64,000 bases of DNA from Longispora fulva (GTDB lineage Bacteria; Actinomycetota; Actinomycetes; Mycobacteriales; Micromonosporaceae): assembly GCF_015751905.1 (NCBI RefSeq), contig NZ_JADOUF010000001.1, positions 2,728,001-2,792,000 of the forward strand, read 5' to 3'. Below, in pieces: positions 1 through 64,000 of this stretch. The number at the start of each line of letters is the position of its first letter. Position 1 is the stretch's first letter. The notes beneath the pieces were generated by a model that was not told where the DNA came from, searched no databases, and saw only the letters and a list, made by a program, of their open reading frames with translations. Position numbers and translations under genes: made by a program.

Positions 1-1
1 G

Positions 2-1030
2 CTGCGCCGGATGACCGCCGACCCGATCGCCGCCCGAGGCCACGGAGTCGGTCTATGGTTCGGCGCCCCGGCCGTGGCACACACCCTGTCGGTGGCGCTG
101 CCCGGGATGCTGCCCCACTATCAAGCTGAGCTCGACCGCGCGGTAGCAAGGCTCACGGGGATCAAACTCGACGCCGCCTTCGCCCGGATAGCCGTGCGCT
201 CCCGGCCCCGGCTGGACGAATTCGACCTGGTCCGCGGCTTATCGGGGATTGGCGCGCATCTGCTGCGCCACCAGCCCGACGGCGATCTACTGGTGCGGGT
301 GCTGCAGTACCTGGTGCAGTTGACCGCGCCGGTCGACGCCGACGACCCGGCCGGCAGGCTCGCGCCGGGCTGGTGGAGCAACCAAGCCCCAGACGGCGGC
401 CCGCTTCGGGGCGGGCACGCCAACCTCGGGGCCGCGCACGGCATCGCCGGTCCACTGTCGGTGCTCGCTGCCGCCTACCGGCACGGCGTCACCGTGCCCG
501 GACACGGCGAGGCGATCGAGCGGATCTGCGCATGGCTGGACCGCTGGCGACAACCGGGAACGGCGGGCCCCTGGTGGCCGCAGAAGATCGCCCTGGCTGA
601 GCTGCGCGCGGGCGAGCCCATCCCGGGCGGTCCGCTGCGGCCGAGCTGGTGCTACGGCACCCCCGGGCTGGCCCGCGCCCAACAGCTCGCCGGCATCGCC
701 CTCCAAGATCCCGGCCGTCAGCAGGCCGCCGAAGACGCGCTCACCCGTTGCCTGGCCGATCGCGGGCAGCTGGCCCAAATCGTCGACCCGTCGCTGTGCC
801 ACGGCTGGGCGGGAGTCGCCGCGACCTTGTGGTACGCGGCCCTCGACGCCCGCTCCACCGCCGTGGCCCGGCACCTGTCCCCAGTGCTCCAGCAGCTCCT
901 TCACCACGCCGCCGACGCTGCCCCGGAGCGCGCCGGCCTGATCGAGGGGCGGGCCGGGATCGCGCTGACCCTGCACGCGATGGCCACCGGCACAGACATC
1001 CGCTGGGCGACCAGCCTCATGATCGACTGA
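2..1030 (+). CDS. Lanthionine synthetase C-like cyclase (LanC family), 5' end outside the window
   Basis: LanC enzymes use a zinc-activated cysteine thiol to close (methyl)lanthionine rings in RiPP peptides. Numbered from the ATG at 11, the reading shows the LanC signatures in order: NLGAAHG (about 138-144), SWCYG with Cys214, and LCHGWAG with Cys263-His264. The Cys to Cys-His spacing of about 49 matches the three zinc ligands of nisin cyclase. The frame is open to the window edge (codons CTG CGC CGG precede the ATG), and 339 residues is short for the usual 400 or so, so the gene probably starts upstream. The next gene begins 12 bp downstream, so the two are likely one operon. The missing upstream partner is expected to be the dehydratase and precursor genes. 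Confidence 0.85.
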   Translation: MRRMTADPIAARGHGVGLWFGAPAVAHTLSVALPGMLPHYQAELDRAVARLTGIKLDAAFARIAVRSRPRLDEFDLVRGLSGIGAHLLRHQPDGDLLVRVLQYLVQLTAPVDADDPAGRLAPGWWSNQAPDGGPLRGGHANLGAAHGIAGPLSVLAAAYRHGVTVPGHGEAIERICAWLDRWRQPGTAGPWWPQKIALAELRAGEPIPGGPLRPSWCYGTPGLARAQQLAGIALQDPGRQQAAEDALTRCLADRGQLAQIVDPSLCHGWAGVAATLWYAALDARSTAVARHLSPVLQQLLHHAADAAPERAGLIEGRAGIALTLHAMATGTDIRWATSLMID

Positions 1031-1042
1031 ACGGAGAACCCT

Positions 1043-3094
1043 GTGGACATCGACTACAAGCCCGACAAGCCCGCCACCTGGCGACAGGTGTTCGTCACCT
1101 TCACCGACTGGCGCGACCTCGACCAGTACCTCCGCGACCACCTCGCGCCCGTACTTGCGGACGCGGAGGAATCCGGGGCGGTGCTGGCATTCTGGTTCAT
1201 CCGCAAGGACGAGGTGCTGCGGATCCGGCTGCTGCCCAGCCACGACCGAGACCAGACCGAGGCGGTGATCGAACGCCTTGCTGACCATGTGCTGGTCCGC
1301 GAGTACGCACACGTCATCTACGAGCCGGAGACGCCCGCGTTCGGCGGCGCAGAGGGCATGTCGGTGGCACATGGGCTGTTCCACACAGACAGCCGCCACC
1401 TGCTGACCCACCTCACCAACGGCGGCGGACACCAGCGGGAACTGGCGGTGCGACTCGCCGTGAGGTTCATGCGCGCCGCCGGGCTCGACTTCTACGAGAT
1501 GGGCGACGTGTGGCAGACCCTCGCCGCACACCGCGCCGTCCCTGCCGGAGTGGCCCCCGGCCCTGGGCTCGTCGCCGGGGTCCAGCACCTGATCACCGCC
1601 AGCGGCGAGACCTCAGAGAGCGCCCTGCACCGCCTGCCGAACTGGCCGAAGGCGTTCGAGCAGACCGGGCAGATGCTCGCCTACCTCAACAGCGGCGGCC
1701 ACCTCAACACCCGCGGGCTGCGCGCCGTCCTGGCCCACCACCTGCTATTCATGTTCAACCGCCACGGCGTCAGCGGCTGCGACCAGGCGCTACTGGCGTC
1801 AGCGGCCGCCCACTTCTCCTTCTGCCACACCCCCGACACCCGCCCCGGCAGCCGCCCGGATGCGCTCTCCGACACTAGGGTGACCTTGGTGACCAACGAC
1901 AATCCCACCAGCACGAAGGCCTTCCGCGACCAGCTCGTCACGACGCTGACCGGCCGAGGTCACCTGCGCGACGAACGGGTCCGCGCCGCCTTTGCCGCCG
2001 TGCCCCGTGAGCTGTTCCTGCCCGGCGTCGAGTTGGCCGAGGCGTACGCCGCCCGCCAGTACGTCACCAAGCGCGACGAGACCGGAGCCGCGTTGTCCTC
2101 GGCATCAAGCCCCAGCCTGGTCGCCGACATGCTCGAACTCCTCGACCCCCGGCCCGGCCAGACGGTGCAGGAGATCGGCGCGGCCACCGGCATCAACGCC
2201 GCACTTATCGCCGAACTCGTCGGAGCCGGCGGCCGGGTGGACACCATCGAGTACGACGGCGACTTCATCGCCGGAGCACGAAACGCCCTGGCGCAGGCCG
2301 GATACCGGCAGGTTCACGTCCATCACGGCGACGGCGCCGTCGGCCACCCGGCCGGAGCCCCCTATGACCGGATCATCGTCACCGCCGGGGCCTGGGACAT
2401 CACCGACTCCTGGTGGAAGCAGCTCGCCCCTGACGGCCGGATCGTCGTCCCGCTGCGCCTGCACGAAAGCGGTCTGACCCGCGCCATCGCATTCGATAGC
2501 CGGGGCGACGGCTGGATGGACAGCACCGGCGAGCCGCTGGTCTGCGGGTTCGTACCGATGCGCGGATCAGACGAACACGACGACAACCACCTGCGCCTCG
2601 ATGCGGATGTGGTCTTGAAGTTCGACGCCACCGACCAACCCGACCGCGCCGCGCTCGCCGGAGTCCTCGACCGGCCCCGCCAGGAGCTGTGGACTTCCAT
2701 CACGGTCACCGACGACGACCCGATCGGACACCTGGATCTGTGGCTACTGGTCAACGCCAGCAAGCCCTTCGCCCGGCTCGGAGCCGGCCAGACCGCCCGC
2801 AGCACCGGCCGCGTCACCCCTGCCTACCGCTGGGCCGGGGCCGCCGCCTACGACGGCGGCACCATCTCCTACCTGGCGTTCCAACCCACAGGCGAGGGCG
2901 GCTACAAACTCGGTGTAATCAGCCACGGCCCCGACGCCACCAAGCTCGGACCCGAGGTCATCGACCTGCTCCATGAATGGCAGGAGACCGGACGCCCCAA
3001 CCACCCAGCGTTCACCGCCCGCCGGCTCGACCAGGGCGCGGCCCTCGACGGCGAGTTCACCCGACCCAACAGCATCTTCTCCGTCGCCTTCTAG
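1043..3094 (+). CDS. Thiopeptide-type elimination domain fused to PIMT-like O-methyltransferase (FxLD-system methyltransferase)
   Basis: A 683-residue two-domain RiPP enzyme. Residues 1 to about 280 resemble the small LanB/SpaB C-terminal domain (glutamate elimination), with FWFIRKDEVLRIRLLP near the start and a MRAAGLDFYEMGDVW segment. From about residue 285 there is a protein-L-isoaspartate methyltransferase-like domain: VRAAFAAVPRELFLP, then the SAM-binding motif QEIGAATG at about 376-383 and DRIIVTAGAWDI. This matches the family annotated as methyltransferase, FxLD system. In related lanthipeptides such enzymes methylate an Asp side chain, which then forms an imide or isoaspartate. The GTG start at 1043 follows GGAG. 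It lies 12 bp after the LanC gene. The exact substrate is not visible in the window. Confidence 0.8.
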   Translation: MDIDYKPDKPATWRQVFVTFTDWRDLDQYLRDHLAPVLADAEESGAVLAFWFIRKDEVLRIRLLPSHDRDQTEAVIERLADHVLVREYAHVIYEPETPAFGGAEGMSVAHGLFHTDSRHLLTHLTNGGGHQRELAVRLAVRFMRAAGLDFYEMGDVWQTLAAHRAVPAGVAPGPGLVAGVQHLITASGETSESALHRLPNWPKAFEQTGQMLAYLNSGGHLNTRGLRAVLAHHLLFMFNRHGVSGCDQALLASAAAHFSFCHTPDTRPGSRPDALSDTRVTLVTNDNPTSTKAFRDQLVTTLTGRGHLRDERVRAAFAAVPRELFLPGVELAEAYAARQYVTKRDETGAALSSASSPSLVADMLELLDPRPGQTVQEIGAATGINAALIAELVGAGGRVDTIEYDGDFIAGARNALAQAGYRQVHVHHGDGAVGHPAGAPYDRIIVTAGAWDITDSWWKQLAPDGRIVVPLRLHESGLTRAIAFDSRGDGWMDSTGEPLVCGFVPMRGSDEHDDNHLRLDADVVLKFDATDQPDRAALAGVLDRPRQELWTSITVTDDDPIGHLDLWLLVNASKPFARLGAGQTARSTGRVTPAYRWAGAAAYDGGTISYLAFQPTGEGGYKLGVISHGPDATKLGPEVIDLLHEWQETGRPNHPAFTARRLDQGAALDGEFTRPNSIFSVAF

Positions 3095-3181
3095 AGCCCG
3101 GTGGCGACCTGGCAGCTCCGGTCGCCTCCAACCTCTGGCGCAGCGCACCATTCCCGGCCCTCTCCCACCCCGAGGGAAGCC

Positions 3182-4300
3182 ATGACCACACTCCCTGACC
3201 CGCTCGCCGCGATCATCAGCCGGTTCCCGCGCGTCCCGCGCATGCGCCCGGCCGCCCGGCCCCTGGACGCCCGCGCCGCCCGGCTGCTCGCCCTGGCTCA
3301 CGCCGCCCGGGACGAGCAGGACCCGACGAAAGCGTCCCAGGCGATCAACGGAGCCACCCTGCTCGCGTCTGACTGCCAAGCACACGGCCTGGCCCGCGAC
3401 TGGTGCCGGATCCACGCCTTGGTCTACCTCGACCAGACACCGCTCGACCGCCACGCCGCCTACTTCGTCCTGGAACCGCTGGTCAACCTTGCCCGACTGC
3501 GCATCCGGGCCGGAGACGGACGCGGAGCACACCACATCCTCACCAGCCTCCACGAGGCGTATACCCGCCCCGAGCCGGTGAATGTCGAGGGCATTCACTT
3601 CCAACCCGAAGCTCTGATGCACGACGCCGAAGTGGCCGGCAAACTCCGCGACTGGGTCCGCGACGTGCTCCTGACTGACGGCACCCGAGCCCTCATCAGC
3701 ATCGGAGCCTGGCGCGGTGCCGTCAGCCACATCCAACGCCTCAACGGCCTGCGCCCCGACCTCACCGACAGCCGCCAAGTCGCCGTCATCGCCGCCATCC
3801 GCGACGGCCACCACGACGAAGCCGCCGCGCTGCTCGAAACCGCCGAAACCACCGAACCCTGGCAACAGGCCGCCGCCGCCCTGCTCACAGCCATGAACAC
3901 GCCCGGCGCCGACCACCGGCACCTTCTCGACCTGCCCACAACGGTCAACTTCCCCGAACCGAGCCACACACTCTACCGAACTCGACTGGCGCTGACCGCC
4001 ATCGACCTGGCCGACCAGCCGCCTTACAATCGCTCGCGCGACCTGCTCGACCAGACCGTCGCCGATGTGATCGCGGCAGCCGACGGCACTTCCGCACGAA
4101 TGCTCCTCACCCATCCCGGGCCGTCAGCACCTCAGCGCGAACACCTCACCGCCGTCGTCCACACCAGCGGACTACACCTCCAACAGCTTCCCGCCGACCT
4201 CCACGCCACCGTGCTGACCACCCTGGCCACCGCCGCCGACGTCATCCGCCACCGCGACCGGGAACCCGCAGGCCGGCCCGACTCGCCTGGAACACCGTGA
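3182..4300 (+). CDS. Hypothetical protein of the LanC/FxLD operon
   Basis: 372 residues from ATG 3182. This start follows a GAGGGA ribosome site; the frame is open further upstream to 3101 but without a credible start. The protein is soluble, Ala/Leu/His-rich and mostly helical. Helical segments such as LVNLARLRIRAGDGRGAHHIL and AVIAAIRDGHHDEAAALLETA look like degenerate TPR or helical repeats. No catalytic motif is recognised. It follows the methyltransferase by 87 bp on the same strand and probably belongs to the RiPP operon. A regulatory or scaffold role is possible but not shown. Confidence 0.75.
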   Translation: MTTLPDPLAAIISRFPRVPRMRPAARPLDARAARLLALAHAARDEQDPTKASQAINGATLLASDCQAHGLARDWCRIHALVYLDQTPLDRHAAYFVLEPLVNLARLRIRAGDGRGAHHILTSLHEAYTRPEPVNVEGIHFQPEALMHDAEVAGKLRDWVRDVLLTDGTRALISIGAWRGAVSHIQRLNGLRPDLTDSRQVAVIAAIRDGHHDEAAALLETAETTEPWQQAAAALLTAMNTPGADHRHLLDLPTTVNFPEPSHTLYRTRLALTAIDLADQPPYNRSRDLLDQTVADVIAAADGTSARMLLTHPGPSAPQREHLTAVVHTSGLHLQQLPADLHATVLTTLATAADVIRHRDREPAGRPDSPGTP

Positions 4301-4470
4301 ACCCCACCCGGTCGAACCGCAGACGCGTGCCCGTCGCGGCGATCCTTGTCGCGTTCAGCATCGACCCCGTTCTCGCACCCAGCCCAACCGCGCCCGCTGG
4401 CCCACCCTCGGTCGGCCCACCTCCGGCGGAAGGCACCCCCTCTATGCGCAGTCCGGCATCACCAGCCTGA
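4297..4470 (+). CDS. Possible small ORF overlapping the preceding stop; region 4300-4664 otherwise without a clear gene
   Basis: A GTG at 4297 overlaps the TGA of the preceding gene (GTGA) and opens a 57-codon frame. It has a basic N-terminus followed by VPVAAILVAFSIDP and then a Pro-rich tail, so it could be a short exported peptide. A second frame through the same stretch ends at 4580 with a convincing-looking tail (DYKTIARDACGF) but has no start. This could be the remnant of a frameshifted gene. I see nothing else between 4471 and 4664. Confidence 0.3.
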   Translation: MNPTRSNRRRVPVAAILVAFSIDPVLAPSPTAPAGPPSVGPPPAEGTPSMRSPASPA

Positions 4471-4664
4471 GCATCGAATCCCAACCCGGTGATCCGGTAG
4501 CGTATGAGGCTGCATCACAGGCCGGCTACTACCGCTCTCGGGACTACAAGACCATCGCCCGCGACGCCTGCGGCTTCTGAAACCCCGTCAACCAGCGGCT
4601 ACGAACACGCTGCGCGACCACCCGACGAGCCCCGAGGACACCTCTCCGGCCGGAGGCTATCGTC

Positions 4665-5318
4665 TTGATCATGAAGCTTGACGCGGTACTGCTCTGGGTG
4701 CACGGCGGCGGTTGGCAGCACGTGGACAACGTGGATGTCAGCGTGTTCGAGCGGCTGGGCATGACGGTGAAACACGCGAAGTACCGGCTGGCCCCGCATC
4801 ACGTGTGGCCGGCCCAGCTCGACGATGTGCGGGCCGAGGCCCGGGCCGCCCGTGAGGCCGGCAAGCCCCTGGTTCTCGCCGGCAACTCCTCCGGCGCGCA
4901 CCTGGCCCTGCACGTCGGGCTGCGAGGGGTGGACGAGCCCGGGGACGTGGCCGCGGTACTGGCCTTTCAGGCCCCGGTCGATCCGGTCAGCCCGGACTGG
5001 CCGCAGCCGTTGGGCCCACGCAGTTCCTGGACGAAGCTGCTCGGCCGGGTGCCCGCTGCAGACGACCCGGAAACGATAGCGTCCGGGGTGCTGCCACATG
5101 TGGGCGGCAGCACGCCAGTGCTGGTGGTACACGCCTTCGACGACGCGATCATCCCGCCGAGCCAGGCAGTGCGGCTGGCGGACGCGCTCATCGCGGCCGG
5201 ACATCCGACCCATGTCACGATCACCGACGGCGGGCACACCGACTTCGACCCGGGCCGGGCCGACATCGCCGGGACCATCGCCCGGTTCCTGTCAGTCCGA
5301 CTCGGCGGGACCAACTGA
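4665..5318 (+). CDS. Alpha/beta-hydrolase, HSL-type esterase
   Basis: A carboxylesterase-like hydrolase of about 217 residues. It has the oxyanion-hole motif HGGGW near the N-terminus, the nucleophile elbow GNSSGAH, a late acidic residue in VVHAFDDAIIPP and the catalytic His in DGGHTDF. It is a compact family member with no cap or signal peptide. CGGAGG at 4651-4656 sits 8 bp before TTG 4665 and 14 bp before ATG 4671, which favours the TTG start. It is convergent with the SH3-domain gene, and a strong hairpin separates the two. Substrate unknown. Confidence 0.8.
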   Translation: MIMKLDAVLLWVHGGGWQHVDNVDVSVFERLGMTVKHAKYRLAPHHVWPAQLDDVRAEARAAREAGKPLVLAGNSSGAHLALHVGLRGVDEPGDVAAVLAFQAPVDPVSPDWPQPLGPRSSWTKLLGRVPAADDPETIASGVLPHVGGSTPVLVVHAFDDAIIPPSQAVRLADALIAAGHPTHVTITDGGHTDFDPGRADIAGTIARFLSVRLGGTN

Positions 5319-5435
5319 CCACCACCACGCAGGTCAGGCCCAGCCTAGACACCAGAATTGACCACAGACAATCGCGGGCACCATAGCCCGACGAACCCGA
5401 CCCCCACCAACTTCGAAGAGCCGCCATACGCCGAC

Positions 5436-5475
5436 GGGCCTGGTTCGCCGACCATCTGGTCGACAAACCAGGCCC
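5436..5475. terminator. Bidirectional hairpin between convergent genes
   Basis: GGGCCTGGTT and AACCAGGCCC form a perfect 10-bp stem, with an inner GACCA/TGGTC pair in the loop. It lies between two convergent genes and has no clear U-tract on either side, so it is probably a two-way terminator or mRNA-end structure. Confidence 0.6.
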
Positions 5476-5522
5476 GCACGGCAATCACGCCCACTAACAG
5501 CTCGTCATGGGGCGGCCAGTGA

Positions 5523-5912
5523 CTAGTCCGTGACGCAGGTGCTGGGTACGTAACCGTCTCGCACGCCATCCGGGCGGCCGAGGGGAAGGACGTCCACGGG
5601 AATCCAGCCATTCGCGATAACCCCGTTGGAACACAACCTGTAGGTGTTTCCCACGATGATGGGCCAGCAGCTCAGGTACTCACCCCTGACAGCCACCTTG
5701 ACGACAGAATAATTCGTGCCAGCGCCGGTGTACACATTGACAGCGGCGGTGTTGACCCTCACGTAGCCGTAGTCGACACAGCGCCCACCGATCATCAGGG
5801 TCTGCGACGAGGCGGCTTCCGGTGTCGTGGCCGCGCTGGCGCTAGCAGGAGCCACCACCGCGGCGAATAGCGCTGCTCCTACGGCAACAGCGGCGCACAG
5901 CTTCTTCTTCAT
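5523..5912 (-). CDS. Secreted SH3-domain (SH3b) protein
   Basis: 129 residues from the ATG at 5912, chosen because GAAGGAGAC lies just upstream and because MKKKLCAAVAVGAALFAA begins a textbook Sec signal peptide ending near ASASA. The mature part carries a bacterial SH3 signature (VNVYTGAGTNYSVV) and four cysteines that could form disulfides. Such domains bind peptidoglycan or mediate protein contacts outside the cell. It is divergent from the HTH/NB-ARC regulator with 223 bp between the starts, so the regulator may control it. Confidence 0.8.
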   Translation of the reverse strand: MKKKLCAAVAVGAALFAAVVAPASASAATTPEAASSQTLMIGGRCVDYGYVRVNTAAVNVYTGAGTNYSVVKVAVRGEYLSCWPIIVGNTYRLCSNGVIANGWIPVDVLPLGRPDGVRDGYVPSTCVTD

Positions 5913-6135
5913 TGCGTCTCCTTCGTTGTTGGCGCGTCCTGTGTGGCGACGCCGGCGGGCGAAGCACCTCGTGTGCTTCGCACGGGACCTCGACTGAGCC
6001 AGGACAGCACCGAACTGGTGTTCACCCACCCTGTCCACGTTCGCCGGAAACGACCAGCGACAACCTCTACTGACACCTCTACACTCGAGGGTTGTCACCG
6101 GTCGAAAGGCCGGAAATGCGGTCGACGGGGGGCCT

Positions 6136-8462
6136 GTGGACGAGACGTTCGGCGAACTCCTCCGCGCTCACCGCCACGAAGCGGGTCTCACCCAGGAGGG
6201 ACTGGCGGAGCGTTCGTCACTCAGCGCGCAGGCCATCGGTTCCCTCGAACGCGGCGACCGGCGGTTCCCCCGCCGCGAGACGGTGCTGCGCCTCGCCCGC
6301 GCACTGCGCCTGTCCCCGGACCAGGTGTCCGTGTTGGTCGCCGCCACCACCCGCCGTGCAGCCGCCACCCCGCCGCCTGCCCCGGTAGAGCAGCGGACGT
6401 GGTGGGTCGCGCCACGGCAGCTGCCTCCCCGACTACCTGGCTTCACCGGTCGCGCGGACCTGCTCGCGGCCGTCAGCGACCACCTCATGGCATCGGCGGG
6501 AGTGGCGGTGGTGGCCATCTCCGGCATGGGCGGGGCGGGGAAGACCTCCGCGGCCGTGGAGATCGCATACCGGGTGGCCGACGAGTTCCCCGACGGGCAT
6601 CTGTTCGTCGACCTCGGCGGGGACGTGCGCGCGGGCGACACCGGGCCGTCGGTGCGCCTGGCCTTGGCGCACCTCCTGAGCGCACTCGACCTCGGCACCG
6701 GACCCGTCGACGACGTCGAGGAGGCCTCAGCTCGCTACCGGTCAGGGGTGGTGGGACGGCGGGTGCTCCTCGTGTTGGACAACGCCGCGTCCACCGCCCA
6801 GATCCTGCCGCTGCTGCCGACGGGCGCCGGATCCGCCGTGTTGGTCACCAGCCGCCGCAACCTCGTGTCCCTGCCCGGCGCACGGCACGAGCAGCTCGGC
6901 ATGCTGAGCGAGGCCGAAGGCGTCGACCTGCTCGCCCGGATCGCCGGCAGACGCCGCGTCGAGGCCGAGCCCGATGCCGCGGCGGCGGTCGTGCACCGAT
7001 GTGGAGGACTGCCGCTGGCCGTACACCTCGTCGGGGCACGACTGGCGACGCGACCGGCATGGACGGTGGCCCACGTCGCTGCGCTGCTGGCCGACGAGGA
7101 GACCCGCCTCGACCAGTTGGAGGCCGAGGATGTGGCCGTCCGCGTCAGCGTGGGCGGCTCGGTCAACCACCTGGCCACCAGCGCCGACCCGCGCGACCGC
7201 GAGGCGGCAAACGCGTACCCACTGCTCGGCCTGCTGGAAGGCCCCGAACTAGACGTCGCCGTCGTCGGACACCTGTTCGGCCTGAACGAGCGCGCGGCCG
7301 CACGGGTGCTCGACAGGCTGGCGGACATGCACCTGGTCGAGGCGCGGGAACCCGGCCGATACCGGATCCACGACCTGCTGCGGGCGTACGTGCGAGAGGC
7401 CCTGTCCACGCCGTCGCACGACCTCGCGCGGAGCGCGGCGACGATCCGGCTCCTGGAGTTCTACGCCGCTGCGGCCTGGCGCGCCCAGCGGCTGCTGTAC
7501 CCGCTCAGTGTTCGCTCGACGTGGGCCGACGACCGGTGGGAGGCGACGTCACCCCCGTTCCACGACTCCGGCGAAGCTGTGCAATGGCTGCACCGCGAAC
7601 ACATGTCCTTCATCCCCCTCCTAACGCGGGCCCGAGCCGACGCCACAGTGCCACAGGAGCTACTGGTGCGGCTCGCGGTGCCACTATTCGGCTACTACGT
7701 GGGCCGCGGCCTCGACGAGGACTGGGTCCGGGCGTGCGAGATCGCCCGCGACGCCGCGCAGGAGGGAACCGACCGGTCGCCGAAGCCCTCGCCCTCATGG
7801 ACCACGGAATCGCGACAGTCAGCCGCGACCGGGCCGGTGACGGGCTCGCCGCGGGAATCAAGCTGGTGGAGTGCGGCCACTCCCGGTTCGTCGCAGCGGG
7901 GCACCGCGCGGGACAGGCGATGTGCCTGACCAACCTGTGCCATCTGTTCGAGGCGCGCGGGGACATCCGCTCCGCGATCGACTGCGGAGAACGCGGCCTG
8001 AGCATCGTCGCCGAGTTGGACGACCCGGTGGCCCAGGCCGCCGCGCACGAGAACCTCGGCATGCTGATGCGCCGGGTCGGCGATGCCGCTCGTGCGGCCG
8101 TTCACTTCGAGCGGTGCTTCGCCTTGTCCGAGGGTGCGGGGTTCGAACGCGGCACCGCGAGTGCCCTGCGCCTGCTCGCGCTGGGGTGGGCGGACACCGG
8201 CCGCAACGACGACGCGGTCAAAGCTCTGGAGCGCAGCGCGCATATCACCGGCCGGATCGGTGACGGGCTCGGCGAGGCCACCGCCCGCCGCGACCTCGGC
8301 GACCTGCTGCTGTCGATGGGGGACGTGCGGGGAGGGACCGACGAGCTGCGTGCGGCGCTGGCCCTCGCCCAACGCCACGGGGGCCACGCCCTGGCGTCGG
8401 AGATCCACGAACTGCTGGCAGACAGCCTGGCCCTCGCCTTCCCGCTCGAGCACCGCAGTTGA
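6136..8462 (+). pseudogene. XRE/NB-ARC/TPR transcriptional regulator with a frameshift
   Basis: A GTG start at 6136 after a GGGG ribosome site opens an N-terminal XRE helix-turn-helix (GLTQEGLAERSSLSAQAIGS). An NB-ARC ATPase follows (P-loop GMGGAGKT at about 131-138, then VLLVLDNAAS and LLVTSRR-like segments), with a winged-helix region. This frame stops at 7929. Coding continues in another frame from about 7765 to 8462 with TPR-like helices (AQAAAHENLGMLMRRVGDAA). Adding one G in GGAGGGAACC (about 7761-7770) restores EGNRPVAEALALMDHG and the full AfsR/NB-ARC-TPR layout. It is either a recent pseudogene or a sequencing error. It is divergent from the SH3-protein gene. Confidence 0.75.
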
Positions 8463-8722
8463 CGGGACGACGAATCGTCGCGCGCGGGCCGCGCAGATTG
8501 CCGAGACCGATCAGCCGGCTCTCCGAGCCGCGTGCCGTCTGAGAACAGCGAGCCCATGATTGGCTTTGCACTGCAGGCGTGGGGACGTCGAAAGGCAGAC
8601 CCTTCGCCAAGCGAGGCAAGAGCGTGAGCTTCGCGCCAGGCGGGACCGGTGGCTGATCACGCTGCGGTTTGTGGAGCGGTCGGACCTGGCAGAGACGTGC
8701 CGGTGGCGACGTCGCGCGGAAG

Positions 8723-9007
8723 CTAGACCCTCCTGCGGGAGCGCCGACTCGTCATCAGTCCGGGCGGCTTCGCGTCAGCGGCCAGAGCGGTGGGAGAGCG
8801 AAGTCCAAACGCGGCAGTTTGATCTGCACCCCATGCTTTGTGTACCGCCTGGTAGGCCACGGAGTAGCCGGCGAGTGCGGCTGCGAGCTGCTCGGCTAGG
8901 TCGCGGACGCGACCTTCCTGTCGAACCGCCACCTCCACCAGTGTTACGTTGGTGGCCGCAGCCGCCTTGGCGATCTTCGTGGCATCGACATCAGGTGTGG
9001 CAGTCAC
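8723..9007 (-). CDS. Small hypothetical protein downstream of the prepilin peptidase
   Basis: 94 residues from GTG 9007, chosen because GGAAGG precedes it by 7 bp. Longer in-frame extensions run into the preceding gene. The N-terminal half is predicted helical and Ala/Val-rich (VDATKIAKAAAATNVTLVEV, then LAEQLAAALAGY), and the tail is basic (RRSRRRV). It starts 46 bp after the prepilin peptidase stop and is probably co-transcribed. No family recognised. The 260 bp between its end and the regulator at 8462 show no further gene. Confidence 0.55.
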   Translation of the reverse strand: MTATPDVDATKIAKAAAATNVTLVEVAVRQEGRVRDLAEQLAAALAGYSVAYQAVHKAWGADQTAAFGLRSPTALAADAKPPGLMTSRRSRRRV

Positions 9008-9053
9008 GGTGCACCTTCCGATGTATCTGCTGGCGGACCCTGTCGGGGGCTTC

Positions 9054-9794
9054 TCATTGGAGCGCCGCCAGGACGGCGGCTGTGACCATGAACGGGCCAA
9101 AGGGAATGCTCGTAACCACCGTTCCGCCCCGAAGCATCAACGCGACAGCTAGTGGCGTGGCCAGCACGTACGGGGCGAGGATGCCGATGGTCAACGGGAC
9201 GGGACCGAGGGCGCCAAGTCCTACGCCAAGGATAGCGGCGAGCCGTACATCTCCCAGCCCGACCTGAGCTCTGCTTACCCAGGACGCGGCCAGGTAGAGC
9301 CCGCCGTACAGCAGGCTGCCGAACACCGAGGCGGTGACAAGCCGCCTGCCGTCGGGGGTCAGGAAAGAGGTGACCCCGATCAGCCCCGTGGTGACGAAGG
9401 CTGTCGCGGCAAGGATCGGGGTGGGCAGGCGGTATACGGCGAGGTCGATCTGCGCCAGGATCAGGCCCACGCCGGCGAGTACGAGCCATGCCGCCAAGAC
9501 GCACATTTCAGACGGCCGGTTGGTTGGCAGCCGCCACGCCAGCAGGCCGCATCCGACCGCCGCGCACACCGCGCCCGCAACGGCGTCCTCGGTGTTTGAC
9601 ATCGTGCACGGCTGCGGGCAGGTGGCCGGCCCCGCCCATCCACGCGGGCCGCGCCTGTAGCTGGCCCCGCACCAGCCGCATGCGGGCCGTGCGTGCGCGG
9701 GTGATGACACCGCCCAGCGGTAGACGATCCGAGGCGCCGCCGCCCCGAGGTATGCCCCCACCGTGCACGCGATGGCCACGTCGAGCAAACTCAC
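9054..9794 (-). CDS. Prepilin peptidase (A24 family, type IV leader peptidase-like)
   Basis: A polytopic membrane aspartyl protease of 246 residues that would cleave and possibly methylate prepilin-like leaders at the inner face of the membrane. Both catalytic aspartate motifs are present: AQIDLAVYRLPT and GLGDVRL. At least six hydrophobic helices can be read. Near residue 40 there is a four-Cys cluster (CGWCGASY then CPQPC), like the zinc-binding loop of classical PilD. GTG start. No pilin gene is seen in this window, so the substrate lies elsewhere. Confidence 0.8.
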   Translation of the reverse strand: MSLLDVAIACTVGAYLGAAAPRIVYRWAVSSPAHARPACGWCGASYRRGPRGWAGPATCPQPCTMSNTEDAVAGAVCAAVGCGLLAWRLPTNRPSEMCVLAAWLVLAGVGLILAQIDLAVYRLPTPILAATAFVTTGLIGVTSFLTPDGRRLVTASVFGSLLYGGLYLAASWVSRAQVGLGDVRLAAILGVGLGALGPVPLTIGILAPYVLATPLAVALMLRGGTVVTSIPFGPFMVTAAVLAALQ

Positions 9795-9836
9795 GGCGAT
9801 CCCGTCACCGGACGATGCAGCGTGTTGATTGTGCGT

Positions 9837-10157
9837 TCATGCCGCGAGGTAGCCGTCGGCGAGCAGGATTCGCCATTGCTCGAGGTGGTCGACGAAGTCG
9901 CGCACGATCGCGATCAACGCCGTGCCCGACTCGGTGAGCTCGTAGTAGGCGCCGTGGGCGTCGGCCTGCTGGCGGACGTAGCCGTCGAGCACGAGGTGTC
10001 GAATAGCGTCGCCGAAAGTCTTGCTGTGCGGGCGCGGGGTGATGTCGTGCAGCAGGGCCGTCCACCGGGCATGGCCTGATTCCAGGGCGGTGAGGATCTC
10101 CAGAGTGCACCGCCGGTGCACCAGATCGAACACGTCATCGAAGTCACGAACGTTCAC
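9837..10157 (-). CDS. HxlR-family winged-helix transcriptional regulator
   Basis: 106 residues from GTG 10157, chosen because GGAGG lies 5 bp upstream. The frame extends to 10190 but that start has no ribosome site. HxlR hallmarks are visible: VHRRCTLEILTALESGHARW (helix-turn-helix entry), ITPRPHSKTFGDAIRHL, LVLDGYV and the wing YYELTESG. The usual CxxxW is not exact. HxlR proteins usually sense redox or aldehyde signals and often repress a divergent gene. Here the upstream region carries several palindromes but the divergent gene is not intact. Confidence 0.8.
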   Translation of the reverse strand: MNVRDFDDVFDLVHRRCTLEILTALESGHARWTALLHDITPRPHSKTFGDAIRHLVLDGYVRQQADAHGAYYELTESGTALIAIVRDFVDHLEQWRILLADGYLAA

Positions 10158-10222
10158 ACTTGCCTCCAGGCGGGGAAGTCGTAGGCTCACCAGCCCAACA
10201 CATCGACCGCCCGGTTTCCACC

Positions 10223-10287
10223 AAGTGCGACTTCACAAAGTCGCGCTTTGCAAAGTGCCACTTGACCAGGTGGAACTTTCTGGTCAA
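10223..10287. promoter_or_regulatory. Cluster of overlapping palindromes upstream of the HxlR gene
   Basis: Three nested inverted repeats occur in 65 bp: AAGTGCGACTT with AAGTCGCGCTT (one mismatch), AAAGTGCCAC with GTGGAACTTT (one mismatch) and TTGACCAG with CTGGTCAA (perfect). Repeated AAGT/ACTT half-sites in front of a winged-helix regulator suggest its own operator. Confidence 0.5.
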
Positions 10288-10371
10288 CTCCGGAATTGGG
10301 AGCGCACGATGTGGCGACGCACGGCATATCTGTGACCCCCGTAAGTACTCGCTCCGCAGGCGCCGTGCACC

Positions 10372-10407
10372 GGCGGCCGGCCGATGTGCGCACACCGGCC
10401 GGCCGCC
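10372..10407. terminator. Perfect 12-bp GC hairpin; 10408-10605 otherwise without a clear gene
   Basis: GGCGGCCGGCCG and CGGCCGGCCGCC pair perfectly around a 12-nt loop. There is no U-tract, so it could be a terminator or another stable structure. Beyond it, a tiny ORF (11 codons from ATG 10505, after AAAGGAGC) has a good ribosome site but no recognisable product. It may be a leftover gene start. Confidence 0.4.
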
Positions 10408-10605
10408 CACCTCCCGCACCCGCCGCTCGCCCTGCCCACGCCCGACACGAGCCAGACGTCGAACACATGGTCAGGCGCGAGCACCCGCGTTGAAAGGAGC
10501 GGACATGTCCATCGTTCCATCTCCACAAGGAGCACGTTAGTGCCGCGAGGAAGCCATCGTCGGGGAGGGAGCGCACCCGCGTCCACAGGTAGCACTGGGC
10601 ATTCA

Positions 10606-11043
10606 TCAGCTCGGGCGACATCTGCACTGGACTACCCCGCGCCCGCGGGAAGCACACGGCGACAAGTCGAGCAAGGCCCTGGCGCTCCCGCGGCTGCGGG
10701 GGTGGTCCCAACGCGCCGACGGTCTGGCGGAACCGGTGACATGCTCCCCCGCGCCGTAGAGATGGCGGCCACTTGGCGGTGGCAAGGGTCGATCGGCCTC
10801 ACGCGGCGGTGGCAGCGCCGGGCGCAGCGCCGGATGCGCCCGCTCCCAGGCGGCCCGCACACCCTTCGGGAGGACGAGCCGGGGCCACAGCCTCAAAAGC
10901 GTGTCCCGGTTCAGGAAGGTGTCCAGGTCGTCGTAGCAGGCGGCCTCGCGCAGCACGTTCTGGTTCATGGACCGCAGCCTGTAGTCGCTGGACAGGTCGA
11001 AGGTCCGCTCGGGCTGCCAGTAGATGTAGATCGGCAGCTCCAC
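10606..11043 (-). pseudogene. Fragment of a hypothetical protein seen beside conflict-system genes
   Basis: The first 75 or so codons read as real protein (MNQNVLREAACYDDLDTFLN and RLWPRLVLPKGVRAAWE), a short family I associate from memory with actinobacterial NTPase or VMAP-type conflict loci. Further downstream the frame turns into low-complexity Pro/Arg text, so the 3' end is probably replaced. The gene lies back to back with a VMAP-C fragment on the other strand. The likely start is GTG 11043 or ATG 10968. Function unknown. Confidence 0.45.
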
Positions 11044-11058
11044 GACGCCCTCGGTGGG

Positions 11059-11505
11059 CTGAGCTGCACGAGTACTTTCCGAACCCGGAGAAGTACCTGC
11101 TCGCGGTGTGGTTGCAGCACGACACCGGCGGCGGCGACCGGCCGCTGCGCACCGGGGACGGCGAGCCGCTGGGCCTCGACGAGCTGCCCGGCAAACTCAG
11201 CGAACTGCTCCGGGAGCTGGCGTCGGCGAGCCTGGAGGCGCTCGGCGAGCTGACCATCGAGTTCGTGCTGCCCGACGAGCTGCTCAGCCACCCGGTCGAC
11301 CAGTGGGAGGTGACCCCGATGGGGTTCTCCCGGGAGCTGGGGATGGAGTACCCGGTGGTGGTCCGCAGCCTGGAGCGGGTCCGCAACTCCCTCACCCGGG
11401 GCCGGTGGAGGCGCCGCTGGTCGTGGCTGCAGCGCAACGGCGCGCACGACTCCGCCGTGCAGTGGCTGCACCTCGGAGCCGTCGACCAGGCCAGCAGGTC
11501 AACCA
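11059..11505 (+). pseudogene. VMAP-C-like domain fragment
   Basis: Plus-strand coding text without a start: ELHEYFPNPEKYLLAVWLQ, then LTIEFVLPDELLSHPVDQWE and YPVVVRSLERV. The FVLP-LL-PVDQW pattern is typical of the C-terminal domain of vWA-MoxR-associated proteins (VMAP) from bacterial conflict systems. The N-terminal effector or peptidase part is missing and the frame runs into a tRNA-like sequence at 11508. It is a decayed piece, probably left by an integration or deletion. Confidence 0.55.
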
Positions 11506-11507
11506 AC

Positions 11508-11548
11508 GTGCGCCCGAAGGGGCTCGAACCCCAACCTTCTGATCCGAA
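11508..11548 (-). other. tRNA-Arg 3'-end fragment, possible attachment site
   Basis: Read on the minus strand this gives CGGATCAGAAGGTTGGGG, then TTCGAGCCCC and TTCGGGCGCAC: the anticodon-stem 3' half, variable loop, T-arm and acceptor strand of an actinobacterial tRNA-Arg. The 5' half is absent and the T-stem seems to lack one G, so it is not a functional tRNA. Integrases of actinomycete elements commonly leave such 3' tRNA copies at one end of an island. No integrase or intact tRNA partner is seen in the window. Confidence 0.6.
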
Positions 11549-11863
11549 GCATTCCAGGTCCAAAATGGACCTACCACCCTTTGACCTGTGGAAACGCAGC
11601 TCTTCACGTCGTATTCAAGCGCTGTTTTCGGCCCGCGTTGCTCCGTTGTTGCTCCCGCGCTTGACCCACTCCGCATTAGACAACATGAGCCGCCACCCAT
11701 CGGGAGTCCGCGTCCACCGCAGAGCGCACGTCACGCAAGCTCAATCCCATACACCGAACAACTCGGGCAAATCGCCGATCGGGGTCGTGCAACACGTAAC
11801 GCGGCCAGCGACCCCGAACTAATCGCCGTCTCTGGCTGGAGAACGCCAAGTCCATACTGCGGC

Positions 11864-12080
11864 CCGTAGAATCGCCAAGAGTTAGATGGCCGCACGTAGC
11901 TCCCCAAAATGTGCGCACGACGCCAGAGCAATGCGCCGACGAGTCCAAGCACAAGGAAGATCAATTCGAAGTGGGTCCAAGAAATCTTCACCCCGGCGCG
12001 CCCTTCGATCACCGACGCAGGCTGAAATGCAACTGAATGAACTGGCCCCTCCGGGGCCGTAGAGGCCCAGGTCACCAAGT
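11864..12080 (+). promoter_or_regulatory. CRISPR array 1 leader, homologous to the array 2 leader and the cas3 5' end
   Basis: This leader shares CCGTAGAATCGCCAA, ACGACGC(C/T)AGAGCAA, AATGCAACTGAATGAA and CCCAGGTCACCAAG with the sequence before array 2 (24014-24211), in the same order. The last motif abuts the first repeat in both. In array 2 the far part of this block also encodes the first codons of cas3. Here the matching minus-strand reading is decayed (SWRFYG is still legible). It should hold the pre-crRNA promoter and the adaptation signal. Confidence 0.75.
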
Positions 12081-14423
12081 GTCGGCCCCGCGCTCGCGGG
12101 GATGTTCCCACCGCGGTGATGACGGCCGAGTGCACCTGGCCGTCGGCCCCGCGCTCGCGGGAATGTTCCCGGCCCGCCGGTGACGGTGATGTCGCCGGCG
12201 TTGTCGGCCCCGCGCTCGCGGGGATGTTCCTGACCGGGTACACGGCGTCGTCGGGGGTGTGCGGTCGGCCCCGCGCTCGCGGGGATGTTCCTTCCTGCTC
12301 ATCGTCGCAGCCCTCTACCGACGGGTCGGCCCCGCGCTCGCGGGGATGTTCCCCCCAGCAGGCCGGCCGTCTTGCACTCGACCAGGTCGGCCCCGCGCTC
12401 GCGGGGATGTTCCCGGGTGTATCGACATGACCGGAGCGCGCCGAGCGTCGGCCCCGCGCTCGCGGGGATGTTCCCGGTCAGGGCAAGAAGCCTTCGGGGC
12501 TTCGTGCGTCGGCCCCGCGCTCGCGGGGATGTTCCCCCGATGTATATCCAGACCGACGCGACCCACCTGTCGGCCCCGCGCTCGCGGGGATGTTCCCCGG
12601 GCCTCGCGGGCCTCGTCGGTCTTGAGCGCGTCGGCCCCGCGCTCGCGGGGATGTTCCTCACCGGCGGACCGCGTACTACCTCCGTTGTGCGTCGGCCCCG
12701 CGCTCGCGGGGATGTTCCCCCGTCGCCCATGTCCTTCGACGCCGGCAGGAAGTCGGCCCCGCGCTCGCGGGATGTTCCCGACTTCCTCGCGTACGTAAAG
12801 GAGAACGGCCCGTCGGCCCCGCGCTCGCGGGGATGTTCCCGCCTGCTTCGCCGGCGGATCGGGACGCCTCGGGTCGGCCCCGCGCTCGCGGGGATGTTCC
12901 CGGATCGGAGAGGTGCAGCTCGACCCGGCCGACGTCGGCCCCGCGCTCGCGGGGATGTTCCCGTGGGCGGGTTCGTCGCCCTGGTCGGCGCGTCGTCGGC
13001 CCCGCGCTCGCGGGGATGTTCCCCTGGCTGGCCTGGTTGTTGACGGCGTCGTCTAGTCGGCCCCGCGCTCGCGGGGATGTTCCCTACCGGTCTGACGGCA
13101 CCACCCGCACCCCCGGGTCGGCCCCGCGCTCGCGGGGATGTTCCCCGGCAGTGGTCCAGTCGGCGTGGATGACGTCGGTCGGCCCCGCGCTCGCGGGGAT
13201 GTTCCCTTCACCGGGCAGTCGGCGCAGACTTCCTCGCCGTCGGCCCCGCGCTCGCGGGGATGTTCCCCCGACGGTCGCGGCCGGCGCGACAAAGGGGTTG
13301 TCGGCCCCGCGCTCGCGGGGATGTTCCCACGCTCGGCGTGGGGTCGACGTCGGTCGGGGCGTCGGCCCCGCGCTCGCGGGGATGTTCCCACCGCCGGCAG
13401 CACCCCGGATGCGGTGGTTCAGTCGGCCCCGCGCTCGCGGGGATGTTCCCACCCCATACCCTGGTTCCGGCCCCGCCCGGGTGTCGGCCCCGCGCTCGCG
13501 GGGATGTTCCCAGCAGGGCCCCGCTCCCCCACCCCCCGAGGTTGTCGGCCCCGCGCTCGCGGGGATGTTCCCCACGCGTCGTCGTCCTTGTCGAGCCACC
13601 GCCCGTCGGCCCCGCGCTCGCGGGGATGTTCCCCCCATGATGACCCACGACCCCGTCGCCGTGTTGTCGGCCCCGCGCTCGCGGGGATGTTCCTGCGGAC
13701 ATGGCCACCGCCGTGATGGCCTACCGTCGGCCCCGCGCTCGCGGGGATGTTCCCACCCCATACCCTGGTTCCGGCCCCGCCCGGGTGTCGGCCCCGCGCT
13801 CGCGGGGATGTTCCCGAGTACCGCCAGTGGTCGCTGCCGTTCGACGTGTCGGCCCCGCGCTCGCGGGGCTGTTCCCGGTTTTGGGGACTGTCCACAAGCG
13901 AAACCCTTGTCGGCCCCGCGCTCGCGGGGATATTCCTCTGTGACGTAGGCCGACTGGCCGTAGGCGTTGGTCGGCCCCGCGCTCGCGGGGATGTTCCCGG
14001 TCGTCGCCGTCATCGTCGCCTCCCGGAGGGTCGGCCCCGCGCTCGCGGGGGTGTTCCCGCGGTCCGGGTCGACGAGGCGCAGGGCCCGAGGTCGGCTCCG
14101 CGCTCGCGGAGATGTTCCCGGGGCGATGGAGTACATGCCGGAGGAAGCGCGGTCGGCCCCGCGCTCGCGGGGATGTTCCCGAGATACCGGCTTTCACCTG
14201 CGGTCTAGGCTTGTCGGCCCCGCGCTCGCGGGGATGTTCCCTACACCCGGACGACATTCGCCACGTTCACCGGGTCGGCCCCGCGCTCGCGGGGATGTTC
14301 CCGCGCAGATGCCCCTCGAGGACACGGTGGGCGTGTCGGCCCCGCGCTCGCGGGGATGTTCCCGGTGGCTTCATCGCCGGCTCGAGCGTCTTCATGTCGG
14401 CCCCGCGCTTGCGGGGATGTTCC
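12081..14423 (+). CRISPR. Type I-E CRISPR array 1: 39 repeats, 38 spacers
   Basis: The repeat is 28 bp: it begins GTCGG, has a CCCCGCG-CT-CGCGGGG hairpin and ends ATGTTCC. The next base is variable (mostly C), as expected for a PAM-derived 29th base. The period is 61 with a few 60-nt units. Repeat orientation (hairpin, then an 8-nt handle) puts transcription on the plus strand and the leader at the left. Variant repeats sit mainly at the right, leader-distal end: 14030 (GGGGGTG), 14091 (compensated stem) and 14396 (CTTG). The 12752 repeat lacks one G. The spacers at 13450-13482 and 13754-13786 are identical. Translations through the array are artefacts. Confidence 0.97.
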
Positions 14424-14486
14424 ATACGTCGAGATTTGTGCCTTCGGCGGTTCCGTCGGGGTGGCATCCGCGTGCGACCTGGTGTG

Positions 14487-14765
14487 TTATGCCCTTTGGC
14501 GGGCGGAGAGGATGAGTCCGTCGTAGTCGGTAGGGTGCCAGCGGTCTCGTCCTGCGGTGCGGACGGTCCAGCCTTGTTCGTTGTTGGCGGGTTCGATGAG
14601 GATGGCTTGTCCGTCGTTGATCCGGGTGGCGAGGAGGTCCCAGACGCGGTCTCGGATGCGGCGGCTGGGGTTGCCGACGAAGACGCCGGCGTGGACTTCG
14701 ATCATCCAGCGGGTGAGGTGCCCTCGGAGCCCTTCAGGTGCGGCGATGAGGATGATGACGGTCAT
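14487..14765 (-). CDS. cas2: Cas2, type I-E
   Basis: 92 residues and full length for Cas2e: MTVIILIAAPEGLRGHL at the N-terminus, then WMIEVHAGVFVGN and DGQAILIEPANNEQG, the features of the I-E branch. With Cas1 it forms the integrase complex that captures spacers. The ATG overlaps the cas1 stop by 4 bp, so it is translationally coupled. It is the last gene of the cas operon. Its stop lies 63 bp from the distal end of array 1, which runs toward it. Confidence 0.95.
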   Translation of the reverse strand: MTVIILIAAPEGLRGHLTRWMIEVHAGVFVGNPSRRIRDRVWDLLATRINDGQAILIEPANNEQGWTVRTAGRDRWHPTDYDGLILSARQRA

Positions 14766-15793
14766 CGGCGTGGGCCGGTGGGGGCCGGTCGGTCGAAGTC
14801 GGGGCCGATGACCGCGAGGTGTTCGTCGCCCATGCCGGGGTCAATGGGCCCGAGCGGATTTGCGTCGGAGTTGGTTGCCCAGTTGACTCCGCCTGCGACG
14901 GTGCCGAGGTGTTCGTCCCAGAGTTGGTTGAGTTCGTCGTCTGGGAGTTCTGTGCCTGTGGGAGTCAGGAGACTCTTGACGTCGCGGACGATGCGTCCGA
15001 GGAGTTGATCCTGGGCGATGCGGTCGCGGAGTCCGACGCGGGCGTCGCGTTCTTGTGTGAGACCTTTGCTGGCGAGGTCGAAGGCGAGGGGGATGGTGTA
15101 TTCGGCCTTGTAGAGGTCTGCGATGTCCAGGACGAAGGACGTTGCGAGGCCGGTATGGACGAATCCGAGGCCGGGGCTGGCTCCGAGGCCGACGATGACG
15201 GCGTGGCAGATGCCGTATAGGGCGGCGTTGGCGGCGGACAGGAGCCGGTTGAGGTCGTCGCCGGCGGCGTGGGCGTCGCCTGCCTTGTAGACGCGGCCGT
15301 TCCATGGGACGCCGGTACGGCGGGATTCGGCTTGGTAGATCTTGCGGACGCGCGCTCCTTCGCGGCCTCGGAGTTGTTGCATAGTGCAGGCGGTGACGTC
15401 CTCGTCGGGGAATCTCATGGCATACATGGCGCGGGCGACGGCGAGGCGTTGGGGGATGCGGCTGACGAGCCAGGCTTGGCGGTTGAGGAGTCCGGCGCCG
15501 CGGCTGGGGCCGAGTCCTGCGGCGTACATGCGGACGCCTTGCTCTCCGACCCAGCACACGGTGGTGCCGGAGTCGGCGAGCAGATTGATGGCGCCGTGGG
15601 TGACGCGGGTGCCGGGCCCGAGGAGCATGACGGCGATCATGGCGGCGGGGACGCGGACGGTTTCGCGTTTGTTGATGATGACGACGGCGTTTTCGTCGCG
15701 GTCGAGGTGGCTGCGTTCGACGTAGACGCTGGAGACGCGGTCGGCGAGTCGGTGCAGGTCGTGCGGGTGGGCTTTCCACCAGATGTCGACCAC
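14762..15793 (-). CDS. cas1: Cas1, type I-E integrase
   Basis: The metal-dependent spacer integrase. The GTG start at 15793 gives VVDIWWKAHPHDLHRLADR, the normal Cas1e N-terminus, and lies one base after the cas6e stop; an open extension to 15862 lies inside cas6e. Conserved blocks: VYVERSHLDRDENAVV, GTTVCWVGEQGVRMYA, LNRLLSAANAALYGICHAV (catalytic Glu/His region) and VLDIADLYKAEYTIPLA with the acidic active site. 343 residues, slightly longer than E. coli Cas1 through a C-terminal tail. It appears intact. Confidence 0.95.
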   Translation of the reverse strand: MVDIWWKAHPHDLHRLADRVSSVYVERSHLDRDENAVVIINKRETVRVPAAMIAVMLLGPGTRVTHGAINLLADSGTTVCWVGEQGVRMYAAGLGPSRGAGLLNRQAWLVSRIPQRLAVARAMYAMRFPDEDVTACTMQQLRGREGARVRKIYQAESRRTGVPWNGRVYKAGDAHAAGDDLNRLLSAANAALYGICHAVIVGLGASPGLGFVHTGLATSFVLDIADLYKAEYTIPLAFDLASKGLTQERDARVGLRDRIAQDQLLGRIVRDVKSLLTPTGTELPDDELNQLWDEHLGTVAGGVNWATNSDANPLGPIDPGMGDEHLAVIGPDFDRPAPTGPRR

Positions 15794-15794
15794 G

Positions 15795-16547
15795 TCACCG
15801 GCCTGCGGGTGGGGCGAGGGTGAGTAGTCCGCAGCCGTAAGCCTTAGAAGGGCCGATGCCATTGAGCATGGCCGTTTCGAGGAGTCGCGGATCGGTGACG
15901 CGCATGAAGCCCTCGAAGGTGGCCGTGGTGAGGGTGGCCGCGGTCTTGGAGCCGGGTTTGGTGATGTTGTGGCGGCTGCGGTCGATGATGCGCACGTCGT
16001 GGGCCGGCGTCAGCTGTTCCGGGAGGGCGAGGCCGGGTGCGGCGGGGTCGGTGCGGGCATGGGGGATGTCAAAGCCCCACCGGGTGGTGCGTTGCAGCAG
16101 CCAGTCGAGCTGGTGGGCTGCCGTGCGTTGCGGCAGGCGGTAGGACCGTTGGTGAAGTTCTTTCGGGGTCTTCTTGCGGTGCTCGCTGTCTCCGGTGGGT
16201 TTGGAGGAGTTCTGCACGGGGCTGGCGGTGAGGCGGAAGGCGAACTCTTTGCCGATGGCCAGTTGTGCGAGCAGCGGTGTGTAGTCGGCGATGGCGGAGT
16301 GTTCCCCGTCGGCGTCGGGCCATCCGGCCTGTTCGACGATGTGGGTCCAGTCCGGGCGCGACGGGCTCAGGACGAACAGCATCGGCCGGTGGGGGTTGTC
16401 GGAGTCCAGCCGCCACAGGACGCGTTCGTCGGTGGGCCGGTCGGCGATGCCGCCTTGCACGGCGCCGTGGATGGCGCGGGGGTTGGCGAGCAGCTTCTGG
16501 CTGGCTGCGCGCAGCGGGTTGATACGGATGCGGGACAGGAAAGGCAT
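15795..16547 (-). CDS. cas6e: Cas6e (CasE/Cse3) crRNA endoribonuclease
   Basis: Cuts pre-crRNA at the base of the repeat hairpin and stays in Cascade. 250 residues from ATG 16547: MPFLSRIRINPLRAASQKLL, with the ferredoxin-like N-terminal half and the early His-containing helix (NPRAIHGAVQGG, putative catalytic His). The end shows the Gly-rich loop GIGPSKAYGCGLLTL that typifies Cas6 proteins. It starts 4 bp after the cas5e stop. Its substrate stem, CCCCGCG/CGCGGGG, is present in both arrays and, with compensation, in the mini-array at 21089. Confidence 0.95.
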   Translation of the reverse strand: MPFLSRIRINPLRAASQKLLANPRAIHGAVQGGIADRPTDERVLWRLDSDNPHRPMLFVLSPSRPDWTHIVEQAGWPDADGEHSAIADYTPLLAQLAIGKEFAFRLTASPVQNSSKPTGDSEHRKKTPKELHQRSYRLPQRTAAHQLDWLLQRTTRWGFDIPHARTDPAAPGLALPEQLTPAHDVRIIDRSRHNITKPGSKTAATLTTATFEGFMRVTDPRLLETAMLNGIGPSKAYGCGLLTLAPPAGR

Positions 16548-16551
16548 GTGG

Positions 16552-17373
16552 TCACCAGCCCAACAGGGCGAAGGGGTCATGAGCGGGGGCCGCGGTGGCA
16601 TCGTCGGGTGCCGGGAATCCCGTGGGCACCGATAGCCAGGTGTGGCGGATCCGCCGGCTGGTGAAGCGGCGTTCGCGGGGCGCAAACGACAAGGGCACAT
16701 CGTGCGCGACGTCGTCGCCGTTGTCGTCGTCGATGGTCGCGGATAGGTCGACGTGGTCGGCGCGGGTGTTGGTGCGCTTGGCTGTGCGCCAGTAGGCGTC
16801 GCGATGGGCCTCGCCGGCCTGCCACGGTTCTGTGGCCAGCACGTCCAGCAGGGTTCCTTCCCTCAGGCCGCCCAATGCGATGGGCTGGGATGGGACGCAG
16901 GAGCGTCGGCCGAGTGCCAGTGGAAACGCGGGGCGGAGTACGGCGTCGGCGAGTCCCTCAATGAGGGGGCGTGGGCCTGAGATGGCGGCGAGGAACACGG
17001 CGTCTTGCAGGTAGAAGCGGTGGGTGACGTGGGTGTCCTTTGCAGGTGAGGTCAGTTTCTGCACACCTTTGGCGGATACGCCGGTCTGCGGGAGCGGCCG
17101 GCCCCGGTAGTCGCTGACGGTGTGGTAGTCGCGCAGCAGGGTGCCGGCCTGGTCGACGCGGATGCCGAGGCGCAGACCGAGCAGGTCTGTCAGGTCGGCT
17201 TCTCTGGGTAGTCCGGCGGCGGCGGCCAGCAGTCCGATGACGCCGGACTTGGTGGGCTCAGGTCGTGTCTCCCGCCGGTTGAAGGCGCTGCGGTCACCCC
17301 AGGACTGCAGCACGCCGGCCAGACGCAACACCAGCACGGGCTCGCCGCCCGAGGTCGGGTGGTAGGTGGTCAT
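16552..17373 (-). CDS. cas5e: Cas5e (CasD), Cascade 5'-handle subunit
   Basis: 273 residues: VLVLRLAGVLQSWGDRSAFNRRETRP is the conserved Cas5 opening, followed by TKSGVIGLLAAAAGLPRE. In Cascade, Cas5e caps the 8-nt crRNA handle and contacts Cse1. The ATG overlaps the cas7e stop by 4 bp. No truncation is seen. The C-terminal part, with RRFTSRRIRHTWLSVP, is normal for the family. Confidence 0.94.
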   Translation of the reverse strand: MTTYHPTSGGEPVLVLRLAGVLQSWGDRSAFNRRETRPEPTKSGVIGLLAAAAGLPREADLTDLLGLRLGIRVDQAGTLLRDYHTVSDYRGRPLPQTGVSAKGVQKLTSPAKDTHVTHRFYLQDAVFLAAISGPRPLIEGLADAVLRPAFPLALGRRSCVPSQPIALGGLREGTLLDVLATEPWQAGEAHRDAYWRTAKRTNTRADHVDLSATIDDDNGDDVAHDVPLSFAPRERRFTSRRIRHTWLSVPTGFPAPDDATAAPAHDPFALLGW

Positions 17374-18524
17374 GACAGGTCGCCCACCCGGTCGGCGAGG
17401 CTGGACTTCAGACCGGTCAGCAGGTCCGGGAAGGAAATGTTGGGCCCGAACGCGGCGGCGAGGTCGCGGGCCTCATCCGTGCCGTCGGCGAACGCGTGGG
17501 AGACGGCCACGTGTACCGGGGTGTCGCCCCACTGCCGGGTCGCAGTGGTGTACTCGCCTGCCAGGCGTCGGGCGGATTCAGCGACGATGCCGTCGGTGAC
17601 GGGTACCGGCTTCTCGAAGGCGGAGACCAGGTTGACCGGCTGATCGGCGCGCACTACAACGGCGACGAGGCTGGGGCGGGTGCGGTGGGCGAAGGAGTTG
17701 CCGTAGCCGGTGGGCATGGAACGGGCGAACGAGTCGACGAACAGGTTCACCGCGTCCACCGCCTTGTCGTGGGTGGTGAGGTTCTCCAGCAGTTGGTGCA
17801 GGCCCACGGTGGCGTAGCGGTAGAGGGTCGCGGAGTTAAAGCCGATCGTGCCGATCATTCCTGCACCGGTCTCATCGGCGGCGTTTTCGTCGTCGACGGC
17901 CGTGTAGTAGTCGAACTCGAGCTCGGCGGCGTGGGTGGAGATGGCGTGGGCGACCTGGGTCGCGGCATCGACGTTGAGGGCGGGGATATCTGCGACCATA
18001 CGCCCGAACAGGGCCACGTCGGCTGGGTGTCCCTGCCGCAGTTTGTCCTGCGCGCCGCGTCCTTCGACGGCCTTCTTCAGCCCGTCGTCGTCGAGTGCGG
18101 CGAGTTCGAGGATGTCGGCGGCGACGAGGTCGACGATCGTGTCGAGTTGACGACGGCCGAAGAACAACAGGTAGGCGGTGTCACCGGCCTTGCGACCCGC
18201 TGCGATACCCATCGGTTCCAGCAGCGCGCCGGCGATGCGCTGGGCTGCTTCGACCTCCATCGCGTTGCCGTCTGCCTTCGCGCGGGAGATCAGCTTCTTC
18301 GTGAGTTCACCGGCGATGCGCTTCGTGCGGGTACCCAGGTCCTCCTTGTCCTGCCTCTCGGCGAAGTGCATCCGGGTGGCGCGCTTCCACGCCTGGGAGG
18401 AGACCCGCGACCGGCGACTGCCCCCGAAGTCCGCCTCCTTGGGGTTGCCGTTGTCGTCGCGGTTGAGGTTGGCCGGGGGCACGGTCTGCAGGACGTGCAC
18501 ATCGATGTAGAGGCGTCGGGGCAT
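17370..18524 (-). CDS. cas7e: Cas7e (CasC/Cse4), Cascade backbone
   Basis: Six copies form the Cascade spine, and each thumb kinks the crRNA so that every sixth base is flipped out. 384 residues from ATG 18524 (MPRRLYIDVHVLQTVPPANL), followed by the conserved GGSRRSRVSSQAWKRATR. Later blocks include DYYTAVDDENAADETGAGM and SFARSMPTGYGNSFAHRTRP. The open frame upstream of 18524 is Cys/Ser-rich noise. There is a 74-bp gap from cse2. Confidence 0.95.
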   Translation of the reverse strand: MPRRLYIDVHVLQTVPPANLNRDDNGNPKEADFGGSRRSRVSSQAWKRATRMHFAERQDKEDLGTRTKRIAGELTKKLISRAKADGNAMEVEAAQRIAGALLEPMGIAAGRKAGDTAYLLFFGRRQLDTIVDLVAADILELAALDDDGLKKAVEGRGAQDKLRQGHPADVALFGRMVADIPALNVDAATQVAHAISTHAAELEFDYYTAVDDENAADETGAGMIGTIGFNSATLYRYATVGLHQLLENLTTHDKAVDAVNLFVDSFARSMPTGYGNSFAHRTRPSLVAVVVRADQPVNLVSAFEKPVPVTDGIVAESARRLAGEYTTATRQWGDTPVHVAVSHAFADGTDEARDLAAAFGPNISFPDLLTGLKSSLADRVGDLS

Positions 18525-18598
18525 GGACAAGGGAAACTCCAAAGAAAGGTGACAGCTGCGGGAGTCGGCGGAAGTGAAAGCGGTCTGTGGGCTACGGG

Positions 18599-19219
18599 CT
18601 ACTCGGCAGCCGGGGCCGTCGGGGCCTTGGGATCGGGGGTGTTGTGGGTCCACACCCGGTAGTCCAGCGCCCATCGCCGCCGGACCGGGGGCCGTCGGTC
18701 GGGGTGGTGCCAGTTCTGGATGTCGGCCATCAGCTGGGTGTAGTCCACGGGCTGGCTGATCACCCGCAGTTGGGTGATCAGGCTTCGCAGGTGACGAAGG
18801 AGTGCCGGCACGCTGGTGGCCGCGGCCATGGCCCCGACCCTGGCGTCGGTGGCCGAGTCGCTAAACTTCTCGTGGCGGCGTAGTGCCAGAAGGGCGGTGC
18901 CGAGACCGACCCCCTGCCGGTGCATGGGGACCTTCTCACCCTGCTGGTGTAGTCCGAACAGGGACAGCGCCGCGTGTTCGGCGGCTTGCTCGGCGGACAC
19001 TTCGCCGCGTCGGGCCAACATGTCGTTGACGGGGCATGTGTACAGCGCCCACATCTTCGGGGAATCCATCGGCGGACGGCCCAAGCCTGAGCGCATAGCG
19101 GCGAGGTCCTCCCCTGGCGGCGGGCCCTTGTCGGAACCGTGCTCACGCCATGCGTGGTCGGGCCCGACCCGACGCTGCCAGTACCGTTCTTTGATCTTGT
19201 AGTCCATGGCAGTGCTCAC
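18599..19219 (-). CDS. cse2: Cse2 (CasB), Cascade small subunit
   Basis: 206 residues, helical. Two copies lie along the target strand in Cascade. It begins at GTG 19219, overlapping the cse1 stop by 4 bp. Family features: LGRPPMDSPKMWALYT, AALSLFGLHQQGEKVPMHRQ (the usual ALslfalHQQ pattern) and RHLRSLITQLRVISQPVDY. The C-terminal 20 residues are Pro/Ala-rich. Confidence 0.92.
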   Translation of the reverse strand: MSTAMDYKIKERYWQRRVGPDHAWREHGSDKGPPPGEDLAAMRSGLGRPPMDSPKMWALYTCPVNDMLARRGEVSAEQAAEHAALSLFGLHQQGEKVPMHRQGVGLGTALLALRRHEKFSDSATDARVGAMAAATSVPALLRHLRSLITQLRVISQPVDYTQLMADIQNWHHPDRRPPVRRRWALDYRVWTHNTPDPKAPTAPAAE

Positions 19220-20928
19220 GCTCCGGTCATTGTTGCGGGCTGCGCGGCGTCGCTCGCGCGGCGTGCTGCCGCCTCAGTGGTGCGGGCGTCGGCGGCGCGG
19301 GGCAGGACTGCCCTGAGTTGGCGTAGGAAGTTGTGCTCCGCCGTGCCCAGCGAGTAGGTCACGGCTTTCTCATTGTTCTTGCCCTGTTTGGTTTGCTTCA
19401 CTTCCCGGCCGACGAACGCACCCGGCGGTGTGGTCGCGAAGACCTTCTCGGCGACGTCGCGGGTGGTGCGCCAGGCGAGTTTCTCCCATGCCAGCTGTCC
19501 GCGCTGCAAGACTTCCTCGTCGCCGCCCGCCGCCCGCACGCCGGCCAGCAGGCGTCGCACGAGCGGATCCAAGCCGTGCAGGACCAGCTCTCCGGGGCGC
19601 TGCCCCTCATTCCAGGGGATAGGGTCGGCGCCGGCCGCACGGCGCAGGTCCGCCGACAGGTTGTTGACCGCCCGGGCCAGCTTCTCCGCCTGTTCGGCGA
19701 CTTCCAGCACCATGTCGCGGGTGTCGGTGTCGGCGACAAGTGAGAGGATCGGCAGAGCGATGGCGTCACACAGGATGTCTTCGACCACGGCGGACTGGGT
19801 GCCGTAGATCATCCCGTAGGTGTGGACCTGCAGCGGGTAGTCGGCGGGGATGGCGCCGGAGTCCTGGAGTTCGGCGATCTGGTCGAGCAGGAAACTGGTC
19901 TCCACCGCGTTGTTGTCACGACCTGGGGTGAGCATGGCCTCAAGGCCCCTCCACGCTGCCTTGCCTGCGACGTGACGGCGCGGATGCCGGTGCCCTTTCG
20001 CCGCCTTCTTCTCGGTCCCCTTCTTACCAACCGGGGCAAGGTTCCACGCGGTGTGGGGTTCCCACTCCGGGACCATCGACAGCCGGTCACCGGCCGAGAC
20101 CACGACCCTAGCCACGCGCACGCCATCCTGCGTGTCGTGCGGGATCAGCCGGACACGGCGGCTCTGCCACGTCCATAGGTCCAAAAGGCCGTCGGCTGCC
20201 CTGGTCGTCCAGGCCGGTGTGGCCGCCGGACGCTTCCACTGGGGCACTCCGAGGCGGGCTGCCGGGGTGAACGGCATGTTCAGCAGCAGGGTCTCGTACA
20301 ACGTCTGACCGACCGGCATGACGACACCCAACTGGCCCAGCGGGCCGGTGGGATTTCCGGTCGTTTTACCCGCCTTGGCCTGGGGGTCATCGACCGCCCC
20401 TGTCTTGATCGCGGCGGTGTCCCAGCACAGCGTGTGCAGCAACCAGTGCACCGCCTGAGCGGGAGTCAGCTCGAGTGGATCGGCCTCGGTACGCGAAGCG
20501 AACAGCGGAACATTGTTGCCGCTGGCGGCATTGGCCACCAAGGTCGCGGAGCCCTTCGTCTCACCCTTGGTGGTGCGCAGCCCCGCCACCTGGCCGAAGG
20601 GGAAGGTCTGGCTGAATAGGTCGAACCGTTCATGATGTTCACCGAGGTAGATCCGCAGCCGCTCACGTTCGGCCTCCGAGAAGTGGCCCTGCGCGAAGCG
20701 CTGGCGCCAATCCCGCCGATCCGCGGGAGCCCCCAATGCGTCGACGACGACGGGCAGTAGCACCTGACGCAGCACTGCCGGTATCTGGGTCGGAAGATCC
20801 ATCACCAGATCCTCGAACCGGTCGGCATCGAGCAGCACGTCCAACAGGCCCACCTGCCGGGGGCCATCGTCGGAGCGCCGGCCGGTCATCCACGCCTCAT
20901 CGACCAGGTTGTACCAAAACACAGGCAC
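19216..20928 (-). CDS. cse1: Cse1 (CasA/Cas8e), Cascade large subunit
   Basis: Recognises the PAM and recruits Cas3. 570 residues: FWYNLVDEAWMTGR matches the FNLVDEPWI start of the family, then LPAVLRQ-like text (TQIPAVLRQVLLPVVVDAL) and the loop region ATLVANAASGNNVPLFASR. GTG 20928 is the start; the region upstream is not coding, so cse1 opens the Cascade part of the operon. Its promoter area carries the protospacer-like target of the mini-array at 21024-21117 and a TCTACAGTAGA palindrome, so cse1 and everything after it is probably autoregulated. Confidence 0.95.
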   Translation of the reverse strand: MPVFWYNLVDEAWMTGRRSDDGPRQVGLLDVLLDADRFEDLVMDLPTQIPAVLRQVLLPVVVDALGAPADRRDWRQRFAQGHFSEAERERLRIYLGEHHERFDLFSQTFPFGQVAGLRTTKGETKGSATLVANAASGNNVPLFASRTEADPLELTPAQAVHWLLHTLCWDTAAIKTGAVDDPQAKAGKTTGNPTGPLGQLGVVMPVGQTLYETLLLNMPFTPAARLGVPQWKRPAATPAWTTRAADGLLDLWTWQSRRVRLIPHDTQDGVRVARVVVSAGDRLSMVPEWEPHTAWNLAPVGKKGTEKKAAKGHRHPRRHVAGKAAWRGLEAMLTPGRDNNAVETSFLLDQIAELQDSGAIPADYPLQVHTYGMIYGTQSAVVEDILCDAIALPILSLVADTDTRDMVLEVAEQAEKLARAVNNLSADLRRAAGADPIPWNEGQRPGELVLHGLDPLVRRLLAGVRAAGGDEEVLQRGQLAWEKLAWRTTRDVAEKVFATTPPGAFVGREVKQTKQGKNNEKAVTYSLGTAEHNFLRQLRAVLPRAADARTTEAAARRASDAAQPATMTGA

Positions 20929-20934
20929 ACATCC

Positions 20935-20969
20935 AATTGGCTATGTCTACAGTAGAGCAGTGAGGAAGT
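20935..20969. promoter_or_regulatory. cse1 promoter with a partial protospacer and a palindrome
   Basis: On the plus strand AAT (20935-20937) is followed by TGGCTATGTCTACAGT (20938-20953), which matches the spacer of the adjacent mini-array at positions 1-5, 7-11 and 14-16. The last base of AAT also equals the mini-array's 29th repeat base. The site ends 6 bp from the cse1 GTG. A 5-1-5 palindrome TCTACAGTAGA (20946-20956) overlaps it. On the minus strand TACTGT or TAGACA could be the cse1 -10 element. A 32-nt Cascade footprint (20938-20969) would cover the whole promoter. Confidence 0.65.
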
Positions 20970-21023
20970 TCATGATGCCACCCTCTGGCTTCCCTGTCCA
21001 ACGGGTGCTTCAATGACGGGTCA

Positions 21024-21117
21024 GTCCCGCATGATCCACACGGCGGGGATGCTCCTTGGCTGTGTCTGAAGTCGTCTTCAGCCATGCACTCGGCTCCGCG
21101 TTCGCGGAGATGCTTCC
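21024..21117 (+). ncRNA. creR: CreR-like Cascade guide: degenerate repeat, 33-nt spacer, repeat
   Basis: Repeat remnant 1 (21024-21055) keeps CCCGC/GCGGG and the handle ATGCTCC. Repeat remnant 2 (21089-21117) reads CTCGG, then CTCCGCG-TT-CGCGGAG, then ATGCTTCC, a perfect stem in which C-G became T-A with compensation. Exactly 33 nt lie between, as in the arrays. The spacer starts TTGGCTGTGTCT and matches TTGGCTATGTCT at the cse1 promoter. The spacer also holds a CTGAAG-TCGT-CTTCAG hairpin. The orientation equals that of the arrays. From memory, CreR guides in other CRISPR types steer Cascade to cas promoters through partial, non-cutting matches. Transcription is inferred, and I see no strong promoter upstream of remnant 1. 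Confidence 0.7.
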
Positions 21118-21132
21118 ACCTCTTGGCCTCGT

Positions 21133-24063
21133 TCAGGGGCGTGCGCCTCGCGAGGGGCGCACACCGCCCCTGACGACCAGGCCCAGGTCGGTGTCGTAGG
21201 TGACCTGGAGGTCGCCCAGCTGCGTCCATCCGTCGGGTCCCAGGACCAGGGCGCGGCTGTAGCGCAGCCACGGGTGGTCGCGCCAGCTCGGCAGCGGAAC
21301 AAGGTTCTCCTCGACGACCGACGTCAACGAAGCCGGGAGTCGCACGGTCGCGCCAAGCACCTCCTCCACGAGTTCGCTGGTGGAGGCCTCCCCATTCGGA
21401 CCGAGCGAGCGACCAGAAGGGGTGCGGTACCCGGCATCGTCGTCACCGCGAACGACAATGACCTCGACCGTCGGATCTCCGTCTCGAACGAGCGCCTCGA
21501 AACGGCCCTCAGGGAGGCTTTCGCGGATCCCACCGGTGTGCAGGGCCTGCAGAGTCGGGTTGGCGTGCTCGCCGAGACGAGTCAACAGATACGGTGCCGC
21601 CGCCTCGGCGCGACGTCGTTGCCGGGTCGACCACGTCTCGCCAGCCGCGCGTTCTGCGACCGACCACGCCGCGGGCACAGCCTGCCCACCCCCGTAGACC
21701 TGCTCCACCAGCTGCGGGACCTGACCGGGAATCCGCCAGCCCTCCTGCTGCGCTTCGACAAGTGCGGCAGCGGTGCGCAGCAGCAGATACGAGCCGTAGA
21801 TTCCTTCACTGGCCTTCAAGATCCACGGAATCTGATCAGGGTCAAGGCAACCCAGACCCGTCACAACCACCGTCGCGACACTGACCCGTGCCGGCCGGTC
21901 CACCCCCTCATGGCGATGCAGCCTGCCGATGCGCTGCAACAGAAGGTCCATCGGGGCCAGGTCTGTGATCAGCAGGTCCGCGTCGACGTCAAACGACTGC
22001 TCCGCCAACTGTGTGGCCACAACGATCAACCGCTCCGGGCGTTGCCTGTCCTTCGATGGTGGCCCCAGCTTTTCAAGGCAGGCCTCGGTGCGCTCGGCAC
22101 GGTCGGCGGCATCAAGACGGCCGTGCAGCAGCACCACGTCGGCGCCGAACGTCTTCTTCAAGGCCGCATAGGCGCTCTGGGCGCGGGGCACCGTGTTGCG
22201 GATGACCAGGACACATCCCCCGTCTTGGAGACGGTCCTCGAGCAGGTTGACCATCGACTGATCGGCGGGCGAGATCGTGTCCGGCTCATCTGAGGCGATC
22301 GGGGGTTGCGGGGCCTCGGAGAGAATCTCGACCGTCACGGGCACGTCGTCACGCCAGGTCGAGCAGCTGTCGACCAGGAACTGCGGACCACTGTCCGCGA
22401 GCCACGCGGCGGTCACGCTCGGATACCCAGCTGGTTCGGGAAGATCGGGCACGTCGCGCTCCTCCCGGGAACGGGCACCTGCCAGATACGCCCCCACCAA
22501 CGCCCGCCGCTGCGCCGACGGCAGCGTCGCAGACAACATCACCACCGGCACGCCGGCCTGCCCCAGCCACCACAGCCCCTCCTCCAGGAACTGCGACATG
22601 TACACATCAGCCGCGTGCACCTCGTCGAGCACCACGACCTTGCCCACCAGCCCGGCCATCCGCAGCATCACATGCCGGGTCCGCGTGGCGGCGAACAACA
22701 GCTGGTCGATCGTCCCCACCACGAACGGGGACAGCAGACCCCGCTTGCGGCCAAGGAACCACTCCGCCGGCGCCCGACGCTCCACCGCACCGTGCCCGCC
22801 GAAGGCCGCCATGCCGTACTCGTCCACACCGTCGATGTCCTCACCGACCGAGGTGAAACAGTCATCGGCGCACTCATCCCCGACATCGTCCAGCAGGGCG
22901 CGCCATTCCTTGTTGAACATGCGTTTGCCGTGCAGAAGCGCGACCTGACTCTCCAGGCCCGGTTCCACACTGCGCAGCCAGTCGCGTACCTGCGCGAACA
23001 TCGGATCACACGTCGCCTGCGTCGGCATTCCGACGAACACACCATCCGCACCGAACCGAGACGCCAGTACCTCCGAGGCGACCAGCGCGGTCTTTGTCTT
23101 GCCCTCCCCCATCGGTGCCTCGATGATCACCAACCCCGAGCCGCCCATCCGCCGCACCGCATCCAGCACCATCCGCTGCGAGGGACGCGGCTCCTGGCCG
23201 AACCGGCGCTGAAACACCTGCGGACCCGGTGTCGGCAACTGCCCCCACCCGCCACGCAGCCCCAACTCCGCCCAGGCCCCAGCGGCACGAACCCGGGCTC
23301 CACCCATGCTGACCCGGTCGAGGTCGTCAATTCCACCGAACTTGGTTTGGTCACTGGCGATCCAATCCGCCATCACCACAAACCCCGACAGCTGCAACTG
23401 AACCGCACGCGGCGGCACCACGCGCGGTTCCACAGCCAGCAACGGATTCTCGGAGTCAAAGCCCAGTTCCCGAGTGAACACCTCCACCAGAACCTGCTGG
23501 GCCTCTTCCCAGGCGACGCCTCTGCCCTGCAATGCGGGCGTGCCCGCCTTCAACTGGCCGCGAGAGGGATACGAGCCGTGATGGCCCGCGATCAATGGCC
23601 ACACCCAGTCCACCTGGGCCTCATCCCACCCGGCCGCATCCAACACCCGGATCAGAAGCTTCGCTCCCGCCTTGTCATGCCGCCACGACTTTCCCTTGAC
23701 CGCATACCGGTCCCACGTCAGACCCGACCCCCACACCGCGGCGGTACCCAACGGATCAACCTGCTGAAACGCGGGCGTGGCCTTCCCGCAGTCATGCACA
23801 CCACACAGCCACGCAAAGAACCGCCGGCCCCGACCGACACCGCCTGCGACGTCATCCAACACCCGCCGGACACGCACAGGCAGATAGCAGTCCCACACCC
23901 GCTCTGCCACCGCAGCCGTGTCCAACATGTGCGACAGCAGCAAATTCATCACCCCGCCGCCGTTCATCGCCGACTTACCCCACAGCACACCTACCCGACC
24001 ACGCACCTCGACTCCGTAGAATCGCCAATAGTCAACAGCGACAACCGCAGGTGCGTCATTCAT
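21133..24063 (-). CDS. cas3: Cas3 HD nuclease-helicase
   Basis: 976 residues from ATG 24063; the longer frame to 24306 runs into array 2 and is not real. The N-terminal HD nuclease shows LLSHMLDTAAVAER, LCGVHDCGKATPAF (HD), WRHDKAGAKLL and IAGHHGSYPSRG. The SF2 helicase follows: Walker A EAPMGEGKTKTAL, DEVHAADVYM, VMLSATLPS and motif VI QRIGRLHRH. It unwinds and degrades DNA marked by Cascade. It is separated from cse1 by 204 bp that hold the CreR-like RNA, so it is probably expressed from its own promoter inside the array 2 leader, on the opposite strand. No lesion seen. Confidence 0.96.
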   Translation of the reverse strand: MNDAPAVVAVDYWRFYGVEVRGRVGVLWGKSAMNGGGVMNLLLSHMLDTAAVAERVWDCYLPVRVRRVLDDVAGGVGRGRRFFAWLCGVHDCGKATPAFQQVDPLGTAAVWGSGLTWDRYAVKGKSWRHDKAGAKLLIRVLDAAGWDEAQVDWVWPLIAGHHGSYPSRGQLKAGTPALQGRGVAWEEAQQVLVEVFTRELGFDSENPLLAVEPRVVPPRAVQLQLSGFVVMADWIASDQTKFGGIDDLDRVSMGGARVRAAGAWAELGLRGGWGQLPTPGPQVFQRRFGQEPRPSQRMVLDAVRRMGGSGLVIIEAPMGEGKTKTALVASEVLASRFGADGVFVGMPTQATCDPMFAQVRDWLRSVEPGLESQVALLHGKRMFNKEWRALLDDVGDECADDCFTSVGEDIDGVDEYGMAAFGGHGAVERRAPAEWFLGRKRGLLSPFVVGTIDQLLFAATRTRHVMLRMAGLVGKVVVLDEVHAADVYMSQFLEEGLWWLGQAGVPVVMLSATLPSAQRRALVGAYLAGARSREERDVPDLPEPAGYPSVTAAWLADSGPQFLVDSCSTWRDDVPVTVEILSEAPQPPIASDEPDTISPADQSMVNLLEDRLQDGGCVLVIRNTVPRAQSAYAALKKTFGADVVLLHGRLDAADRAERTEACLEKLGPPSKDRQRPERLIVVATQLAEQSFDVDADLLITDLAPMDLLLQRIGRLHRHEGVDRPARVSVATVVVTGLGCLDPDQIPWILKASEGIYGSYLLLRTAAALVEAQQEGWRIPGQVPQLVEQVYGGGQAVPAAWSVAERAAGETWSTRQRRRAEAAAPYLLTRLGEHANPTLQALHTGGIRESLPEGRFEALVRDGDPTVEVIVVRGDDDAGYRTPSGRSLGPNGEASTSELVEEVLGATVRLPASLTSVVEENLVPLPSWRDHPWLRYSRALVLGPDGWTQLGDLQVTYDTDLGLVVRGGVRPSRGARP

Positions 24064-24211
24064 GCCCACGACGCTAGAGCAAGGCACCGACAATTCCGTC
24101 AAGAACAAGATCAATCCGAGATGGATCATGTAATGCCGCCAGCGACCCCAGACCGCAATGCAACTGAATGAAATGGGGCCTCCCGCACCGTAAAGCCCCA
24201 GGTCACCAAGC
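24014..24211 (+). promoter_or_regulatory. CRISPR array 2 leader, overlapping the cas3 start
   Basis: This block contains the first 17 codons of cas3 on the minus strand and the leader of array 2 on the plus strand, ending CCCAGGTCACCAAG directly before repeat 1. It must drive both directions: cas3 leftward and pre-crRNA rightward. It aligns with the array 1 leader over its full length. Confidence 0.75.
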
Positions 24212-26188
24212 GTCGGCCCCGCGCTCGCGGGGATGTTCCCGCGGTGTGCTCGCCGATCTCCAGGGGCAGGAGGTCGGCCCCGCGCTCGCGGGGATGTTCC
24301 CGGCACCCTGGACGCCGCCTCCGCGTCGAGGGTGTCGGCCCCGCGCTCGCGGGGATGTTCCCCGGTCGAGGTGGGCCGAGTGGGGCGGCGTAGCGTCGGC
24401 CCCGCGCTCGCGGGGATGTTCCGCCATGGCCGGCCACTTCACCCGCCCCGGGGAGGTCGGCCCCGCGCTCGCGGGGATGTTCCCGAAGATCCGGCCGACC
24501 AGGTCGGCGTCGTGGAGTCGGCCCCGCGCTCGCGGGGATGTTCCCGCCGCCGACCCGGTGAACAGCTCGCCGAGAGAGTCGGCCCCGCGCTCGCGGGGAT
24601 GTTCCCGTCGACCTGGGCGAGTGCCCGAGCCCTGCGGCGTCGGCCCCGCGCTCGCGGGGATGTTCCCTCGGCTCTGGCGGGACCGAGCAGTGACCGCCCG
24701 TCGGCCCCGCGCTCGCGGGGATGTTCCCACCTCGGTCAGGACCCGGGTGCGGACCTCGCCGTCGGCCCCGCGCTCGCGGGGATGTTCCCCGGTCGCCGTC
24801 CTGGACGACGACACCGCCGCCGTCGGCCCCGCGCTCGCGGGGATGTTCCCTCCCCGGACCGGGTGGCACCCTGCATCATCCCGTCGGCCCCGCGCTCGCG
24901 GGGATGTTCCCGCCTGCCATTCGTCCATGCCGCCGTGCTCGGTGTCGGCCCCGCGCTCGCGGGGATGTTCCTCCCTTCACGAAGATCCAAACTCCGCGCG
25001 CCGTGTCGGCCCCGCGCTCGCGGGGATGTTCCCGCCTACGACCCGTCCGAGGACTCCGTCGCCCAGTCGGCCCCGCGCTCGCGGGGATGTTCCCTCTCGG
25101 TCAGCCAGGTCGGGGTCGTTCACGCAGTCGGCCCCGCGCTCGCGGGGATGTTCCCGGCAGAAGGCCCAACGTGACGCAGCGTGTACCGTCGGCCCCGCGC
25201 TCGCGGGGATGTTCCCACCGGACCCGTCCAGGGGATGCGGCACTACCTGTCGGCCCCGCGCTCGCAGGGATGTTCCGGTCTCCTTGACGGGGCTGACGCG
25301 GTCGTGGCGTCGGCCCCGCGCTCGCGGGGATGTTCCCCGGCTGCGGTCCAGGTGGTACCGCAGCACCGCGTCGGCCCCGCGCTCGCGGGGATGTTCCGAC
25401 GCGTTCGGGGTGCTCGCCGACGCCCAGGTGGTCGGCCCCGCTCGCGGGGATGTTCCCTCGATGTCCGGGGAGCGTGCCTCAACCTCGACGTCGGCCCCGC
25501 GCTCGCGGGGATGTTCCCCAGTTCCCGGCATAGCCACGCCGAGAATCGATGTCGGCCCCGCGCTCGCGGGGATGTTCCCACCGTGCGCAGGAACCCGTAG
25601 GCGAACAGGAAGTCGGCCCCGCGCTCGCGGGGATGTTCCTCGGTCACTTCCAGGCCGAACACCTCGTGAGTAGTCGGCCCCGCGCTCGCGGAGATGTTCC
25701 CACCCGAGCAGTTCGCCAGCCTCATGGGTGATCGTCGGCCCCGCGCTCGCGGGGATGTTCCTTGCGCGCCGAAATACGGAGTGATGCTCCGGACGTCGGC
25801 CCCGCGCTCGCGGGGATGTTCCCACCACGTGCGCCCCAAGGACTGGAAAACCTGGGTCGGCCCCGCGCTCGCGGGGATGTTCCTGTGCGGTGGCCGAGCC
25901 ATACGCAGCCCGCTGCGTCGGCCCCTCACTCGCGGGGATGTTCCCACCGTGCGCCCGGAGCTGGCCATGCCGGTGGAGTCGGCCCCGCGCTCGCGGGGAT
26001 GTTCCCCTCTGGCTGATCGACGCCGGGGGTCTCTGGTGGTCTGCCCCGCGCTCGCGGGGATGTTCCCTTGTGCCCGCTGATGCTGATCGAGTCGGTCAGG
26101 TCGGCCCCGCGCTCGCGGGGATGTTCCCCAGGACTCGTAGTCGTAGCCGATCCAGATCCCGTCCGCCCCGCGCTCGCGGGGATGTTCC
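24212..26188 (+). CRISPR. Type I-E CRISPR array 2: 33 repeats, 32 spacers
   Basis: Same repeat as array 1 and the same orientation, period 61. The repeat at 25431 lacks two bases (GCCCCGCTCGCGG). Single-base variants lie toward the right: CGCAGGG (25246), GCGGAGATG (25673), CCTCACTCG (25917), GTCTGCC (26039) and GTCCGCC (26161). The pattern fits an old distal end at the right. The last unit ends at 26188, after which sequence periodicity is lost. Confidence 0.97.
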
Positions 26189-26852
26189 CGGACCGAAGGG
26201 TGACCCACCCAAGCTGTCGCCGTCCGGGGACTGATCGCCGTTTGAGCTGGGGCGTAGCCTGCCAGTCATGAACGAGCGCACTCCGGGCGCGTGTTTCGGC
26301 CGTGCTGAACTCGGCACCTTCCCCCCTCGGGCCCGACGGCGGTGCTCTCACTGTGCTCGGGTCCGGCCTGGTGCTCATCGGCCCAGTCGTCGTGCCAGTT
26401 TTGCTGGGCGTTGACCCAGGGGCGTTCCCTGCCTGGGCGCGGTGGGGCACCTGCGCCGCACCGCCGGCGACCCCACCGACTGAAGCGAACTTGGCCAGCG
26501 TCGAGTGGTCCACGCCTACGATCAGGCCATGGCGTGGAACTACCTGCAGGTCATCCTGAGCTCCCCCGTCGGCCAACCCCAGCCCCCTGTCGACCAGCCG
26601 AGCAGCACGCCGAGAGCCCTGATGTCCAGGTCGCGACAGGTAACGGCACCGACCCCCTCGGGGCGCAGCACCCGAGCTAGCCGCTTGTGGCCCACAGCCG
26701 CTCTGAACCAGGTCGACTGGGTACGCCCGTGGCCGGGGGCAAGACGCTGCTCGGCCGGGCTGACCAGAGGGACCGCCCTTGGACTGATCGCGAGGAGGGT
26801 CGCAACGACGTGGGCGACCACCGCGTCGCACACGTGGCGCATGGGGGGTGAT
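26189..26852. other. Gap after array 2 without a recognisable gene
   Basis: Several overlapping frames are open on both strands (for example 26540-26842 on the minus strand with CDAVVAHVVATLLAISPRAV), but none has a good start, a family motif or a clear boundary. It may contain decayed mobile DNA. I cannot assign it. Confidence 0.4.
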
Positions 26853-27230
26853 TCAGGCCGTCTTGCGGCTGCGCGCCTTCTTGGCGGGGGTCTTGGTCCC
26901 GGCCTTCGTGGACGTGGTCTTCGCGGTGGAAGCTGATTCCTTGGCTTTCGGGACCGCTTTGAGCGCGCGCTTCGGACCGGCTGCGGCCGGCTCGCCGTCG
27001 GCGTGGTGCTGGTGGGCTTGGCGTGCGGATGCGACCGAGGCCTTCAGGACTTCCATCAGGTCGGCGGGGCTGGTGATCCCGGGTGCCTCGGGGCGTTCGG
27101 GTACGACGACCTCGCGGCCTTCCACTTTGGCGTCGATGAGTTCCTTGACCGCGGTCCGGTAGTCGTCGCTGAACCTGGGGTCTTGCGGGTTCCAGTCGGC
27201 GGTCATGTTCTCGACCAGGGACATTGTCAT
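26853..27230 (-). pseudogene. C-terminal fragment of the Ku end-joining protein
   Basis: The reading MSLVENMTADWNPQD, then YRTAVKELIDAKVEGREVVV, matches the C-terminal helix and linker of bacterial Ku. A Lys/Ala/Thr tail (TKAGTKTPAKKARSRKTA) of the kind seen in actinobacterial Ku follows. The DNA-ring core of Ku is absent. The fragment begins next to the left end of the IS5-family element. Bacterial Ku works with LigD in double-strand break repair; this copy cannot bind DNA as a ring. Confidence 0.7.
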
Positions 27231-27234
27231 CTTA

Positions 27235-28267
27235 GAGCCTGTGAAATAACGGGTTGAGTGTTCGGTGTGCTGCTGTGTGTCGATGTCTGGGGCGGCGTTG
27301 GCGTGTCGTGGTGAAACGGGGAAGGGCCTTCAGGTATGAGCACTGGTGACGAAACCTCTGCCCAGACCACGAAGGCCCAACAGTGTCTTTCTACCTTGTC
27401 GCGGGACAGGGCGCACCTACCGCCCCCGCACGTCCTGGCGTGCACCTGCCCACCGTCCGGCCACGCCGCTACCCGTCAGACACCACCGACGCCGAGTGGA
27501 CGATCATGGCGCCGTTCGTGCCGGTCAGCGGTTCGGAATCAGGACGTGGTGGCAGGCCGGTGGCCTATCCGCGTCGCGACATCGTCGATGCGATCCGCTA
27601 CCTCACCCGCAACGGCGGGGTGTGGCGGGCCCTGCCGGTGGACTTCCCGCCCTGGCGCACCGTCTACCACTACTTCCGGACCTGGATCGGCGACAACACC
27701 CTCAACCAACTCCACAGCAACCTGCGCGACCAGGCCCGCCGGGCCGAAGGACGCCAGACCGGCCCCACCGCCGCCATCATGGACTCCCAGTCCGTGAAAG
27801 CCGCCGAGACCGTCGCCCGAACCAGCCGGGGATTCGACGCCGGCAAGAAGATCAACGGCCGTAAACGCCACATCGTCATCGACACCACCGGACTCCTCCT
27901 CACCGTGCTCGTCACCTCCGCCGCCGTCCAAGACCGCCACGCCGCCCGCACCCTGCTCACCGCGGTGCGCATGTGCTTCCCGACCATCCGCAAGATCTGG
28001 GCCGACGGAGGCTACACCGGCCAGCTCGTCACCTGGGCCACCGCCACCCTCGGCATCACCATCGACATCGTCAACAAACTCGCAGGACAGACCACCTTCC
28101 AAGCCCTACCCAGACGCTGGGTCGTCGAACGCACCCTTGCCTGGATTACCCGCCACCGACGCACCGTCCGCGACTACGAACGCAGACCCGACCACCACGC
28201 CGCCATCATCCAATGGGCCATGATCACCATCATGACCCGCCGACTAACCCGGTAATTTCACAAGCTC
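27235..28267 (+). mobile_element. IS5-family insertion sequence, 1033 bp
   Basis: The ends are imperfect inverted repeats: left GAGCCTGTGAAATAACGGG, right (reversed) GAGCTTGTGAAATTACCGGG. A TTA target duplication flanks it (27232-27234 and 28268-28270). One transposase gene fills it. Intact ends, duplication and frame suggest a recent insertion. Confidence 0.85.
27383..28255 (+). CDS. IS5-family DDE transposase
   Basis: About 290 residues (GTG 27383; a later GTG at 27443 is possible). It has the DUF4096-type N-terminal text RRYPSDTTDAEWTIMAPFVP and YLTRNGGVWRALPVDFPPW. The catalytic triad is visible: Asp in IMDSQSVKAAE, Asp in KIWADGGYTG and Glu in RRWVVERTLAWITRHRR. The frame is undamaged. 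It lies on the opposite strand to the ku fragment and the HTH gene it separates. Confidence 0.9.
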   Translation: MSFYLVAGQGAPTAPARPGVHLPTVRPRRYPSDTTDAEWTIMAPFVPVSGSESGRGGRPVAYPRRDIVDAIRYLTRNGGVWRALPVDFPPWRTVYHYFRTWIGDNTLNQLHSNLRDQARRAEGRQTGPTAAIMDSQSVKAAETVARTSRGFDAGKKINGRKRHIVIDTTGLLLTVLVTSAAVQDRHAARTLLTAVRMCFPTIRKIWADGGYTGQLVTWATATLGITIDIVNKLAGQTTFQALPRRWVVERTLAWITRHRRTVRDYERRPDHHAAIIQWAMITIMTRRLTR

Positions 28268-28443
28268 TTAGGTGTGGGGGTGGTTACGAGCATGTGCTCT
28301 ACGTCGTCGAGGGCGTAGAAGGCGACCCGGCCCTCGCGGTAGCGCCTCCATTTCTGCTCGCTGGCCAGGCGGTATACCGTGCCCAGCGGGCGCCCGGACA
28401 GCGCGGAGACGTCGGCGGCGGTCAGCGCCGCGACCCGGCTCAC
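28258..28443 (-). pseudogene. Small helix-turn-helix protein truncated by the IS
   Basis: Starts at GTG 28443, overlapping the stop of the HAD-like gene (GTGA). The sequence LTAADVSALSGRPLGTVYRL, then WRRYREGRVAFYALDDVEHML, resembles excisionase/MerR-like HTH proteins of actinomycete elements. Its last codons (KSL, stop) come from the IS end. Removing the IS and one TTA copy puts it in frame with the ku fragment. Confidence 0.6.
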
Positions 28444-29105
28444 GCCGCCATCCCGACCGGACGGGCGACGGGGGTGACCTTCGCGGCGCGGCGTACCGCC
28501 ATCCACTGATCACGTGCCCAGCGGTGTGCGGCCGGGTCGAGGTCGCACTCGATGCGCGACCGCTCCGGGCGGTCGACGTGCACCACCCCGTCCAGCACGC
28601 CGCCGCACTCGGTGAACAGGCAGCGCCGCCCTAGCTGGGTCCGCCCGGGCGGGCTGGGGTAGGCGGCGCGGTCGGCGGAGTGCACCAGGTCGGCCAGCTC
28701 GTCGCACAGGTCCCCGGCGGCGGGGTGCGCGCCCAGCCACCGGAGTTGAGCGAGCAGGAAGTCGACCAGGGCGCCCGCTTCCCGCTTCGGTGCGTCGACC
28801 CCCCGCTCGTCGACCACCATGCCGGCCAGTTCCGGAAGCAGCCCGGGGGCGGTCGCGGCGGCTTGGTCGGCGGTCATGCCGTTGAGTTCGAGGAGGTCGA
28901 GGAGGATGGCCCAGGCGGTGCGGCCGGAGCGAACCGGCTGATTGCTGATCGGAGTCCTGAGCGCGGCGGCGGCGACTTCGGTGGCGGTCTCCGCTCCGAT
29001 CCCGGAGTAGCTGATCAAAGTGTCGTCCAGGTCCCAGAGCAGAAGTCGACCGTTCCGCTTCCCGCGTGCACTACCGGAGGTCATTTTGTTCACTCTACGA
29101 GCCAT
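28440..29105 (-). CDS. HAD-like N-terminus joined to an actinobacterial hypothetical domain
   Basis: 221 residues. Residues 15-35 hold HAD motif I (LLLWDLDDTLISYSG), but the remaining HAD motifs are not seen. After residue 60 the text changes to a helical family (VDFLLAQLRWLGAHPAAGDL, ELADLVHSADRAAY) with a C-terminal part that includes CLFTECGGVLDG and DPAAHRWARDQWMAVRR, as in small genes of actinomycete plasmids or phages. This looks like a gene chimaera. It is divergent from the phosphotransferase (65 bp) and coupled to the small HTH gene. Confidence 0.5.
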   Translation of the reverse strand: MARRVNKMTSGSARGKRNGRLLLWDLDDTLISYSGIGAETATEVAAAALRTPISNQPVRSGRTAWAILLDLLELNGMTADQAAATAPGLLPELAGMVVDERGVDAPKREAGALVDFLLAQLRWLGAHPAAGDLCDELADLVHSADRAAYPSPPGRTQLGRRCLFTECGGVLDGVVHVDRPERSRIECDLDPAAHRWARDQWMAVRRAAKVTPVARPVGMAA

Positions 29106-29170
29106 CGCGATCTTGCTGGACGAGTTGGTGCCGCTTGCGGCTGATCAGGGCTGGTCCGTACGGTGACCTG

Positions 29171-30196
29171 ATGCAGTCTCCCGTACTTGACCAGCTCGGA
29201 TCTGCCGACCTGAAGGCGATCACCACGGCGTTCCAGTTGGGTCCGGTCAGTTCGGTGGAGCGGGTGGTCGCCGGGTTGATGAACGACAACTTTCGGCTCG
29301 CCACCGAGACCGGGGTGTTCCTGGTGAAGCGGGTTCGGGACGTACCTGTGGACAAGGCTCGCCGGAATCTGCACGCGGTGGCGGTGTTGGCGGCCGAGGG
29401 GCTACCGGTGGCCGGGCCCGTGTTGGCGGGCGGGGATCCGGTGCTCGAGTTGGGTTCCGGGGCGTTCACGGTGACCCGGTGGGTGGAGGGTGTCCACCTG
29501 ACCGGCGGTGAGATGTCGGTGGAGCAGGCCCGGCTGCTCGGCACGGAGCTGGGTGCCCTGCACGGCAGGCTCCGTGCGCTGCTGCCGGATGGCGGCCCGC
29601 TGCCGGCGAGCCGGACGGCGTCTGTCGAGGCCGCGATTGATGAGGCCGATCGGTTCCTGGAGGTGATCGCCTCCAGGGTCGAGCTGGACGACTTCGACCT
29701 GCTGGTGGACAAGGCGCTCCGGCGGCGGGTGGAGTTGGTCGAGTTCCACCGCGGGCTCCGGCCGGAGACCGACGGGCCGGTGGGGCCGGGCGGGTGGACG
29801 CACGGGGACGTGCAGCCGTTCAACCTGCTTTGGCGCGATGGCGGCCTGGTGGCGGTGGTCGACTGGGACCGGCTCGGTATCCGCTCCTACGGTGAGGAGG
29901 TCGCCCGGACCGCCACGCTGGTGTTCGCGGCCGGGGACGGCGGCTTGGACCTGGCGAAGGTCGAGGCGTTCGCCGCCGGGTACCGGGCGGCGTTCGGCGT
30001 GGTCGACGGCGCGGCGTTGAGGGACGCTGTGGCGCGGTTGTTGTGGAAGCGGTTGTGCGACTTCTGGCACCTGGACTTTCACTACCTGCGGGCCGATCAC
30101 GGCTGTGACCATCTGTTCGTCTCGGCGACCGGACTGCTGGAGTGGTGGCTGGAGCACGAGGCGCTGGTCGAGCTGGCCATCGCCGGCCCACGCTGA
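29171..30196 (+). CDS. APH/choline-kinase-like phosphotransferase
   Basis: 341 residues from ATG 29171. It has the aminoglycoside/homoserine kinase fold: GLMNDNFRLATETGVFLVKR (nucleotide loop and Lys), catalytic WTHGDVQPFNLLW (HGDxxxxN) and VAVVDWDRLG (metal-binding DxD). Such kinases phosphorylate small alcohols or amino sugars. It lies alone on the plus strand, convergent with the sugar operon, with a terminator between. Confidence 0.85.
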   Translation: MQSPVLDQLGSADLKAITTAFQLGPVSSVERVVAGLMNDNFRLATETGVFLVKRVRDVPVDKARRNLHAVAVLAAEGLPVAGPVLAGGDPVLELGSGAFTVTRWVEGVHLTGGEMSVEQARLLGTELGALHGRLRALLPDGGPLPASRTASVEAAIDEADRFLEVIASRVELDDFDLLVDKALRRRVELVEFHRGLRPETDGPVGPGGWTHGDVQPFNLLWRDGGLVAVVDWDRLGIRSYGEEVARTATLVFAAGDGGLDLAKVEAFAAGYRAAFGVVDGAALRDAVARLLWKRLCDFWHLDFHYLRADHGCDHLFVSATGLLEWWLEHEALVELAIAGPR

Positions 30197-30206
30197 GCAC
30201 GGCAAC

Positions 30207-30238
30207 GCCCGGCCGGGCCCTTTTCGGGTCGGCCGGGC
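30207..30238. terminator. Hairpin between convergent genes
   Basis: GCCCGGCCG and CGGCCGGGC form a 9-bp stem around a loop that contains GGCCCTTTTCGGGT. It lies between the phosphotransferase end (30196) and the end of the minus-strand operon (30259). Confidence 0.65.
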
Positions 30239-30258
30239 TCGGGCGCCGTCGAGTGCGG

Positions 30259-30567
30259 CTAGGCAGGCTGCCTGTCCCTCTTGGGTGTGCGAGGCAGGAT
30301 CACTTCGCCTTCTGGGCGCAGGGTGCGCAGGAACACCCCGATCAGGACGAGGAACACGATGCCCACGGTCGCCCAGACAGGGCCCGTCTTCAGCAGCGGG
30401 ATCAGCCGGGTGCCGGCCACGGTGTCGAGCACAACGGCGGCCGGGGCCATGGCGAAGATGAGGAACAGCAGCGACCCGGCGAACAGGTTGATGGCCCGGC
30501 GGGTACTCTGCCGGCGGCGGCTGTTTGGTGGCAGGAGACTGGCGAGCGGCGGGGCGGGTTCGGTCAC
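30259..30567 (-). CDS. Small membrane protein at the end of the sugar operon
   Basis: 102 residues from GTG 30567, which overlaps the dehydrogenase stop (GTGA) and has AGGAG 6 bp before it. Two transmembrane helices are visible: AINLFAGSLLFLIFAMAPAA and VWATVGIVFLVLIGVFL. The tail is basic. No family recognised. By position it is the last gene of the operon. Confidence 0.7.
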   Translation of the reverse strand: MTEPAPPLASLLPPNSRRRQSTRRAINLFAGSLLFLIFAMAPAAVVLDTVAGTRLIPLLKTGPVWATVGIVFLVLIGVFLRTLRPEGEVILPRTPKRDRQPA

Positions 30568-31661
30568 GGCAGGCTCCTCATGCTGATGGTCGCGCGCAGG
30601 CCGCCGGGCGCCGCGGCGGCGTCCAGCGCGGCGTTGGTCTCGGCTAGGGGGTGGGCGCTGGTGATCATCGGCTCGACCTGGATCCGACCGGCCTGGACGA
30701 GCCGGGCGAAGCGCGGGATGTCCACGGGGGTACGGACACTGCCCATCAGGGAGCCAGCGATCCGCCGCCCCTGGCGCAGGGCACGGCCGGGCAGGACCAG
30801 GTCGGCGCCGGCGGGCATCATGCCGAGCACGACCGCCGAGCCGCCGGGCCGCAGCGCGCAGAACACGCTCCGGGCGGCCTCGGGGTCGCCGACGGCCTCC
30901 ACCGCGTACTCCACGCCCCCGTCGGTGAGGTCGACGGCGCAGGCGGCCGGGTCGTTCATGATGGGGTCGATGGTGTGGGTGGCCCCGTAGAAGGTGGAGG
31001 CGGCCAGCCGTTCGGCGTCGGGGTCGACGGCGATGATCGTGGTGCAACCGGCCAGGCGGGCGGCCTGGATCGCGGCGATGCCGACGCCGCCGCACCCGGC
31101 GACGAGGATGGAGGTACCGGGTGCAGGGTTCAGGTCATTGAAGACGGCAGCCAGGCCGGTCGTCACGCAGCACGACAGCAGCGCCCCGGTGGCGAAGGAC
31201 AGGGCGTCAGGCAGGGCGATGAGGGCGGAGGCGTCGACCAGCATGGTCTCGGCCAAGGCGCTGATGCCGAGGTACTGGTTGACCGGCTGACCGTCGAGGG
31301 TGAGGCGGGTGCGTTGGCGTTCGCGGCCGGAGGTGTCGGTGCAGTGCACCATCCTCCCTGACAGGCAGGGGCCGCAGGCGCCGCAGTACATCCGGTCACA
31401 CACGATGACCCGGTCCCCGGCCTTGAGGCCGGTGACGCCCGGCCCGGTCTCGGCGACCACGCCTGCGGCCTCGTGTCCCAGGACTGTCGGGGTGCGGTAA
31501 GGGATGCGGCCGGCGGCAAAGTGCAGGTCCGTGCCGCACAGACCGACCGTCTCGGTGCGCACGAGCACTTCGCCGGGGCCGGGGGCGCGCAGAGTGAGGT
31601 CAACGAGCTCCAGGGGCTTGCCGGCGGCGGTGAGCAGCGCCGCGCGGGTGGTGATGGTCAT
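30564..31661 (-). CDS. Zinc-dependent alcohol/sugar dehydrogenase (MDR family)
   Basis: 365 residues from ATG 31661 (AAGGAC upstream). Catalytic zinc motif GLCGTDLHFAAG and GHEAAGVV, structural zinc lobe MYCGACGPCLSG, Rossmann GCGGVGIAAIQAARLAG. It oxidises a secondary alcohol with NAD(P). Related enzymes in aminocyclitol pathways oxidise deoxy-scyllo-inosamine, which would suit the aminotransferase next to it. It starts 17 bp after the aminotransferase stop. Confidence 0.85.
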   Translation of the reverse strand: MTITTRAALLTAAGKPLELVDLTLRAPGPGEVLVRTETVGLCGTDLHFAAGRIPYRTPTVLGHEAAGVVAETGPGVTGLKAGDRVIVCDRMYCGACGPCLSGRMVHCTDTSGRERQRTRLTLDGQPVNQYLGISALAETMLVDASALIALPDALSFATGALLSCCVTTGLAAVFNDLNPAPGTSILVAGCGGVGIAAIQAARLAGCTTIIAVDPDAERLAASTFYGATHTIDPIMNDPAACAVDLTDGGVEYAVEAVGDPEAARSVFCALRPGGSAVVLGMMPAGADLVLPGRALRQGRRIAGSLMGSVRTPVDIPRFARLVQAGRIQVEPMITSAHPLAETNAALDAAAAPGGLRATISMRSLP

Positions 31662-31678
31662 GAGGGCGTCCTTTGTGG

Positions 31679-32914
31679 TCAGAGGGTGTGGTGACCGGTG
31701 GCGAGCACGGCGGCGATGGCGTCGGCGACCTGGACCATGTAGTCGTCGGCCGGCACGCTGGGGATCTTCAGGACGAGCATTTGGCGGCGGGCGGCGTAGT
31801 AGTGCGGGAACTCGGCCGGGTCCGGGGGCCGGTAGCCGGTGGCGGCCGGGAAGAAGGCCCGGAACAGGTCCTCGTTGTGGAGGACCGGAGAGGTCAGCCA
31901 GTCCTCGTACAGGTCCCGCAGGGGCACGCCTTCGTTCTTGAGCACCCGGCGCAGTTCGAGGTGGTCGGTGACCTTCGGCTGGCACCACAGCGGGGTGCCG
32001 TACCAGCCGCGCACGGTGCCCTCGGCCAGGACCGGTGCGGTGACCGGGGCGCCGTGGCCGGCGAGGGCTTCCAGGAGCACGGCCAGGTTGTTCTCGCTGT
32101 CGGCCATGCGTTGCGGGACGCTCAGAAGCTGGGCGGCGGCGATGGCGGCGGCCAGTGGGTGGATCCGAAACTTGTAGGCCACCCCCGTGACGGCCAGCGG
32201 CAGCAGGTCCGGTTCGGTGAGTTCGTCGGCGAGCCGGCGCGGATGGTGTCCGAGCGTCATGGCCCGCTCGTAGATCCGGCGGGTGCCGGTGGTCAGGACG
32301 CCGCCCTCACCGCCGGAGACGAACTTGGCGTGCTGGAGGCTGAAGCACCCGGCGGCGCCCCAGGATCCGACCGGCCGGCCCCGGTAGACCGCGCCGTGGG
32401 CGTGGGAGCAGTCCTCGATGACCGGCAGACCGGCACGGGCCAGGGCGTCCAGGCGGACGGGGATGCCGTAGGCGTGCGTGGCCAGCACCGCGCCGACCCG
32501 GCCGGCGTTGTCGGCGACCGCGGCGGCGGAGATGTTCGCCGTGCCCGGCTCGACGTCGCAGAACACCGGGAAAGAACCGGCGTGACCGATGGCGGTGATG
32601 GCCGAGACCCAGGTCAACGGGGAGGTCGCCACCCCGGCGCCGGGCGGGACCTCCACCGCGTGGACCGCCGCGTGCAGCGAGGCGGTGCCCGAGTTGAACG
32701 ACAACGCCAGGTCGGTGCCGGCCAGGGCGGCGAAGCGTTCCTCCAGCAGCCGGGTGGCCGGGCCGCAGTCGATCTCCGACAGCAGCCCGGAGGCCATCAC
32801 CCGGGCGACCGCCTCGTGCTCGGCCGGCCCGTACTGCTCGGCCTTCGGGAAGTGCAGGGTCACCCGGCGCGGCCGGCCGCCGACCTCCAGGCCAAGGCCG
32901 GCGCTACCGGACAT
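31679..32914 (-). CDS. DegT/DnrJ/EryC1/StrS-family PLP aminotransferase
   Basis: 411 residues from ATG 32914 (AAGGAGC ribosome site). Landmarks: LSFNSGTASLHAAVHAV (phosphate pocket), VIEDCSHAHGAVYRG (Asp for PLP) and CFSLQHAKFVSGGEGGVL with the PLP lysine. It transfers an amino group to a keto sugar or keto-cyclitol. The start lies inside the 3' end of the cupin gene, so the two are coupled. Confidence 0.9.
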   Translation of the reverse strand: MSGSAGLGLEVGGRPRRVTLHFPKAEQYGPAEHEAVARVMASGLLSEIDCGPATRLLEERFAALAGTDLALSFNSGTASLHAAVHAVEVPPGAGVATSPLTWVSAITAIGHAGSFPVFCDVEPGTANISAAAVADNAGRVGAVLATHAYGIPVRLDALARAGLPVIEDCSHAHGAVYRGRPVGSWGAAGCFSLQHAKFVSGGEGGVLTTGTRRIYERAMTLGHHPRRLADELTEPDLLPLAVTGVAYKFRIHPLAAAIAAAQLLSVPQRMADSENNLAVLLEALAGHGAPVTAPVLAEGTVRGWYGTPLWCQPKVTDHLELRRVLKNEGVPLRDLYEDWLTSPVLHNEDLFRAFFPAATGYRPPDPAEFPHYYAARRQMLVLKIPSVPADDYMVQVADAIAAVLATGHHTL

Positions 32915-33326
32915 CGCCTGCTCCTTCGATCGGGGCGGGCACGGCGGGGACGAGGTGCCGCGCGGCGTCGACCGGGTCGCGGTGCAGGTGTCCGGGCGGT
33001 GTCCCGTCGGGGGTCTCTCCGGTGATCCAGAAGATCCGCAGTTCAGCGCCCCCGCGTACGGCGGTGATGTCGTGGTCGACGCCGGGCGGGGTGAACACCA
33101 GGTCGCCGGGCTGCACGTCAAACGTGTGCTCGCCGACGGCCACGGCGCCGAACCCGGCGGCGATGAACCAGGCTTCCCAGGTGGTGTGGTGGTGCCGGTC
33201 GAAGGTGGCGGTGCCGTCGGCGCGGATCACGAACTGCCCGGCCGAGCTTGCCCCGATGCCGGCGGGCCGGTTGTCCAGGGTCAGACGCTCGCGGTTGGCT
33301 CCGCGCACGAGAAACGGGGTGTTCAA
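32904..33326 (-). CDS. Cupin-domain protein
   Basis: 140 residues from TTG 33326, which overlaps the upstream stop (TTGA) and follows GGAGCA. Cupin motif 1 reads TATFDRHHHTTWEAWFIAAG and motif 2 PGDLVFTPPGVDHDI, so several His residues can hold a metal. It could be a sugar isomerase, epimerase-like enzyme or a ligand-binding protein. The operon points to the sugar substrate. Confidence 0.8.
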   Translation of the reverse strand: MNTPFLVRGANRERLTLDNRPAGIGASSAGQFVIRADGTATFDRHHHTTWEAWFIAAGFGAVAVGEHTFDVQPGDLVFTPPGVDHDITAVRGGAELRIFWITGETPDGTPPGHLHRDPVDAARHLVPAVPAPIEGAGDVR

Positions 33327-34246
33327 CTGCTGCTCCCTACAGGTCGGGGGGCGGCCGCCGGGGCTCCGGCGTCCAGGTCGTCAAGGTCGGCGGCCAACAG
33401 CGCGATGTAGCGCTGAGCCGCGGGTTCGCCGCGTTCGAGGTGGAAGGCCGCCAACGCGACGGCGATGCGGATCCGGTAGACGGCCATCGCCGCCGTCTCG
33501 GCCCGGTCGGGTCCGGCCGGGCAGTAGCCGTGCAGCACCTGCTCAGCCAGCTCAACCGGGAACCGCAGGCTCACCCCGGCCAGCTCCAACCACGGGTCAC
33601 CGCCCCGCACCGACTCCCAGTCCACGACCCCGGCGACCCGGCCCTCGCCGTCGATGAGCACGTGACCGCAGGTCAGGTCCCCGTGCAAGAGCCGGGCGGG
33701 CCGCCCGTCCAGGTCCGGCGCGAACCGGCGCAGCATCGCCTTCGCCCGGCCCGCGAGATCCGGGTCCAGGCCGTCGGGCCAGCGCACGGCGCTCAGCCAG
33801 GTCAGGGCGCTGGTGTGCTGACCTCGGCCGCCGGGGCTCAGCCGGCCGTAGCCGGTGACCGGGACCTCGTGCAGCCGGCGCAGCAGCGCGCCCAACTCGA
33901 TCGCCGCGGCCAGGGTCTCGGCCGGGTCCGCACTGTCTGCGTCCAGGGCCCGGCCGTCGATGCGGGTCTCCACGCAGGAGCCCTTCGCCCAGCGCAGCAC
34001 CCGGGGCGCCGGGAACCCGACCCGCAGGCACTGCTCGGTGGCCCAGTGCGCGGAGGAGAACCGGTCCCGGCCCGCCACCCTGGGAACCTTGACGACCAGG
34101 TCTTGCAGGAACGGCTGCGGGGCGGCGAAGACGTGGTTGTCGACGCCGCCGACCATCTCCGAAAGCTCGCGGACTGCCCAGAAGCCGGAGGCCAGGGTGC
34201 GGTGCGCCTGCTCGGCGGGCGTCAGGTCCCGCCCGGTCGGGCTCAC
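33323..34246 (-). CDS. APH-family phosphotransferase
   Basis: 307 residues from GTG 34246 (GTGA overlap with the oxidoreductase). Catalytic loop ARLLHGDLTCGHVLIDG and metal motif AGVVDWESVRGGDP. The N-terminal nucleotide-binding part is VDNHVFAAPQPFLQDLVVKV. It is likely a small-molecule kinase for the operon's amino sugar, or a self-resistance kinase. The two cannot be separated from sequence. Confidence 0.82.
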   Translation of the reverse strand: MSPTGRDLTPAEQAHRTLASGFWAVRELSEMVGGVDNHVFAAPQPFLQDLVVKVPRVAGRDRFSSAHWATEQCLRVGFPAPRVLRWAKGSCVETRIDGRALDADSADPAETLAAAIELGALLRRLHEVPVTGYGRLSPGGRGQHTSALTWLSAVRWPDGLDPDLAGRAKAMLRRFAPDLDGRPARLLHGDLTCGHVLIDGEGRVAGVVDWESVRGGDPWLELAGVSLRFPVELAEQVLHGYCPAGPDRAETAAMAVYRIRIAVALAAFHLERGEPAAQRYIALLAADLDDLDAGAPAAAPRPVGSSS

Positions 34247-35205
34247 CGGGTACCTGCCAGTTGGATGCGGTCGCCAGTCGACAGCGACAGGGTGGCCGCC
34301 TCCAGCACGCTGATCGAGGTGGCGTGGTCGGTGGCCGACACGCTCGCCGGAGTGATCGAGCCCCCGGTGAGGACCGCGAGCATGTCCCCGATGCACAGCT
34401 CATAGCCGGGTGCGGCCGGCTCCAGCTCGACCATCTCGTCTCCGACGCGCAGTTGACGCTGGCCGTCGAAGGTCGCCGAGCCGGTCGCGGTGTCGGCGCT
34501 CCACCGGCCATTCGCCGGGGTGCGCAGCCCCGGGCCGGCGTAGCCGCCGCGCCAGGACACCACGGTCTCGTCGGCGAACTCCAGCAGCAGGGTCACCAGA
34601 CCGGCGTGCGGGGCAAGGTGCGCGGCGGGGTGTTCGGTGCAGCGGACCGCGATCACCGGGGCGTCGGTGAGCCGGCGGGCCTGCTCGATGGCGTGCACGC
34701 CGAGATCGGCCAGGGCCGTGTGCGCGGTCCGGAAACCCGGGGCCCGGAGCTGGACGAACGTCTCGCCGGCCGCCAGCAGAGGCCCGCGGCCGGCGACCGA
34801 GCGGACGAACGCGCTGTAGCCGGGGTCGAAGGCCCGGTTGCGCATGACCATCAGCCGGCGGCCGACCTGCTCCGCGTGGGCGATCAGCGCCTGGGCGGGG
34901 GCAGCCCGGACGGTGAGCGGCTTCTCGGCCAGGACGTGCAGCCCGAGGGTCAGCCCGAGCCGGGTCATCTCCGGCTCGGCGGCCGGCGGGGTGAGGTTGA
35001 CGATCGCCTCGACGTTCGCCAGCGCCAGCGCCTGGTGCACGGTGGTCGCGGTGACGGCGTCGACCTGCCCGAGCGCGTGCAAGCGCCGGGCGGCGGCGAG
35101 GTCGGTGTCCACCAGCGCGGTGACCGACACCTTCGGGTGGGCGGTGAGTACTCGCAGCCAGCGCTGGGCGATTTGCCCGCAGCCGACGACAGCGATCTTG
35201 ATCAT
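34243..35205 (-). CDS. Gfo/Idh/MocA-family oxidoreductase
   Basis: 320 residues: Rossmann start IKIAVVGCGQIAQRWLRVL, then VNLTPPAAEPEM and the EKP motif VLAEKPLTVRAA, with a C-terminal alpha/beta domain (LADLGVHAIEQARRLTD). It oxidises a sugar or inositol hydroxyl with NAD(P). The ATG at 35205 overlaps the kinase stop. Together with the DegT enzyme it forms the usual oxidation-transamination pair. Confidence 0.9.
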   Translation of the reverse strand: MIKIAVVGCGQIAQRWLRVLTAHPKVSVTALVDTDLAAARRLHALGQVDAVTATTVHQALALANVEAIVNLTPPAAEPEMTRLGLTLGLHVLAEKPLTVRAAPAQALIAHAEQVGRRLMVMRNRAFDPGYSAFVRSVAGRGPLLAAGETFVQLRAPGFRTAHTALADLGVHAIEQARRLTDAPVIAVRCTEHPAAHLAPHAGLVTLLLEFADETVVSWRGGYAGPGLRTPANGRWSADTATGSATFDGQRQLRVGDEMVELEPAAPGYELCIGDMLAVLTGGSITPASVSATDHATSISVLEAATLSLSTGDRIQLAGTR

Positions 35206-35828
35206 GCTGCGGTTCCTTCGGTTCGGGCCGAGCTGTGCTCGGCGATCACCGCCACGGCGGTAGCCAGCACGGCAACGGGGTCCGCGTCAGCGTCGACCGG
35301 CACACAACGCTGGGTGACCAGCGCTGCCGGATTGGTGAAGTGCTTGTTGAACAAGGTGGCGAAGAACGAGTCCACGAACAGGGCCGGGAACCCGGGCCGG
35401 GTGCGCGCCCGCAGCGCCAGAGTCTCGGGCCGGGCCGTCAGGTGCAGAGTCAGGTCCGGGACGATCACCCGCCGAGCTGCGATCAGGTCGAGGGCCAGCG
35501 GGTAGGCGTCGGCCTCCGTCATGGCCGACACCGCGCCGACGTGCGCCAGGAGGGTGTCAGCGGTCCGGTCGACCACCACATCCCGGCCCTCGCGCACCCC
35601 GGCATCGACCAGCCCGAGCCGCACGGCCTCCACGGACAAGAACACCTCCAGGCCGGCGAGCTGGCCTGCGACGCTCGAAGCCTTAGCAGGTGGCAGGCGG
35701 CCCGGGTCTGGGGCGGCGTGCCAGTAGCAGGGCACCACCAGCGGATCGCGGAGCGCACCGGAGGCGGCCAGGGCGGCGGCCAGGGTCGTCTTGCCGGTCA
35801 GGCTGGTGCCCTCGATACCGATGATCAC
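35202..35828 (-). CDS. Thymidylate-kinase-like P-loop kinase
   Basis: 208 residues from GTG 35828 (GTGA overlap with the GT2 gene). Walker A reads GIEGTSLTGKTTLAAAL; an Asp-Arg switch VVVDRTADTLLAHV and the text RARTRPGFPALFVDSFF follow. It resembles dTMP kinase but is shorter in its lid. It may phosphorylate a sugar or nucleoside intermediate. Confidence 0.75.
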   Translation of the reverse strand: MIIGIEGTSLTGKTTLAAALAASGALRDPLVVPCYWHAAPDPGRLPPAKASSVAGQLAGLEVFLSVEAVRLGLVDAGVREGRDVVVDRTADTLLAHVGAVSAMTEADAYPLALDLIAARRVIVPDLTLHLTARPETLALRARTRPGFPALFVDSFFATLFNKHFTNPAALVTQRCVPVDADADPVAVLATAVAVIAEHSSARTEGTAA

Positions 35829-37324
35829 GACGCCTCCCCGGTGATCCGGTGGGCCTTCGGTGACAGCGCGGTCCGGGCACCGGCGAGCCGGGCCGCGACC
35901 GCCCAGGCGGGCCCCACGCTGTTGAGGACCGTCGCGCAGAACAGGTCCACGCTGTCGTGGGCGACCGACAGCGGATCGGCCGGCCGGTCCTCCAGCCGAG
36001 CGAGCTGACGGGCCGGCTCGACGAACCCGACGACCAGGCCGGCGGCGGCGGTCAGCCGGGTCGGCCAGCCGGTCCGGCTCACCGCCAACCCCAGCAGGGT
36101 CAGGGCCGCCGGCCCGCGCAGCAGCCAGCCCGTCCCCCGGTAGCCGCCCACGGCCAGGGCCACCGCCCGTTCCACGGGCCGGCCCCGCCCGGCGGCCGTG
36201 GCGTCGCGGGCACACCGCGGATAGTCCAAGTAGTTGTTGAACCAGCGGCGTCCCTGCCGGACCAGCTCGGTGAGGGTGTCGGGCATCGGGGCGCGACCGA
36301 GCATCGGAGCCGAGCGGACCGGGACGCCAGCCATCGTGACCTGGAACCCGAACGGGAAGTCGTCCAACGTCGTACTGGTGGGCAGCCCGCCGACCTGCGC
36401 GAAGACGTCCCGGCGGACGAGCAGGCCGTGCCCGACCGTCTGGGCCAGGCCCCGGACCACCGTCCTGCGGAAGCCGGCGGGGTACCGGTCGAGGCCGGCG
36501 CGGTAGCGGCGGAACGAGGCGAGTTCGCGCCGCAGCGTCCAGAGGCTCTGCATCCGGGCCGCGCCGTGCGCCAGCGCGCCAGATCCGGCCGGGGCGGTGA
36601 ACAGCGCCGACTGCTGCATGATCTCGGGCCAGGACCCGGCGCGCTGCCGGTGGCTGGCCAGCTCCCGGAGGATGAGTGTCATCTGCTCGACGGTGGGCCG
36701 GGAGTCCACATCGAACACCGCCAGGTAGGACTCCGTTTCGTCGCCGGCGGGGATCTGTTCGGCGGCGTGGTTGACCTGGGCGGCCTTGCGACCTTCGACA
36801 CCCGGGTGGTGAAGGTGGCCGATGGGGAGCTTGGCCAGAGCGGGCTCGGCCAGCAGTCCGACGACCACATCCCGGGTGCTGAGGAACCCGTCCAGCACGG
36901 CGGCTACCTCGCCCGTCGTGGTCGGTCGGACGGCGGCCAGGGCCTGGCATTCGTCGGCGGTGAGCGGGAACCGTCCGGCCCGCAGGGCGCCGGGGCCGGC
37001 GGCGGCGATCTGCTCGGCGAGCAGCTGCCGTTCGGCGTCCTCACGTGCGGTGGTGACCACCGTCAGGGTCAGGCTCGGCAGCGCCTCCAGCAGCGTCGCG
37101 CACCAGTCCAGCAGGCTGGCGACCGCCTGCTGCTCGCGGAGCACCGGCACCACCAGGTGCACCGTCGGGGCGGGGACGTCGATCGGGTCCGGGCAGGCCG
37201 GGCGGATCAGGGCGCGGCGGGAGCGGCGAAGCTCCAGCAGGCCGACGGCGTGGCGGCCTGTGATGCCTGCCGCCAGCAGTAGGCCGGCCAGGGCGGTGCG
37301 GCTAGATCGGGAAGACGCCGACAT
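35825..37324 (-). CDS. Family 2-like glycosyltransferase, membrane-associated
   Basis: 499 residues. An N-terminal hydrophobic helix (TALAGLLLAAGITGRHAVG) is followed by a GT-A fold: TVHLVVPVLREQQAVASLL, the metal site YLAVFDVDSRPT, and TTLDDFPFGFQVTMAG with RQGRRWFNNYLDYPR (acceptor/product region). Two hydrophobic segments near the C-terminus suggest membrane anchoring. Its 3' and 5' ends overlap both neighbours. Confidence 0.78.
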   Translation of the reverse strand: MSASSRSSRTALAGLLLAAGITGRHAVGLLELRRSRRALIRPACPDPIDVPAPTVHLVVPVLREQQAVASLLDWCATLLEALPSLTLTVVTTAREDAERQLLAEQIAAAGPGALRAGRFPLTADECQALAAVRPTTTGEVAAVLDGFLSTRDVVVGLLAEPALAKLPIGHLHHPGVEGRKAAQVNHAAEQIPAGDETESYLAVFDVDSRPTVEQMTLILRELASHRQRAGSWPEIMQQSALFTAPAGSGALAHGAARMQSLWTLRRELASFRRYRAGLDRYPAGFRRTVVRGLAQTVGHGLLVRRDVFAQVGGLPTSTTLDDFPFGFQVTMAGVPVRSAPMLGRAPMPDTLTELVRQGRRWFNNYLDYPRCARDATAAGRGRPVERAVALAVGGYRGTGWLLRGPAALTLLGLAVSRTGWPTRLTAAAGLVVGFVEPARQLARLEDRPADPLSVAHDSVDLFCATVLNSVGPAWAVAARLAGARTALSPKAHRITGEAS

Positions 37325-38186
37325 GAGACTCCTCCGTCGAGATTGAGCGACTGAAACGGGTATAGGTATCCAGCAGCGGGCCTAGCGGGTAGTTGTTCCA
37401 GGGCTTGAGCGAGCCGGCGAAGTGCAGGATCGAGGCGGTCTCCTCGGCGGCCAGCAGGTCCGCCAGCGGACAGAACTCCTCGGCGTAGTGCACGAACCCG
37501 CTCTGGCGAGCCAGCGTGGACAAGGCGAAGGTATTCCACCGGTACGGCAGCCGGATCCAGTTGTCGGCGGCGGCCCAGTTCAGGGCGCACTGGTCCCAGA
37601 ACCGGCCCGCGTTCGGGTGCTGGTCCAGGAACTGCCAGGCCCGGCCGAACAGGTTCGCCTCCCGGCTAGCCGGGAGGTTGAGGAGCATGACCCCGGAGTT
37701 GAAGTACTCCCTGCCCCGCTCGATGCCCAGTTCCTGCCAGCCGGGCAAGGCGATGCCATGGCCGATCCGGGGATTCTGCGCGTCGAGCACCGCGGCGAGC
37801 GGGTCGGTGATCCGGCGGGCCAGCAGCGGGACCAGGTCGCCGAGCACGAGGGTGTCGCAGTCCACGTACAGCACGTGGTCCTCGTCGGCTAGCAGATCGG
37901 CTAGTTGCAGCCGCAGGTACACCGCCTCGCTCACCCACTCACCCACCGGGAGCGCGCCGGTCCGGTGGTCGACTTGCCGGAGCGTGAGCGACAGGCCGAG
38001 CCGGTCGGCGTGATGGCGCAGCATCCGCCGGTCGTGCTGGAGCAGGTCGTGGTGCACCACGACCACCCGCAGGTCACCGACCATCTCCGAGTGCGCCTCA
38101 GCGAGGGACTGCATCAGCACACATCCCGGCTCCCGGTAGCGCCCGTCGACACACAGCACGATCGGCGCGAGATTCAACCCGCTCAT
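37302..38186 (-). CDS. Family 8 glycosyltransferase
   Basis: 294 residues from ATG 38186. GT8 signatures: PIVLCVDGRYREPGCVLMQS, the DxD metal motif in HVLYVDCDTLVLGDL, FNSGVMLLNLPASR, WDQCALNW and late HFAGSLKPWNNY. It uses a nucleotide sugar. The gene overlaps both the GT2 gene (23 bp) and the HhH gene (4 bp). Confidence 0.88.
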   Translation of the reverse strand: MSGLNLAPIVLCVDGRYREPGCVLMQSLAEAHSEMVGDLRVVVVHHDLLQHDRRMLRHHADRLGLSLTLRQVDHRTGALPVGEWVSEAVYLRLQLADLLADEDHVLYVDCDTLVLGDLVPLLARRITDPLAAVLDAQNPRIGHGIALPGWQELGIERGREYFNSGVMLLNLPASREANLFGRAWQFLDQHPNAGRFWDQCALNWAAADNWIRLPYRWNTFALSTLARQSGFVHYAEEFCPLADLLAAEETASILHFAGSLKPWNNYPLGPLLDTYTRFSRSISTEESHVGVFPI

Positions 38187-39154
38187 GCCGCGACCTCTCG
38201 TGCCTGACCGGAACTGGGGCACACCCGGGCCAGCGGGCAGCGCCCGCACTGAGGAAACTTCGCGTAGCAGACGGTGCGCGACAGCCAGATCAAGATCTCC
38301 GAGAGCAAGCCGGCGTCCGGCGCGAGCCTGCTGATCGTCGCGGTCGTCCGGCCGGCGAGGGCGTCGTTGCGCGTGGTCACGGCCGGGCCGAGCCCCAGAC
38401 GCCCGCTGATCCGGAGCAGGCCGCCTGCCGGCGGGACCCATCGCCGTTCCCTGGTCGAGCCGGCCAGAACCCGGACGGCGGTCGCCGGCCCGACGCCGGG
38501 AAGCACTGCCAACTCCGCCAGGGCCTCGGCCGGATCCTCCTTCAGCAACTTGCCCAGCTCGCCGATGCCCTCGGCCAGGCCGTGCAACGCCAGCCGGAGC
38601 CGTCCGGACAACGGCGGCTCCGCCAGCGACAACCGGATCGCCGGCAACTGCACCACCCGGCTCAGGTCCAACCCGCCGGTCGCCCAGTCGATCTCCTCCA
38701 ACCGTCGCCCGGCCGCATCCGGGCCGATGCCAGCGGCCTCCAGGATCGTCAGGATCAGCAACGCGATCGGCCGGGCCGTCAACACCGCCACGTCCGCGAA
38801 CTGCCGGCCCAACTCGGCCAGGACCGGGTGGGTGCCGAGTGCCAGGTCACCCACCCGGTGGCCGAAGTCGTCTTCCACTGCGGAAGCCACAGCACGGGTC
38901 GGGGCTTGAACACGGAGCTTGCCGCCGTCGCTGGTGATCACCACCGGGGCCAGGGCGCCGTCCACCGGCGCAGTCCGTCGCCACCGGTCCGGGCCGTCCG
39001 GCCGCCAGACACGCCCCGCCACCTGGCTGTCCAGCGACAAGGCCAGGTCGACCGGCCCACTCGCGCTCCTCGGTCTCGACCCCGCTCCGGCGCGCAGCCC
39101 TTGGCGGGCACGCCTCACCCGCCCCGGTCCGGGAACCAGCGACTCATCAGCCAC
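38183..39154 (-). CDS. HhH-GPD DNA-glycosylase-like protein with an FeS motif
   Basis: 323 residues from GTG 39154 (GGAGG 6 bp upstream). The helix-hairpin-helix LAVLPGVGPATAVRVLAG and the FeS loop VCYAKFPQCGRCPLARVC (C-x6-C-x2-C-x5-C as in endonuclease III) are clear. The Lys/Asp catalytic pair of MutY/Nth is not obvious. Base-excision proteins are unusual in a sugar operon, and the tight 4-bp coupling to the GT8 gene makes a separate housekeeping role less likely. Confidence 0.75.
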   Translation of the reverse strand: MADESLVPGPGRVRRARQGLRAGAGSRPRSASGPVDLALSLDSQVAGRVWRPDGPDRWRRTAPVDGALAPVVITSDGGKLRVQAPTRAVASAVEDDFGHRVGDLALGTHPVLAELGRQFADVAVLTARPIALLILTILEAAGIGPDAAGRRLEEIDWATGGLDLSRVVQLPAIRLSLAEPPLSGRLRLALHGLAEGIGELGKLLKEDPAEALAELAVLPGVGPATAVRVLAGSTRERRWVPPAGGLLRISGRLGLGPAVTTRNDALAGRTTATISRLAPDAGLLSEILIWLSRTVCYAKFPQCGRCPLARVCPSSGQAREVAA

Positions 39155-39338
39155 GGCGAACCTCCTCGGTTCCGCAGGCCGTCCAGCAGCCGAGCTCCGC
39201 CCGATGCCCGCAGCGGCTGACCCGCTCGGCCACTTCCCTCCGCGCCCCGGAAGCATGGGCCGGCGCGGAGGGCACGATCGGGACAGTGAGGATCAGCAAC
39301 AACACCACGAAGAACCAGATCGGTAGGGCGCGTATCAC
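39147..39338 (-). CDS. Small membrane-anchored or secreted protein
   Basis: 63 residues. A hydrophobic N-terminus, MIRALPIWFFVVLLLILTVP, acts as signal or anchor, followed by a Cys-containing basic tail. Its stop overlaps the start of the HhH gene. No family recognised. Confidence 0.55.
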   Translation of the reverse strand: MIRALPIWFFVVLLLILTVPIVPSAPAHASGARREVAERVSRCGHRAELGCWTACGTEEVRRG

Positions 39339-39351
39339 GTGTAGCTCCTGC

Positions 39352-39598
39352 CTACTGTCTAGAAGGGACTGATGCGGCGACCTGTCGGCTCGTCGACCTG
39401 GGGATGACGGATATCCGGACGGTGCGGCCGTCCGCGCGGAGTACGTCCAGCTCGTCGGTTGTCTCGCTGGTCAGGAGCCGCAGGAGCGCGAGCGCCCTTT
39501 GTGCGACCGCAGACACTGGGCTGCCGGTGGCCGCGCCGATCGACCACGCCAGGTCGGCTGCGGCCTCGGTCAGCTCCAGGTCCGGGCGGAGCGGTCAT
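39352..39598 (-). pseudogene. Short gene with a displaced start frame
   Basis: About 80 codons read as a normal helical protein (LTEAAADLAWSIGAATGSPV, VAQRALALLRLLTSETTDEL) but in a frame without ATG, GTG or TTG at the beginning. The expected coupled ATG (39598, overlapping the upstream TGA) is out of frame by one base. Deleting one G after ATGACC would give MTLRPDLELTE. It is either a frameshift, an indel error or a rare CTG start. Confidence 0.4.
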
Positions 39599-40041
39599 GC
39601 CGTCACCTGCCAGAGTCGCCACCCCCGGGTGAACCGGAGCTCGTAACGACAGCTCGATCCCAGCTCGGCCAGGCCGTCAAGCAGCGGCAGGTCCGCGACC
39701 GCGCCGCCGAGGGCGTTCACCAGCTGGGCGGGCGTCCCGTCCGGACAGGTCGGCCTGCCTCGCACCAGCCACCCGGCGGCCTGGCTGTGCCGCAGCAGGT
39801 AGGTCCGGGCCGGATTCAGCCAGGGAAGGATCAGTCGCGGCCCGGGAGCCCCGTCGGTCCACGGCCCGCTTCCTCGTCGGGTGTCCAGGCGGCGGCCGAC
39901 AATCTGCCAGAGCTGGTCGGTGCGCCTCTCCTCCAGGTAGGCGTCCACCAGCCGGAGCGGTCGTCCGGTAGTCGTTTGCAATCCATGCTCGGCGGCAGTC
40001 CGCTCCCACAGCAACACGACAACTCCATCCAAACTCGACAT
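39595..40041 (-). CDS. Hypothetical protein of the sugar operon
   Basis: 148 residues, soluble. It carries WERTAAEHGLQTTTGRPLRL and DQLWQIVGRRLDTRRGSG, with a C-terminal RYELRFTRGWRLWQVTA. No motif recognised. It lies upstream of the short helical frame and in line with the operon. Confidence 0.6.
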   Translation of the reverse strand: MSSLDGVVVLLWERTAAEHGLQTTTGRPLRLVDAYLEERRTDQLWQIVGRRLDTRRGSGPWTDGAPGPRLILPWLNPARTYLLRHSQAAGWLVRGRPTCPDGTPAQLVNALGGAVADLPLLDGLAELGSSCRYELRFTRGWRLWQVTA

Positions 40042-40126
40042 GAGACGCCAGCAAAAGGCAGCGTTTGCCCTAGCCAGTCACCTGACTCACAAGCTCAGCG
40101 GTGACTAGCCAGAGGACGGGCCGTGG

Positions 40127-40510
40127 TCACTCGCGGAGGATCAGGATCCGAGAAAAGGGGAGAATGTCCGGCTGGTCGAGCGGGTCGAACCCTTGGGGAG
40201 GATTGGAGCTCGACCAGCCGGAGCGGGGAGTCCGGGTGGCCGCCGCGCCACTCAACGCGAACGACCACCCGGGGACGCGCAGACCCCGCACGCCGAGCAG
40301 GGCCTGCCTCCGGGAGAGCCGGGCCGACCTCCCGAATCGGGTCGCGTCCACGGCCCGGGAATCACCGTCATCTGGGTCGCCGACAACCGGCGGCGCTGGC
40401 GGCCGGGGCGGCGGCGGGAACAACGCCCCGCCGATCGCTGGCGGCGCCGGAGCCCCAACGCGCAATTGAACCCGCTGGGCGGTGAGCAACATCAACGACG
40501 GTGGGGACAT
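40127..40510 (-). CDS. Pro-rich hypothetical protein, possible first gene of the operon
   Basis: 127 residues from ATG 40510, which has the strongest ribosome site of the region (GAGGAGGTG, 8 bp before the start). The protein is low-complexity (Pro, Arg, Ser), with no family. The AT-rich stretch at 40550-40600 could be its promoter. The opposite strand is also open here, so this call is uncertain. Confidence 0.4.
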   Translation of the reverse strand: MSPPSLMLLTAQRVQLRVGAPAPPAIGGALFPPPPRPPAPPVVGDPDDGDSRAVDATRFGRSARLSRRQALLGVRGLRVPGWSFALSGAAATRTPRSGWSSSNPPQGFDPLDQPDILPFSRILILRE

Positions 40511-40780
40511 TGCCGTTCACCTCCTCGTTCGGCGTTGACCGTTCGTCCAGGCTGCTCGCAAAAACCCGGGAAAAACACGGAAAATTCACGGACTCATCAC
40601 CATCGATGTTGCCTAGTGAGGGTGCGGCAGAGTTCCGTAACTGGCGGACTGCTTCGTCGGGGACGCTGACTCCGGCCCTGTTGCTCACATTGAGTGAACC
40701 GTCCTGCGCGAGTGGCGACTAGAGTGTGCGTCGAGGCAAGGCGTTTATAGGGTTTAACACTGAGGTGACTGGTAGAGCCC

Positions 40781-42127
40781 ATGTCGCGAGAACCGAACCT
40801 CCGCCTGCGTGACGTGATAGCGGCGACCGGGTGGACCTACGAGGCGCTGGCCAGGTCGATCTGCCGAATCGCCGCAGAGAACGGCGAGGTCCTGCGGACC
40901 AACAAGTCGGCGGTCGCGCACTGGGTCGACGGCACCCGGCCTGCCGAGCGGACCGCCGGGTACCTGGTCGAGGCGCTGGCACGCCGAGCTGGATGCCCGG
41001 TCACCCTCACGGAGATCGGGCTGATCGGCGCCGACGGCCCGACGACGGTTGGATCGGACCCGGCGGACACCGCCACCGTACTAGGCCGGGCGGACGTGGA
41101 GCACCGGAACTTCCTGGCCGCCGCAGCGTTCACGGTCGCTGACACCGCGATGCCGCTGGGATATGACCACGAACCGGTGACCAGCCTGCTGCGGGCGCGT
41201 ACCGGATCGGCAATGGTCGGGGCCGACGAGATCGAGGTCATCCGGCGAATCACGGCCGTGTTCGGGGCCGCCGACGAGGTCTTGGGCGGAGGCCACGGCC
41301 TGACAACCGTCGCGGCCTACCTCGCCGACACCGCCGCCCCGATGCTCCGGGGCAGATTCGCGTCCGAGGCGATCCGGCGCCGGGCGTTCGGCGCGGTCGC
41401 CGAGCTGGCCTACCTGGCCGGCTGGAAGCACCACGACGTCGGCCACGAAGGCGCCGCGCAACGCTACTACCAGGTCGGATTCCAGCTGGCGTGCGAGGCC
41501 GACCCGCACGCCCATGCCGGCTGGATGATGCGCACCGTCGCCCACCAGGCGCTGAGCCTGAAGCAGCCCCGCTACTGCATAGACCTGGTCGAGGCAGCCA
41601 TCGTCCGCAGCCGCGGGTACGCCGACGGAGGCACCGAAGCCCTATTGCACATCACCCACGCCCGCGCCTTCGCCGCCGTGCAAGAGAAGGCCCTGGCCGC
41701 GAAAGCGCTGCTGGCCGCCGAGGCGGCCTTGGGGCGGGCGGACGGGCCGCAGCCGACCTACTCCCAGATCTCCGGGCCGGCGGCCGGGACGGTAGCCAGC
41801 CACACGGCCCGGACCTTGACCGAGATGGGCGACCACCGCGGCACCGAGCGGCAACATCGTGTCGCGCTGCTGTCGTGGGACCCCGAGAAGTACAAGCGCG
41901 TCCACATGCTCACCTACGCCGACCTCGGCGACTGCCTCGCGGCCCAGCGGCGAGCAGACGAGGCAGTGGCCACCTGGGGTAAGGCGCTGGACCTGGCCGA
42001 AGGCATGGCCTCGGCGCGCGGCACCGAGGCGATCTCCTCCATCCGGCCGACCCTGGCGATCTACCGCCGACGGGGCGTTCCGGGAGCCGCGGCCCTCGAA
42101 CGGCGTACCCGTGCCGCGCGGGGTTAG
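40781..42127 (+). CDS. XRE/TPR transcriptional regulator
   Basis: 448 residues. The N-terminus is an atypical HTH (LRLRDVIAATGWTYEALARS, then TNKSAVAHWVDGTRPAERTA). The rest is helical repeats (RRAFGAVAELAYLAGWKHHD, YQVGFQLACEADPHAHAGW, ALDLAEGMASARG), as in actinomycete HTH-TPR regulators. It is divergent from the sugar operon, with TATAGG at about 40748 as a possible -10 element. It is a good candidate controller. Confidence 0.8.
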   Translation: MSREPNLRLRDVIAATGWTYEALARSICRIAAENGEVLRTNKSAVAHWVDGTRPAERTAGYLVEALARRAGCPVTLTEIGLIGADGPTTVGSDPADTATVLGRADVEHRNFLAAAAFTVADTAMPLGYDHEPVTSLLRARTGSAMVGADEIEVIRRITAVFGAADEVLGGGHGLTTVAAYLADTAAPMLRGRFASEAIRRRAFGAVAELAYLAGWKHHDVGHEGAAQRYYQVGFQLACEADPHAHAGWMMRTVAHQALSLKQPRYCIDLVEAAIVRSRGYADGGTEALLHITHARAFAAVQEKALAAKALLAAEAALGRADGPQPTYSQISGPAAGTVASHTARTLTEMGDHRGTERQHRVALLSWDPEKYKRVHMLTYADLGDCLAAQRRADEAVATWGKALDLAEGMASARGTEAISSIRPTLAIYRRRGVPGAAALERRTRAARG

Positions 42128-42163
42128 ATCCCCGAACACCCACGCGTCATGGAGGATGGACCC

Positions 42164-42661
42164 GTGAACACCCCGATCTCCGGCCGGTCACCGGCCAGCC
42201 TCCCGCCCGCCCTGGAGTCGATGACGCTGCTGGTCGCCGCCGTCATCGTCCACGACGAAGCCGCCGGGCGGGTCCTGCTCATCCAGCGCGGGCCGCAGGC
42301 CAAGTTCGCGCCCGGGAGCTGGGACCTACCTGTCGGCAAGAGTGAGCCGGGCGAGCCGATCACCGTCACCGGCGCCAGGGAGCTCAAGGAGGAGACCGGC
42401 CTGATCGTGGAGCCTGAGGATCTGGCGGTCGCGCACATCATCCACGGCTCCCACGGTGTCGAATCCCCGAACGGCTTCCTGACGGTCGTCTTCGCGGCTC
42501 GGCGCTGGCAGGGGCAGCCGGTGAACGCCGAGCCCGACCGGCACGCGCAGGTGACCTGGATCAACACCGACGCCATCCCCACGAACTTCGTCGCCACCAC
42601 CGCGACCGCGCTGGCGAGCTACCTGGACGGACGGATCGACGTCTCAACCGAAGGCTGGTAG
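42164..42661 (+). CDS. Nudix hydrolase
   Basis: 165 residues from GTG 42164 (GGAGG 8 bp upstream, which decides against ATG 42149). The Nudix box reads GKSEPGEPITVTGARELKEE, followed by TGL. An RGPQAKFAPGSWDLP strand precedes it. It would hydrolyse a nucleoside diphosphate derivative. It lies 36 bp after the regulator and is probably co-transcribed. Confidence 0.88.
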   Translation: MNTPISGRSPASLPPALESMTLLVAAVIVHDEAAGRVLLIQRGPQAKFAPGSWDLPVGKSEPGEPITVTGARELKEETGLIVEPEDLAVAHIIHGSHGVESPNGFLTVVFAARRWQGQPVNAEPDRHAQVTWINTDAIPTNFVATTATALASYLDGRIDVSTEGW

Positions 42662-42716
42662 CCGCCGGCCCCAAAGCGTCGTTGAACAAGACGTCGCCGT
42701 AACGGTGATACCCAGG

Positions 42717-42742
42717 TACTGGCCAGCATCGATACTGGCCAG
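42717..42742. promoter_or_regulatory. Two tandem TACTGGCCAG sites
   Basis: TACTGGCCAG occurs at 42717-42726 and 42733-42742, a 16-bp period. Each contains the palindrome CTGGCCAG. They lie 44-69 bp before the start of the next gene and look like an operator pair. Confidence 0.5.
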
Positions 42743-42785
42743 TACGGTGAGATGTCGGCGATGTCTGGTCGGTCCCGGGGGCACC

Positions 42786-44279
42786 ATGCGAGTACGCGAA
42801 AGGACCTCGGACCCCGTCCCGACCTCCGAGAGCACCGAGGCTCTGATGCTGGAGTTGCAGCGCCTACGCAAAGCGGGGTTGTCGGATCTGGCCGTGAGGA
42901 GCATGCGGTACCCGCATCTCTCGGCGGAGCTGCACCGCCGGGCGGGCCCGGTCCCCCGGGACACGGCCGAGCGGCTGGCGTGGGTCAACGCCGCGTTCTC
43001 CGCCCTGGTCGCCGAGTTGCCCGTCGAAGCCCGTGATCCGGCAATGGTGCTGTTCCATGCTGGCCGGCCCGGGAGGCTCCCTCCGCTGGATGATCGGCGG
43101 CGCGTAGCGGACCAGCTCTACACGGGCCGTGCCTACGCCAGGACGCCCGACACCATCCAGCGGATCCTGGAGCGCGATCTTCTCGATCCGCTGCTGGCCG
43201 CGATCCTGCTCCGGACCCCGGCCGAACATGATCTGGCAAGGCCCGCCCCGGTCTCCGGCGTCGTCCTACGCCCAGTTCCGCTCGACGGGGTGGGGTTCGG
43301 GACGCTCGACCATCTCCGGATCAGCGCGGAGACCGTGCTGACCAGCGGGACGGTGTCCCCGGCACGGATGACGCTGATCGAGGAGACGGTGGACCAGTTG
43401 CGCCGCGATCACGTCCGCCAGTCGCCGGCGGTCATGCTGAGCGCGGCGCTGACCGAGTTCGGCGAGGTCATCTCCCAGCAGCAGCACCGGCAGCCGACCC
43501 GGATCGCCGCTCGGCTGTCGGAGGCGGCGGGCACGCTGGCGATCCTGGCCGCCGACAGCCTGATGAAGGCCGGGAACACCACGGCCAGTCATGCCTGGTA
43601 CCGCACCGCGCGCCTGGCGGCGGACGACGGCCTGAGCGTGGAGCTCCAGGTGCAGGTCAGAGCGCAGGAGGCGATGTTGCCGTACTACTACGGCGACCTG
43701 CCCCGAACCATCGACCTCGCCCAGGAGGCCCAGGCCATCGCGGGGTCGTTCGTGTGCCCGGCGGTGTGCCTGGCGGCGGCGGCCGAGGCCCGAGCGTGGG
43801 CCCGGCTCGGCAACCACACCGCGGCCGAGGCCGCGATCGGCCGCGCGAGCAACCTGTTCGATCAGCTCGGCGAGAAATCCGGTGCCGACGCCTTCGCCTT
43901 CCCCGAAAAGAGGCTCCTGCTCTACTTCTCCGGGGCGCTCACCTACCTGAACCAGCCGGACCGTGCCGCTGCCGTCCAGGACCGCGCGCTCAACCTCTAC
44001 GGCGACGGTGCCGCCACATTCACGCTCGACCCGACCCTAATCCACCTCGACCGCGCCGCCGGGCTGGCCCTCCGGGACGCCGACGGCGCCTGCCAGCTGG
44101 CGCGTGAGACCATCCACGATGTGCCGACCGGACACCTCACACAGATCGTGCTCACCCGGGGGGCCGATGTCCTCGCGGCGCTTCCGACCTCCGCCCGAGC
44201 CCTGCCGGCCGCCGCTGACCTCCGCGCACTGCTCACCAATCTGCGCGAGCCGGCCGTCCTTCCGGCCGGCCCACGATGA
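42786..44279 (+). CDS. TPR-type helical protein, probable regulator
   Basis: 497 residues from ATG 42786. The N-terminus (LMLELQRLRKAGLSDLAVRS, then YPHLSAELHRRAG) is shared with the truncated paralogue at 45299. A conserved VLFHAGRPGRLPPLDDRRR follows; the rest is helical repeats. No nuclease or kinase motif is visible. It overlaps the phosphotransferase by 4 bp. I infer a regulator or sensor of the neighbouring genes. Confidence 0.65.
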   Translation: MRVRERTSDPVPTSESTEALMLELQRLRKAGLSDLAVRSMRYPHLSAELHRRAGPVPRDTAERLAWVNAAFSALVAELPVEARDPAMVLFHAGRPGRLPPLDDRRRVADQLYTGRAYARTPDTIQRILERDLLDPLLAAILLRTPAEHDLARPAPVSGVVLRPVPLDGVGFGTLDHLRISAETVLTSGTVSPARMTLIEETVDQLRRDHVRQSPAVMLSAALTEFGEVISQQQHRQPTRIAARLSEAAGTLAILAADSLMKAGNTTASHAWYRTARLAADDGLSVELQVQVRAQEAMLPYYYGDLPRTIDLAQEAQAIAGSFVCPAVCLAAAAEARAWARLGNHTAAEAAIGRASNLFDQLGEKSGADAFAFPEKRLLLYFSGALTYLNQPDRAAAVQDRALNLYGDGAATFTLDPTLIHLDRAAGLALRDADGACQLARETIHDVPTGHLTQIVLTRGADVLAALPTSARALPAAADLRALLTNLREPAVLPAGPR

Positions 44280-45187
44280 TGTCGGCGCTCACCGAACGGA
44301 ACTTCTCGCCGGCCGGCACCCACCAGATCCTGAACCAGGCTTGCGCGGAGATCGGCATCGAGCCGCTGGTGGTGACCCTGGTCCGCCACCAGACCAACGC
44401 CGTCTACCTGATCGAACTACCCGACCGAGCCCGGCTGATCGTCAAGATCGCCCGGCCGGCCGAGAGTCGCACGAGCGTGGAACGGACCCTGCGGCTGATC
44501 GACTGGATCGGCGGCCAGGGGCTGGCCACCGTGCACCCCACCGGCCACTTCCAGCCGGTCGCGGTCGGCGGCTGCCTGGTCACGTTCTGGCCGTACCTCG
44601 ACCAGGGCGGCCTGCGGCCCGTCACCGCCGCCGAGCTCGCCGAACCGCTGGCCGTGCTCCACAGTCTGCGGCCCCCGTTCCCGCTCCCGCGCCTGGAGGC
44701 CGTCAGCGCGATCCGGCACTCGATCGCCACCAGCCCCATCCTCAGCCCCGCCGAGGCGGCCCTGCTCCGCAAGCGCTGCGACGCCCTGTCCGCGGCCCTC
44801 CCCTGTCTCCCGTACGTTCTGGAACCGGGGCTGATCCACGCCGACCCTCAGCACCGCAACGCCCTGCGCGCCGACACCGGCCAGGTCCTGCTGATCGACT
44901 GGGACTCGGCATGCATCGGCCAGCCCGAGTGGGACCTGGTGACGATAGAGATCCACACCCGGCGCTTCACTGGCGACCACGCTGACTACCAGGCATTTTG
45001 CACCGCCTACGGAATCGACATCCGGACCTGGGCCGGCTTCAACACTCTCCGGAACCTGCGCGAGCTCCGGATGATCACCACCAACGCCAGAAAGTCCACA
45101 CCCGGCTCGCCCGCCGCCGACGAGGTCCACCGCCGGATCGCCGGACTCGAAACCGGCGACGACGATGCCCCTTGGCGGCGGCTGTAG
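44276..45187 (+). CDS. APH-family phosphotransferase
   Basis: 303 residues. The N-terminal nucleotide site is TNAVYLIELPDRARLIVKIA, the catalytic loop LIHADPQHRNALRAD and the metal site VLLIDWDSACIGQPEWDL. ATGA overlap with the TPR gene. This is the third kinase of this fold in 16 kb. The substrate is unknown. Confidence 0.85.
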   Translation: MMSALTERNFSPAGTHQILNQACAEIGIEPLVVTLVRHQTNAVYLIELPDRARLIVKIARPAESRTSVERTLRLIDWIGGQGLATVHPTGHFQPVAVGGCLVTFWPYLDQGGLRPVTAAELAEPLAVLHSLRPPFPLPRLEAVSAIRHSIATSPILSPAEAALLRKRCDALSAALPCLPYVLEPGLIHADPQHRNALRADTGQVLLIDWDSACIGQPEWDLVTIEIHTRRFTGDHADYQAFCTAYGIDIRTWAGFNTLRNLRELRMITTNARKSTPGSPAADEVHRRIAGLETGDDDAPWRRL

Positions 45188-45298
45188 CGCGGCGGTCGAG
45201 CCACGACAGACCGAGCGAGCAGCCGCTGCCCTAGCCGGAATCGACAGACGCCACTACGGTGTAGACCCTGCCGATTGTTCCGATCAGTGGGGGCCGCC

Positions 45299-45647
45299 GT
45301 GTCCAGCCCCAGACAGCATCCCGGGCCTGCTGACGCGCTGCTGGTCGAAGTTCGACGGCTGCGCCAGGCCGGGCTGTCGGACCTGACGGCGCGCCCCGGC
45401 CGGTACCCGCACCTGGTGGCCGAGCTGAAACACCGCGCCGGTCCGGCGCCCCGGGCCAAGGCTGAGCGGTTCGGGTACTTCGGCGACGCCTTCGCCGGTG
45501 TGGTGGCCGATCTGCCCGAGGATGTGCGCGGCGTGGCGCAGGTGCTGTTCCACGCCGGCCGGCCGGGCAGCCTCCCTCCGCTGGACGATCGACGCCGCGC
45601 GGCCGACCGGCTCTACACCGGCCAGAACTACTCCCGGTCTCCCGATT
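45299..45647 (+). pseudogene. Truncated paralogue of the TPR protein at 42786
   Basis: About 115 codons follow the paralogue closely (LLVEVRRLRQAGLSDLTARP, RYPHLVAELKHRAG, VLFHAGRPGSLPPLDDRRR, DRLYTGQNYSRSPD), then the similarity stops and the frame becomes random. It arose by tandem duplication and deletion. From 45648 to 45879 I see no gene. Confidence 0.7.
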
Positions 45648-45879
45648 GCCCGCCGGCGACCAGGATGCGCCCGCAGTTGGTGCCCGGTGAACGCGGTGGA
45701 GCCCGAGACTGCTCAACCAACGGCAACGACTACGTGATCTTGAATGGACTGGTCGGGGCTGATTCGGTCGCGGATTTGCTGGTCGGTGGCTCTGTTGTTG
45801 CGGCGTCGGGCGGCGGGGCTGGCGTCTGCCGCGCCCGTGCATCTGACCGCCCCAGCTCCGTACTGGACTGGTCGTGTGC

Positions 45880-47325
45880 TTATTTATTGGGGTACATCTC
45901 CACGTACCAGTCGCCGGTCAGGTACCGGGCCTCGATGGTGATGGTGACCGGGGTGCCCGGCGGAATGTCGGGGACGGCGGGTCCCTCGTAGTCGTATCCT
46001 GGCCCTGACCTCAGGTCTCTGACGTGTCCGGAGGCTTTGTAGTCCCACCATGTCTGGGTCTGTGTCAGGGTGCCGTTGACGCTGAGGAGCAGTTGGCCGG
46101 GCGTCTGTGTGTGATATACGACCGTGAGATGGCCCCATGAGACGGTGGCGCTGGGGTTGTCCGCGGACAGGACGGTGTAGTTGAGCTCGGACGGCAGGCG
46201 CTTGTCCAGCGGTGTGAGGTGCGCGGGCCGGGCCGGTAGCGGGTATTGCTCGAACGGCACCGGCTCGGCGAGGGCGACGGCGACGTTGACGTCGGTCGGG
46301 ACGGTCGCCGGGACCGGGTGCGTGCCGCCGTGTGCGTCGTAGGGCACCGGGTCGGTGAGGGTGACGGTGACCGGTACGCCGAGCCGGAGCTCGAGCGGGG
46401 CCAGCTCGGCCTGCGTGTACCACGTGTAGCCGTTGTCGGGTTCGTTGACGTTGCACGTCACGCCGTGCGGGGCCGGTTTGCCGTCGAACAAGACCGTGGA
46501 GAACGTCACGTGCAGGTCCTCCTTCTCCGGCCGGGTGCAGTGGAAGAAGAACCCGACGTCGAGGCTGGCCGGGACCCAGGTGAGCGTCACCGGCCCGGTC
46601 ACCGTGCCCTTGCCCACAGCGACGACGTGGTAGCCCTCGTGGTACTCGGCGAACCCGCCGATCCGCCGTTCGGCCGGCGGCATCGACGTGTTCACCCGGG
46701 GTGCGACGAGCACCCCGAGCACCACGGCGAGCACCACCGCCGCGACCACCCCGACCACGGCCAGCCGCCGGCGCCGGTCGATGCGGCCCCGAACCGCGAC
46801 GAGCCGCTGCGTGCCGGCCGGCTGCTCCGTCAGGTGCGGTTCGGGCAGCTCGCGCAGGGTCGGGTCGAGGCGGAGCTTGGCCAGCCCCTTCGCGGCGTAG
46901 TTCTTCACCGCCCCAGCTGACACGCCCAGGGTCTCGGCGATCTGCGCCTCGGACAGGTCCTCGAAGTACCGCAGTACCAGCACGGCCCGCTGCTGCCGGG
47001 GCAGACGGGTCAACGCCCGCCACACCTCGTCGCGGTCCTCGACCTCGCCCTGCGCACCAGACCAGGCCCGCTCCGGAAGCACCGCCGTCGGATGCTCAGC
47101 GGTCCACCTCCGCCGCCACCACGAGTTGAACGTGTTGACCAGCACCCGGCGCACGTACGGCTCCGGGTCCTCGTCGATCCGCCGCCACGCCGACCACGCC
47201 TTCACCAGCGCCGTCTGCACCAGATCCTCCGCCGCCGCGTGATCACGCGTCAGCAGCAACGCCAACCGCATCAGGCGCTGTGACCGCGTGATCACGAACT
47301 CGTCAAACCCCGTGCCGGCCGTCAT
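45880..47325 (-). CDS. SigE-type ECF sigma factor fused to a membrane-anchored extracellular domain
   Basis: 481 residues from ATG 47325. Residues 1-170 are an ECF sigma factor: region 2 in LMRLALLLTRDHAAAEDLVQ and region 4 in LPRQQRAVLVLRYFEDLSEA, then IAETLGVSAGAVKNYAAKGL. After a basic stretch one helix crosses the membrane (LAVVGVVAAVVLAVVLGVLVA). About 270 residues follow outside, probably beta-rich (FFFHCTRPEKEDLHVTF, GTPVTITIEARYLTGDWYV). ECF proteins of this class usually have a separate anti-sigma partner; here sensor and sigma share one chain. Confidence 0.8.
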   Translation of the reverse strand: MTAGTGFDEFVITRSQRLMRLALLLTRDHAAAEDLVQTALVKAWSAWRRIDEDPEPYVRRVLVNTFNSWWRRRWTAEHPTAVLPERAWSGAQGEVEDRDEVWRALTRLPRQQRAVLVLRYFEDLSEAQIAETLGVSAGAVKNYAAKGLAKLRLDPTLRELPEPHLTEQPAGTQRLVAVRGRIDRRRRLAVVGVVAAVVLAVVLGVLVAPRVNTSMPPAERRIGGFAEYHEGYHVVAVGKGTVTGPVTLTWVPASLDVGFFFHCTRPEKEDLHVTFSTVLFDGKPAPHGVTCNVNEPDNGYTWYTQAELAPLELRLGVPVTVTLTDPVPYDAHGGTHPVPATVPTDVNVAVALAEPVPFEQYPLPARPAHLTPLDKRLPSELNYTVLSADNPSATVSWGHLTVVYHTQTPGQLLLSVNGTLTQTQTWWDYKASGHVRDLRSGPGYDYEGPAVPDIPPGTPVTITIEARYLTGDWYVEMYPNK

Positions 47326-47768
47326 CCCGCCGTGCCCTCCCTCGATCGGTGTGAACCTAGTACCCGATGGCGAGGCGATTCGGTTGGACGACCCGGCCAA
47401 CAAATTTCCGGACCACTGTCGCGGGCCCGCCAAGATCATGAAATCGTTGTTTTCTTCCTGGAGGATTCGGCTACCCGAGAGCCCGGTCCAGAATTCAGCG
47501 CACTCGGAGACCAGCCCGCCTTGCGGCCTACAGACAAGGCTGGCCCGACAGCCGGGCGGCCTCGTTGTCTTGCCAGGGTCCAGGACGCTGTTCAGCGGCA
47601 GGGGTGGTCAGGCCTGGCGGGATGATAGACCGAGTCGAATGCCCGACCCCATGTTGGGAAACTGGCGGCCAACGTCGCCAGGGCTACGATCCACCGAACG
47701 CCCTGCTCTCCTCGCCGCGGGGCGTTAGAGTTCTCGCCGGCGCGCTGGGCGCACGGGGGAGGCGACCA
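47326..47768. other. Intergenic stretch upstream of the sigma gene
   Basis: 443 bp between divergent genes. An A/T-richer segment around 47435-47465 (GAAATCGTTGTTTTC) may hold the sigma-gene promoter. No ORF with a credible start is seen. Confidence 0.4.
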
Positions 47769-48098
47769 ATGACGGCGAAGGCACAGGACTGGGCGGCGTT
47801 ACCCGGGGCGCAGGATCTGCGGGCCGCGTTCTCGCAGGCCGGGTGGCGCGAGGTGGTAACGGAGTCGACGGTCAAGGAGTACACCACCGTCATGCTCGAC
47901 GGCTACGGCGAACACCCCGGCACAACGGTCCGAGGCAACTGGACCTGGCCAACCGACGACCCTTCAGCCGTCCGAACCAGCGGCATGGCACCACTTCCCG
48001 GAACTCGCAGCCTCGCGCCCACCACGGACATCGACACCGTCGCGGCCAGCGTCACTGGCTTCCCGCCACCACCGCCGGACGCCGACAAGCCTGCCTGA
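47769..48098 (+). CDS. Small hypothetical protein
   Basis: 109 residues from ATG 47769, with GGGGAGG just upstream. It reads as a soluble protein (AQDWAALPGAQDLRAAFSQA, EVVTESTVKEYTTVMLDGYG) with a Pro-rich end. No family. It could be transcribed with nothing else, since the next gene is convergent. Confidence 0.6.
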   Translation: MTAKAQDWAALPGAQDLRAAFSQAGWREVVTESTVKEYTTVMLDGYGEHPGTTVRGNWTWPTDDPSAVRTSGMAPLPGTRSLAPTTDIDTVAASVTGFPPPPPDADKPA

Positions 48099-48220
48099 TT
48101 GGGGCACCCAGAACAAGACCAACAAATCCTGGGCCACATGTCACCTGGTGACCCAGTTATTACCAATACCCCGTGTTGCGTTGACGGCATTCGTGGACCC
48201 CCTCGGATGCCCTCGGTCGG

Positions 48221-49531
48221 TCAGGGCGAAGGTACAGCGGCGCGATCCGCAGGGCTGGGAGGCAGCAGGATTACCCCAGGCGTGCCCATGTCCAGGCTGA
48301 AGATTGGCGGGACATCGTACCGGTGAGGTCTGGACAGGTCCACGGACCCGCCGGTGAATGTCGAACCGAGGAAGCCGACATCCGCGCCGGTGAAGGTCGC
48401 GCCGTGGAAGGCGACGAGGCCGCCGGAGAACGTCGCGGTGGAGAATCTGACAGAGCCGCCACCGAGGAACGCCGCTCCGTGGAACCCGACCAGACCGCTG
48501 GAGAACGTCGCGAATTGGAAGGTGACGTCGCCGCCGAGAAACGTCGCCCCGCTGAACGCGACAACGCTGCCGGAGAATGCCGCGCCGTTGAAGCCGACCT
48601 GGCCGCCGGCGAACATCGCACTGCTGAAATGGACGTGGCCACTGGCGAACGTCGCGCCGATAAAGCGGACCTCGCCACCAGAGAACCACGCGTGGGTGAA
48701 ATTGACGTCGCCGCCGGAGAACTTCGCTCCGCTGAAATCGACGGTGCCGCCGGTGAACGTCGCGCCCTGGAAGTTGACGAAGCCGGGGGCGAACATCGCG
48801 CCCTGGAAGTCGACGAGGCCGCCGGAGAACGTGGCCTTTCTGAAGTCGCCACCGTCGAACGTCGCGCCGCTGAAGTCGAGGTCGTGGCCCTGCCAGGAGA
48901 CGGCGGCGGTGTCGCGCAGGCGGGTGGTGATGGTGCGGATGATGGTGTGGCGGACCTGCCGCTCGGCGAGGGCGCTGTCGCGGCGGACCGTCCAGGCGTC
49001 GAGCTCGGCCACGCCGTCGGCGTCGACCGTGGTCTCGGCGGCGGAGGCGGCGTCGGGGTCGACCGGAGGGGTGTAGGGCATCCGCAGGTAGGAGCACAGC
49101 ACGTCGATGCACGTCTGACGGCCCGCCGCCCAGTCATCGGCCAGGCCCGCCATGGCGTACACCCCGCCGAGCCGGACGGCGGACTTGTCCGAGCCCAGCT
49201 GCTCGCACGCCTTCGTGTAGCGCTCGTTGAACAGCTTCGTGTTCTCCCGCACCGAGTCGACCTCGCCGAAGCGTTGCTTGCGGTAGGCCACGACCAGGGC
49301 GACGACCGCCCCCACGCCGCCGGTCACCGTCAAAGCGACCTTCACCAGGTCCAGGCGATCCTTGGCCTCCAACGGCACCGCCGACAGGTCCGGGCTGCCG
49401 GACGTGAACCACAGCAGCCAGGTCGTGCCCGCGGCCACCACCACCGCCAGCCCCAACCACAGCGCAAGCTGCACACCGAACGACAACCTTGGCGCCGACG
49501 GCCCGGCCGACTTCTTACGCGCGAACATCAT
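48221..49531 (-). CDS. Membrane-anchored pentapeptide-like repeat protein
   Basis: About 436 residues (ATG 49531; a GTG at 49564 is also possible). Two hydrophobic helices (VQLALWLGLAVVVAAGTTWL, ALTVTGGVGAVVALVVAY) are followed by a cytosolic linker with AVRLGGVYAMAGLADDW and YLRMPYTPP. A long run of F-x-G/A-A-x-F repeats follows (DFSGATFDGGDF, NFQGATFTGG and about 18 more), which should form a right-handed beta-helix. A C-terminal tail without repeats ends it. It is a relative of the protein at 55598. Confidence 0.75.
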   Translation of the reverse strand: MMFARKKSAGPSAPRLSFGVQLALWLGLAVVVAAGTTWLLWFTSGSPDLSAVPLEAKDRLDLVKVALTVTGGVGAVVALVVAYRKQRFGEVDSVRENTKLFNERYTKACEQLGSDKSAVRLGGVYAMAGLADDWAAGRQTCIDVLCSYLRMPYTPPVDPDAASAAETTVDADGVAELDAWTVRRDSALAERQVRHTIIRTITTRLRDTAAVSWQGHDLDFSGATFDGGDFRKATFSGGLVDFQGAMFAPGFVNFQGATFTGGTVDFSGAKFSGGDVNFTHAWFSGGEVRFIGATFASGHVHFSSAMFAGGQVGFNGAAFSGSVVAFSGATFLGGDVTFQFATFSSGLVGFHGAAFLGGGSVRFSTATFSGGLVAFHGATFTGADVGFLGSTFTGGSVDLSRPHRYDVPPIFSLDMGTPGVILLPPSPADRAAVPSP

Positions 49532-49685
49532 GATCGAGGTGTAGAGGCCCGACGGCCGATCCACAACCCCGGACCGCTGTCAGATCCCCGCCCCGGCCAG
49601 ACCGGCGACCAGGTGTTGCTCAATGATCTTCAGTGGCCTTCTACCGTCTAAGGCGGGATGACCTGCTGAAACGAGGCTGCGAAAA

Positions 49686-50128
49686 CTAGAAGAAGAGCCA
49701 GTCGATGCCGTCAATGATGGATGGATCCGATAGGACGAGTGAGTGGAACTTCTCATCCGTCCGCAAGTACTCGACGACGTATTCCTCTACTTTGGCCCTA
49801 ATGTATTGGCGATCGGGGCCAGAGTAACTCGACACGCATCGAAGGAAGTTGAGTTCCTCTGCCAACTGGGCCTTGCTTCTTCGAACTCCGCCTGAATCAG
49901 GCGCAGTATCTCTCGCCTCGACCGACTTGAGTGCCTCCACAGCAAGTCTCCGATGCGGCCAATGGACCAAGGCTCCTCACTGTATCCCGCATCGATATCT
50001 CGACGCTCTCGATCCGCCGCGAATCTCAACAGGGACGCCGCGACAGACCCAGGGGTTGCCGGCACGATGTGGTCAGAAAATTGGATGGGCTCTTCTGACG
50101 AAAACCCGTCTTCTTCACTCATCATCAT
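49686..50128 (-). pseudogene. Low-GC gene with a frameshift, possible immunity protein
   Basis: Starts at ATG 50128 or 50122 (MSEEDGFSSEEPIQFSDHIV). The first frame leads to LRLIQAEFEEARPSW, and the second frame continues with SKAQLAEELNFLRCVSSYSG and ends DPSIIDGIDWLFF. One indel near 49880 joins them as EFEEARSKAQLAEELNFLR. Base composition is clearly lower in G+C than the surroundings. It begins 7 bp after the preceding fragment, the arrangement of a toxin-immunity pair. Confidence 0.5.
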
Positions 50129-50135
50129 GACCTCG

Positions 50136-50387
50136 TTACACCGCAGGAGGCATCTGGACATACAAATTTCCATTGCTGTAGATATAGTGCTCACAGTACG
50201 GTAGCCCTTGAAGCTGAGCAGTAATTGATTGATCCAACGCTCCTTGGAAGCCGTACTTCGAGACAGCCACCGCGAATGTAGCAGCGTCCAGCACCAGCAT
50301 CGCCGCGCCGAGCCCTCGGCCCACCGCTGGCGACGCGCGATCCTCGTGGATCGCACAGTGACGCCACTGTCCCAGCGTGATGACCAA
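50136..50387 (-). pseudogene. 3' fragment of a low-GC gene, possible toxin tail
   Basis: The convincing part (VLDAATFAVAVSKYGFQGAL, LPYCEHYIYSNGNLYVQMPP) looks like the C-terminal end of a larger secreted or polymorphic toxin, with no start of its own. It sits directly upstream of the small acidic ORF, as toxins do before immunity genes. No domain name can be given. The region 50388-50547 shows no gene. Confidence 0.4.
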
Positions 50388-50547
50388 ACGTCGCTTCGGG
50401 GTGTTCGACGATGCTGCTGAAGGGCGGAACCGCGGAGGTCCCGTCTATGGGCTTAAATGAATAATTGGTCGGTACGTGTGGCACCGAGAGTAGAACGCTC
50501 AAGTCTCAGGGTGGCGGGGTCTCGATGCGTTCTGCAGTCAAGGCAGG

Positions 50548-53352
50548 TCAGGTTTGAGGGCCGAGCGCGTCGCGTAGCGCGGATCGGGCCTCGATCCCAA
50601 GTTTGCGGTAGGTGTTGGTCAGATGGACTTCGACGGTCCGCCTGGTGAGGAACAGGAGTTGGGCGATCTCCCGGTTGGTGGTCCCTTCGGCGGCCAGGGT
50701 CGCCACGCGTATCTCGCTGGCGGTGAGGGCGTCGCGGCCGGTGAGCATCGGGCGTCGCGGGCGCAGGCCCATCGCGCGTAGTTCCTCGACGGCGCGGGTG
50801 ACGAGTCCGTCCGCTCCGCATCGCGCGGCGGCGTCCAGCGCCTGCCGGAGGGGGTCACCGGCCTTGGTGCGTCGTCCTGCGCGGCGCAGCGCTGCCCCGA
50901 ACTCCACCAGAGTCTGTGCTCGGGCGTATTCGGTGTCGGCGAAGGTAACCGCCTCCTCCAGCAGCTCCAGTCCTTCCTGGCCGCCGGCGAGGAGTCCGCT
51001 GACCCGCAGGGCCGTGCACACCGGCTCGGCGGCTCCGAACCTGCGAGCCAGACGCAGGTTCTCGGCAGCCAGTTCGGCGGCCTCCTCTGCCCGGCCGAGG
51101 GCCCGGGCCGCGAGCGCGGCCTCGGCCCGCCACGGTGCGAACCCCGGGTTGAGGTAGCCCCGGCCGGTGAGGGTCGCCCCGCAGGCCGACAGGTCGACCA
51201 GCGCCTCGGCGGGCCGCAGTTGGCCCAGTCGCAGCCGGCCCCGGGCTATCAGGCCGAAATGGTTGATGAGGACCCCGAGCTCATGCCCGTCCTCCAGGCC
51301 GCCGGCTGCCATCGCCCACTGGGCCTCGTCCAGCCGGCCTCGGGCGGTGAGCGCGTTGACCAGGGTGGCCGCGGCCTCCGGGTTGGGGCGCCCGGTCGTC
51401 TCGTGCTCGGCGTCGACGGCGGCCCGGGCGTCGCCCTCGGCCTGGGTCAGCTGGCCGGCGTACAGGCACTTGTGGGAGCGCAGCATCATCATGAACTGGT
51501 ACGCGGCGAGCGCGCCCAGGCGGCGGGCAACCCCCAGGCCCTGGTCGATCAGGTCGAGGGACTCCTGGTGCGCGCCTGAAATCGACAGGGCCCCGGCGGC
51601 CAGGCCGAGCAGCAGGGACTGCTCCCCGTCGGGTAGCGGGCCGGAGACCGCCAGCCGGGCGAGCCGGATCACCTCGGCAGCTGGCCGGTCTCCGGTCGCC
51701 GCGGCGGCGAAGGCCAGTGTGGCCAGAATGGTCCGGTCGACGGCCCGCTCGGGCGACAGCCCGGGTGCGATCCGGTCCAGAACTGCGATGATCGCGGCCG
51801 GTGGGCGCATGGTCAGCAGGCCCGCGCCTGCCAACGCGGCGACCAGGGGCAGGGGCACCTCGGCCGGATCGCGGTCGATGGCACGGTAGGCCAGCTCGAG
51901 GGCCTCGACGGTCTGGTCAGCCTGCCCGGCGCGCAACATCGCGAACCCGAAGTCCAGAGCCGTCCCGATCCGCTCCAGGGGCATGTCGGTGAGCTCCAGT
52001 GCCCGGCGGTATGCGGCAGCGGCCTCCTCGGGGCGGTGCGCCAGGCCCAGCGCCCGGCCCAGCTCGGCGTGCAGCGGCCCAGTGTCCGCCGATGCGGGCG
52101 GCTCGTTCAGTGCCCGGGTCAGGCATGCGGCGGCGGACTCGGGCGCTCCTTGGGCCAGCGCGGCGTGCGCGGCCGCGCGCAGGGTGTCTGCCACCCACGG
52201 GTCGGCGCCCGGCTCGGCCAGCAGCAGGTGCGGCGCGAGGGCCCCGGGGGCCTGGCCGTCTCCGGCCAGCATCCGGGCGGCCCGCTTGTGCTCGGCGGCC
52301 TGTAGCACCTCGCTGGAGTCGGCATACACGGCGGTGCGGACCAGCGGGTGGGTGAAGTCCAGAGGGCGGCCCGGGCCGACGATCGCCTCCCGGGCCAGCA
52401 TGTCGGCCAGCTCGGCCGCCCGGTCGACGGCAAGCCCGGCGAACAGGGCGGCCTGGCGCAGATCGGCGGACGGGCCGAGCACGGCCAGCGCGCGGGTCAG
52501 GAGCTGGGCCTGCGGGCCCAGCCGGGCGATCCGGGTCAACACGGCGCGGGATACGGTGTCAGGGCGCAGGTTCTCTAACCGCCAGGTCTCGGCGGCCACC
52601 GGCCGCGCCCCATCGGCCCGCAGACTGTGCAGGGCCTCGGTGAGCAGGAAAGGGTTACCCCCGCTGGCCCGCGCGCACGCCGCGCAGAACTCCTCCTCGG
52701 CGTCGGCCGCCAGGTCGTTGCGGACCAGCACACCGACTCCGGCGGGACTGAGCGCCCGCAGCCGGAGCAGATCAGGCCGGATCCCGCCCAGCGCCCTGCC
52801 CACGAACCCGTCGAGCAATCGTCCCGGCCTGCCGGCGGCCAGCAGCAGCACCGGCAGGTCCACGATCCGCCGCGCCAGATGGGACAGGAACCGCAGCGAC
52901 GCGTCGTCGACCCAGTGCACGTCGTCCACCACCAGCAGCACCGGCCCGGCCTCTGCCAGATTGGAGCACAGCCAGTACAGGCCATGCACAACATCGCCCA
53001 GCAGATTCGGGTCAGAGCCGAATTCCGCCCCCTCGGGGCCGAACACCGGCCTGGCCAGGGCTGCCGCACCGGCGGTCAGCTCAGCCCGTTCCGTCGGAAT
53101 CGCCGAACGCAGCACCGGCTCAAACAGCTGGCGGACAACACCGAACGGCAGCTCGTGATCCAACTCGCCACCGAGCGCGCCCAACACCCGAACCCCCAAG
53201 GCCCGGGCGTGCCCGCCGGCGGCAGCCAGCAACGCCGTCTTGCCAATCCCCGGCGGGCCCTCGACCAGCAGCACACCACCGTGCCCGCCGGCCGCATCAG
53301 CCAACCGGGCGGCGATGGCGGCCAGGTCCGACTCGCGCTCGATCAGTGCCAT
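50548..53352 (-). CDS. LAL-type LuxR-family regulator
   Basis: 934 residues: N-terminal AAA/STAND ATPase (Walker A LVEGPPGIGKTALLAAA, Walker B VLLVVDDVHWVDDASLRFL), long TPR-like middle part and C-terminal LuxR HTH (LTASEIRVATLAAEGTTNRE, then VEVHLTNTYRKLGI). A full-length member of the large ATP-binding LuxR class, which often activates secondary metabolism. It is divergent from the lectin gene (116 bp). Confidence 0.92.
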   Translation of the reverse strand: MALIERESDLAAIAARLADAAGGHGGVLLVEGPPGIGKTALLAAAGGHARALGVRVLGALGGELDHELPFGVVRQLFEPVLRSAIPTERAELTAGAAALARPVFGPEGAEFGSDPNLLGDVVHGLYWLCSNLAEAGPVLLVVDDVHWVDDASLRFLSHLARRIVDLPVLLLAAGRPGRLLDGFVGRALGGIRPDLLRLRALSPAGVGVLVRNDLAADAEEEFCAACARASGGNPFLLTEALHSLRADGARPVAAETWRLENLRPDTVSRAVLTRIARLGPQAQLLTRALAVLGPSADLRQAALFAGLAVDRAAELADMLAREAIVGPGRPLDFTHPLVRTAVYADSSEVLQAAEHKRAARMLAGDGQAPGALAPHLLLAEPGADPWVADTLRAAAHAALAQGAPESAAACLTRALNEPPASADTGPLHAELGRALGLAHRPEEAAAAYRRALELTDMPLERIGTALDFGFAMLRAGQADQTVEALELAYRAIDRDPAEVPLPLVAALAGAGLLTMRPPAAIIAVLDRIAPGLSPERAVDRTILATLAFAAAATGDRPAAEVIRLARLAVSGPLPDGEQSLLLGLAAGALSISGAHQESLDLIDQGLGVARRLGALAAYQFMMMLRSHKCLYAGQLTQAEGDARAAVDAEHETTGRPNPEAAATLVNALTARGRLDEAQWAMAAGGLEDGHELGVLINHFGLIARGRLRLGQLRPAEALVDLSACGATLTGRGYLNPGFAPWRAEAALAARALGRAEEAAELAAENLRLARRFGAAEPVCTALRVSGLLAGGQEGLELLEEAVTFADTEYARAQTLVEFGAALRRAGRRTKAGDPLRQALDAAARCGADGLVTRAVEELRAMGLRPRRPMLTGRDALTASEIRVATLAAEGTTNREIAQLLFLTRRTVEVHLTNTYRKLGIEARSALRDALGPQT

Positions 53353-53468
53353 CGGGCCCCCGTAGAAAACCTAGTGGTGCCTACCACGATGCCCGACATG
53401 ACCCGTGAAGGCGAACATATTGCCATGTCGCCGATCAGACCGGCGATCAACACCCCGAAGGGATCATC

Positions 53469-54008
53469 ATGTTCAAGCTCCTTCTGAGAAATTTCCTCGC
53501 CATGTTCACAGTGGCCGTCGCGGTGTTCGCGGGAACCGGCCCGGCGACCGCGGCCCCCGGGTCGGCCGCCCCGATGGCGCGGACGTACTACGAGGTCCGG
53601 GCCCAACACAGCGGCCAGTGCCTGGACGTACGGAACATGGTCAAGGACTGGGGGACCCCTGACCAGCAGTGGCCCTGCTGGGGCGGCGCCGGCCAGCTGT
53701 GGTGGAAGAATCCGGTGTACTCCAACGGTGGTCATGTGTTCTACGAGATCCGGGTCCAGCTCAACGACCTGTGCCTGGACGTCAGGGACGGCAGTACCGC
53801 GGCCGGCGCCGTCGTGCAGCAGTGGGGCTGCAACAACAGCCTCGCCCAGCAGTGGGAGGTCATCGCGGTCGGCGGCAGCTACGTCAAGGTGGTCAACCGT
53901 GGCAGCGGGATGTGCCTGGACGTGAAGGACATCAGCACCTTCAACGGCGCGCCCATCCAACAGTGGTACTGCTGGGACAATCCCGGACAGCACTGGTGGT
54001 TCGCCTAG
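53469..54008 (+). CDS. Secreted ricin-type beta-trefoil lectin
   Basis: 179 residues: signal peptide (LLLRNFLAMFTVAVAVFAG to about ATAA), then three QxW-type repeats (QCLDVRNMVKDWGTPDQQW, CLDVRDGSTAAGAVVQQWGC, MCLDVKDISTFNGAPIQQWY). It should bind carbohydrate outside the cell. No catalytic domain is attached. A terminator follows 11 bp after the stop. Confidence 0.88.
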   Translation: MFKLLLRNFLAMFTVAVAVFAGTGPATAAPGSAAPMARTYYEVRAQHSGQCLDVRNMVKDWGTPDQQWPCWGGAGQLWWKNPVYSNGGHVFYEIRVQLNDLCLDVRDGSTAAGAVVQQWGCNNSLAQQWEVIAVGGSYVKVVNRGSGMCLDVKDISTFNGAPIQQWYCWDNPGQHWWFA

Positions 54009-54019
54009 GCTGCGCGGCA

Positions 54020-54049
54020 CGGTCCTGGGAGCACAGCCTCCCAGGACCG
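54020..54049. terminator. Perfect 12-bp hairpin after the lectin gene
   Basis: CGGTCCTGGGAG and CTCCCAGGACCG pair around CACAGC, 11 bp after the stop codon. No U-tract. Confidence 0.65.
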
Positions 54050-54103
54050 TATCGCGTTCAGCTGTGCCTGCGTGATGCCAGGACGACCAAGGACACGGCC
54101 GAG

Positions 54104-54310
54104 GCGTCGCGCGAACTGTCATGGGCTGCCACCTGCATCGCGAGCATGGCGAACTTGGCCGCCGAAAATAGTGCCCTCTTCCTCATGGGCACGTGATTGA
54201 CGCAGCTCTGTGCGTTCGAGTTCGTCGAGTTCCGCGACGACGGTGTCGTTTCCCCGCAGGTTGAAGAGCCGTCGGGCTGCGCGCCACCTCCGGAGTCCGG
54301 TGGTCGTCGC
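54104..54310 (-). pseudogene. Duplicated 3' tail of the SARP regulator
   Basis: About 200 bp here match 57645-57845 closely, including the last codons of the regulator (TGLRRWRAARRLFNL, then AELDELERTE) and the downstream flank. The stop codon is lost. No upstream part of a regulator gene is present. The copy is in the same orientation as the intact gene. Confidence 0.75.
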
Positions 54311-54824
54311 GGCCGGGGTGGCCGGCGTCGTGGATGGCGCGGGCTGGGTTGCCGTGATCGTGCTATGCGGCGGCCACGTCCAGCATGGACATCGGTGGTC
54401 GGCCCGTCGGCCAGGTCGGCGGGCGGGACCCGGCCACGGGCCTGTGAGTCGACGGCGCCCGGCCCGTTCGGCGTTGAGGGCCAGCGCCGGAGTTGGCGGT
54501 TGTCAGTTCTGGGCTGGGTAGGCGTCGGCGATCATCCGGTCTGGGTTGAGGATCTTCCAGTCGATGACCTTCTCGCCGTTGAGTCGCTCCTGGACGAAGC
54601 GGTCATCGCGGTACCAGATGGCCTCTAAGAAGGCAACCGGTAACGCGGCCCCATGAACTCCCAGGCCGCAGAGCCCACATCGCGGCCGGATCGGCGCAGG
54701 TTGCCTTCCCGGAAGGTTGTTCCCTTGCCGGCCGACCTGTAGTAAGCGGCGTAAAAACAACGGGCAGCTTTTGATCTTGCTTTGACCTGAGGTATTGTCG
54801 GGCCGTTTCGTTGTCGCGTAGGGT
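54311..54824. other. Stretch without an intact gene
   Basis: On the minus strand a short coding-like piece ends at 54503 (AIWYRDDRFVQERLNGEKVI, DWKILNPDRMIADAYP) but has no start and no family I can name. The last 100 bp before 54825 could include the left end of the Tn3-type element. Confidence 0.35.
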
Positions 54825-55601
54825 TTGATCGATTCGATCGTGTCCTATGTATTGGGTGGGCTGGTGGCGACGCGGGATCTGTTCTCGGCGGAGGAGCTTG
54901 AGCGGCTTCGGGGGTTTGCGGAGGTCGACCGTTCGGAGCTGATCCGGTATTTCACGCTGACGCCGGCGGATGAGGCGTTCGTGCGGAAGTTTCGGGGCCG
55001 GGACAACGTGATCGGCGCCGCGGTTCAGTTGTGCGTGTTGCCGTGGTTGGGGTTCGTACCGGATGAGGTGCGGACGGCACCGGCCGCGGCTGCAGCCTGG
55101 TTGTCGGAGCGGCTCGGAGTCACGGTCGACGAGTTGCTGCCCTGCGGACAGAGGCCGCAGACCCGGACGGATCATCTTCGCGAGATCGTCGCTTACCTGG
55201 GCTGGCGGCAGGCTGATGGCACCTACCGTCGAAGGATCGGCCGGCAACTCAACAAGGGAGAGAACGTCCACTCCCTCAAACGGACCCTCGCCTACGCCTC
55301 AGAAGGCGCGATCCGCAAACGCCAACACGAACAGCAGGCCGAACAGATGTGGTGCCTGACCCTGGCGACCAACGCGATCGTCACCTGGATGACCGAATAC
55401 CACGGACTTGCCGTCACAGCCCTCCGCACCGCAGGCCGGCACATCGACGCGGAGATCCTCGCCCATATCTGGCCCACCCACCACGAGAACGTCCACTTCT
55501 ACGGCACCCACACCATCGACCTCGCCGGCGAACTCGCCCAACTCGACCACGACGGCTACCGACCCCTCCGGCAGGTTGCCCGTGAGGGAGACCGGTCATG
55601 A
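54825..55601 (+). pseudogene. Tn3-family transposase with the catalytic middle deleted
   Basis: 258 codons instead of about 1000. The N-terminal DUF4158-type region (LFSAEELERLRGFAEVDRSE, YFTLTPADEAFVRKFRG) joins in frame, near codon 125, to the extreme C-terminus (RRRIGRQLNKGENVHSLKRT, CLTLATNAIVTWMTEYHG). The DDE catalytic core is gone. The frame stayed open across the deletion and its stop overlaps the ATG of the next gene. Confidence 0.85.
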
Positions 55602-57229
55602 GCCTCGGAACAAAGCCGCCGCCCCCACGCAGGCCACCGACAACCGCTGAGCGGATCACGGCCTTTCGTACAGTGGCGGAGAGATGGGTGCGGCCACGCG
55701 CGCTCGCCTACATGGTTTTGGTACTGGCCTCCATCGCCGCGGTCGGGTTCGTGACCGGGTCCTGGCGGCACTTCCTTGACTTTCTGCACTGGCCGTGGCG
55801 GGTCTATCCGGTCCTCATCAGTCTCGGAGTGATCGGAGACTTCGCACTGAAGGGACTGCGCAAGCCGACACCCTCGTCGGCCCGGAGCTGGCTGCGGACC
55901 CGCAAACCCGCCTTCCTGGTTCTGCTGCTAGCCGTTCTCGCCGCAGCCGTGGAGCTCACGGAAATACGGCGCCACCTGCTGGACTTCCTGCACTGGTCCT
56001 GGTGGGTCTATCCGGCCCTCATCGGTCTTGTAGGTATCGGCGCCTACGCAGCGAAGGAACTGGGCAGGCACACGGCACCGATCGCGCCGCAGCGGCCAGC
56101 CAAATCGGCGTCGATGCGGCAAATCTCGGCCTGGTGGATGGTGGCCGGCATCGTGGCGGTGACCGCCACCATGTGGATCACCACGGCGTTGCTACTGCAG
56201 CAGGCCGCAGCGGCGGGATCGTCCGCGGATCGGGCTAGCGCCCGCATCGAAGCGGTCCGCACCGGTCTGACTGCGGCCGGCGGCGTCGGAGCGGCCACCG
56301 CCCTGCTCCTGGCTTTTCGTCGTCAGAAGCACCAGGAATGGGTTGCCGCCGGCGTCGACTACGACGCCGCCGAAAAACGCATCACCGAACTGTATGTGAA
56401 ATCCATCGAACAGCTCGGATCAGCAATGGCGCCAGTGAGGCTCGGTGGCTTCTACGCACTGGAACGCCTCGCCCAGAACAACCCGGAGCACCGCCAGACG
56501 ATCACCGACGTGATCTGCGCCTACCTGCGCATGCCCTACACCCCTCCTGGAATCGCCACCGACAGCGCAGTCTCGAGCGAGGTCCCAGCCGGAGTCGCAC
56601 CGCCGACGACCGTGGAGCCCGGCAACCGTAAATCCCGAGAGGAACTGCAGGTCCGGCTGGCCGCCCAGCGGATCCTCACCGGGCATCTGCGCGATGACCG
56701 CCCTGATGGAGGGGTTTTTCCGCCGAACGCTGAGCAGTATCCCCGGTACTGGAACGTACAACTGGATCTCACCGCTGCGACCCTGGTGGACCTCGACCTC
56801 AGCCGGTGCCACCTGAGGAAAGCCACCTTCGATAGCGCTGCCTTCCACGGCGGCTCCACATTCAACGGGACGCTCTTCGCCGGCCGTACCGGGTTCAACG
56901 CCGCGACCTTCACGGGCGACGTCACATTCGCCGGAGCGTACTTCACCGACGACATTGACTTGAGAAGCGCAACGTTCTACACCAACGACATCGGGCTGGG
57001 CCATGCAAAATTCGCGAAACGCGCCGATTGCACCGGAGCGCAGGTTCGAGAGGACCGTGACTCGAGCCGAGACTGGAAGCGGCCGGAGTCGGCATACGGA
57101 ATGGGGCCGTATGGTCCCTTTACTGATCCTTACAATCCTCCCGACACCCGGTGCCCGGGCGGGTGGCATCTGGGTCCAGCAGTGGATGGATGGCAGCCGT
57201 TCGTCGAAGCCGAGCCAGAGATCTGGTAA
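55598..57229 (+). CDS. Membrane-anchored pentapeptide-like repeat protein
   Basis: 543 residues: four or more hydrophobic helices (LAYMVLVLASIAAVGFV, VYPVLISLGVIGDFALKGL, AFLVLLLAVLAAAVEL, WWMVAGIVAVTATMWITTAL), the linker PVRLGGFYALERLAQNNPEH and YLRMPYTPP, then short pentapeptide-like units (TFNGTLFAGRTGFNAATFTG, DVTFAGAYFTDDIDLRSATF). The linker is the same module as in the protein at 48221. ATG 55598 overlaps the stop of the collapsed transposase. Confidence 0.75.
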   Translation: MSLGTKPPPPRRPPTTAERITAFRTVAERWVRPRALAYMVLVLASIAAVGFVTGSWRHFLDFLHWPWRVYPVLISLGVIGDFALKGLRKPTPSSARSWLRTRKPAFLVLLLAVLAAAVELTEIRRHLLDFLHWSWWVYPALIGLVGIGAYAAKELGRHTAPIAPQRPAKSASMRQISAWWMVAGIVAVTATMWITTALLLQQAAAAGSSADRASARIEAVRTGLTAAGGVGAATALLLAFRRQKHQEWVAAGVDYDAAEKRITELYVKSIEQLGSAMAPVRLGGFYALERLAQNNPEHRQTITDVICAYLRMPYTPPGIATDSAVSSEVPAGVAPPTTVEPGNRKSREELQVRLAAQRILTGHLRDDRPDGGVFPPNAEQYPRYWNVQLDLTAATLVDLDLSRCHLRKATFDSAAFHGGSTFNGTLFAGRTGFNAATFTGDVTFAGAYFTDDIDLRSATFYTNDIGLGHAKFAKRADCTGAQVREDRDSSRDWKRPESAYGMGPYGPFTDPYNPPDTRCPGGWHLGPAVDGWQPFVEAEPEIW

Positions 57230-57644
57230 TCCTTTGATATCGGCACCAATACCGGGTCACGCTCACCACCAGCCAAGGCCGGGCCGACACGTTCCGGGCC
57301 CGCAACGCCGACCTCATCGAGCTGGCCCGTAGCCGCCCGTACCTGGTAGCGCTGGCGACCTGGTTCGACGCCGGCCGGCCGGCTCACCAGCGCGACGCTC
57401 CTCGCCGTCCTCGACCGGCCTGCCGATGCGCACGTCGACGTGCAGGACCGGTTCTCACTGACTACCACCGCCAGCGCGACGCCGCTCTGGCCGAACATGC
57501 CGACCGGCGCGGGTGGCGCGGGTCTGTAACAAACTTTGAGACAGTCCCAATCCGTCCGGTAACCAGACCTGGCAAATGGCGGGCAGGGAGTAGCGAGACG
57601 TGCGATGACCCTGTGACACCGAACTTCTCGCAGACTTAGGTGAG
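57230..57644. other. Stretch with a possible orphan C-terminus
   Basis: On the plus strand a piece reads YRVTLTTSQGRADTFRARN, then LIELARSRPYLVALATWFDA, without a start. It looks like a fragment of a longer protein. Nothing else is recognised. Confidence 0.35.
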
Positions 57645-57725
57645 AAGCGTCGCGTGAACTGTCACGGGCTGCCACCTGCATCGCGGGCATGGCGAACTTG
57701 GCCGCCGACGATTGTGCACCCTTCC

Positions 57726-60700
57726 TCATGTGGCAAGTGATTGATGCACAGCTGTGCGTTCGATTTCGTCGAGTTCCGCGGCGGCGGTGTCGTTTCCCAG
57801 CAGGTTGAAGAGTCGTCGGGCGGCGCGCCACCTCCGGAGTCCGGTGGTGGGGTCGCCGGTTTCGGTCAGCGCCGAGCCCAGGAACTTCAGCGTGACAGCC
57901 GAGGCGTAGATCATTCCGGCGCGCTGGAACAGTCCCAGGGCCTCGGTGAGGTGCGGGACCGCCTGTTCCGGATGTCCGGTGATCATGTACGCCCGGCTCA
58001 GGCTGCGCAGAGCGAAGCCCTGCTCAATGTGGTGTCCGGTGGTGCGGGTGATCCGGAGTGCCGTGGCCAGCACCTCGAGCGCGGTCGGGTCGCCCAGCCG
58101 GCACTCCACGAGACCGAGCTCGCGCAGTACCTTCGCTTGTTTGACCGGCGAGGCCATCGACTCGGCGAGCTCGAATGCCTCTCGGAAGGCCGTGCGGGCC
58201 GGTTCGAGTTTCCCTTGTCCCGCCTGGATGATCCCGAGGAAGCGGAGTGCGGTGTAGCGGGGGCGACGGTTGCCGTGCCGGGCGCACAACGCCAGGCTCC
58301 GGCGGAAGTGGTCCACTGCGGCGTCGCGTTGGCCTCGCTCGAAGCAGGTGGCGCCGGCCTCGTTGTGCGCGACGCTCTCGCCGAGACGGCTATCGGTGTG
58401 AGCGGCCAGGGTGATGGCCTCGTCCATCAGCAACGCGGCCTCGTCCAGTCGGCCCTGGGCGCGGTACGCCTCGCCGCGCAGGACCAGTGCGTCCACCCGG
58501 CCGCGATCGTCTTCGACGCGCCCGAACAGCGTGTGCGCGGTCTCGGCGTGGGCCGCCAGCACGTCGGTGTCACACTGTTGCGCCGAGCTGGCCAGGTAGG
58601 CGAGATTGCGGGCCATGACGGCGTGACCGTGGTCGTCGCCCAGCCGCACGCACGCCGCCAGGGCGGCCTCGTGTCCGGACCGCCAGTCGTCGTACAGGTC
58701 CCGCATCTCGTAGAAGCCGACCGCGCTGTCGGCCAGGTTCCAGGCCAGTGCGGTGGCCCCGAGCGCAACGGCCTGGCGCACTCCGGTGAGCAGGTTGCCC
58801 TGTTCAGCCTCGAACCAGGCCGCCGGGTCTGCGAGTAGTTCGTCGATGATGCCGGCAGGCACCGGCCAGCGCGGCGCGGCTCCGTCGATGCGGGCCAGGT
58901 AGCGGCAGTTCAGGCGGGTGTCGGCCTGCTCGGCGATGGACAGCCAGGCACCCAGCGCCCTGGTCACCGCGGCGCGGCGCTCGGCGGGCGGGTCCAGGGT
59001 TTCGGCCTGGCCGAGGGCGTAGAGCCGGACCAGGTTGTGTAGCCGGTACCGGCCGTCGCCGTCCCCCGCGGCCAGCAGGTGTGCGTCGAGCAGCGCCTCG
59101 AGCTGGGTGTCGGCGTCGTTGGGTGAACAGTCCAGCAGGGCTGCCAGCGCCCAGTCGCTGACGTCGGGTGCGTCGAGGAGGCTGAGGAGCCGCAAGGCCC
59201 GTTGGGACTGCGGGGACAGCGCCGCGTAGCTCAGGCCGAGGGAGGCGCGGACTGCGAGGTCGTCGGCGACGAGTTCGTCGAGGCGGCCCCGTTCGTCACG
59301 CAGCCGGGTCTGCAACTTGGGCAGTGGCCAGTGGCTGCGGGTGGCCAGTCGGGCGCCGATGATCCGCACCGCGAGGGGCATCCAGCCGCACAGCGCGAGG
59401 ATGTGGGCCGCGGCCTCCGGGTGCGCCGCGTGCCGTTCGGTGCCGATGAGGATTGCCAGCAGCGTCGTCGCCTCGACGGGGGTGAACACGTCGAGGGATA
59501 TCCGCCGGGTCATGGGCAGGGTGCCGAGCCGGTCGCGGCTGGTGACGAGCACGGCGCAACCGGGGCTGCCGGGCAACAGGGGCAGGACCTGTGCCGCGTC
59601 GATGGCGTCGTCGAGCACCAGGAGGGTCCGGCTGTTGTTCAGCCGGGTCCGGTAGAGGGCAGCGCGTTCGTCCAGACCGTCGGGGATCGCCGAGCCGGTG
59701 ACGCCGAGCCCTTGGAGCAGCCGGCCGAGTACGTGTGCCGGATCCGCCGGATGGCCCGAGCCGCCGTGCAGGCGGACGTAGAGCTGGCCGTCGGGAAAGT
59801 CGCCGGCGAGTTGGTGTCCGAGATGGATCGCGAGTGTGGTTTTGCCGACCCCGGCCATGCCGACCACGGCGGCGATCGGCACGACCCCCTTGTGGTCGCG
59901 GAGTGCCTGTCGCACCTGGTCGATCTGTGGTCGGCGGCCGACGAAGTCGACGATGTCGGCGGGCAGTTGCGCGGGTCGGATTGATGCGGCCGGTGCCGTG
60001 GGGTTCTGCTGGTCGCCGGTGTCGCCCGGTCGCGCCACACCGTTGCGCAGTGCCTCCCTGTGGGCGGCGGCCAGGTCGGGGCCAGGCTCGACCCCCAGGG
60101 CGTCGGCGAGCCGCCGCCGGGCCTGCCGGAAGGCATCGGAGGCGTCGCCGGGCCGGCCGGTCGAGTGGTAGGCGCGGACCAGCCGGGCGGCGGCCCGCTC
60201 GTCGAGGGGCAGTGCCCGGACTGCGGCTTCGGCCTGCCCCACGACTTCGCCAGCCCGGCCCAGGACCAGCGCGATCTCCATCTGCCAGCCGACGGCGGCC
60301 CACCGTTCCCGGTCCAGGACTTCGACGATCGGCCGATCGGTGAGGATCGGGATGTCGGCGAGCGGCCGGCCGCGCCACAGGGCCAGTCCCCGCCCGAGCA
60401 ACGAGAACGCGGTACTGAGGCGCTGTTCGCGGTACGCGGTTCGAGATGCTTCGACCAACTGTCGAAACCGCAGTAGATCGACTCGGTCGGGGTCGGTGGT
60501 CAGCGCGTAGCCGTCGGCGACCGTGAGGATGGTGGTGCTCGGGGCGCGTGCGACCCGGCGCGGTTCCAGCAGGGAACGAAGCTGCTTGACGTGGGTCTGG
60601 ATCACATTCCACGCCGCGGTGGGCGGCTGGTCGTCCCACAGGGCGGTGATGAACTCGGTCCGCCGAACGGGCTGGCCGCCAGCCAGGGCGAGCAGGGCGA

Positions 60701-60812
60701 GCACCGCTTTCTGCTGCCCGGGGCGCACCTCGATGTCCATGCCGCCCGCCTGGACCCGCAGCGGTCCGAGCACCGACACCGCCATGGCGGCGTCCTCCGA
60801 CAGAACCGTCAC
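57726..60812 (-). CDS. SARP-type regulator with NB-ARC and TPR domains (AfsR-like)
   Basis: 1028 residues from GTG 60812 (GGAGG 5 bp upstream). Order: OmpR-like DNA-binding domain (AVSVLGPLRVQAGGMDIEVR, QPVRRTEFITALWDDQPPTA), bacterial transcriptional activation domain (WRGRPLADIPILTDRPIVEV), NB-ARC ATPase (AVVGMAGVGKTTLAIHLGHQ, then RTLLVLDDAIDAAQVLPLLP) and TPR repeats. Divergent from the lanthipeptide genes, with direct repeats in the shared promoter, so it is probably their activator. Its last 40 codons and 3' flank are duplicated at 54104. Confidence 0.93.
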   Translation of the reverse strand: MTVLSEDAAMAVSVLGPLRVQAGGMDIEVRPGQQKAVLALLALAGGQPVRRTEFITALWDDQPPTAAWNVIQTHVKQLRSLLEPRRVARAPSTTILTVADGYALTTDPDRVDLLRFRQLVEASRTAYREQRLSTAFSLLGRGLALWRGRPLADIPILTDRPIVEVLDRERWAAVGWQMEIALVLGRAGEVVGQAEAAVRALPLDERAAARLVRAYHSTGRPGDASDAFRQARRRLADALGVEPGPDLAAAHREALRNGVARPGDTGDQQNPTAPAASIRPAQLPADIVDFVGRRPQIDQVRQALRDHKGVVPIAAVVGMAGVGKTTLAIHLGHQLAGDFPDGQLYVRLHGGSGHPADPAHVLGRLLQGLGVTGSAIPDGLDERAALYRTRLNNSRTLLVLDDAIDAAQVLPLLPGSPGCAVLVTSRDRLGTLPMTRRISLDVFTPVEATTLLAILIGTERHAAHPEAAAHILALCGWMPLAVRIIGARLATRSHWPLPKLQTRLRDERGRLDELVADDLAVRASLGLSYAALSPQSQRALRLLSLLDAPDVSDWALAALLDCSPNDADTQLEALLDAHLLAAGDGDGRYRLHNLVRLYALGQAETLDPPAERRAAVTRALGAWLSIAEQADTRLNCRYLARIDGAAPRWPVPAGIIDELLADPAAWFEAEQGNLLTGVRQAVALGATALAWNLADSAVGFYEMRDLYDDWRSGHEAALAACVRLGDDHGHAVMARNLAYLASSAQQCDTDVLAAHAETAHTLFGRVEDDRGRVDALVLRGEAYRAQGRLDEAALLMDEAITLAAHTDSRLGESVAHNEAGATCFERGQRDAAVDHFRRSLALCARHGNRRPRYTALRFLGIIQAGQGKLEPARTAFREAFELAESMASPVKQAKVLRELGLVECRLGDPTALEVLATALRITRTTGHHIEQGFALRSLSRAYMITGHPEQAVPHLTEALGLFQRAGMIYASAVTLKFLGSALTETGDPTTGLRRWRAARRLFNLLGNDTAAAELDEIERTAVHQSLAT

Positions 60813-60900
60813 ATCTCCTCCGGTTGCTGTGGGGACACGCCGATCTCGTCCCAATTTCATCATCGTCGGTGGCACGAAACTATGTCCCGGGCGGCATCGC

Positions 60901-60919
60901 TCCAATCGGCATCCAATCG
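60901..60919. promoter_or_regulatory. Direct repeat TCCAATCG with 11-bp period: likely SARP box
   Basis: TCCAATCG at 60901-60908 and again at 60912-60919. SARP proteins bind direct heptamers repeated every 11 bp or a multiple of it, on one face of the helix. The site is 89 bp from the SARP start and about 150 bp from the precursor candidate. Confidence 0.55.
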
Positions 60920-61062
60920 AAATTCAACGATGGTTGCTACGTTGCCAGGGATCAGGCCACACGACCAGCGACGAAGCGGTACTGACCGGAACGTGACACG
61001 TCAACTGGTTCATGAATCCGGTGGTCATCGACAGTGACTTCCCTATAGACAGGACAGTTTCC

Positions 61063-61209
61063 ATGCGCCGTCCCCTCCTTGCCGTGCAGACGGACTCGAC
61101 CATCGCGGCGCCCGCGTCCGTCACCGCCCCGGCGTCGCCCTCGCCCGCGGGCGCCACGGCCGGCACTCCGATCGGGATCACCGGCTCCTACGCTGTCAGC
61201 GAAGGCTGA
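61063..61209 (+). CDS. Candidate RiPP precursor peptide, Ser/Thr-rich and without Cys
   Basis: 48 residues from ATG 61063 (AGGA 8-11 bp upstream); an in-frame ATG at 61012 would add 17 residues but has no ribosome site. The N-terminal RRPLLAVQTDS resembles the LxLQ-like leader box of class III/IV lanthipeptides. The rest is rich in Ser, Thr, Ala and Pro (TIAAPASVTAPASPSPAGAT, then GTPIGITGSYAVSEG). No cysteine, so no lanthionine can form within the peptide. Its stop is 4 bp before the synthetase start, so translation is coupled. Confidence 0.6.
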   Translation: MRRPLLAVQTDSTIAAPASVTAPASPSPAGATAGTPIGITGSYAVSEG

Positions 61210-61213
61210 GCCG

Positions 61214-63913
61214 GTGTTGTCCTTCGAGCCGATCCTGCGCGACCTGGCGGTGCGCCACGGCGCTGGCGACTGGAGCAGTCCAGTTCGGGATTCGTGGCAC
61301 TATCTGTTGCCCCCGGATGGTCCACGCCAGGTCCAGGGCTGGAAATTGCACGTGTCGGCGACGCCACTGTCGGCGCCGTTCGTGCTGGCCCGGTGTGTGC
61401 CCGTGCTGATCGCGCACCGGTGTGGGTTCAAGTTCGCCAGCACGGTCGATGACGCCGAGGCGATCACGTCGATGCGGGGAAGCCGGGTACAAGGCGGCAA
61501 GTTCCTCACCGCCTATCCACCCGACGACGAGGTGTTCGCGGCGCTCGTACACGAGTTGCACGACGCGACGTACGGCCTACCCGGCCAGGCGATCCTGTCC
61601 GACCGGCGCTACCGTCCGGACAGCCTGGTCCACTACCGCTACGGCGCGTTCAGCGGCGTCACAGTGCGGGACAACGAAGGTGTCCTCCAGTCCAGGCTAC
61701 GGGCACCGGACGGAACGCTGGTTCCCGACGAGCGACGCGAGGCCTTCGCCCCGCCCGCCTGGGCTCCGGCTCCGCCGGGCGGCATCGGGGTGTCCCAGGA
61801 GTTGGCGGTCGACGGCCCGGATCGCCCGACGGAGATCCTCCTCGCGGACCGGTTCGTCGTGCACGGCGCGATCCGCCACGCCAACCGTGGCGGCGTGTAC
61901 CGGGCCACCGACCGCCAGACCGGACGCAACGTGGTGGTCAAACAGGCCCGCCCGCACACCGGAGCCGACCTCACCGGACAAGACGCCCGCGACGCGCTGT
62001 GGCACGCGGGAGAGATGCTCGAACAGCTCGACGGTCTGGGGCCGGCGAAGATCGCGGCCTTCGATCAGGACGGGGACCTGTTCCTGGTCGAGGAAGAGGT
62101 GCCGGGTGTCGCCCTGTGGGACTGGGCACAGGAGCGCAGGAGTCAGGGAAACGACGTTGAGCCGGCACTCGACCTACCGACCATGGTGAGCGCGGCGACC
62201 AAGCTCGTCGACGTCCTCGACGCGGTACACGCGCGCGGGTTCGTCTGCCGAGACTTCACCCCGACCAACATCATGGTCACCCCGCAGGGCGACTTCCTCC
62301 TCATCGACACCGAACTCGTCAACCGGCCAGGCCAACCGGTCCGGCGCGAGTACACCCCGGGGTTCGCCGCCCCCGAACAGGTCTGCATGCCGAAACTGGC
62401 GCCCTGTCCGCCGCGAGCCGTCGACCTGTACGCCCTCGGCGCCGTGCTCTACTTCCTGGCCGTCGGCACCAGCCTGCACCTCCTGGAAGAGGAGCCCGCC
62501 ACCCGGACAATCCGCGAACGATGCGCCGACCTGCTGCGGTTGGCCGGCGAGCGCAATCTCACGGCCGCCGCGTTCACCGACACCATCCTCGGGTTGGTCG
62601 CCGACGATCCCGCCGAGCGGTGGGAACTGCACCGGGTCCGCACCGAACTCGGCGCGCTGGCACCGATGACAACGATCGGCCGCACCGCGCCGCCGCTGGT
62701 CCACGGGATCAGTCGGCAGGCCGCCCGGGACCGGACGCTGTCCGACGGCCTCGCGTTCCTCGCCGAGACAATGCAGCCCGCCGCCACCCGACTGTGGCCG
62801 AGCGGGTCGTTCGGAGCCAGGACCGAGCCCGCCAACGTTCAACACGGCGCGGCCGGGGTCCTCGGCGTCCTCACCCGCGCGGCGAGACACCAGCCTGAGC
62901 TGCGCGACCCCGTCGCCCGGGCCGCCGCGTGGACCGCCGACCGGCTGGAGCACATCGACCGGCACCTGCCGGGGCTGTACTTCGGGTCGGCGGGCGCGGT
63001 GTGGGCCCTGGTCGACGCCGCTGACCTACTGGAGGACACCGCGCTGCGTGACCGGGCGCTGCGGGCCGCAGAACACGTGCCCCACCGGTGGCCGAATCCG
63101 GATGTGTGCCACGGCGCGGCCGGAGCCGGCATGACGCTGCTGCACCTGGCAGACCGCGGTGCCGAACACCTGATGACCCGGGTACTCGACTGCGCCGACG
63201 CCCTGATCTCCCAGGTCGGGCAGAACCCGCCGCACTGGAAGATCCCCGACGACTTCGACTCCTCACTCGCCGGCACCGTCCACCATGGCTTCGCGCACGG
63301 CACCGCCGGCATCGCGAACTTCCTTCTCGCCGCCGGCATCCGCACCGGACGCGACGACTACCTGGATCTCGCCCGAACCGCGGGAGACGCCCTGGTCACC
63401 GCCGCCGACCGGTCCCAGCCGGGTGCACGCTGGCAAGCGGGGGTATTCGGCACCCCGGACCGCGACGAGCAGCACTACCACTGGTGCAGCGGCGGTTCCG
63501 GAATCGGAACCTTCCTCATCCGACTGTGGCGACACACCGGCGGCGCGGACTACCTCGAGGCGGCTCAGGCGGCAGCCCAGGGCTCCTACCGCAATCGGTG
63601 GCAGTCCACGACCGCGGCCTGCCACGGACTCGCCGGTACCGGGGAGTTCCTTCTCGACCTCGCCGACGCGGTCGGTGGCGACCACCGGGCCCGGGCCGAG
63701 GACATCGCCGATCTGCTGACCGCCCGCCACGCCGTGCGCGGTGGACGCTGGCTTATCCCCGACGAGAGCGGCAGTGCCGTCCACGCGGACTTCAACACCG
63801 GCCTCGCCGGGGTACTCGGCTTCCTCCACCGGCTCCACCACGGCGGTCCCCGCTGGTGGATGAACGCGTCACCCGAGATGTCAGGCACGCCGTCCGGCGT
63901 TCCTGCGGACTAG
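61214..63913 (+). CDS. LanL/LanKC-like lanthionine synthetase with intact zinc ligands
   Basis: 899 residues from GTG 61214 (GAAGG 8 bp upstream). Order: lyase-like N-terminus (YLLPPDGPRQVQGWKLHVSA), Ser/Thr kinase (RGGVYRATDRQTGRNVVVKQ, VCRDFTPTNIMVTPQGDFLL), LanC-like cyclase. Zinc ligands Cys758 (HYHWCSGG) and Cys803-His804 (ACHGLAG) are kept at nisin-cyclase spacing, which favours class IV (LanL) over class III (LanKC). Phosphorylates and eliminates Ser/Thr to dehydroamino acids, then cyclises. The last 87 bp of the window after it show no gene. Confidence 0.85.
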   Translation: MLSFEPILRDLAVRHGAGDWSSPVRDSWHYLLPPDGPRQVQGWKLHVSATPLSAPFVLARCVPVLIAHRCGFKFASTVDDAEAITSMRGSRVQGGKFLTAYPPDDEVFAALVHELHDATYGLPGQAILSDRRYRPDSLVHYRYGAFSGVTVRDNEGVLQSRLRAPDGTLVPDERREAFAPPAWAPAPPGGIGVSQELAVDGPDRPTEILLADRFVVHGAIRHANRGGVYRATDRQTGRNVVVKQARPHTGADLTGQDARDALWHAGEMLEQLDGLGPAKIAAFDQDGDLFLVEEEVPGVALWDWAQERRSQGNDVEPALDLPTMVSAATKLVDVLDAVHARGFVCRDFTPTNIMVTPQGDFLLIDTELVNRPGQPVRREYTPGFAAPEQVCMPKLAPCPPRAVDLYALGAVLYFLAVGTSLHLLEEEPATRTIRERCADLLRLAGERNLTAAAFTDTILGLVADDPAERWELHRVRTELGALAPMTTIGRTAPPLVHGISRQAARDRTLSDGLAFLAETMQPAATRLWPSGSFGARTEPANVQHGAAGVLGVLTRAARHQPELRDPVARAAAWTADRLEHIDRHLPGLYFGSAGAVWALVDAADLLEDTALRDRALRAAEHVPHRWPNPDVCHGAAGAGMTLLHLADRGAEHLMTRVLDCADALISQVGQNPPHWKIPDDFDSSLAGTVHHGFAHGTAGIANFLLAAGIRTGRDDYLDLARTAGDALVTAADRSQPGARWQAGVFGTPDRDEQHYHWCSGGSGIGTFLIRLWRHTGGADYLEAAQAAAQGSYRNRWQSTTAACHGLAGTGEFLLDLADAVGGDHRARAEDIADLLTARHAVRGGRWLIPDESGSAVHADFNTGLAGVLGFLHRLHHGGPRWWMNASPEMSGTPSGVPAD

Positions 63914-64000
63914 ATACGCACAGAAACGAGGGATTACATCCGGCTCCGGGCCGGGCGACGTCCCGACGAGTCCGTCCAGACCCACCCCACCGATCGAGGC

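Follow-up and report, generated by a model that had tools for sequence, protein, structure and literature searches.

What does a repeat–spacer–repeat unit with a single spacer do between cas3 and cse1 of a type I-E CRISPR-Cas operon? The question is raised by the window, by which we mean the whole 64,000-nucleotide stretch of Longispora fulva DNA that was analysed. Here the two cas genes, both on the minus strand, are separated by a gap of 204 nt, and the small unit lies within this gap on the plus strand. The analyses described below indicate that this mini-array is very probably a guide RNA gene of the CreR type, through which Cascade would repress its own cse1 operon.

The features of the locus are listed in Table 1. 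Cse1, Cse2, Cas7, Cas5e, Cas6e and Cas1e all exceed the curated cut-offs of the type I-E models, and Cas3 passes the cas3 core and HD models. The effector genes are present, and the mini-array adjoins the operon that carries them. The 5′ part of the cas3 ORF runs into array 2, and the true start of cas3 is therefore probably further in. A 92-aa ORF (14487–14765) occupies the place expected for cas2, and a 124-aa ORF on the minus strand (20897–21271) spans the gap and overlaps both cse1 and cas3. One spacer of array 1 is present twice, at positions 13422 and 13726 of the window. The genome contains a third CRISPR unit (C1:768548–768636; L195), consisting of two repeats and one spacer with 61-nt spacing. 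At its first repeat it runs over the 5′ end of a tRNA-Arg (acg) gene predicted on the other strand (C1:768614–768690), and it may be an off-site integration or the scar of a recombination.

Table 1. Features of the cas operon, the mini-array and its target, in window coordinates
Feature	Position	Strand	Basis
cas1e	14762–15862	−	TIGR03638
cas6e ORF (match from residue 93; expected processing nuclease)	15795–16700	−	TIGR01907
cas5e	16552–17373	−	TIGR01868
cas7 ORF (profile match from residue 56)	17370–18674	−	TIGR01869
cse2 (casB)	18599–19219	−	TIGR02548
cse1 (casA), first gene behind the target	19216–20928	−	TIGR02547
cas3 (long ORF)	21133–24306	−	ORF list and profile match
CRISPR array 1, period 61 (first and last repeats start at 12081 and 14396)	12081–14423	+	repeat scan
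CRISPR array 2, period 61 (first and last repeats start at 24212 and 26161)	24212–26188	+	repeat scan
PAM-side AAT adjoining the target	20935–20937	+	sequence
Target (protospacer) upstream of cse1	20938–20969	+	spacer matches at positions 1–5, 7–11, 14–16 and 18
Putative cse1 −10 element TAGACA, within the target	20944–20949	−	inferred; TA[AG]ACA here in 8/12 loci of the window's type
Alternative promoter-like site for cse1 (TGGACA-17-CATCAT), immediately upstream of the target	20972–21000	−	consensus match only
Possible repeat-1 hairpin TCCCGC/GCGGGG, widened 12-nt loop	21025–21048	+	folding
Repeat 1 (29-nt unit), 3′ half GCGGGGATGCTCC retained	21028–21056	+	repeat comparison
8-nt 5′ handle of the predicted guide RNA, ATGCTCCT	21049–21056	+	cut site inferred from I-E crRNA processing
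Guide spacer, 32 nt, with internal hairpin CTGAAG-TCGT-CTTCAG	21057–21088	+	sequence and folding
Repeat 2 (stem 21094–21099/21104–21109; one inserted base near 3′ end)	21089–21116	+	repeat comparison and folding
Predicted mature CreR, 61 nt (8 + 32 + 21)	21049–21109	+	inferred from anatomy and I-E crRNA processing

The mini-array is unlike an ordinary CRISPR array in that it has a single spacer, both repeats have diverged, and the spacer matches the region upstream of its own cse1. The two repeats are nevertheless in register, their starts being spaced by exactly 61 nt, the period of both arrays in the window. A first-pass annotation made from the sequence had placed and oriented the unit correctly; its spacer length of 33 nt applies when the repeat is counted as the 28 invariant nucleotides, and becomes 32 nt with the 29-nt repeat unit used for E. 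coli type I-E, which we adopt. It had also called repeat 1 degenerate. The repeat is divergent, but not merely so, as it keeps the handle and, when folded alone, can form a stem of 6 pairs (21025–21030 with 21043–21048, one pair being U-G). The corresponding 35-nt piece folds no better than shuffled sequences (z −0.26); nor does the whole 99-nt stretch (z −0.90), in which the seed is paired and the repeat-1 stem is absent. Repeat 2 folds into 6 pairs with a 4-nt loop, its stem being kept by a double change from C-G to T-A (CCCCGCG/CGCGGGG to CTCCGCG/CGCGGAG).

We note that the repeat of array 1 at 14091, near the far end of that array, has the identical double stem change. The hairpin in the distal part of the spacer (21066–21081) is perfect, and 4 of 200 shuffles of the spacer alone fold at least equally well. 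Inverted repeats were also seen by eye in the 32–33-nt spacers of two relatives, L147 and L035.

Read from the PAM side, the spacer is complementary in part to the sequence before cse1, where the promoter probably lies. All the matches listed in the first-pass annotation, which ended at position 16, hold, and position 18 matches as well; the AAT that it reported beside the target is present. In E. coli terms AAT is a weak PAM. Over 14 read positions (1–16 minus 6 and 12) the target scores 13/14, while the next best site on either strand of the window scores 10/14. The combined PAM and seed pattern AANTGGCTNTGTCT has a single occurrence in the genome of 8,676,660 bases, at the target, and the copy within the spacer itself is preceded by CCT rather than AAN. 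As a check on the PAM, phage protospacers were sought for array 2; the 7 records returned were weak matches (86–89%) to one stretch, and none was usable.

There are two possible places for the cse1 promoter. Among the 12 loci that are of the window's type, 8 have the motif TA[AG]ACA on the cse1 strand within the seed half of the target, and this motif is probably the −10 element. The other is the TGGACA-17-CATCAT site; if this is the promoter, the target would cover the start of the cse1 message. Cascade bound at the target could hinder cse1 in either case. The target starts upstream of the cse1 match, at a distance of 9–31 nt in 9 of the 12 loci and of 56, 65 and 122 nt in the other three. 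A second group of loci has no TA[AG]ACA motif, and the seeds there still co-vary with their targets. The overlap of the seed with a promoter-like motif might also be expected if the two similar stretches were operators of a protein regulator, with the repeats incidental. Such sites would not have a crRNA handle before one copy, AAN before the other and a Cas6e-type hairpin behind; a protein site would not skip every sixth base, and the 46 elements described below contain 40 different read seeds. We regard operators as scarcely credible, and return to a guide RNA of the CreR type, for which the comparison with relatives is the main evidence.

Among the sampled genomes, Cse1 homologues occur in 82 of the 354 from the family, in 53 of the 397 from the order and in 64 of the 394 from the class; these samples overlap. 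A further 14 loci came from named genomes (Streptosporangium, Nonomuraea, Kitasatospora, Microbispora, Actinocorallia and others). Set 1 comprises 190 regions upstream of cse1, including weak paralogs and two near-duplicate pairs; it leaves out 8 of 95 places in the family, a few weak or split places in the order, the weaker places in the class beyond the 49 used, and plasmid Cse1 matches. A later set, with rules fixed beforehand, consists of 27 loci from 394 genomes of the family of genome G755 (131 with a match; places without a locus were dropped).

In set 1, 78 candidates were defined by handle and downstream hairpin, without use of the match. The best seed match to about 300 nt upstream of cse1 covered 10 of the 10 read positions in 18 candidates, 9 in 6, 8 in 16, 7 in 30 and 6 in 8, and all 18 perfect matches have AA at −3/−2 in a search that did not require a PAM. 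Detection by the match, requiring AA, found elements in 26 of the 190 regions, and three more with weaker stems bring the number to 29, which should not be read as a prevalence, given the paralogs, near-duplicates and dropped places. The later set yielded 26 candidates, of which 17 matched at 10/10, and its 27 loci include 17 with pairs, 18 pairs altogether; one locus (L199) has the same sequence as L035 of set 1, leaving 26 new loci and 16 new elements, which come from a related family and whose seeds are not all new.

There are thus 46 elements in total (29/190 and 17/27), 45 of them distinct, one of which (L202) has the window's seed. The least sure are L120 and L002, whose targets lie 193 and 178 nt away from the cse1 match. 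The counts of pairs include one in L004 and the second target of L222, both apparently spurious. The third base of the PAM is C in 23 elements, G in 13, T in 9 and A in 1. The fixed rules returned no pair for ten of the 27 later loci; when they were relaxed post hoc, plausible elements could be seen in five of these (L200, L204, L206, L210 and L215), which are not counted. Even a relaxed look found nothing convincing in L031, L134, L135, L038 and L041, where cas3 is co-oriented. In L032, L200 and L204 the sole mismatch in the read seed is at position 2, where spacer G faces promoter A, which would give a G-U type of pair with the target strand.

The first-pass annotation expected spacer and promoter to change together in relatives, with positions 6 and 12 free, and took the mismatches at these two positions as the mark of conserved function. 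Both expectations are borne out. Across the 46 elements and their 40 read seeds, spacer and promoter region agree within each genome, which is the opposite of independent drift; the match of the spacer to the putative promoter is conserved in the relatives. An unbiased view of the unread positions comes from pairs chosen by AA and positions 1–5 alone, leaving position 6 onward free. In 40 such pairs, 189 of the 200 cells at positions 7–11 are matches, against 11/40 at position 6 and 4/40 at position 12. The 22 pairs of set 1 have 5, 21, 21, 20, 21, 20 and 3 matches at positions 6 to 12, followed by 15, 12, 10, 8, 8 and 5 at positions 13 to 18, which is near background by 18. The 18 later pairs have 6, 17, 17, 18, 17, 17 and 1 at positions 6 to 12, with later positions near background, and the counts become 6, 16, 16, 16, 16, 16 and 1 for the 16 pairs remaining when L199 and the spurious L222 target are removed. 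Comparison of positions 6 and 12 with 7–11 in the full sets gives Fisher P = 2e-20 (set 1) and 9e-18 (later set), values that are uncorrected for relatedness. Matching at position 12 is below 25% (4/40, P 0.016), whereas that at position 6 is not (11/40). The 46 elements were selected by seed; 12 of them match at position 6 and 5 at position 12.

We know of no other mechanism that leaves a mark at every sixth base. Type I-E Cascade flips out every sixth base, according to PMC5904413. A seed with positions 6 and 12 free corresponds to the way in which this Cascade reads its guide.

Spacers of set 1 matched the promoters of other genomes at 10/10 in 35 of 14,731 pairs (0.24%), 4 with AA, and those of the later set matched each other's promoters in 3 of 442 pairs, all with AA. 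With shuffled promoters, the 78 candidate spacers gave a 10/10 seed in 0.03% of 3120 trials, no PAM being required. When the 190 regions were searched for handle, hairpin and a 10/10 match, the real sequence gave 22 with AA and 1 only without AA, compared to 1 for the reverse complement and none for the complement or the reversed sequence; at 9/10 the numbers were 26, 8, 4, 0 and 1 respectively. The reverse complement is not a clean control, in that three of its four matches (L172, L151 and L085) resemble genuine elements in the other orientation. These three have handle, spacer, hairpin and an AA-side seed match of 9–10/10 on the cse1 strand upstream of cse1.

The divergence of repeat 1 and the unmatched distal half of the spacer would be natural in a decaying array remnant, whose spacer was once acquired from its own cse1 promoter and is now functionless. 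Decay, however, would be even, and the 40 pairs, which were chosen blind to positions 6–12, retain the seed at its read positions but not at 6 and 12. The stems also remain paired despite changes in their sequence, and we consider a remnant very unlikely. In 27 of 29 elements, repeat 1 can form a stem that ends at the handle and has 5 or more pairs, counting G-U; about 40% of shuffles can do so. The stems vary yet stay paired (CCCTC/GAGGG, CCCACC/GGTGGG, CCCGAG/CTCGGG, CTCTGC/GCAGAG), and the repeat-2 hairpin is kept across elements. The handle and stem of repeat 1 and the stem of repeat 2 are thus all conserved, and these are the parts that a mature I-E crRNA needs.

The presence of an element is related to the gap between cas3 and cse1, whose size was measured between the cse1 match and the point where the cas3 alignment ends and is therefore approximate. 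No element was found in 64 regions with a gap of 0–120 nt, compared to 22 in 48 with 120–700 nt (4/14 at 120–200 nt, 14/24 at 200–350 and 4/10 at 350–700). A cas3 was found in 115 of the 190 regions; the three with a gap below 0 had no element, and seven elements have no cas3 match within the stretch. The position directly behind the cas3 stop, together with the strong hairpins, suggests a further possibility, that the hairpins end or attenuate the cas3 message and the spacer match is secondary. A scan of the window gap found no terminator-like site with a T run, and attenuation leaves both the seed match and the unread positions unexplained. We give this possibility very little weight.

Against a guide RNA, a consensus scan found no sigma-70-type promoter for the plus strand in the window gap. 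Five relatives (L032, L033, L034, L037 and L044) share a block just 5′ of repeat 1 that ends in TA[AG]AGT or TAAGGT and is a candidate promoter of the guide RNA; the window bears a partial likeness to this block.

The lengths of the 46 spacers, measured from the repeat-2 stem to within about one base either way, fall into separate groups: 13–15 nt (6), 19–22 nt (23), 25 nt (1) and 31–33 nt (16), with none between. The groups cluster near 14, 20, 26 and 32 nt, in steps of six, which is the number of bases held by one Cas7; the window spacer is the full-length form. Where the guide is short, as in L032, L034 and L037, the arrays still have a period of 61; it is therefore the guide that is short and not the system. 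We lean slightly towards the view that actinobacterial I-E guides of about 32, 26, 20 and 14 nt (32 minus multiples of six) form undersized Cascades, down to a two-hexad version that would read little beyond the 11-nt seed, and that these are dedicated non-cutting repressors built from subunits of the defence complex. Published work places six Cas7 subunits on the spacer of I-E and I-F1 Cascade (PMC7296934). In type I-B, guides with spacers no longer than 24 nt are reported to repress but not to interfere (PMC10989794); for type I-E, a spacer shortened by 6 or 12 is reported still to permit slow degradation (PMC7296934). Because shortened I-E guides still allow slow degradation, short pairing, and not length alone, should be what keeps Cas3 off.

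We infer transcription, processing, loading and repression from the arrangement of the locus, as follows. The guide would be transcribed divergently from cse1 and cut by Cas6e at both repeats to give the crRNA-like RNA of Table 1, which would be loaded into the type I-E Cascade encoded by the same operon. This Cascade would recognise AAT and pair with the 10 read bases of the 11-nt seed (6 and 12 being unread) and with a few bases beyond it, within the region of the cse1 promoter or start; the pairing would be too short for the full R-loop that licenses Cas3. Bound Cascade would block transcription of cse1-cse2-cas7-cas5-cas6e and the genes behind, and the promoter would open when Cascade is scarce or is titrated by ordinary crRNAs or by anti-CRISPR proteins. 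The strength of repression by guide-loaded Cascade is likewise something that we infer. According to PMC5904413, E. coli Cascade binds DNA with AAG and a 5-bp seed, position 6 being far less important, and represses when at promoters; seed-only off-target sites in E. coli left transcription unchanged, which is explained there by their mostly intragenic location.

Natural guides with which an effector represses its own genes have precedents. Liu et al. (2023, Cell Host Microbe) are said to have described CreR as a cas-regulating RNA of type I-E. In Cas9 systems, tracr-L (attributed to Workman, 2021) reportedly lets the effector repress its own operon through a natural guide, like the predicted CreR; it is said to differ from the window element in having a class 2 effector and another RNA architecture. 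CreRs are already in print for types I-B, I-E and V-A, and the element in the window would add another of type I-E. CreR-mediated autorepression in type I-E is in print in PMC13131331, and sensing of crRNA and Acr is described in PMC12737573 and PMC12948488. In these reviews CreR is a mini-CRISPR RNA that is partially complementary to a cas promoter and with which the effector represses its own genes, the same as is predicted here. The CreA of CreTA (type I-B, Haloarcula) is, according to PMC10989794, a crRNA-like RNA that guides Cascade to a promoter through an 11-bp seed, resembling the predicted guide. The target of CreA is a toxin gene, whereas that in the window lies directly before cse1. 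The Racr RNA anti-CRISPRs of phages, as described in PMC10651486, are solitary CRISPR-repeat-like RNAs processed by a Cas6 enzyme, as the predicted guide would be. A literature search whose reach did not extend to the full texts of Liu et al. 2023 and Shmakov et al. 2023 found no account of an unread-base signature or a length ladder of CreRs.

The co-variation across lineages indicates that the region before cse1 and the adjacent guide RNA evolve together under the base-reading rule of Cascade, and suggests that feedback control is common in actinobacterial type I-E systems. The pattern of read bases points to ten bases for mutation, and the length ladder makes the natural use of shortened Cascades as repressors testable. 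The finding bears on how type I-E systems stay quiet and may answer anti-CRISPR proteins.
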